Part shown: positions 1 to 27,472 of the stretch, one piece after another | Position numbering within the stretch: the first letter of the stretch is position 1 | Layout of the letters: each line of letters opens with the position of its first letter | DNA from: Planctomycetota bacterium | GTDB taxonomy: Bacteria > Planctomycetota > Planctomycetia > Pirellulales > Pirellulaceae | Length of the DNA stretch: 27,472 nt | Direction of reading: 5' to 3' | Assembly (NCBI GenBank): GCA_029259935.1 | Contig: JAJDEH010000033.1 | Coordinates: 1-27,472, forward strand | Position numbers and translations under genes: made by a program | The notes under the pieces: generated by a model | What the model was told of the DNA's origin: nothing | The model's input: only the letters and a program-made list of their open reading frames with translations | Database searches by the model: none

Positions 1-1029
1 ATCCAACCAACACTCCAACAACGTAGCTTGATTTGCGTTCGCGGCGATATGCCCCTGGGCGTCGAGACAACGGCTGACGCAATCCACGGCCGCGCCCGCA
101 TCACTGGGCCATGAATCGGTCGCCAGACGGACGGCGCGGGCCAGTGTCTGGTCGAGTTCATCGCTGGCTTGACCCACGAGCGACCGCGCCAACTGGCTGT
201 AGAACTGAGTTGCCATTTCCATCACGCGCCGCATCCGGTCGCGTCGCGCCGACGCGTCCTTTCCCGCTTCCTCCACGAACGTCGACAGTTCTTTGGAAAA
301 GGCGACGGAGTTTTGGGGAAGGTGGCTCAGGTATTCCAGCAGCCGATTGCGAAACTCGCGCACGGTCGGTTCGGATAACTCCTTGGCAGTCCACAAACTG
401 CCTTCGGCGAGCGCGGCAATTTGATTTGCTTCCGCTTCGTCGCTGGCGATGCCGGTGGAAAGAACTTGCCGCGTCACAAAGTCACGAGGCAGCGGTTGAA
501 AACGAATGATCTGGCAACGCGACCGAATGGTGGGCAACTGTTTTTGTTGGCTAGTGCCAATCAGAATGAGTACCGACCGGGGCGGCGGTTCTTCCAACGT
601 CTTCAGCAGGCAATTCGCCCCTTCCTGATTCAATGCGTCGGCGTCATCGATAATCGCCACTCGGCGATTTCCACGAAACGGCTTGAGACCAATGTCGTGG
701 CACATGCCGACGCGCATGCGATGTTCGCGGTCGCCAATGAACGTTTCGACCGGAATAAAATTCTTGTCCGCCGGTTTGGCGACCAAAATCAAATCCGGAT
801 GGGTCGCGGCCGTCACTTGTTGGCAAGCTGGACACGCGCCGCACGGTTGCATTTCTTCCGCCGGATTGGTTTCGCATAGCAAGGCTTTGGCCAGTTCCAA
901 AGCAAACTTCCGCTTGCCCACGCCGGGCGGCCCGACAAACAGAAACGAACTGGCCATGCGTCCGCGTTGGAGCGACCGCTTAAACTGTTCAACGACGGCG
1001 TCGTGTCCGTGAATTCCTTGCCAAGACAT
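1..1029 (-). CDS. holB: DNA polymerase III delta-prime subunit (partial, 3' end outside window)
   Basis: Clamp-loader subunit that helps load the sliding clamp on DNA. Reading the minus strand from the ATG at 1029 gives 343 open codons with no stop before the window edge, so the C-terminus is missing. It starts MSWQGIHGHDAVVEQF. Visible features are a P-loop-like GPPGVGKRKF near residue 38 (the usual S/T after GK is R), a zinc-binding region with CGACPAC, a Walker B-like VAIIDDADALN, LLKTLEEPP and the SRC motif (TIRSRCQ) typical of clamp-loader AAA+ proteins. It lies 89 bp downstream of tmk on the same strand, the common bacterial tmk-holB order. The family could in principle be DnaX, but the short zinc region, the lack of a canonical P-loop and the tmk neighbour favour delta-prime. 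Confidence 0.9.
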   Translation of the reverse strand, partial: MSWQGIHGHDAVVEQFKRSLQRGRMASSFLFVGPPGVGKRKFALELAKALLCETNPAEEMQPCGACPACQQVTAATHPDLILVAKPADKNFIPVETFIGDREHRMRVGMCHDIGLKPFRGNRRVAIIDDADALNQEGANCLLKTLEEPPPRSVLILIGTSQQKQLPTIRSRCQIIRFQPLPRDFVTRQVLSTGIASDEAEANQIAALAEGSLWTAKELSEPTVREFRNRLLEYLSHLPQNSVAFSKELSTFVEEAGKDASARRDRMRRVMEMATQFYSQLARSLVGQASDELDQTLARAVRLATDSWPSDAGAAVDCVSRCLDAQGHIAANANQATLLECWLD

Positions 1030-1118
1030 GGCGGTAACTTCCCCTCAACTTTGGCTAATCTTCACTTTGTCTAATCTTCAAAAGGCGGCTCTCGCCGCGA
1101 AACTTGCCACCTAAATCA

Positions 1119-1742
1119 TCATGAAACGCCGCGCGAGGAAATGACCTCGGAAGCGACCCCGCAAATTGCATCTTGAATCGCCCGCACATCACGCGACGCG
1201 TCGACGATCGCAATTTCCTCGGGGCGTAATTTCGCCTCTTGCAAAAACCCTTGCCGAACTTTTTCTTGGTATTGCGGACCGCGGGCTTCAATGCGATCCA
1301 GCGACCGGTCCATGCGAGTCGCCGCCTGCTCCACGTCCAAGTCCAGCACGAAGGTCATCGCCGGCGAGATGCCTTGAGTGGCGACCGCACCGACCCGTTT
1401 GACTTGTTCGACGTCCAAGCCGCCCGCGTATCCCTGATAGACCACATTGGCCAACAGGTAGCGATCGGAAACGACCGTCTTGCCCGCCTGGAGCGCCGGA
1501 CCGATCACTTCCTCCACCAACTGGGATCGCGAGGCCATATAAATCAACATCTCGCTAAGAGGCGAGATCCGCGTAGCGCCGTCGTCGGTGAGCAGAATCG
1601 ACCGCAGCGACTCGCCAAGCTTCGTTCCACCCGGATCGCGGCACTGGACGACATCGTTTCCGGCGTCGCGCAGCCACGAGCAGAACAACTGCATTTGCGT
1701 TGTCTTTCCTGCTCCATCGATCCCGTCAAAACTGAAAAACAT
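1119..1742 (-). CDS. tmk: Thymidylate kinase
   Basis: Phosphorylates dTMP to dTDP with ATP in the cytoplasm, for dTTP synthesis. The 207-residue protein has the family length. It shows the N-terminal P-loop FDGIDGAGKTTQ (residues 5-16), the DPGGTKLGESLR segment (the family usually has REPGGT; here the first residues read RDPGGT), the DRY-type motif VSDRYLLANVVYQGYAGG that binds the nucleotide base region, and the LID/arginine segment DRIEARGPQYQEKVRQGF. The ATG at 1742 begins directly before the P-loop strand (MFFSFDG), as in other Tmk proteins. The 89-bp gap to holB suggests cotranscription. Confidence 0.95.
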   Translation of the reverse strand: MFFSFDGIDGAGKTTQMQLFCSWLRDAGNDVVQCRDPGGTKLGESLRSILLTDDGATRISPLSEMLIYMASRSQLVEEVIGPALQAGKTVVSDRYLLANVVYQGYAGGLDVEQVKRVGAVATQGISPAMTFVLDLDVEQAATRMDRSLDRIEARGPQYQEKVRQGFLQEAKLRPEEIAIVDASRDVRAIQDAICGVASEVISSRGVS

Positions 1743-2611
1743 GTCAACTTTCTCATCCCCACCGGCGCCTCTGGAGAGAGGAAAGGTGAGGCCGACTAGA
1801 TGTCGAAACTAAATTGAATCATCGCCTGGCAGCATTGTAGAGTCCCGACCTTGCTTTCAACAGCACGGCGACGAGGACGCTGCGGGGCAAACTTCGTTGC
1901 GTTCGACGGCGAAACATGTCGAGCTGCCCGCGACCGGAAACCCCTTCCGACTGCCCTTCGTTGTATTGTATCGATCGACGTGGCCATGCGGCTAGTATTA
2001 TTTGTCGTGCGGCCATTCGCCATCGACGTTCCGTATTTGACCGGTGCCTCGTTCAACAGTTCGGCTCAAGTTTTTTGCCCACCCAGCGCCGGGGCGACAC
2101 TCGGCGACACTCCGTCGAGGCAAGCGGGGCACTCACGAATGTGTAACATACGAGAACCGCTCAAGCCGCTTACCGTTCGCCTCGTTTCAAGACCCATCCC
2201 TCCGTCCGCTGCTCATCGCTAACCCTAGAGGAGGAAACAGTTTGTCTTCCGTTCGTCGATTTTCAATTTGATCCTCCCTTCAACATTCGGCACGATCCGC
2301 CGGGTTTTTTGCCGCCGCAATTTGCAATCGTTTTGCAATCATTCAGCCAACGTCGGCATGCAGCGTCCCACTGTCCGCCCACGCTTGTAAGCGGCTTCAA
2401 GCATCATCCTCGCGTTCGCGTAAGACTTTATTCAAGCCTCGCTCGCTATCACGAACGCTCCTTCCAACTCCATTTTACAAAAGTCAACGAATCTTCGCTT
2501 GGATTGTTGCCATCAGACCTATGGGGCCTTGAATACAAAGACCCGTCTCCGAAAGCCCACGATCGCCCATCCCCAAAGCGATGCCACGTTCTACATGCCG
2601 TGCGGTAGCAT
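1743..2611. other. Gene-free stretch upstream of tmk
   Basis: About 870 bp between tmk and the APH-like gene, both on the minus strand. The open frames here (up to 99 codons) have arginine- and serine-rich, low-coherence translations with no recognisable domain and no good ribosome binding site, so I do not call any. The tmk promoter should lie near its lower end, but I could not identify one with confidence. No clear repeat or RNA gene was seen. Confidence 0.5.
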
Positions 2612-3508
2612 TTAGTCCGAGAGTAGGTCATGAATCACGGACTGAGATTTTGCGGCTTCATCCGGGTTCGATCCGCGATGACTTCGCAGTTGGAGTAGCG
2701 ATTTCCAGAGCCCCCACCCGCGCCCTCTGGCCCAGGTCGCTTCGTCAACCGCCAGTTCCCCGCGGAACCTCTCCCTGCTTGCTCCTGAAAACAGGGTCCA
2801 GGCAATGGTGACATCACATGCTGGATCGCCGGCGGCCAACTGGCCAAAGTCAATCACGGCGCTCAACCTTCCCTCTTGAACCAAAAGATTCCCAACAGCG
2901 ACATCACCGTGTATCCAGACCGGCATGCCAAGCCATTTCGCGTCGAGGGCGGAATTCCAAACCGCGGTTGCTCGCCGAGCATCAACCACGTGGTGCAATT
3001 CATCAATACACTGACGAGTTTGCCCATCGTACACCGAAAGGTTTCCGCCTCGGAAAAAGTTTTCCGGGCCTGGGGAAGGCGCGTCTTTCGCATCGATATC
3101 TTGCAAGGCGTTGAGAAAAGTCGCCAAGTGTATTGCGAATTGAGTTAGATTGTCGATTCGTTCCGCGGTGGCACTCTCGCCTTGCAGCCATGTGTTGATC
3201 GACCAATGCCATGGCAGCCCGCGCCCCGGCTGGCCCATTGCGACGGGAACGGGAATCGGCAAGGGAAGATAGGGAGCGAGCTTCGGCAGCCACCGTTGCT
3301 CGGTGTTGACATGGGCCGCGTATTCCGGCCCGCTCGGCACCCGAACACTCATCTGGTCGCCCAAACGAAAGGTTCGGTTATCATGTCCGTCAATTTCGAC
3401 GGGCTCAACCGAAAGATCCGCCCATTCCGGAAATTGATCGGCGATCAAACACGCCACGAGGGGCGCATCGATCTGAATCAATTCGTGCGAGTGATCATGC
3501 AGAGTCAT
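2612..3508 (-). CDS. Aminoglycoside phosphotransferase (APH) family small-molecule kinase
   Basis: A 298-residue protein of the APH/choline kinase fold that transfers phosphate from ATP to a small molecule. The catalytic loop HGDVAVGN (residues 200-207, family pattern HGDxxxxN) and the metal-binding IDFG (219-222) are intact. The N-lobe has GHDNRTFRLG followed by SVRVPSG, where an arginine occupies the place of the usual ATP-binding lysine; this is common in a subgroup annotated as aminoglycoside phosphotransferases. The start ATG at 3508 has no clear Shine-Dalgarno. The left arm of a 397-bp inverted-repeat element begins 13 bp upstream of the start, so the promoter may be inside that element. 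The substrate cannot be read from sequence; antibiotic resistance should not be assumed. Confidence 0.85.
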   Translation of the reverse strand: MTLHDHSHELIQIDAPLVACLIADQFPEWADLSVEPVEIDGHDNRTFRLGDQMSVRVPSGPEYAAHVNTEQRWLPKLAPYLPLPIPVPVAMGQPGRGLPWHWSINTWLQGESATAERIDNLTQFAIHLATFLNALQDIDAKDAPSPGPENFFRGGNLSVYDGQTRQCIDELHHVVDARRATAVWNSALDAKWLGMPVWIHGDVAVGNLLVQEGRLSAVIDFGQLAAGDPACDVTIAWTLFSGASRERFRGELAVDEATWARGRGWGLWKSLLQLRSHRGSNPDEAAKSQSVIHDLLSD

Positions 3509-3521
3509 TGGCGATTTGTAA

Positions 3522-3918
3522 CTAGCGCGTTGTCACAGCTAAGAATTAGGGTTAGTTGAGTTCGCCAGGGGTGCCACTCTACGCCGTGAACCGAATTAAT
3601 GCTGTCAGTATGTTTTGGATCTGGAAAACAAGTGGGTTTTTTGACTTCCGGAAATAGTCAACAACTGCGCCAACTCTGCAGCCGCAACGGGGCAAGCAAT
3701 GCCAGCATTGCTGCGGTCGCCCCGGGATCTTGAATTAGGAAACATCGTAAAACGCAGGGCAAAACCATTGTCAACACTCTCGCAAATAACAAGTTACGCC
3801 TGATGACACAGTATTTCGGTTCACGGCGTAGGGTGCCACTGGCGTCTCGCCAGTGGACGCTACGAACACGGGCAAGATGCCCGAGGCACCCTAACATTAA
3901 GCTGTGACAAAGCACTAG
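3522..3918. repeat. Inverted-repeat element with ~75-95-bp diverged arms
   Basis: The left arm (about 3522-3598) carries CTAG followed by GTTGTCACAGC, then GCCACT and TACGCCGTGAACCGAA. The reverse complement of the right arm (about 3811-3918) carries CTAGTGC, TTGTCACAGC, TTAGGGTGCC and TACGCCGTGAACCGAA in the same order. The arms are imperfect and the right arm has an extra hairpin (GGCGTCTCGCC and GGGCAAGATGCCC). The ~210 bp between the arms shows no coding signal. This looks like a non-autonomous mobile or intergenic repeat (MITE-like). No target-site duplication was recognised. The right arm abuts the multi-hairpin repeat that starts at 3915. Confidence 0.65.
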
Positions 3919-4156
3919 GTAGCTTGAAGCTTCTCAATATCTGGCATCCCGTCGGGATGCGGAAAATACGCGCTCAGCAACCGGTGGTGCGCCTACGGCA
4001 ACCACCGGCTAATGGCTGTGAGCCCTATCGGGTTCAAATCCATCCCGAAGGGATTTCAGCAATTAGCCGGTGGTCAGCGCAGCGCCACCACCGGTTACCA
4101 AACATGTACACAACAGCATCCTGACAGGATGCCAGCCCGATGCGCAAAATGACGAA
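3915..4156 (+). repeat. Multi-hairpin intergenic repeat, copy A
   Basis: A 242-bp copy of an element also present at 5764-5999. From 3944 to 4156 the copies have equal length (213 bp) and I count 3 mismatches. It is built of nested hairpins: GCATCCC-gtc-GGGATGC (3944-3960), CCGGTGGT paired with ACCACCGG twice, ATCCC-gaa-GGGAT in the centre, and GCATCCT-gac-AGGATGC (4116-4132). The outer hairpins resemble each other, so the unit is roughly symmetrical. Copy A has a 7-bp insertion (GAAGCTT) near its left end. Weaker similarity to copy B continues to about 4192. Frames translated through it are spurious. Confidence 0.85.
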
Positions 4157-4381
4157 TTCGGAAGACCGAATAGACTCTCGACGTCGAGAGCCCATCAATC
4201 TGAAACCTGGTCGATTCTCCCACCGCTCATTAGCATTCTCCCCATCGCGACGACTCCTTGGACGGTCAAAGCAATGCCAAGATCGAATGCGGCTTGTTGG
4301 CGATCTGCCTTCGGACGATACTGGTGTCAATGATAAATCAACTGGGTGGAAGGCTATTCTTACTAGGGGGATATGGGTGGC

Positions 4382-4771
4382 ATGGCGATCTTGATCGCAT
4401 TGGACACGGTTGTCATTTGCTGGCTGGTTAGACTGTTTGACAAAGAGCGGCAAATGGAATGGGGCAAAGCCGCTTTGTGCGCGGTGGCGGTTTACGTAGC
4501 TACCTTCATTGTCTCGATGTTGGTGGTGGCGCTGGACATCTGGAGTTGGTCCGCGTTGGACGACGAGAGCTTTTCGATGTTGCCCATTATTCATTGGGCC
4601 GTTTCCCTTATCACTGCATTTATTGTTACGGGGTTGGCCTTCCGCCTCGTCTTCGGCATGCCGTTCGCCCGAGTCGCGATAGCTACCTCCCTGTTCTTCG
4701 GATATCGCATCTGCCTGGTCATCGCGGGTGTACTCGTCCTATGGGCGCTGTTCGCGGCTTTGCCCGACTAG
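4382..4771 (+). CDS. Small hydrophobic membrane protein of unknown function
   Basis: About 129 residues, mostly hydrophobic, with four likely membrane segments: residues 2-19 (AILIALDTVVICWLVRLF), roughly 31-53, 64-86 and 93-125. A charged loop (DKERQMEWGK) follows the first segment. I recognise no family. The start is chosen at the ATG at 4382, because the purine-rich AGGGGG at 4365-4370 is 11 nt upstream of it but only 2 nt from the earlier ATG at 4373. The gene converges on the antitoxin locus, and the toxin stub overlaps its last ~53 bp on the other strand. It lies between two near-identical repeats, so it may be accessory DNA. Confidence 0.55.
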   Translation: MAILIALDTVVICWLVRLFDKERQMEWGKAALCAVAVYVATFIVSMLVVALDIWSWSALDDESFSMLPIIHWAVSLITAFIVTGLAFRLVFGMPFARVAIATSLFFGYRICLVIAGVLVLWALFAALPD

Positions 4772-4835
4772 CTGCAAGAGCCACGGCATCCAGTTCATCC
4801 GCGGCTTGTTGCGTATAGACGACGCGGCAAGTCAT
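4719..4835 (-). pseudogene. Stub of a ParE/RelE-type toxin
   Basis: The antitoxin stop and a new ATG overlap as ATGA (4832-4835), the usual arrangement of an antitoxin-toxin pair. The frame begins MTCRVVYTQQAADELDAVAL, which resembles the first strand and helix of RelE/ParE toxins (typically hydrophobic strand, then xxAxxDLxxI). After about 20 codons the resemblance ends and a stop follows at codon 39, against the ~90-100 residues of a full toxin. The break falls at about 4770, which is the stop codon of the convergent membrane-protein gene, as if a junction had removed the rest. The family call rests on a short segment and is an inference. Confidence 0.55.
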
Positions 4836-5098
4836 GACAGGCGCTGCGGGAGGCCCAGCTTTTCCCGGATGCGGCGATCTACTTCGTCAAACGGCACAAC
4901 TCGCCCAGCCTGCATGTCGTCAATGCCCGCCTGGATCGCCGCCCGGTCATCCTGCCGTTGAAGGGCCTGCATGGCACGACGGTGCAGGTCGACGTCAGTG
5001 AGATAGACTTTTTGGGTCTGATCGTCTTCGACCTCAATACCCTCCGGCTGTTGATCGAGGGCTCGCCGCTGTTCGTCGGATAACGAGGGTGATTTCAT
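4832..5098 (-). CDS. Antitoxin of a type II toxin-antitoxin pair (orphaned)
   Basis: An 88-residue acidic/basic helical protein: MKSPSLSDEQRRALDQQPEG, then a strand region ending in KVYLTDVDLHRRAMQALQ, and a C-terminal part with AIQAGIDDMQAGRVVPFDEVDRRIREKLG. The C-terminal pattern AGRVxPFxEVDxRIRxK is common in small antitoxins paired with ParE/RelE toxins, where this tail wraps the toxin. The ATG at 5098 is preferred over an upstream TTG at 5134, because a promoter (TTGCCG-18-TATAAT) covers the extension. The downstream toxin starts with an ATGA overlap but is truncated. Such antitoxins usually repress their own promoter. Direct family assignment is from memory of similar proteins. Confidence 0.65.
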   Translation of the reverse strand: MKSPSLSDEQRRALDQQPEGIEVEDDQTQKVYLTDVDLHRRAMQALQRQDDRAAIQAGIDDMQAGRVVPFDEVDRRIREKLGLPQRLS

Positions 5099-5104
5099 GA
5101 CCCC

Positions 5105-5134
5105 ATTATACGCCCAGCGGCGATTTAGCGGCAA
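5105..5134 (-). promoter_or_regulatory. Sigma70-like promoter of the antitoxin gene
   Basis: On the minus strand, TTGCCG (5134-5129) is followed after 18 nt by a perfect TATAAT (5110-5105). The antitoxin ATG starts 6 nt after the -10 box, so the transcript would begin at or next to the AUG, giving a leaderless or nearly leaderless mRNA. Confidence 0.55.
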
Positions 5135-5344
5135 GAAAAACGTTCCTTGTTTGTTCTATGCTTCTGTCTTTTATCCTTTCCTCGAAGCCATGATTGGACC
5201 GCAACCAATCAGCCCATGGCAAGGCGAGCGGCGATCACCGCGTCGCGCTGGGCCCCGGCCACAATCGTCAGCCCAGCGAGGCAACGCCTTGAGCGATTTT
5301 GATTCCATTGTCTGCGTTTCGTTCGATGGCTCGACGGCATCATT

Positions 5345-5545
5345 GGCCAAAGGCCATCGTCACCGTCGCCTAGGGCAACGCCCTAGGAAGGAATTGGCCA
5401 CGCCTTGCCGGTTGGCTGAAAGCCATACTCACCGACCCCGAGTGAATATGGCCTTCAGCCAACGAGGCGCTGTTCCATGTCGACCTGGGGCGTTGCCGGC
5501 TTCGCCGGCGCTGCCCCAGGCTACGGTGACGATGGCCTTCAGCCA
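5345..5545. repeat. Large palindromic repeat with three hairpins
   Basis: The left part carries CCTAGGGC-aac-GCCCTAGG (5369-5387). The right part carries CCTGGGGC/GCCCCAGG enclosing GCCGGC-ttc-GCCGGC (5484-5520). The flanking GGCCATCGTCACCGT (5352-5366) is inverted as ACGGTGACGATGGCC (5523-5537). Between the arms is a near-perfect palindrome (5412-5462) with TTGGCTGAA and TTCAGCCAA at its ends and a short GC-rich loop. The whole is thus an inverted arrangement of hairpins. No coding sense; intergenic repeat of the kind often seen in planctomycete genomes. Confidence 0.7.
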
Positions 5546-5628
5546 AAAAATCCCTCAGGGCGTTGCCTGCAAGGGCGAAACAACCAAATGGGCTCAGCCT
5601 GCGAAGTCGCGATCAAGAGAAGAGAGTT

Positions 5629-5716
5629 GGCCAGGAGAAGCACGAGAAGACACGAAGAGAGAAAACGTAACCGAACCGTATCTGTTTTTTCGTGTATTTT
5701 TGTGCTTCTCGTGGCC
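5629..5716. repeat. 88-bp MITE-like element with ~32-bp terminal inverted repeats
   Basis: The left end GGCCAGGAGAAGCAC...ACACGAA (5629-5660) matches the reverse complement of the right end, GGCCACGAGAAGCAC...ACACGAA (5716-5685), with few differences. The middle is a short spacer. The transcript would fold into one long hairpin. No transposase is nearby. Confidence 0.6.
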
Positions 5717-5763
5717 AGATGCCGCGCCGTTGTGTCGCCCGGTCAGGGCTTGTTTGATTCGGG

Positions 5764-5999
5764 CTAGGTAGCTTCTCGATGTCTGGCATCCCGTCGGGAT
5801 GCGGCAATTACGCGCTCAGCAACCGGTGGTGCGCCTACGGCAACCACCGGCTAATGGCTGTGAGCCCTATCGGGTTCAAGTCCATCCCGAAGGGATTTCA
5901 GCAATTAGCCGGTGGTCAGCGCAGCGCCACCACCGGTTACCAAACATGTACACAACAGCATCCTGACAGGATGCCAGCCCGATGCGCAAAATGACGAAT
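5764..5999 (+). repeat. Multi-hairpin intergenic repeat, copy B
   Basis: Second copy of the element at 3915-4156, same orientation. The outer hairpins are at 5786-5802 (GCATCCC/GGGATGC) and 5958-5974 (GCATCCT/AGGATGC), and the paired CCGGTGGT/ACCACCGG hairpins lie between them. It lacks the 7-bp insertion of copy A. Similarity to copy A resumes after a ~10-bp gap and runs to about 6047 (GAAGACCGAAT, GACTCTCG). The direct repeats enclose about 1.6 kb holding the membrane protein gene and the broken toxin-antitoxin pair. Confidence 0.85.
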
Positions 6000-6657
6000 G
6001 ACGAAGGAATGGAAGACCGAATGGACTCTCGGCGACGGAAGCCCCTCCGTTCTTTGGCATTAGTCATTCGGAATTCTTTACTCTTTTGGAATTCGTCATT
6101 CAACCAGCCGCCGGGCGTTATCGCCGCTTGTTGCAATCCCGATTCGACGCCGCCACCCCACCGACACCGCTCGCAAGGCGAGACCGTCATGGCATGATCA
6201 AACGCCGTCAGGAATCTCACGTGAAAGGACACGGCGACCCGAGATGCCTATCTGATGAGTGGCACTTTCTGTTCTTGATAGTCTACAATTATTTGGATTC
6301 CTGCAAGGCCGTGGCGGTGATGTAGCGACCTTCTAGGTGATTCCGATTTTGGTCACCCTTGACGGGAACAAGGCGTTTTGAATTCGCATACGGCAAGATC
6401 GGGTTCACTTCGTCCCGATCTCGGTGTCTGCCGTGAGTGACTCGACAGATGCTTCGCAGAATCTGTTGAAATTGTTGCACTCGGAACGGCAGTGGTGTTA
6501 GTTTATGTGACTACGGACTTACTTTGGCATCCTAAGGGACCTGTGGTGCGGACCTTACAAAAGGCTTGCTTCACCCCCATCGCAGGGCAATTCGAATGGC
6601 GATCCTCTGAAATCTTACCACGACGCAAGCGAACGAGGATCTCCACAATTCCGGTGG
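6000..6657. other. Gene-poor stretch before the propeller-like gene
   Basis: The first ~100 bp contain degenerate motifs of the type AATGACGAATGACG (5990-6005) and their inverted form near 6062-6102, following repeat copy B. Frames of 60-118 codons here, including one on the minus strand at 6289-6480, have no recognisable domain and I do not call them. From 6511 the frame of the next gene is open but has no ATG, GTG or TTG until 6658. Confidence 0.5.
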
Positions 6658-7884
6658 GTGCCATTCCTTGTTATCTCGTTTTTGTTTATTAGCTCTATCT
6701 GGTTGGCTTGGCCTGCCCGCCACAAAACACGGTCGCCGTCGAGCGAAACGCCGCCAGAGTCTGTCCGTCGTCAACCGCCAGCCACGAGCGAGTTGGTGAT
6801 CCGGCGCGAAGTCGAAGTTTTCTATTTGGATGGGCATGACTCGGTCGTTCGTGCGGTTACTGTTTCGGGTGATGGAAAGTATCTCGCTTCGGCGGACGAA
6901 CAAGGCACTGTACTTGTCCGCCAGATCGACGTACTGCAAGTCAACGACGAATCGCGAACGCTGAAATACGTAGTTGACCGGGACTTCCCAACACTGCCCA
7001 TCACGACATTGGCGACAACGGAAGCGGGACGGCATTTTCTGGTGAGCGGCAATCTAGACCCGCCTCGCATCGCGGTGGTTCCATTTGAGTCTGGCGTCGA
7101 AAGGTCGGTGCTTGTGCGGACGGACGCAACGATCGCGAATCTGTTCACGTACAACGCCGATTCGATGCTTGCATACGCCAACCAACGAGCGGTGACGTTC
7201 TTTGATTTGAGCGCCGCCAAAGTAGTTGGATCGGCTTCAATTTATCCTCATAAGGAATTCGGTTCGGTGCGGGCGTTTGCGGTCGCACCCGACCGGCGGC
7301 ATTTCGCATTAAGCTCAAGCAACTTCGTCGGCAGGTACAGTAGCGCGCCGGATAGGCTAACCATCTTCAATACTTCTGGCGATGACGTTTACGTTTGGCA
7401 GTTCAAAACGAACCAAGACTACAGCCGCGCACAACTACAGTTTACTGCGTCCGACACACTGACGGTTTATTTGCCTGGCGGTGTTGGTGAGCCTCATTAT
7501 TCTGGCCTGCCTGGGGAACTCCGCCGATGGCGGTTGGCTGACGGGAGTTGGCACGAAGCTGACAACTCTCCTGGGCCCTCTGGATGGTTTCACACAAGCA
7601 CGGTGTCGCTCGACGGGAAAACCATTTATTTGGCGGGGGAGCCTGTAGCGAGTTCCTTCGTCGGAGACCGCACGTGGCAGGTAGTGGCCATGTCGTCGAT
7701 GACTGGAGACCTACTATGGAAACAGGAACTCAGAATCGGTGTCAAGAATTCCAAAGCTGATTTCGGGTGTAGGCCGATTACTGCACTAACCGCCGTCCCG
7801 CGATCAAACATCGTCGCAGCAGGACTTTGGGACGGTCGAGTTGCGTTGCTCCGACCTGTCAGCGAGTCAGAGGATGGATATTGA
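6658..7884 (+). CDS. Membrane-anchored WD40/beta-propeller-like protein
   Basis: 408 residues. An N-terminal hydrophobic segment (residues 2-19, PFLVISFLFISSIWLAWP) followed by RHK suggests a membrane anchor or uncleaved signal. The rest reads like a degenerate propeller: HDSVVRAVTVSGDGKYLASADEQGTVLVRQI is a clear WD40-type blade, followed by weaker blades (GRHFLVSGN, DGKTIYLAGE, RSNIVAAGLWDGRVALLRP). Such proteins bind partners and no catalytic residues are visible. The start is a GTG at 6658 with a weak GAGG about 20 nt upstream. The reading frame is open upstream to 6511 with plausible residues (PQFRW just before the membrane segment), so the true N-terminus is uncertain. Its end overlaps a possible small ORF leading to the kinase gene. 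Confidence 0.75.
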   Translation: MPFLVISFLFISSIWLAWPARHKTRSPSSETPPESVRRQPPATSELVIRREVEVFYLDGHDSVVRAVTVSGDGKYLASADEQGTVLVRQIDVLQVNDESRTLKYVVDRDFPTLPITTLATTEAGRHFLVSGNLDPPRIAVVPFESGVERSVLVRTDATIANLFTYNADSMLAYANQRAVTFFDLSAAKVVGSASIYPHKEFGSVRAFAVAPDRRHFALSSSNFVGRYSSAPDRLTIFNTSGDDVYVWQFKTNQDYSRAQLQFTASDTLTVYLPGGVGEPHYSGLPGELRRWRLADGSWHEADNSPGPSGWFHTSTVSLDGKTIYLAGEPVASSFVGDRTWQVVAMSSMTGDLLWKQELRIGVKNSKADFGCRPITALTAVPRSNIVAAGLWDGRVALLRPVSESEDGY

Positions 7885-8032
7885 AAACAATTTCCTCGTT
7901 ACACCATTTAGAAAAACGATGGACGAGCGGTGTGCGATAATCAGGGAGATTGGTAGACTATTCCTCGGCTGGCCGTATTCGTCCGGCTTAAGGGCGAGTC
8001 GTGTGAACGTCAAAGAAAGTCATCATGGTTGA
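7874..8032 (+). CDS. Possible 52-codon linking ORF
   Basis: ATG at 7874 preceded by AGAGG overlaps the stop of the propeller gene, and its TGA (8030-8032) overlaps the ATG of the kinase gene at 8025. The product starts MDIENNFLVTPFRKTMDERC, is unrecognised and has no membrane segment. The two overlaps fit translational coupling, but a chance frame is equally possible. Confidence 0.3.
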   Translation: MDIENNFLVTPFRKTMDERCAIIREIGRLFLGWPYSSGLRASRVNVKESHHG

Positions 8033-9062
8033 AAGAAACGAGCTTAAGCCGAACACTCTTTTTGTTGAGGTGTCTGGAGCAGGGCTTCCCGAAGTGGATG
8101 GTCTCTTCGTTTCCTCAACGGCTCCTCCAACCAAATCGGAATCGGGAACTGTATCAAGTGTCGGTTACTGGAATGGCAAAATGGCGTGGGATCGAGCCGA
8201 TGGCAAAAGCGCTCGAAGCCCCGCCCTTTCGTACTCCAATACCTACCAATCATGGAGAATCTGTCGTCTGGATGGCCATCTCGCATACGACATGACCTGC
8301 GAAGATGAATTGCCGCCTACCGATAGGGAATGGCACGTCTATAAAAAGGGAGTCGCACCTGCTCCGAAGGTCGTAATCCATCACTACGACCCACGGCAAC
8401 CTTGTCCCGAACCTAACGTTGTCTTCGTTCTTGGAGGCCCTGGTGCTGGAAAAGGAACGATGTGCGAACTTGCCGAGTCTCAGCTTGGCTGGACGCACCT
8501 TTCGACGGGAGATTTACTTCGAGCCGCGCGCGAGGCCGGAGGTCCAACCGCCACCACCATCGACGAGTTTATTGCTGCGGGAAAGTTGGTGCCGAATGAA
8601 ATCACCGTGACTCTGCTCAGCAGCGCGATGGAGAAAGTCACCAGAACGACAGGCAAGAACAACTTCTTGCTCGATGGATTCCCACGCTCCCTGGATAACT
8701 TAGAAGGCTGGTACGAGATATTCGGCCGCGAAGCTGAACTGCCTAAGATGTTGTACTTTGAGTGCCCCTACGCTGTTCTTGAGGAGCGTATTCTGGGCCG
8801 CGCGAAATACACAGGTAGAATCGACGATAATGCTCAGAGCCTGAAGCTGAGATTCGACACGTTCAAGGCTGAAACGCTGCCAACCATCGAGTGCTTCAAG
8901 AGTAAAGACAAGTGCGTGGAAATCGACACCAGTCAAGACCGACAGACCGTCTATTCCCTCGTCCAAAGCAGCCTCGCTGAATACACCGACAGTGATTTCG
9001 CTGCCAAACCGCTCACCGAACGAGCTGAGATGCTTCTCGGTCTGCGACCTTTTTCCAACTAA
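8025..9062 (+). CDS. UMP-CMP/adenylate kinase-like protein with fused N-terminal domain, eukaryote-like
   Basis: 345 residues. Residues 131-322 form a nucleoside monophosphate kinase. The P-loop is GGPGAGKGT (137-145), followed by LSTGDLLRAARE (NMP-binding), GKLVPNEITVTLL, the signature LLDGFPRSLDN (215-225) and GRAKYTGRIDDN with a short LID. These are closest in my memory to eukaryotic UMP-CMP kinases (pattern VVFVLGGPGAGKGT, HLSxGDLLR, FLIDGFPR, SGRxDDN). They differ from bacterial Adk, which has a long LID, and from bacterial Cmk, another fold. Residues 12-115 are a separate tryptophan-rich domain (VSGAGLPEVDGLF, YWNGKMAWD, YQSWRIC, LPPTDREWHVY) ending in a PAP linker. I associate it with protist proteins but cannot name it. 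A ~23-residue C-terminal tail follows. Probable reaction: phosphate transfer from ATP to UMP or CMP; untested. Start ATG 8025 overlaps the preceding ORF. Confidence 0.8.
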   Translation: MVERNELKPNTLFVEVSGAGLPEVDGLFVSSTAPPTKSESGTVSSVGYWNGKMAWDRADGKSARSPALSYSNTYQSWRICRLDGHLAYDMTCEDELPPTDREWHVYKKGVAPAPKVVIHHYDPRQPCPEPNVVFVLGGPGAGKGTMCELAESQLGWTHLSTGDLLRAAREAGGPTATTIDEFIAAGKLVPNEITVTLLSSAMEKVTRTTGKNNFLLDGFPRSLDNLEGWYEIFGREAELPKMLYFECPYAVLEERILGRAKYTGRIDDNAQSLKLRFDTFKAETLPTIECFKSKDKCVEIDTSQDRQTVYSLVQSSLAEYTDSDFAAKPLTERAEMLLGLRPFSN

Positions 9063-9079
9063 TCGACCAGCAGAATCTT

Positions 9080-9099
9080 CGACCAACGGACCTTGGTCG
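9080..9099 (+). terminator. Hairpin after the kinase gene
   Basis: CGACCAA-cggacc-TTGGTCG forms a 7-bp stem 17 bp past the stop codon. There is no U-tract after it, so an intrinsic terminator is only possible; it may instead stabilise the mRNA end. Confidence 0.3.
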
Positions 9100-9785
9100 G
9101 TCACGAGTTGCAGTCTTGGCTGTATCGCGCGGAGGGTCGGGCCTGTATTCCCTGCGTTCCCCCAGCCACGCTCGCCGTGCTCTTGGGTATGGGGTTTGAT
9201 TTACGCCTGACCGCCGGAGAAGAAAAACTGCAGGGTTGCATCGAATCGGGTACAATGAAAAGAGTCGCAGGTGATGCTTTGGCATCCCGGTTGCGATGGC
9301 TGGAAATGGCATTCGCTTGGGTCGTGTTCAGCTTGGTATTTTTTCAGGCGGACAGGGGCCAGGGGCGCGGATCGGGGCACTCGGTTTCAAACTTGCTTGG
9401 CGAGTTTTGCGCAGGGCTTGCGCGCTTAACCGGACTGAATGCTGGCAGTTTTGCAAACGTTTTGGCAGGCGATTGGCCTCGCCGTGATGGCCGGGGCGTC
9501 GCGTTAACTCCTTGACGAGTCTTTCCTTGGGGCAGAATCATGCAGAGAAAAAACACCTCGTTGGGGCAACCCGCGTATGTTACACGCGACGTAGTGCCCC
9601 GCTTTGAAGGCAGGTCTGCCCAACCTCCGTTAACGCGTTTGCTGGCGGCGGGCCCTCGTCCCCGAAGCCGTGCTGTGAAAGCAATGCTACCAACTCCGAC
9701 CAAACCACGGTTGACCGGCAATTCACCAGTCCCTATATCACCGGCGAACTGGATTCCAGGTGCGAGCTTCGATAGTTGCGATCTC
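9100..9785. other. Gene-free stretch before the glycosyltransferase
   Basis: About 690 bp. A 140-codon frame at 9093-9515 and an in-frame 82-codon upstream extension of the glycosyltransferase (from 9540) are both open. Their translations are arginine/proline-rich without domain or signal features, so I leave them out. GGGTACAATG at 9248-9257 resembles a -10 region (TACAAT), but no matching -35 was found. Confidence 0.4.
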
Positions 9786-11588
9786 ATGAATACTCCGTCA
9801 ACGGAAGTTGCTACCGAGCGCGCTAAGCCATGGTGGCTGCTGGACGTTGCGTGGATCGTCGTCTGCGGCGTCCTGTCGTCGATTGGTTGCGTCACGACAG
9901 CCTCGCAAATCGGGGCGACTTTCGACGAGCCTTTTTATCTGGAAAGTGGACTGGAGCATTGGCGCACCGGCAGTTCCGGAAGTTTGTTACGCAAGGGCAC
10001 GATGCCGCTGCCGGTGGACGTCGAGACGTTGCCGGTCCGCATTTGGGAGATCGCTCGCGGCAACAACTTTACTTCGGAAGAGTTGCACACCTATCTACCC
10101 GTGGCTCGAGCTGGCAATCTCGCGTTCTGGTGGATCTTGCTGGTCTATGGTTTTCTGATCGCCAAGAAGCTGGCCGGGCCTTGGGCTGGAAGGTTTGCCG
10201 TGGCTTGGCTCGCATGTGAACCGAGCTTGCTGGCGCACGCCTCACTGGCGACCACCGATGTAGCGATCACGGCCTGTCTCGTAGCCTTCGTGTACCACTT
10301 CCGCATGGGAAGAGAAAAAGGCTGGTGGTTGCGTATCGCGATCCCCGCTTTGTGGTTTGGCCTGGCGATACTGACCAAGGTTTCGGGAATGGTGTTTGGT
10401 CCGATTTGCATGTTGGCAATCGAGATCGAACGTCTTGTTCGCTCTGGCGAGTTGCGTCTGCCGTCCGTCGATTCTGGAATGATGGGGAAAGTCTCTGTCG
10501 CATGGCGACGGCTGTGGGTTTCGTTAGCGCCGCTGCGGCGCGACGGTTTGCAAATCGGTATTTTGGGGTTCGTATTGGTGTATGTGTATTGTGGCACCGA
10601 TTGGCAGCCCGAGCCGTCCTTTGTCGAATGGGCGCATAGCTTGCCCGCGGGACAATTGCACGACTCGATGGTCTGGACTTCGGAGCATCTGTGCATTTTC
10701 AGCAATGCAGGCGAAGCGATCTTTCGCCAAGTAAAACACGGCATTCGCGGGCACGATGTGTTCGTCCTGGGGGAAAGCCACCGCCGCTCGATTTGGTACT
10801 ACTTCCCGGTCGCCCTGTCGATGAAAATGGCGATCCCGGTCTTGTTGTTGCCGGTGGTGTTATTGGTGCTGCGCCGGCGAGCCCTGTCGAATTGGATTCT
10901 GTGGGCTGCGTTTGCATTGTTGTTGTTCAGCCTCAACTGCAAAGTGCAAATCGGCATTCGGCTTGTTCTGCCGCTGGTCGCTTTGTTGCTGGTGGGCCTA
11001 GCGGCTGCTTTGGTGCAGGCCGTGCGAGACAGTCCCCAGCTTTGGCAAAAACGAATCCTCGTCGCTTCGGCCTTAGGTTCGGTTCTGTGGACGGCCCAGT
11101 CCGCCTACACCGTGTGGCCTAACAGCTTGTGTTACATCAACGAGATGTGGGGCGGCACGGATCAGGGATATTATCGACTGAGCGATTCCAATTACGACTG
11201 GGGACAAGGCCTCAAAGAGCTGGCCCAGTGGCAAGAAGAACAAGGCGTGCCGGAACTGGGCGTTTGGTATTTTGGCAAAGACCCTCGCATCGATCGCTCG
11301 CCACTGTATCGAATCGATTTGCACCAGTTGCCGATTCAGCAGGCCGAAGATGTTCCACTCCACCTACAAGGCAAGACCGTGGCGGTCAGCACGACGTTGC
11401 TATTCGGCTCGTACAGTTTGCATGCGAACGACGCCTACCAATCGTCGGTTGAGTTTCTGCGACGTCGGCAGCCCACTGCGCGAACGACCACGTTTTTGAT
11501 TTACGATTTTCGCGGCGGACCAAACAGCACAGCAGCACGCATACAGGTGAAGAACAACACTCCCGCTCCTTTTACAAGGAGTGGCTAG
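9786..11588 (+). CDS. PMT/GT39-like membrane glycosyltransferase
   Basis: 600 residues with about ten hydrophobic segments and a soluble C-terminal part. After the first membrane helix comes the loop QIGATFDEPFYLESG with the acidic pair D47-E48, the position of the catalytic aspartate in GT-C enzymes of the PMT/ArnT group. Later, TYLPVARAGNL and the periplasmic block SLCYINEMWGGTDQGYYRLSDSNYDWGQGLKEL match what I know of planctomycete PMT_2-type proteins. Such enzymes transfer sugar from a polyprenyl-phosphate donor to an acceptor on the outer face of the membrane. The acceptor is unknown. The start at 9786 (MNTPSTEVATERAKPWWLLDVAW) gives a short cytosolic tail before helix 1; the earlier in-frame ATG at 9540 adds 82 residues without family character. 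No clear ribosome binding site. It converges on qor. Confidence 0.8.
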   Translation: MNTPSTEVATERAKPWWLLDVAWIVVCGVLSSIGCVTTASQIGATFDEPFYLESGLEHWRTGSSGSLLRKGTMPLPVDVETLPVRIWEIARGNNFTSEELHTYLPVARAGNLAFWWILLVYGFLIAKKLAGPWAGRFAVAWLACEPSLLAHASLATTDVAITACLVAFVYHFRMGREKGWWLRIAIPALWFGLAILTKVSGMVFGPICMLAIEIERLVRSGELRLPSVDSGMMGKVSVAWRRLWVSLAPLRRDGLQIGILGFVLVYVYCGTDWQPEPSFVEWAHSLPAGQLHDSMVWTSEHLCIFSNAGEAIFRQVKHGIRGHDVFVLGESHRRSIWYYFPVALSMKMAIPVLLLPVVLLVLRRRALSNWILWAAFALLLFSLNCKVQIGIRLVLPLVALLLVGLAAALVQAVRDSPQLWQKRILVASALGSVLWTAQSAYTVWPNSLCYINEMWGGTDQGYYRLSDSNYDWGQGLKELAQWQEEQGVPELGVWYFGKDPRIDRSPLYRIDLHQLPIQQAEDVPLHLQGKTVAVSTTLLFGSYSLHANDAYQSSVEFLRRRQPTARTTTFLIYDFRGGPNSTAARIQVKNNTPAPFTRSG

Positions 11589-11703
11589 AGAGAGGTTCTT
11601 TCTTCAACCTTCATCATTCCGTGTTCGATATTCGATATTCCAACCGCGCACTTTCGACCCCCTCTAACTCCCACTTGGCAAGGGGGAGAACAAAGAGCGA
11701 CGA

Positions 11704-12681
11704 TCACGGAAGCAGCACGGTAGCCCCTGTCGTCTTACGGCCCTCAAGATCGCGATGAGCTTGTTCGGTTTCGGCCAGCGCGTATGTTTGATTGACTTCG
11801 ATCTTTATCACACTTTTCGTAACGACATCGAACAGCTCTGCCGCGTTGGCCAGCAAGTCCTCGCGCGTGGCGGTGTAGGTCGCCAGAGTTGGGCGGGTTA
11901 GAAACAGAGAACCGCGCGCCGTCAGTTCGTGAACAGCTAGTGGAGGTACCGAACCCGACGATTGACCGAAGGTAACCATCAGGCCGCGGGGTCGCAGGCA
12001 ATCCAACGATTTCATGAAAGTGTCGACTCCGACCGAGTCATAAACCACCGGCACGCCTTCGCCGCTAGTTAGCTCGCGAACTCGCTGAACGAAGTCCTCC
12101 TGACGATACAGAATCGGATGGTCGCATCCGTGAGCGGCGGCAAGTTCCGCCTTCTCCTGAGTGCTAACCGTCCCAATGACTGTCGCGCCGAGATGTTTGG
12201 CCCACTGGCAAACGAGCAATCCCACACCTCCCGCGGCGGCGTGAATGAGGATCGTATCTCCCGCTTTGACTTCATAACACAGTCGCACAAGGTATTGCGT
12301 CGTGAGGCCCTTGAGCATTAACGCGGCGGCGGTTTGGTCGGTGATTCCCGCGGGCAGTTTGACCAGACGACCGATTGGCATCAACCGCTCTTCGGCGTAG
12401 CTTCCGATGGGCCCTCCGGCGTAGGCCACCCGGTCGCCGACTTGAAGTTCCGCAACGCCGGGTCCGGCTTGTTCGACGATTCCCGCGCCTTCAACTCCCA
12501 GTACGGTTGGCAGCGAATCGACCGGATAGAGCCCCGTGCGATGGTAGATGTCAATAAAATTCAGTCCCACCGCGGTTTGTCGGAGACGCACTTGGCCTTC
12601 TTGCGGACCGCCAACCTCGACATCTTCCCAACGCAGCACCTCTGGCCCGCCGGTTTCATGGATCTGAATTGCTTTGGTCAT
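11704..12681 (-). CDS. qor: NADPH:quinone oxidoreductase (zinc-free MDR family)
   Basis: 325 residues, the family length. The N-terminal catalytic domain has GLNFIDIYHRTGLYP (the QOR signature region) and VLGVEGAGIVE. The Rossmann domain has ILIHAAAGGVGLLVCQWAKHLGATVIGTVST (HAAAGGVG at 147-154) for NADPH binding, then VVYDSVGVDTF and VTFGQSSG. The zinc-ligand cysteines of alcohol dehydrogenases are absent, as expected. It reduces quinones with NADPH in the cytoplasm. It begins 19 bp after rph ends, on the same strand, and is probably the last gene of the arg-rph transcript. The 115 bp after its end contain a degenerate TTCGATATTCGATATTC repeat and a CCCCCT/AGGGGG inverted pair between the convergent genes. 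Confidence 0.9.
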   Translation of the reverse strand: MTKAIQIHETGGPEVLRWEDVEVGGPQEGQVRLRQTAVGLNFIDIYHRTGLYPVDSLPTVLGVEGAGIVEQAGPGVAELQVGDRVAYAGGPIGSYAEERLMPIGRLVKLPAGITDQTAAALMLKGLTTQYLVRLCYEVKAGDTILIHAAAGGVGLLVCQWAKHLGATVIGTVSTQEKAELAAAHGCDHPILYRQEDFVQRVRELTSGEGVPVVYDSVGVDTFMKSLDCLRPRGLMVTFGQSSGSVPPLAVHELTARGSLFLTRPTLATYTATREDLLANAAELFDVVTKSVIKIEVNQTYALAETEQAHRDLEGRKTTGATVLLP

Positions 12682-12700
12682 GGTTCACCTGTCGATGCGT

Positions 12701-13435
12701 TTAGAACTTCGGCCACTGCTTGCCAAGCGTCTTTTTTTGAATGTCCGTCAGTTCCGCGATGCCCTTGCGCGCCAACTTGAGCAGTGACGCCAACTCACGA
12801 TCGCTGAACGTCGCTTCTTCTCCCGTCCCTTGAATTTCGACAAACTGTCCCCCACCCGTCATCACCACGTTCATATCGACGGCGGCGGCGAAGTCTTGTT
12901 CGTAACATAAGTCGAGCGTCGCCCGTCCCTCGACAATGCCCGCGCTGATCGCGGCCACACTGTCGCGCAGGGGATACGTTTTGGGATCTGGCAGTTGTTG
13001 CTTGATGCTCGTTATGGCATCGACCAGTGCGATGAACGCTCCCGTGATGCTGGCGGTTCGGGTGCCGCCGTCGGCTTCCAGGACATCGCAGTCGACGGTG
13101 ATCATCTGTTCGCCCAAAGCATCCAGATCGGCGACAGCTCGCAGGCTGCGGCCGATCAGTCGCTGGATCTCGGTTGTCCTTCCATCCACTTTGCCGGCCC
13201 GGTCGCGACGCTTTCGCGGATTGGTGCTGCCGGGCAACATGTTGTACTCCGCCGTGATCCACCCTTTGCCTTCGCCGACCATCCAGGGCGGCACCTTGGG
13301 CTCGACGCTGGCCGTGCATAGCACGGTGGTTCCGCCCGCTTGAAGTAAAACACTGCCCGGCGCGGTGCGCGTGAAGCGGCGTTTGATCTTGATGGGGCGC
13401 AGTTCGTCGATCTTACGTGAAGGCGGCTTGGCCAT
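12701..13435 (-). CDS. rph: Ribonuclease PH
   Basis: 3'-exoribonuclease that trims tRNA precursors using phosphate. 244 residues, family length. Visible family blocks: the N-terminal [36 protein letters not shown], then [49 protein letters not shown] (phosphate-binding arginines in the [15 protein letters not shown] motif) and [23 protein letters not shown]. It starts 14 bp after argF ends and is followed by qor after 19 bp, so it is most likely cotranscribed with the arginine genes. The start ATG at 13435 agrees with the family N-terminus. Confidence 0.95.
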
Positions 13436-13449
13436 GATCAGCGGTTTCC

Positions 13450-14373
13450 TTACGGTTCAAGTTTTGCGTCTAGCAACCAGGCCAGCAGGCCCTTTTGCAC
13501 GTGCATCCGATTGGCCGCTTGTTGAATCACGACGCTGTTCGGGCCATCGATCACTTCGGCGGTGACTTCTTCGCCGCGATGCGCGGGAAGGCAATGCAAG
13601 AAGTAGGCGTCGCTGGGCGCGTGGGACATGAGCTTGGCATTCACCTGCAGGTCGGCGAATTTGCGAGCCCGTTCTTCGCGTTCCGCCTCTTGCCCCATGC
13701 TGGCCCAAACGTCCGTATAAACAGCACACGCTCCTTCGACCGCCTCGACGGGATCTTCGGTTTCGGTCAGGCGGACATCGGGGATTTCATGCTTCAACTT
13801 ATCGAGAAACTTCGGGTCGAAATGATATCCCGCCGGAGAAGCAATCGACATGTGGACATCCAGCCGGCCGCAAATAATGGCCAAACTGCGCGCCACATTG
13901 TTGGCATCGCCAACGTAGGCCAGCTTCAACCCCATGGGATCGCCACGTAGTTCGATCAAGGTGAACAAATCGGCGAGCGCCTGGCACGGATGATAGCTTT
14001 CGGTCAGTCCGTTGATCACCGGGCACGTGCTGTACTTGGCGATTTCCTCCACCGTGGCGTGCTGCTTGGCGCGACACACGATGACGTCGACGTATTCGCT
14101 CAACACGCGAGAAAAATCTTCCGCCGACTCGCGCGAACCCCACCCCACGTCTTCGCCAAGAAACAGGCTGCCTCCGCCGAGCTGCGTCATGCCCGCCTGG
14201 AAGCTGACTCGGGTCCGCATCGATGGTTTTTCAAACAGCAAACCAGCAACTTGCCCAGTGAGTACGGGCTCGCGAACACCTCGTTTGAGCTTTGCTTTCA
14301 ATTGGGCTGAAACAGCCAACACGGCATGGATATCTTCAGTGTTCAAATCGAACAAGGAAAGTACGTGTCGCAT
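13450..14373 (-). CDS. argF: Ornithine carbamoyltransferase
   Basis: Makes citrulline from ornithine and carbamoyl phosphate, step 6 of arginine synthesis. 307 residues from the ATG at 14373. The carbamoyl-phosphate loop is S51-M-R-T-R55 ([11 protein letters not shown]), with HPCQALADL at 128-136, the ornithine-binding region DVWASMGQE at 221-229, and HCLPAHRG at 260-267. The start at 14373 has GAAGGA 7 nt upstream; an in-frame TTG at 14388 would overlap that site and is rejected. The order is argB-argD-argF-rph on the minus strand. The 163-bp gap before this gene contains AT-rich degenerate repeat sequence, so an internal promoter is possible. Confidence 0.95.
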
Positions 14374-14536
14374 GGGAGGTTCCTTCAATAGCTTGGCGAC
14401 GTGCCAAGTAGCAGCGGTCCATTCAAATGTTCAACTCAGCGAATCCGCGAGATTTAACACTTTGAACATGTGATATTCAGATTTGAATTTGTTTCGTATT
14501 TCGATGTTTAGAATTGGGAATTCCTGGCAACATCAT

Positions 14537-15742
14537 TCAAGCGTTCAGTTCCTTGAGAGCGCTGGCAAGAATATCGCACCCTTCCTCGGCCTGTTCCGCG
14601 GTCAGATTCAACGCGGGCAGCAAGCGGATCACCGTTCCTTGTGTGCAGTTGACCAGCAGGTTTTGCTCCATGCACGACTTCACGACGTCGCTGCCATCGA
14701 CACTCAATTCGATGCCGATCATCATTCCCAGAATGCGGACATCTTGCACCAGTTCGCACTCTTGTTGAATCGCTGCCAGTCGTTGTCGAAAAACGTCGCT
14801 GACGGCAACGGCATGCTCAAGGAGGTTTTCGTTTTCGATCATTTCGATCGCCGCCATGCCGGCCCGCGCGGCGATGGGATTTCCTCCAAACGTGGCGGCA
14901 TGCATTCCGGGTCGCAAACTGGGAGCAATTTCGGCGGTGGTGAGCAGCGCCGCGCCCGCGATCCCACCACAGACCGCCTTCGCTAACGTCATCACGTCGG
15001 GCGTGACACCAAAGTGCTGGTAAGCGAACCAGTGGCCCGTTCGCCCGCAGCCGGTTTGTACCTCGTCAAAGATGAGGAGCAGGTTATTTTCGTCGGCCAA
15101 TTGTCGCAAGCCGGCGAGAAAACCTTCGGGCGGAATCCGGATTCCACCTTCGCCCTGGATCGGCTCGACCATGATGGCACACGTTTCATCGTCGATCAGT
15201 TGCTGGACGGCCTCCAGATCGCCGAACGGGGCGTACGAGAAGCCCGCCATTAGCGGTCCCAGCCCTTCATGATATTTGGGCTGCGCCGTCGCGGTGGTCG
15301 CTCCCAGCGTGCGACCGTGAAACCCGCCTTCGAATGTGATGATCTTGTAGCGATCTTGGGGTGTGTGCAGTCTGGCGAGTTTGATGGCCGCTTCGTTGGC
15401 CTCCGCGCCGGAACTACAAAAGAACGCTTTTCCACCAAAGCTTTTTTCCGATAGCAACTTCGCCCATTGACCTTGCGACTCGACATGCCACGTGTTGGGA
15501 ACGTGAATCAAGGTCGCCACTTGTTCTTGGATTGCTTCAACGATCGGTGGCGGACAGTGGCCCAAGAGATTGCAGCCCCACCCCGGAAACAGATCCAGAT
15601 AGCGTTTTCCTTCGCTATCCCAAACGTAGGAACCCTCCCCTCGGACAAGGCTCACTGGATAACGTGTGTAATTCGGAATCAAGTACTTTTTGAACAGTTC
15701 GACTGTGTCCGAGGAACTCAATGTTCCAGTTGCTGTTGTCAC
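14537..15742 (-). CDS. argD: Acetylornithine aminotransferase
   Basis: PLP enzyme that converts N-acetylglutamate semialdehyde to N-acetylornithine with glutamate, step 4 of arginine synthesis. 401 residues. [15 protein letters not shown] (110-124) binds the PLP phosphate, FHGRTLGA follows at 141-148, [13 protein letters not shown] (224-236) holds the PLP aspartate, and the Schiff-base lysine is K255 in [10 protein letters not shown]. The start is a GTG at 15742, with AAGGAG ending 7 nt upstream. Related class-III aminotransferases have other substrates, but the position between argB and argF supports ArgD. The gap to argB is 122 bp. Confidence 0.93.
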
Positions 15743-15864
15743 GGAATGGCTCCTTTTTTACTTAATTCGAAGATCGCGGCCCTCGGCGTCCGCGAGTTGT
15801 CAGTAAGGCGACCGCTGGATCCCGCTTCAGGTTCGCGCCGCGGTCTCCTCGCTGCCATCGTTTT

Positions 15865-16749
15865 CTAACGATCGTCCTTTACGATCTGCGTGCCCACGCC
15901 CTCCGTCGTATAAACCTCAAGCAACAACGAATGACGAACGCGCCCATCAACGATATGTACTTTGCGCACGCCTCGATTTAGTGTTTCCAAACAAGCTTCC
16001 ACTTTGGGAATCATTCCCGTCCCAATGTGTCCCTGGTCGATCATCTGTCGAGCGGCGGATTCGGTTAGTGAATGGATCAGCGAGCCAGCATCGTTCGAAT
16101 CTCGCAACACTCCCGCGACGTCACTGAGAAACACCAGCTTTTCCGCTCCCAATGCCTGGGCAACCGCGGTCGCCGCCGTATCCGCGTTGACATTCAGTTT
16201 GCGGCCGTCCTCGGTCAGGCACATCGATGGAATAATCGGAACCTGGCCTGTATAGCAAAGCTTTTCAATCACGCCGCGATCAACACTTGTCACTCGGCCG
16301 ACATGACCCAGATCGACCGGATTGCCATCTCCATCGATCAGAGAAAGCGGTTCGCCAAACAGCACATTGGTTGAGCGAAAATTGAGCGTCATTGCCCGAC
16401 CGCCCACTCCTTCCAACTTGCTGGCGATCTCCTCGTTCACTTCATGAGCGAGGACTCTCTCCACGATTTCCAACGTGGCGTCATCGGTAACTCGGCGGCC
16501 TTGAACGAAGTGAGGCTCAATCCCCGCCTGATCCATCGCTTGACTAATTCGCTTGCCGCCACCGTGGACTACCACGGGCCGCATGCCGACAGACTCCATG
16601 AAGACAATGTCCAGCAGCATATGGCGAAGCGCATCTTCATCCTCCATCACGCTGCCGCCCAGCTTGATGACGGTGACCTTATCTCGAAACTCGCGGATCC
16701 AGCCCAAGGCCTCGATCAGCGTGTCGGCCTTCGCGATCGCTTCTAGCAA
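15865..16749 (-). CDS. argB: Acetylglutamate kinase
   Basis: Phosphorylates N-acetylglutamate, step 2 of arginine synthesis and often the feedback-controlled one. Visible: KLGGSVMED (glycine loop), [64 protein letters not shown] and the ADP-side [15 protein letters not shown]. The start is a judgement. The open frame continues to a TTG at 16857 and has an ATG at 16806, but family similarity begins at [16 protein letters not shown]. The TTG at 16749 has GGAG 8 nt upstream and gives 294 residues, the usual ArgB length. The ATG at 16806 (313 residues) is the main alternative. It is the first gene of the cluster and is divergent from the SDR gene. Confidence 0.92.
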
Positions 16750-16892
16750 GAGAGAAGCTCCGGTAAAGAAGAGCTGCCGTAGCTTGGGAATTTGAAAACG
16801 CGTCATTCTAAACCGCTGGTCTCCGCAAACATAGCGGGGGTACAATCGTTGGGGCACGTCCGCGAACTCCTTCAGCCAACAGGACCAGAATC

Positions 16893-17660
16893 ATGGAAAT
16901 CAAAAACAAGGCGTTCCTTGTGACGGGGGCTGCCTCGGGTTTGGGACAAGCCAGCACCAGAAAGCTGGCTGCCTTGGGCGGAAAGATCGTGATCGCGGAT
17001 ATAGATGAGCAGGCAGGTCAGAAACTGGCCGAGGAGCTTGGCTCTCAGGCCGCGTTCATCGCCACGGATGTCACTTCGTCGAACAGCGTCAATGCGGCCG
17101 TGAAACACGCTCAGGACCAGTTCGGCGGCTTGCATGGAGTAGTTCACTGTGCCGGGATTCTCGGAGCGGCGAAGGTGCTAGGGCGGAATGGCCCACAAGA
17201 GCTAGAGTTGTTCGCCAAAGTGGTCCAAGTGAATCTAGTGGGGACCTTCAACGTGGTTCGGTTAGCCGCCCACGCGATGGCCGCCAACGAGCCGACCGAC
17301 GAGCAAGAACGAGGCGTCATCATTACGACTTCATCGGTGGCCGCATTCGAGGGTCAGATTGGCCAGGCCGGATATTCCGCATCCAAAGGGGGGGTCGCTG
17401 GAATGACTTTGCCAATCGCTCGCGAGCTAAGTACTCAAGGGATTCGAGTCGTTTCAATCGCTCCAGGCGTCTTTTCCACTCCCATGATGGAGGGAGCTCC
17501 TGAGAAAGTTGTCGCCGCGCTGCAATCGCAGGCATTGTTTCCACCTCGATTCGGTGCACCGGAGGAGTACGCCGCTCTAGCTGTCCACATATTCGAGAAT
17601 TTGATGTTGAATGGCTCGGTTATCCGTCTTGATGGTGCCGTTCGCATGCCACCTCGCTAG
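16893..17660 (+). CDS. Short-chain dehydrogenase, HSD10-like 3-hydroxyacyl-CoA dehydrogenase
   Basis: 255 residues, classical SDR. NAD-binding TGAASGLG (11-18), the acidic residue D36 after strand 2 (IADID, favouring NAD), CAG at 86-88, the serine in [15 protein letters not shown] (S147/S148), and the catalytic Y161-xxx-K165 (YSASK). The C-terminal ending [12 protein letters not shown] and [12 protein letters not shown] are characteristic of the type-2 3-hydroxyacyl-CoA dehydrogenase (HSD17B10) group, which oxidises 3-hydroxyacyl-CoA and 2-methyl-3-hydroxybutyryl-CoA in fatty acid and isoleucine breakdown. The exact substrate is inferred. A TACAAT -10-like box lies at 16841-16846, without a convincing -35. 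Confidence 0.88.
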
Positions 17661-18168
17661 AGTGCGGGCAAAGAAGTCCTCTCAAACTTCCTAGAATGTC
17701 CTGATTAACAAAAGAAGTTTACTTTCACCACAAGAGGGGGGCAATGCAAGTAAGGGCCTTCCATAGTTCGAGTTTATCCGATTGAATCGAACCACTTCCG
17801 GATGGAATTCCAGCCTTTTCCAAAGATGTAATCTTTTACTGTAAAACAGTTTAGGGTTTTGTTCGTCACGCCAGGGTAAACGGTTGCCTTTTGGGACTGG
17901 GTGGTCGCGGGTGGCGTTTCCAGATGTACCATGGCGTCCCCCAGATTGGCCTGGAAATCGGGGTGATTTCTATTTCGTTTCCTTGACTCTGCTAAGCAAG
18001 CACGTAGAGTGGAATGAAAGGCGGCCCAACTCGATATTAGTAGGCTTAATAAAACGCCAGTGTCATGCAACCGCCACCGCAGCGAATAAATGCACTAGCA
18101 ACCGGCCTCCATCAACCTTTGGACAAGGAAAACGCGGAGCGCAAGCCCAAAGGAAAGGATTTGGAAAG
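17661..18168. other. Intergenic stretch before csrA
   Basis: 508 bp, more AT-rich in its first half. A minus-strand frame (from 17932 or 18070 down to 17774) ends in TVKDYIFGKGWNSIRKWFDSIG and has no recognisable family; I do not call it. TTGACT at 17983-17988 followed after 16 nt by TAGAGT (18005-18010) is a possible promoter for csrA, leaving a ~150-nt leader. Confidence 0.4.
18121..18168 (+). promoter_or_regulatory. csrA leader with clustered GGA motifs
   Basis: Six GGA triplets lie in the 48 nt before the csrA start (at 18121, 18127, 18136, 18152, 18157 and 18163), and the last ones cover the ribosome binding region. CsrA dimers bind GGA in leaders, so this fits self-repression; binding itself is inferred. 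Confidence 0.5.
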
Positions 18169-18378
18169 ATGCTAGTTCTATCAAGAAAGAAGAATGAAAG
18201 TATCGTCATCAACGACGACATCACCATCGTCGTGGTTGAGATACGGGGCGACAAAGTGCGCCTAGGAGTCGAGGCACCCAAGGAAGTGCCCGTACACCGT
18301 CGAGAGGTGTATGACGCTATCAAGCGGAACGAATCCAGGGAAGACGTCGAGAGTCCCGATCCGGCCGATGAAAACTAG
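18169..18378 (+). CDS. csrA: Carbon storage regulator CsrA
   Basis: 69-residue RNA-binding translational regulator. It begins [20 protein letters not shown] and has the family RNA-binding positions L4, R6 and V42-H43-R44 in the same numbering as the E. coli protein (MLVLSRK and [11 protein letters not shown]). It acts as a dimer on GGA-containing mRNA leaders. The C-terminal ~14 residues are acidic and variable ([13 protein letters not shown]). The start at 18169 is fixed by the family N-terminus; the longer open frame from 17884 is not coding. The ribosome binding region reads GGATTTGGAAAG. A flagellar gene neighbourhood or fliW, which often accompanies csrA, is not seen here. Confidence 0.95.
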
Positions 18379-18569
18379 CTACGTGGCAGCGCGCTATTTC
18401 GGGCAAGTCTTGGCGATCGACGCAAGACTAGCTCCTCTTGACGATGACGAGCGCCCTGGCCGCGTTTTTGCTAGGGAATTCCTCCTGAATGCGTGCCAGC
18501 CGGGCACATTCGTCAACTGCCATCTTCTGGGATGGGAGGATCGGTTGGCCTTCCCTCAATCTTCCCCAC

Positions 18570-18598
18570 TTGACTCGACACCCGGCCCCCTATTATAT
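18570..18598 (+). promoter_or_regulatory. Promoter of tRNA-Glu
   Basis: TTGACT (18570-18575), 17-nt spacer, TTATAT (18593-18598). This is a strong sigma70-like match with a GC-rich spacer about 40 bp upstream of the mature tRNA 5' end. Confidence 0.6.
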
Positions 18599-18645
18599 AC
18601 CTGAACACTTGAGACGCATTCCAAAGCGGAAAATACGGTAACTTC

Positions 18646-18718
18646 GGCCCCATCGTCTAGCGGTCTAGGACTCCGGCCTTTCACGCCGGCAACACGGGTT
18701 CGAGTCCCGTTGGGGTCA
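18646..18718 (+). tRNA. tRNA-Glu (anticodon UUC)
   Basis: 73 nt. The acceptor GGCCCCA pairs with TGGGGTC plus discriminator A. The anticodon stem is CCGGC/GCCGG (18673-18677 and 18685-18689), with loop CTTTCAC and anticodon TTC at 18680-18682. The T arm is ACGGGTTCGAGTCCCGT. CCA is not encoded directly after the discriminator (CT follows), so the 3' CCA is added later. Confidence 0.95.
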
Positions 18719-18808
18719 CTCTTTACCTATTTCCACCGGATGCGTCTTTTCTTATGCGCTTCGGGTCTGCAGGTTTCCCGCTTGCCGAACGTCTTCCGCA
18801 AAATCCGT

Positions 18809-18836
18809 TTGCAGGATAGACACAATTAGAGACAAT
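18809..18836 (+). promoter_or_regulatory. Possible promoter of the secreted-protein gene
   Basis: TTGCAG (18809-18814), 16-nt spacer, GACAAT (18831-18836), about 40 bp before the ATG at 18878. AAAGGAG sits 6-12 nt before that ATG as a ribosome binding site. Confidence 0.4.
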
Positions 18837-18877
18837 ATGTCTGGTTCTTGTCAGGGGTTTCCAAAAGGAGTTGAGCA

Positions 18878-19609
18878 ATGCGTGGAATGCTGATCGTTGC
18901 GTTGTTGTTGTTCTGCCAGACCGCGTCGGCGGTGGACTGGAGCAAGGTCAATCGAAAGATCCTTGACGAACCGGACTACCAATCGGATACGCCCAAATAC
19001 TGCCTAGTCGCATTCGGGCCCAAAGCCGAAACGAAGGTCTGGATGGTGCTTGACTCTTCGAAGAAGGACCTCGGTAACTACGACGTCTTGTACGCCGACC
19101 TGAACGCCAATGGCAAGCTGACGGATAAAGGAGAACGGTTCACGACCGAATCCACCGGCGGTTCCGCGACCTTCAAACTTCCGGACTTTGCCGATCCAAC
19201 AACCGGCCAAACGCATACCGAGTTTACCCTGCGCACGCGCGGCGGTGAGAGCGGTTCGGAAATGGTCAGTGTATTGCTCAACGGAGAGTACAAATTCGGT
19301 GGAGGTTATCCCACCACTGGAACTGAAAATTACAACCAGTTTGCCAAGTCGGCTGACGAAGCTCCGATTCTGTGGATCGACGGCAGCGGACCGTTTGGAT
19401 TTCAACGTTGGTACAGCGACGAACTAGAAATCGGCGGCTCCTCGTCCCTCAAGCTGTTCCTTGGTTTGCCGGGACAAGGGCATAGCACTTTCTGTGCATT
19501 CCAGAGATACGTACTGGAAGAAGACGAACAGTTGCAGGCAACGCTGATCTACGAAGACGCGGAAGGGAAGACGAAACAGACCGTTTCCTGGTTAAAGGAG
19601 CGGTGCTGA
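18878..19609 (+). CDS. Secreted protein of unknown function, ending at an in-frame UGA
   Basis: 243 residues to the first stop. A signal peptide is clear (MRGMLIVALLLFCQTASA, cleavage probably before VDW), and GGAG precedes the ATG. The mature part includes CLVAFGPKAETKVWMVLD, then LYADLNANGKLTDKGERF, whose DxNxxGxLTxxGE pattern recalls calcium-binding loops in planctomycete secreted proteins, and several beta-rich segments. I cannot name a family. The frame stops at TGA 19607-19609 (VSWLKERC then UGA), yet coding-like sequence continues in the same frame to a TAG at 19751. The full product may therefore be about 291 residues with the UGA decoded, or the gene may carry a recent nonsense mutation. 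Confidence 0.75.
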   Translation: MRGMLIVALLLFCQTASAVDWSKVNRKILDEPDYQSDTPKYCLVAFGPKAETKVWMVLDSSKKDLGNYDVLYADLNANGKLTDKGERFTTESTGGSATFKLPDFADPTTGQTHTEFTLRTRGGESGSEMVSVLLNGEYKFGGGYPTTGTENYNQFAKSADEAPILWIDGSGPFGFQRWYSDELEIGGSSSLKLFLGLPGQGHSTFCAFQRYVLEEDEQLQATLIYEDAEGKTKQTVSWLKERC

Positions 19610-19753
19610 GGCATGTTATACCACGGCCCGGTTCGGGTCCCCGCTGATGCACGCGCTGGTAAAGCTGTCGTTCGAGTCCAGTTGACGGATAAATCAAAAT
19701 TCAAGTCGGTGCCAACCGATATCGAAATAACGCTCGTGGGTGAAAATGAGTAG
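19610..19753 (+). other. In-frame continuation beyond the UGA of the secreted-protein gene
   Basis: 47 codons plus stop, beginning GMLYHGPVRVPADARAGKAV and ending in DIEITLVGENE. The composition and alternating hydrophobic pattern look like the last strands of a beta domain and fit the upstream protein. An ATG at 19613 could also allow re-initiation. A 6-bp hairpin GGCCCG-gtt-CGGGTC (19625-19639, one G-U pair) begins 15 nt after the UGA. Confidence 0.5.
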
Positions 19754-19831
19754 CGGTTGACGAGATCGGCGTAACGCTGGGGATCTCCCAGTGCTTGCGC
19801 GTTGGGTTTCATAAACTCGGTTGCTCGCCTA

Positions 19832-19863
19832 AGATTCGTGGGTTCGCCCAAATTCACGAATCT
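19832..19863 (+). promoter_or_regulatory. Hairpin just upstream of pyrF
   Basis: AGATTCGTG (19832-19840) pairs perfectly with CACGAATCT (19855-19863). An alternative fold forms TGGG-UUCG-CCCA at the tip. It ends 14 nt before the pyrF start, so it could affect initiation or be the end of the upstream transcript. No U-tract follows. Confidence 0.35.
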
Positions 19864-19877
19864 GGCAGGCTACAACC

Positions 19878-20804
19878 GTGCATCCATTCAGCGACCGTTT
19901 GGCGGAGGCTGTGCGTCAGAGAGGCAATCCGGCGCTGGTCGGGCTCGATCCGCGCGTGGAGAACCTTCCAAACGGTCTCCTGGATCCTTCAAGTGTCAAT
20001 CAACCGAATGACGTCGCGGAAGCTTTCCGCCGATTCTGCGAGCAGATCATTGATGTCGTTGCTCCGCTGGTTGCCGCCGTGAAGCCACAGGCCGCTTTTT
20101 TTGAACAATACGGGCCCCCTGGAATGCAGGCCCTGGCCGATGTCATTGCATTTGCCCGGCAACGCGGTTTGCTGGTCGTTTTGGATGCCAAACGCAATGA
20201 CATTGGCTCGACGGCGGCAGCTTATGCGCGGGCCTATCTTGGGGTTCCTCCCGCCAGCGCGTGGGGAGCGGATGCGTTGACAGTCAGCCCCTACTTGGGT
20301 GACGACAGTTTGACTCCGTTTGTGAGCGCGGCCGAGCAGCACGACGCCGGCATCTTCGTACTCGTAAAAACTTCCAATCCGGGCGGTGGCCTGTTTCAAG
20401 ACGTGGAGTCCGGCGGCCAACCGATGTACGAACGAGTCGCCGAGCACGTCGAGGCTCTCAACTTGCCGCATCTCGGCCAATGCGGCTACGGCAGTATTGG
20501 TGCCGTCGTGGGAGCGACCTACCCCGAACAACTTTCTCGACTCCGCCAGATCATGCCTCACTGCTGGTTTTTGGTTCCCGGATTCGGGGCTCAGGGCGGA
20601 TCGGCTGGCGATGTTGCCGGCGCATTCGACCGCCAGGGTTTGGGTGCGATCGTGAATAGCTCGCGCGCGATTATCTTCGCGCACCAACGCCCCGAGTACA
20701 AAGAGAAGTTCGGCAGCCATTGGCAAGGGGCGGTTGAAGCGGCGACAATCGACATGATTGAGCAGTTACGCGCCGAAACGACCGCGGGAAACCTGTCGCA
20801 ATGA
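19878..20804 (+). CDS. pyrF: Orotidine 5'-phosphate decarboxylase (type 2)
   Basis: Last step of UMP synthesis: decarboxylates OMP. 308 residues, the longer form typical of the type-2 subfamily (about 270-310) rather than the ~230-residue E. coli type. VGLDPR at 21-26, VKPQAAFFEQYG at 68-79, and the catalytic D103-x-K105-x-x-D108 in VLDAKRNDIGSTA. Later come SPYLG, LVKTSNPGG, VVGATYP and the phosphate-binding LVPGFGAQGG. The start is a GTG at 19878 (MHPFSDRL), matching the family N-terminus; the ribosome binding site is weak. It converges on the BMC gene with a 30-bp gap. Confidence 0.95.
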   Translation: MHPFSDRLAEAVRQRGNPALVGLDPRVENLPNGLLDPSSVNQPNDVAEAFRRFCEQIIDVVAPLVAAVKPQAAFFEQYGPPGMQALADVIAFARQRGLLVVLDAKRNDIGSTAAAYARAYLGVPPASAWGADALTVSPYLGDDSLTPFVSAAEQHDAGIFVLVKTSNPGGGLFQDVESGGQPMYERVAEHVEALNLPHLGQCGYGSIGAVVGATYPEQLSRLRQIMPHCWFLVPGFGAQGGSAGDVAGAFDRQGLGAIVNSSRAIIFAHQRPEYKEKFGSHWQGAVEAATIDMIEQLRAETTAGNLSQ

Positions 20805-20834
20805 CCATGAGGCGGTGATTGCCTTGAGGGATGA

Positions 20835-21473
20835 TTAGGGCAGCAGGCTGATAACCGCAGCGCTGGGGCGAGCGATGACATGGGCCGCGACGAGGGTTCC
20901 GAGAGCGGCCACATTTTCCTTGCCCGCGGTCACCGCGGCTTTGACGGCGGCCACGTCGCCCTTGATGATCACGGTCACGTATCCGCCGCCAAGTTTTTCC
21001 TTGCCAACGACTTCCACATTGGCCGCCTTACAAGCCGTATCGATCGCCTCGAACACGGCAGTGAAGCCTTGCGTTTCGATGAGACCTAGCGCATAGGTGG
21101 GGGCTTCGCTCACGGATGTCTCCTTGTTTGAATCGTGTGCCTTGCCGGACCGAGCCTCTGGCACATACACGACTTCTTGTTGAATGAGTGGATTGTATTC
21201 GCGATCACTTTCGATGGCGGACCAAGCTCCCGAGTCCGGCCGATTGATGATCTTGGTGACGGGGCCGCCACCCATTTGCTCGGCAACGGCTCGTCCGGCT
21301 TCGATTGCGGCGTCGATCGCGGCGGTCGAGCCGACCAGTTTGACGCAGACGCCGAGGAAGTCGTTAATCTCGACTTGTAATACCCGAATCGACGCCGCTT
21401 TATCCATCACGTCCAGCGCGGCGATGGCAGGAGTCAATCCTGTCGTTTCGAGCATTCCCAGCGTTTCGGTCAT
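20835..21473 (-). CDS. Tandem BMC-domain microcompartment shell protein
   Basis: 212 residues with two BMC domains in the ordinary order. Domain 1 (about 4-78) begins LGMLETTGLTPAIAALDVMDKAASIRV; domain 2 (126-203) begins YALGLIETQGFTAVFEAIDTACKAANVEVV, with pore-loop sequence KLGGGYVTVIIKGDV. A 45-residue linker containing YNPLIQQEVVYVPEA joins them. Two-domain BMC proteins usually form pseudohexameric trimers that tile protein shells. Domain 2 alone would pass as a classic one-domain shell protein, while the pore loop of domain 1 (INDFLGVCV) is unusual. No aldehyde dehydrogenase, aldolase, pentameric vertex protein or other microcompartment gene is in the window. Start ATG 21473, no Shine-Dalgarno seen. 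Confidence 0.88.
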   Translation of the reverse strand: MTETLGMLETTGLTPAIAALDVMDKAASIRVLQVEINDFLGVCVKLVGSTAAIDAAIEAGRAVAEQMGGGPVTKIINRPDSGAWSAIESDREYNPLIQQEVVYVPEARSGKAHDSNKETSVSEAPTYALGLIETQGFTAVFEAIDTACKAANVEVVGKEKLGGGYVTVIIKGDVAAVKAAVTAGKENVAALGTLVAAHVIARPSAAVISLLP

Positions 21474-21705
21474 GGAAGCGGTGGCTTGTTGGAATAGCGC
21501 GATGAACGCGACACAGTAGTGGAATATGGATGTCTTGGAAAAGGGCCGGGCGGATGGGTCGTGCCGGCAGCCTGTTCTTACTGCCAGTATAGTTCAAGCC
21601 CAGGCGGGGGATGGAGCCAACCGGTGTGGCCCCGACAAGCCCGTCCCAGCACCGGTGGGCCGAGTGGCAGGTCGGTCCCGCGACTAATCGGTCGGCCGCG
21701 GCCAT

Positions 21706-21732
21706 AAAAAAACCCCCGACAATTGTCGGGGG
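21706..21732 (-). terminator. Intrinsic terminator of the cysteine-rich gene
   Basis: A perfect palindrome, CCCCCGACAA/TTGTCGGGGG (21713-21732), followed on the minus strand by seven T (21712-21706). It lies 45 bp past the stop of the cysteine-rich gene and before the BMC gene, so those two genes are probably separate transcripts. Confidence 0.85.
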
Positions 21733-21776
21733 CGTTCTCCCTGCACAGGAGATTCCAGCAATTCAACGTATCGTTA

Positions 21777-22256
21777 CTAGTGGCCGCATCCGCAGGTGGG
21801 CTCACAACCGCAACCACAGTGATGGTCGCAGCAACGGGGCTTGCAGCAGCGCTTGAACAGACCGCCGAACAGGCCACAGCGCGGCTTGCAGCAGCAAGGA
21901 TCACAGCAGGGCTCGCAGCCGCATACGGGCTCACAACCACAAGCGGGCTCGCAACCGCAAACCGGTTCGCAGCAGCAAGGATCACAGCAGCGTGGCTTGC
22001 AGCAGCGCTTGAACAGGCCGACGAACAAGCCGCGCGGCTTGCAGCAGCAAGGATCGCAGCACGGGTCGCAGCAAGCGGGTTCGCAACCACAAGCGGGCTC
22101 ACAACCACAGACGGGCTCGCAACAGGTATCGCACGCGGGGGCGCAACAGCCGCCGTGGTGCGACTTGAACAGAAAACCAAACGCCTGGGCGTTGGAAGCG
22201 CTGAACAAATACAGCAACGCGATGGCCAACGCGGGAACAAGAACTCGTGTCTTCAT
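21777..22256 (-). CDS. Secreted ultra-cysteine-rich repeat protein
   Basis: 159 residues. The signal peptide is MKTRVLVPALAIALLYLFSASNAQA. The mature part (~134 residues) has 44 cysteines by my count, about one third, arranged in CCEPxCGCEPxCGCEP, CCDPCCC and KPRCC units. It contains a duplication: CCCKPR, then GLFVGLFKR or GLFGGLFKR, then CCKPRCCD occurs twice. There is no enzyme motif. Such density suggests metal binding or a disulfide-hardened envelope or surface protein; both are inference. AAGGAG precedes the ATG by 8 nt and sits in a small inverted repeat (AGGAGCCCTCCT) that could partly mask it. Frames on the other strand give glutamine/alanine-rich artefacts. It is a single-gene transcript with its own terminator. 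Confidence 0.8.
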   Translation of the reverse strand: MKTRVLVPALAIALLYLFSASNAQAFGFLFKSHHGGCCAPACDTCCEPVCGCEPACGCEPACCDPCCDPCCCKPRGLFVGLFKRCCKPRCCDPCCCEPVCGCEPACGCEPVCGCEPCCDPCCCKPRCGLFGGLFKRCCKPRCCDHHCGCGCEPTCGCGH

Positions 22257-22618
22257 CAGGAGGGCTCCTTATTGAACCGAAAACCGAAAACGTGACCTAA
22301 GTCTAAAACACACCTCAAATAGGCAGCCCGTTGTTGATCGGCGATCCTACTTCGCCGCCGGATCGACATTGGTATCTGGCCTATGGAACACCAGCCCACA
22401 CGCTGGCATCTGCAGGTCGTATCGTCGATGCAACACGAATCTCTTCACTCGATGGCCTAAAGCCTGCATGTTTCCTGTTTTCAACGTCCAGTTATTCGGG
22501 TTCTATTGATTGCAAAAATCTTCCGACGGTGGGACCAACGATGGGGCGTCAAATTCGGACCTAGGACTAGGCCGGCGAAGGCTGCATTCGTTATTGCGAA
22601 CTGATCCGAGGGCCATCG
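22257..22618. other. Divergent intergenic region
   Basis: About 360 bp between the divergent cysteine-rich gene and the LarA-like gene. No coding frame or RNA gene is convincing. It should contain the promoter of the cysteine-rich gene, which I could not pin down; the promoter of the LarA-like gene is at its right edge. Confidence 0.5.
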
Positions 22619-22648
22619 TTGACCGCGGCCGCGCCCTATCGATATGAT
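22619..22648 (+). promoter_or_regulatory. Promoter of the LarA-like/ygfZ pair
   Basis: TTGACC (22619-22624), 18-nt spacer, TATGAT (22643-22648). Transcription would start near 22655, which rules out the in-frame ATG at 22644 as the start and supports the ATG at 22695. Confidence 0.6.
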
Positions 22649-22694
22649 GCCTGGTGCCCTTCTATCCTTTCCACAGAGAATACAGGGATATTCA

Positions 22695-23906
22695 ATGCCC
22701 AAGACCATTCGATATGGCTTACACGAGTCGATCGACCTGAACCTCAGGGCCGAGCAGCTCGTTGCCGAGTTTCCTGGACGTCGAATTGAGCCGCTGGACG
22801 ATCCGGCCGCGGCGGTCGCGGCGGCACTTTCCTCGCCATTGGAATTTCCCCCTCTTTCGCAAGCAACCGTTGCAGGCGACAGAATCGCCGTGACCCTTGA
22901 ACCGGGTGTGCCTCGGGGGCCCGAACTGTTGGCGGGGGTCATTCATGCTCTGGTCGAGTTGGGAGCCGACCCTCAGTTGATTTCGGTCGTGGTGGGCTCG
23001 TCGGTCCACTTCGACGCAGCCCACGAACTCGACGCCTTGCTGCCCGAAGAAACAAGGCGCGCGTTAGATATCAGGCAACACGATCACGGCGAATCCAACG
23101 CGTCTGCCTATCTGGCGGCGACGAAGGACGGGCAACCGATTTACCTCAACCGAGCCATTTGCGACGCCGATGTCGTGTTGCCTATCGGCGTGTTTCGTTC
23201 GGATGACCGTGCGGACGACTTGGGGATTCATTGCCGCTTTGTCTCGACGTTTTCCGATGAGGCGACTCGCCAGCGCTTCACCGTGTGCGGAGGCAAGGGC
23301 GGCCATCGGCGTACCAAACTGTTGCGCGAGGCCGCCGATGAAGCGGCCTGGCTGCTTGGGATTCAATTCTCCATCCAAGTCATACCTGGTCCGGGAGAGA
23401 CTGTTCTGCATGTACTTGCCGGTGCCGCCGAGAAGGTCGCCAGTGAGGCCCGGTCGCTCAGCCAAGCCGCCTGGGCATGTCAATTGAGCGAGCGTGCTGG
23501 AGTCGTGGTGGCGACTGTCGACGGCGGACCAGAACAACAGACATGGGAGAACGTGTCGCGCGCCGTGCGGGTCGCTCGTCACGCCGTTGCCAGTGACGGT
23601 GCGATCGCGATTTGCAGCGAACTTGCCGAGTTAGCGCCGGCGGTTGGTAATTCGTCCCGGGATTCAGAATCAGCGTCAGAAGAATTTGCGGAAGGCGAGT
23701 ACTTGCCGCCAGCCGATTTCTTCGCGGAGGATTTTGGCGAACAGCGCGTCTATTTGCTCAGCCGGCTTTCTTCCGAGTCGGTCGAGGAGTTAGGATTCGC
23801 CCCCGTCGCGCGAGCGGATGAAATCCAAAGACTGTGCGAGCAAAACAACTCGTGTATTCTTCTCAACAGTGCGCAAAACGCAATCCTTGTGCCTTCCGAT
23901 GAGTGA
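22695..23906 (+). CDS. LarA-like (lactate racemase N-terminal domain) protein
   Basis: 403 residues. The N-terminal half follows the LarA/DUF2088 pattern: an initial YGLHESIDLNLRAEQL strand, GDRIAVTLEPGVPRGPELLAGVIHALVELGADPQLISVVVGS, LDIRQHDHGESNASAYL, then GQPIYLNRAICDADVVLPIG. In true lactate racemases this is followed by a GGRK-type segment with the lysine that holds the nickel-pincer cofactor. Here the sequence is GVFRSDDRADDLGIHCRFVSTF and I see no equivalent lysine, so racemase activity is doubtful. The C-terminal half is variable, with an acidic stretch (SESASEEFAEGEYLPPADFFAEDFGE). The ATG at 22695 has AGGG 7 nt upstream. Its stop overlaps the ygfZ start by 8 bp. Confidence 0.75.
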   Translation: MPKTIRYGLHESIDLNLRAEQLVAEFPGRRIEPLDDPAAAVAAALSSPLEFPPLSQATVAGDRIAVTLEPGVPRGPELLAGVIHALVELGADPQLISVVVGSSVHFDAAHELDALLPEETRRALDIRQHDHGESNASAYLAATKDGQPIYLNRAICDADVVLPIGVFRSDDRADDLGIHCRFVSTFSDEATRQRFTVCGGKGGHRRTKLLREAADEAAWLLGIQFSIQVIPGPGETVLHVLAGAAEKVASEARSLSQAAWACQLSERAGVVVATVDGGPEQQTWENVSRAVRVARHAVASDGAIAICSELAELAPAVGNSSRDSESASEEFAEGEYLPPADFFAEDFGEQRVYLLSRLSSESVEELGFAPVARADEIQRLCEQNNSCILLNSAQNAILVPSDE

Positions 23907-24891
23907 ATCGATGTCGGGGGAAGCGAATCCGAATATCGAGGCGCAGTGTGAAACGCTGCGCGAAGGCGTGGGTTTCGCGCGACTTGAAACCGCCACTCAG
24001 ATCGAGCTGAGCGGGTCGGACCGGGCGAAGTTCCTGCAAAACTTCTGCACGAATGACGTTCATCGGTTGGAAGAGGGAAGCGGGTGTGAGGCCTTCATCA
24101 CCAACGTACAGGGCAAGATCCTGGGCCATGTCCACATCTTCCGCTACCCAGAATCACTCATCATCGAGACCGTCGCCGGACAGGCCGAAAGTCTCATTTC
24201 CCATCTGGATCGATACCTCATCATGGAAGACGTCCAGATGCGAGACATTTCCTCGGACCGTGGCGAGGTGATGGTTTGCGGAAAGCAAGCTCCCGCATTG
24301 CTTGCAAATCTGTTGAGTACCGGGGAGATTCGCGAAATTCTCGGTCACGTGACGGGCCGCATGGGCGAAGTGGAGATCAACTTGCGGCGCTTCGATACTT
24401 GTGGCCCGATGACGTTTCTAATCGATTGTCAACGCGAGATCCTGGATGCCGTGGTGGATCGATTGACCGCCGAGGGCGCGATGCCTTGTGACCATTCGGC
24501 GCTTGAGATTTGTAGGATCGAACAGGGGACACCGTTGTACGGTCGGGACATTTCGTCGGACAATCTTCCTCAAGAGATTGGACGCGACCAGCGGACGATC
24601 AGTTTCACGAAGGGGTGTTACCTCGGTCAAGAAACGGTCGCCCGCATCGATGCACTAGGACACGTGAACAAAATCCTCGTCGGCCTGCGTTTCGACGGGA
24701 ACGAACCGCCCGCTCCTGGAACTCAGTTCGAAATCGACGGCAAGCAAGTGGGTCGCCTCACTTCGTCCGCCTTTTCGCCTCGTTTGGCAACGGCGATCGG
24801 TCTTGGTTTTGTACGCCGCGAGTACAGCGCCGCCGGCACTGCCGTCCATTGCGAGACTGGACAGGCCGAAGTGGTTCAACTGCCTCTCTGA
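23899..24891 (+). CDS. ygfZ: YgfZ/GcvT-type folate-binding protein
   Basis: 330 residues. The YgfZ signature K238-G-C-Y-L-G-Q-E245 (FTKGCYLGQETVARI) is present; the cysteine is the functionally important residue in this family, which uses folate to help maintain or repair iron-sulfur clusters. The N-terminal part has the GcvT-like fold (VGFARLETATQIELSGSDRAKFLQNFCTNDV, AFITNVQGKIL), followed by ALEICRIEQGTPLYGRDI and a C-terminal barrel region. ATG 23899 overlaps the LarA-like stop (ATGAGTGA), suggesting translational coupling; an alternative ATG lies at 23911. Glycine cleavage T-protein is the main look-alike, but the KGCYxGQE motif and the absence of gcvH/gcvP argue for YgfZ. Confidence 0.9.
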   Translation: MSESMSGEANPNIEAQCETLREGVGFARLETATQIELSGSDRAKFLQNFCTNDVHRLEEGSGCEAFITNVQGKILGHVHIFRYPESLIIETVAGQAESLISHLDRYLIMEDVQMRDISSDRGEVMVCGKQAPALLANLLSTGEIREILGHVTGRMGEVEINLRRFDTCGPMTFLIDCQREILDAVVDRLTAEGAMPCDHSALEICRIEQGTPLYGRDISSDNLPQEIGRDQRTISFTKGCYLGQETVARIDALGHVNKILVGLRFDGNEPPAPGTQFEIDGKQVGRLTSSAFSPRLATAIGLGFVRREYSAAGTAVHCETGQAEVVQLPL

Positions 24892-24904
24892 TGCCGGTCA
24901 ACGA

Positions 24905-25390
24905 CTAACTGACGTTGGGAGCCGCGGCGATCGACATCGATGCACCAAGCTTCGCCAAAAACGCGATCGTCCGAGGGATCACGTCGCCGTCGGCGGGAAC
25001 CTGTCCAATAACTTCGTAGGCCCCGGTGGCCAATTGCGAGTGAAGGTCTTTCAGTTGTTCGGTCGCCTCGCAAAGAAATTCCTCTGTTTCTTGTGGGGTA
25101 AAGTCGTGGCGCAGCAACTGAACCTCGCCAGCGCTTCGTTGCCGAGTTAGCGACGCCAGTTGCCCCTGTTGGGCTGTTAGCAGACGCCCTGCCAAAAAGC
25201 CGCGACGCAACTGGTACTCCGTATTGAACTGATAGACGGGATCCGCTCCAAAAAAAATAGAGGCGGCGCCGTTCCGCCGAAATCCAACAACGACCGGATC
25301 GGCGATGCCTTGGACCAGCAGTTCGGCTCGCTCGGTTAAAGCGGTTGCTTCGCCCAGCAGGTCTTCGCGATCCTTCTCATTGCGCGCCAT
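24905..25390 (-). CDS. Conserved-looking protein of unknown function
   Basis: 161 residues from the ATG at 25390 (MARNEKDREDLLGEATALTERAEL); a GTG at 25402 would add four. No signal peptide or membrane helix. Helix-rich with possible coiled-coil stretches (DREDLLGEATALTERAELLVQG and TPQETEEFLCEATEQLKDLHSQLATG), a central strand VVVGFRRNGAASIFFGADPVYQFN and a small hydrophobic end. I do not recognise the family. It starts about 40 bp after the WD40 gene on the same strand, so the two are likely cotranscribed. Convergent with ygfZ. Confidence 0.65.
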   Translation of the reverse strand: MARNEKDREDLLGEATALTERAELLVQGIADPVVVGFRRNGAASIFFGADPVYQFNTEYQLRRGFLAGRLLTAQQGQLASLTRQRSAGEVQLLRHDFTPQETEEFLCEATEQLKDLHSQLATGAYEVIGQVPADGDVIPRTIAFLAKLGASMSIAAAPNVS

Positions 25391-25428
25391 CACGGAGTCC
25401 ACGGGGTTGGAGGAACGCCAAAAGGCAA

Positions 25429-27472
25429 TCAGTTGATTCTGGTTGGCCAGATGCGGACCATGCCGTCCGAGCAGGATGCCGTGATCCGAGATCCGTCCGG
25501 CGAATACGATACATGAAACACCGCGGCCTTTTCGGCATCACTTGTGTATTCGGCTTCCAAGCGGCCAGTTTTAGTGTCCCAACGCGAAACCCGGCCGCCA
25601 AAGTGTCCTGTTACTATCGATCTTCCGTCCGGAAGAAACGAGAAGTTTGTAAAACGCCTGGCCGTTGAGATTGTCGTCAGCAACTGTTTTGTGCCGACAT
25701 CCCAAATCTTCAGTTTTGCATCATCGCCGCCCGCTGCCAACAGTCTTGCATCCGGGCTGAATCGCACACAGCGCACCGAATGCGTTTGGGGTCCCAAGTT
25801 GGCCAATTCCCGGCCGGTTTTCGCGTTCCACAATTTGACTTCTCCGGCTTCCCCCCATGGCTGCCAATCGCCGGTCGACGTGGCCAAGATGCTTCCGTCT
25901 GGCGAAAAGGCGACGCTGGTGACCGGAAGCGTTTGCCGATCCGACGCCCATCGCTTCTCTCCGGATCGAGCATCACAAACCGTGACCATGCCATTCGCAT
26001 GTCCGGCGACCATCCAAGCACCGTCGCTGGAGATGTCGATGGCCGTGGTCCGTCCGGCGCCGGTTGCCGCTTGGGCGATCTGTTTTCCGGAATCCAAGTC
26101 CCACAACAGTACGGAATCGGCATGCGCGCCGGTTGCCATGGTGTTGCCGTCTGGTGCCAGTGCGGCACATGTCGTGCCGCGATCGACGACCAGCGTTTGC
26201 AAAGGCCGTTGCGATTTCGCATCCCAAATGCGAATCGCTTTTTCGTCGCCGGCCGTGATGATCCTTTGTCCGTCGGGCGTAAACAGACAGACGCGGCACT
26301 TCAGTGCGTCGTGGTTTGTTTTGAACGCCCCCAAGGGGGCGATGGGCGTGAGTTTCCTCTTCCAAAGGTAGTAACGACCGTCGAGTCCTCCTGAAATCAA
26401 GTTCGATCCGTCCGGCGCGAATTTTAGTCCGCTGACCGCATCCACATGAGCCCGAAAGATGCCTTGACTCTCTCCCGTTTTCGGATTCCACAATCGGATT
26501 TGATTGTCTTCACCACCGCTGGCCAACATGCTTCCTTGAGGAGAAAAAGCGAGCCGCGTCACCGACTCCCGATGTCCCGACAAAGTGCGCGCCAGTTTCC
26601 CGGATGCCGGTTCCCAGAGCTTGATGGTTTTGTCTTCACCGGCCGTGGCCAGCAGTTGGCCATCCGGCGCGAACTCGACGGACGACACACTGGATGCGTG
26701 TCCTTCAAGCAGATGCAGGGGCTCGCCGGTTTTGAGATCCCAAATCCGAACGATCTTGTCTGACCCGGTGGACGCCAACTGTTTGCCATCGGGAGAAAAA
26801 GCGACGCCGCGAACCGCCGCTTTGTGTCCGGCAAGCTTCAAAGTCTGTCGGCCCGAAGCAACATCCCAAAGCCGAACCATGCGATCGTACCCGCCGGAAG
26901 CCAATTGCTTGCCGTCGGGCGAGAACCTCACGTCATGGATCAAGTTCTCGCCCTTCAGCGTCGATCGGTGCTCACCCGTTTCCAGGTTCCACAGCCTGAT
27001 GGTAAAGTCATAGCTGCCAGTCGCCAGCAGCTTGCCGTTGGGCGAAAATCGCACCACGGTGACGGCATCTTCGTGGCCTTTCAACTGATGTTGAACGCGG
27101 CCCGATTTTGCATCCCGCAAACTGACCGTGCCGTCGCCGGCCGCGGTAGCGACCGTGGATCCATCCGGCGCATAGTCCAATGCCAAGACAGGCTTGGGAA
27201 GTTCATTCTTATTCTCTCGGGGCATGATCAACTGTTGCTGCAGCGTCTCCGCATTCCATAGCTTCACTTGGCGGTCCCACCCGGCGGTTGCCAGTTTGGT
27301 TCCATCCGGGTGGACGGCGATACTGTAGACCCTCGATGCATGGCCTTCGACCGATTTCAACAACTCCTGAGTTTGCACATCCCAGGCAATCACCTTCCCC
27401 CCTACGTCCCCGGTCCACAGGATCGTTCCATCCGCCGAGAATTCCGCGCTCAAAACGGAGTGGGGATGGCCC
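25429..27472 (-). CDS. WD40 repeat protein (partial, 5' end outside window)
   Basis: 681 codons are visible and the frame is open to the window edge (GHPHSVLSAEFSADG at the edge), so the TTG at 27453 is not the real start. I count 16 WD40 repeats of the form GHxxxVxxxxFSPDGxxLAxGxxDxxIRLWD, for example GHKAAVRGVAFSPDGKQLAS and GHASSVSSVEFAPDGQLLAT, becoming more divergent toward the C-terminus, which ends DGMVRIWPTRIN. That number suffices for two stacked propellers. Such arrays are protein-binding platforms; in planctomycetes they often follow a protein kinase, cytochrome c or other N-terminal domain, which would lie beyond the window. The repeats are diverged at DNA level. The unknown gene at 25390 follows. 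Confidence 0.93.
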   Translation of the reverse strand, partial: GHPHSVLSAEFSADGTILWTGDVGGKVIAWDVQTQELLKSVEGHASRVYSIAVHPDGTKLATAGWDRQVKLWNAETLQQQLIMPRENKNELPKPVLALDYAPDGSTVATAAGDGTVSLRDAKSGRVQHQLKGHEDAVTVVRFSPNGKLLATGSYDFTIRLWNLETGEHRSTLKGENLIHDVRFSPDGKQLASGGYDRMVRLWDVASGRQTLKLAGHKAAVRGVAFSPDGKQLASTGSDKIVRIWDLKTGEPLHLLEGHASSVSSVEFAPDGQLLATAGEDKTIKLWEPASGKLARTLSGHRESVTRLAFSPQGSMLASGGEDNQIRLWNPKTGESQGIFRAHVDAVSGLKFAPDGSNLISGGLDGRYYLWKRKLTPIAPLGAFKTNHDALKCRVCLFTPDGQRIITAGDEKAIRIWDAKSQRPLQTLVVDRGTTCAALAPDGNTMATGAHADSVLLWDLDSGKQIAQAATGAGRTTAIDISSDGAWMVAGHANGMVTVCDARSGEKRWASDRQTLPVTSVAFSPDGSILATSTGDWQPWGEAGEVKLWNAKTGRELANLGPQTHSVRCVRFSPDARLLAAGGDDAKLKIWDVGTKQLLTTISTARRFTNFSFLPDGRSIVTGHFGGRVSRWDTKTGRLEAEYTSDAEKAAVFHVSYSPDGSRITASCSDGMVRIWPTRIN

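What the first reader, a model, noticed from the sequence alone, without database searches (positions are those of the whole stretch)
8025..9062. Eukaryote-like UMP-CMP kinase fused to an unusual tryptophan-rich domain in a bacterial genome
Seen: an intact NMP kinase (GGPGAGKGT, HLSTGDLLR, LLDGFPR, short LID GRIDDN) preceded by a ~115-residue domain with VSGAG...VDGLF, WNGKMAWD, SWRIC and W-HVY spacing, and followed by a ~23-residue tail. Known: bacteria normally use Cmk/PyrH for CMP/UMP, and short-LID UMP-CMP kinases are typical of eukaryotes. Inference: the gene was exchanged between a protist lineage and this bacterium, or belongs to a bacterial family close to the eukaryotic root. It sits beside a repeat-rich island, which fits accessory DNA.
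Basis: partly seen in the sequence, partly recalled or inferred. Interest (0 to 1): 0.72.

Follow-up and report, generated by a model that had tools for sequence, protein, structure and literature searches.

The report
Wandering kinase gene with unknown domain
A planctomycete gene joins an enzyme that resembles the UMP-CMP kinase of eukaryotes to a strongly conserved small domain of unknown role; it is a rare extra gene that appears to have passed on its own between distant bacteria, most likely to recycle pyrimidine nucleotides.

Summary
In detail: ORF 8025-9062 (+), 345 aa, has an intact UMP-CMP-type kinase (residues 131-317) behind a ~125-residue domain with no Pfam or clear PDB match. It is no oddity: 80 relatives (73-90% identical) were kept from GTDB genomes, named as Planctomycetota, Verrucomicrobiota, Pseudomonadota, Gemmatimonadota and others. 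It is accessory: 5 of 199 Planctomycetota and 2 of 369 Gammaproteobacteria had it, and 21 of 21 host genomes tested keep their own Cmk. Between Planctomycetota and Gammaproteobacteria it is 71-77% identical (medians), the ordinary Adk of the same genomes 39%; all 1,378 pairs of 53 loci align over the gene, but 6 share more than 300 nt of flank: this fits single-gene transfer. The kinase joins eukaryotic UMP-CMP kinases (97/88; 99/99), though an AU test does not exclude joining it to bacterial Adks (p 0.145). No protist carrier was seen. The N-terminal domain is at least as conserved as the kinase in most comparisons, also exists alone, and in some Proteobacteria sits with NUDIX, HelD, a Hen1-like methyltransferase or a macrodomain. 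Best reading: a mobile accessory CMP/UMP kinase with an undescribed beta domain, for nucleotide salvage; untested.

The parts
7946..8024 (+). 5' leader of ~79 nt that is shared along with the gene by Stieleria tagensis (L001) and a planctomycete MAG (L002); similarity ends beyond it
   Evidence: blastn matches to both L001 and L002 start at window 7946; no sigma-70-like promoter found by the simple scan
8025..9062 (+). Fused gene: N-terminal domain + UMP-CMP-type NMP kinase + conserved tail, 345 aa
8025..8399 (+). N-terminal domain, residues 1-125; predicted all-beta, no Pfam or clear PDB match; also exists as a stand-alone 124-126-aa gene elsewhere
8415..8975 (+). NMP kinase domain, residues 131-317, short LID
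8433..8459 (+). P-loop GGPGAGKGT, residues 137-145
   Evidence: sequence; most of its positions nearly invariant
8697..8699 (+). Asn225, the NMP-base position (PRxxxN); Asn in 319 of 321 family sequences (the other 2, L044 and L069, were read only to an early stop), Gln in 32 of 32 bacterial Adks
8814..8831 (+). Short LID loop GRIDDN, residues 264-269
   Evidence: sequence
8976..9059 (+). C-terminal tail, residues 318-345, with PLTERAEMLLGLRP(Y/F)-like sequence conserved in the family
9063..9073 (+). Short 3' stretch after the stop still shared with L001 and L002; end of the shared unit

Best explanation
It is an accessory pyrimidine nucleoside-monophosphate kinase (CMP/UMP + ATP to CDP/UDP + ADP) of the eukaryote-like UMP-CMP kinase clade, carrying an N-terminal beta-rich domain of an undescribed family, and it spreads between distant bacteria as a single-gene unit of about 1.13 kb with its own leader. 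Shown by sequence: intact catalytic motifs, UMP-CMP-type clade in the best trees, a single-gene homology unit in unrelated surroundings, patchy distribution on top of native Adk and Cmk. Inferred: transfer itself, CMP/UMP preference (Asn225), and a role in rephosphorylating NMPs released by RNA or nucleotide turnover, because some proteobacterial members are co-directional with a NUDIX hydrolase and/or HelD. The N-domain is taken as a functional binding or assembly module, because it is under strong purifying selection and also exists alone beside the fused form; what it binds is unknown.
For: Kinase: TIGR01359 E 6e-56; human, yeast and Dictyostelium UMP-CMP kinases best in PDB by sequence and, by fold, yeast and Dictyostelium at ranks 1-4 (TMt 0.85-0.87); tree fam+eukaryotic UMPK 97/88, 99/99 with five long Adks dropped; Asn at the base position in 319 of 321 family sequences against Gln in 32 of 32 bacterial Adks. 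Accessory: 15 of 16 hosts have, besides the gene, an Adk-like match of 24-39% identity; 21 of 21 have Cmk above cut-off. Transfer: median identities over 49 Planctomycetota-Gammaproteobacteria pairs 77 (N-domain), 71 (kinase), 39 (Adk); 6 of 1,378 pairs with >300 nt flank homology; the window shares exactly 7946-9072/9073 with two loci; a copy on a Comamonas plasmid near an integrase and IS; patchy counts. N-domain: dN lower than the kinase in 6 of 6 window comparisons; stand-alone forms. Salvage link: NUDIX directly downstream in L049, L086, L154, L156 (gaps 109, 64, 108 nt and a 4-nt overlap), HelD 15 and 60 nt upstream in L074 and L056.
Against: No activity data. Score below the curated TIGR01359 cut-off. 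The x of LSxGDLLR is Thr (as in AK1) in 248 of 321 and Ala, as in all three eukaryotic UMPKs used, in 14; yeast Ura6 has Gln at the 'Asn225' position, so that residue alone is not decisive. AU does not reject fam+Adk (p 0.145). On the family tree the phyla are clustered (14 label changes against 36.5 in shuffles), so cross-phylum moves may be few, and Adk is one control gene only; strong constraint plus repeated loss and relocation could mimic part of the pattern. Within Gammaproteobacteria the N-domain is less conserved than the kinase (medians 86 and 90). The Comamonas plasmid is typed non-mobilizable. The NUDIX/HelD link is seen only in Proteobacteria (NUDIX in 4 hosts, HelD in 7; three and four of them Marinobacter) and not around the Halomonadaceae fused copies looked at (L042, L055, L063, L073, L075, L120, L122, L125) nor in the Planctomycetota or Verrucomicrobiota loci.
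Confidence: 0.6

Rival explanations
1. The fused gene was taken whole from a protist (or a protist gave the kinase) and then spread among bacteria: a true eukaryote-to-bacterium transfer.
For: Family joined to, and unresolved among, eukaryotic UMP-CMP kinases; in 119 Planctomycetota no protein outside the family scored above 149 bits with TIGR01359, against 188-193 for intact family members.
Against: No eukaryote with the N-domain among the listed and named hits; very long stem; three eukaryotic UMPKs only; AU does not reject fam+Adk; when rooted on the eukaryotes, kinase-only proteins from contigs of unknown host branch first, so the fused form need not be what entered bacteria.
Confidence: 0.3
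2. The protein works on RNA ends: the N-domain binds or senses damaged RNA ends and the kinase acts in RNA repair or end processing together with HelD, a Hen1-like methyltransferase, NUDIX and macrodomain proteins.
For: HelD (NF041464, 533 bits in L074, cut-off 419) and a protein matching the C-terminal part of Hen1 (TIGR04074, 199 bits, cut-off 340) next to the fused gene in L074 and L056 and in line with a stand-alone N-domain in L119; macrodomain gene 16 nt upstream of a stand-alone N-domain in L123 and L124.
Against: The kinase has the NMP-kinase motifs and its listed family matches are NMP kinases and general P-loop families; the Hen1-like score is below cut-off; no RNA ligase was recognised, though most neighbours were not annotated; none of these partners found around Planctomycetota copies.
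Confidence: 0.15
3. Ordinary bacterial adenylate kinase with an unremarkable extra domain.
For: Same fold; AU p 0.145 for fam+Adk; some records name relatives 'adenylate kinase' or 'adenylate kinase family enzyme'.
Against: Separate from 32 of 32 Adks at 100/98; Asn instead of Gln at the base position; 15 of 16 hosts have another Adk-like gene.
Confidence: 0.08
4. The N-domain and kinase form a self-maintaining (selfish or addictive) unit, with the stand-alone N-domain as its partner or antidote.
For: Both forms are rare, yet fused and stand-alone copies occur together in G009, G766, G1288, G1586 and in tandem in L044.
Against: Most hosts looked at carry only the fused gene; no toxin-like feature recognised; low dN/dS on the kinase; no PADLOC match.
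Confidence: 0.06

Closest known systems
Eukaryotic UMP-CMP kinase (CMPK1 / Ura6 / Dictyostelium UMP-CMP kinase; TIGR01359)
   Same: Kinase domain 43-45% identical, short LID, catalytic motifs, fold, place in the best trees
   Different: Has a 125-residue N-terminal domain and a conserved tail; Thr rather than Ala in LSxG in most members; 189 bits, under the curated cut-off 207.6
AK1-type / bacterial adenylate kinase
   Same: Fold, P-loop, short LID (AK1 and short Adks); HLSTGDLLR as in AK1
   Different: Asn in place of Gln at the NMP-base position; AK1 35% and a Schistosoma AK 41% identical, best of 32 bacterial Adks 34%
Proteins named 'nucleoside monophosphate kinase', 'UMP-CMP kinase' or 'adenylate kinase family enzyme' in Planctomycetota and others (source names)
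   Same: The same family, full length, up to 98% identical
   Different: Names look automatic; no paper on them was seen in the listings of seven searches

Membership tests
UMP-CMP kinase family (TIGR01359) | Score above the curated cut-off (207.6 bits) | tested here: not met
   189.3 bits; intact family members in three Planctomycetota genomes 188-193; 0 of 119 genomes and 0 of 14 controls over cut-off. So it is described as UMP-CMP-kinase-like, not filed as a curated member
UMP-CMP kinase family (TIGR01359) | Groups with eukaryotic UMP-CMP kinases in a tree | tested here: met
   97/88, 99/99 without five long rows; but AU p 0.145 for the alternative fam+Adk, and only three eukaryotic UMPKs used
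UMP-CMP kinase family (TIGR01359) | Asn at the base-contact position and Ala in LSxG (their role is recalled from structural work, not from a call) | tested here: inconclusive
   Asn in 319 of 321; Ala in 14 of 321, Thr in 248; yeast Ura6 has Gln at the first position
UMP-CMP kinase family (TIGR01359) | Phosphorylates CMP and UMP | not testable with these tools
   needs enzyme assay
Bacterial adenylate kinase (Adk) | Gln at the AMP-base position | tested here: not met
   Asn225; Gln in 32 of 32 bacterial Adks
Bacterial adenylate kinase (Adk) | Groups with bacterial Adks | tested here: inconclusive
   separate from 32 of 32 Adks in the best tree (100/98), but a tree with fam+Adk is not rejected (AU p 0.145)
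Bacterial Cmk / PyrH | Match to Cmk (TIGR00017 / PF02224) | tested here: not met
   TIGR00017 15 bits against cut-off 135.55, PF02224 12 bits against 26; hosts carry a separate Cmk. PyrH not tested beyond the Pfam and NCBIfam scans
Integron gene cassette | attC site next to the ORF | tested here: inconclusive
   no attC-like repeat noticed by eye in the 80 nt from the stop on in 80 loci; no attC model was run
Known anti-phage defence protein | PADLOC match | tested here: not met
   0 families at E <= 0.01

The most novel reading that the evidence does not exclude
The N-terminal domain is a new nucleotide- or RNA-end-handling module that travels with a eukaryote-derived UMP-CMP kinase as a one-gene mobile trait and, in some Proteobacteria, belongs to a stress operon with a NUDIX hydrolase, the RNA-polymerase-recycling motor HelD, a Hen1-like RNA methyltransferase and macrodomain proteins, recycling nucleotides and repairing transcripts under stress.
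Probability: 0.2. Interest if true: 0.78.

Novelty: new variant of a known kind. Interest (0 to 1): 0.55.

Why it matters
Core nucleotide kinases are usually regarded as vertically inherited housekeeping enzymes. Here an extra one, of the eukaryotic type, is found across bacterial phyla at ~75% identity as a lone gene while its hosts keep their own Cmk and Adk. It carries a strongly conserved domain with no described family or clear fold match, also found alone. If a protist donor were shown, it would be a case of a eukaryotic metabolic enzyme becoming a bacterial mobile trait; if the operon link to HelD, NUDIX and a Hen1-like methyltransferase holds, it points to an unrecognised nucleotide or RNA salvage module.

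Tried and rejected

Limits: the protein hit lists show 120 of 7,783, 168 and 7,966 hits; genome searches score a limited number of first-look candidates, and each prevalence count includes the centre genome, chosen because it carries the gene. Host names of G handles are inferred from the loci that led to them; phyla follow submitters' titles. Some MAG contigs may be mis-binned; cultured hosts (Stieleria, Rhodopirellula, Rubripirellula, Halomonas, Vreelandella, Marinobacter, Nitrincola) and the Comamonas plasmid carry the argument.

Rows dropped: one search used 53 loci of 81 (80 plus window): ten left out for cut or odd ends (L020, L028, L031, L035, L044, L060, L067, L069, L070, L080), the rest for less than 2 kb of flank. 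One search left out L012, L020, L058, L060, L069. One search used the window, 12 of 80 loci, 3 kinase-only proteins, 6 eukaryotic and 32 Adk rows; one search dropped P0289 and five long Adks (L099, L107, L137, L141, L142). (made while checking this report) used 18 loci, the window, L044, 6 kinase-only proteins and 6 eukaryotic rows. The 321 sequences overlap between loci and protein lists.

Full report
What is there. The window is taken to be a planctomycete contig, because the nearest relatives of the gene are (closest named one: Stieleria tagensis, 90% over the full length; tree); no other gene was placed. ORF 8025-9062 encodes 345 aa without interruption. Residues 131-317 are an NMP kinase; residues 1-125 match no Pfam family in the window protein and no PDB chain at a useful E-value (best 0.12); residues 318-345 are a conserved tail.

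What the kinase is. By sequence the nearest solved structures are human, yeast and Dictyostelium UMP-CMP kinases (E 3e-43 to 4e-41), ahead of a Schistosoma adenylate kinase (7e-34), AK1 (8e-32) and bacterial Adks; by fold the AlphaFold2 model (mean pLDDT 78.6) matches yeast and Dictyostelium UMP-CMP kinases first, with AK1 close behind. In a tree of 54 rows the family (16 rows) joins the three eukaryotic UMP-CMP kinases at 97/88 and is cut off, with all eukaryotic rows, from the 32 bacterial Adks at 100/98; after dropping five long Adks the join is 99/99. Against this: an AU test does not reject holding the family with the Adks (p 0.145) or with AK1 (p 0.138), the stem is long (1.3-1.4; 3.7 without Adks), and the order among eukaryotic UMPKs is open. 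TIGR01359 gives 189 bits, under its curated 207.6. The base-contact position is Asn in 319 of 321 family sequences (L044 and L069 were read only to an early stop) and Gln in 32 of 32 bacterial Adks, but yeast Ura6 also has Gln there; the LSxG position is AK1-like Thr in 248 of 321. I therefore call it UMP-CMP-kinase-like with a likely CMP/UMP preference, untested.

A widespread but rare gene. The scan of GTDB genomes kept 80 loci of 125 relatives found, 73-90% identical; by their titles they are Planctomycetota, Verrucomicrobiota, Pseudomonadota, Gemmatimonadota, Myxococcota, Acidobacteriota, Bdellovibrionota and Hydrogenedentota. Draws of genomes show how rare it is: 5 of 199 Planctomycetota, 2 of 151 in the Halomonas family, 2 of 369 Gammaproteobacteria, 2 of 293 in the order of Nitrincola, 4 of 124 in the Marinobacter genus, 8 of 82 in the Vreelandella genus, one of them a decayed remnant and two with the stand-alone domain only; with the kinase-only query 1 of 149 and 1 of 288 in two further phyla. 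Each count includes the centre genome. Hosts keep their own kinases: Cmk above cut-off in 21 of 21, another Adk-like match of 24-39% identity in 15 of 16.

Why transfer. Over 49 Planctomycetota-Gammaproteobacteria pairs the median identity is 77% (N-domain), 71% (kinase) and 39% (ordinary Adk of the same genomes). In 53 loci with full flanks, 1,378 of 1,378 pairs align over the gene at DNA level, yet 6 pairs share more than 300 nt of flank on either side. The window shares 7946-9072/9073 with Stieleria tagensis and with a planctomycete MAG at 88% and 83%, with the same two ends in both cases and nothing beyond at E 1e-5: a unit of 79 nt leader, gene and about 10 nt. In the family tree Planctomycetota rows need 12 label changes, of which well-supported branches force 2; S. 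tagensis and S. sedimenti fall in different groups, as do several Rhodopirellula; many forks are weak, and over all groups the phyla are far more clustered than shuffled labels (14 changes against 36.5), so moves between phyla may be few. One copy lies on a 266-kb Comamonas plasmid near an integrase and IS elements, a plasmid typed as non-mobilizable. No mobile-element ends were recognised, so how it moves is not known.

The N-terminal domain. It is under strong constraint: dN was lower than in the kinase in 6 of 6 window comparisons, and its median identity is above the kinase's within Planctomycetota (85 and 74) and between them and Gammaproteobacteria (77 and 71), but below it within Gammaproteobacteria (86 and 90). 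45 of 125 positions are invariant in 35 sequences. AlphaFold2 gives an all-beta model (mean pLDDT 81.8, but 56.6-81.8 over five models) without a clear fold match. It also occurs alone as a 124-126-aa gene. In the N-domain tree 12 of the 18 stand-alone rows form a clade of their own (100/99), 6 lie among fused ones. Fused and stand-alone copies, each rare, occur together in four genomes (G009, G766, G1288, G1586), 76-81% identical to each other, and in tandem in L044 (80%). Kinase-only proteins exist too (P0290, 226 aa, 95 contigs; P0308, 37 contigs). Rooted on the eukaryotes, P0290 and three near relatives branch before the other 22 family rows (97/99), P0308 and the fused L044 come next, and a further kinase-only row (P0289) lies among fused ones. 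This suggests that the kinase came first and was fused later, with splits since, but the root sits on a very long stem and the hosts of P0290 and P0308 are unknown.

Neighbours in Proteobacteria. Among 91 loci searched by tblastn at E 1e-15 plus four Marinobacter loci: a NUDIX gene lies directly downstream of the fused gene in L049, L086, L154 and L156 (gaps 109, 64, 108 nt and a 4-nt overlap); HelD lies 15 and 60 nt upstream in L074 and L056, behind NUDIX in L154, and within the locus in L049, L068, L119, L156; a protein like the C-terminal methyltransferase part of Hen1 (L074: 199 bits, cut-off 340) lies in L056, L074, L086, L119; in L119 HelD, this methyltransferase, an aldose epimerase and a stand-alone N-domain follow each other on one strand; in L123 and L124 a macrodomain gene ends 16 nt before the stand-alone N-domain. 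These hosts are not independent (four of seven HelD hosts and three of four NUDIX hosts are Marinobacter), the fused copies in Halomonadaceae lack these neighbours, and none was found in the Planctomycetota or Verrucomicrobiota loci. NUDIX enzymes release NMPs, which an NMP kinase would return to the pool; this is inference.

Verdict. A new variant of a known kind: a UMP-CMP-like kinase with an undescribed domain, spread as a single gene. On checking, confidence in the best explanation was set from 0.62 to 0.60 and in the Adk rival from 0.07 to 0.08, because the AU result and the clustering of phyla deserved more weight.

Noticed in passing
3928-4164 and 5770-6006: 237-nt near-identical duplication (97%) holding a 48-nt imperfect inverted repeat (77% complementary); looks like an intergenic repeat.
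   Followed up: no
21777-22256 (-): 159-aa Cys-rich repeat protein (CGCEPACGCEP...) in a repeat-rich stretch.
   Followed up: no
20835-21473 (-): Protein with two BMC (bacterial microcompartment shell) stretches beside an ORF that looks like pyrF (pyrF named by eye).
   Followed up: no
2612-3508 (-): APH-type phosphotransferase-family protein (133 bits); substrate unknown.
   Followed up: no
12701-16857 (-): RNase PH, ornithine/aspartate carbamoyltransferase and class-III aminotransferase genes and an argB-like ORF in a row on the minus strand (argB named by eye).
   Followed up: no
18646-18718 (+): Single tRNA gene.
   Followed up: no
L126 (G760:C1) 7092-7208: Short decayed remnant of the N-domain with an in-frame stop, beside genes also found next to the intact stand-alone copy in L121: loss in action.
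   Followed up: partly
L069 5912-6943: Rhodobacterales MAG copy whose frame is interrupted after 105 aa; real decay or sequencing error not decided.
   Followed up: no
L074, L056, L119, L049, L154: HelD-type RNA-polymerase-recycling motors (HelD_BACSU model above cut-off in L074 and L049) in Proteobacteria, some with a stand-alone Hen1-like methyltransferase domain nearby: a possible accessory RNA module in its own right.
   Followed up: partly
L068 12197-13962: The HelD-like gene of Marinobacter halophilus reads as two overlapping ORFs (348 and 243 aa), so it may be broken.
   Followed up: no
P0321: A family kinase listed under the isopod Idotea baltica, flagged UNVERIFIED_CONTAM; probably bacterial contamination.
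   Followed up: no
P0205: N-domain joined to a stretch with PF02347 on a 770-nt contig; probably an assembly chimera.
   Followed up: no
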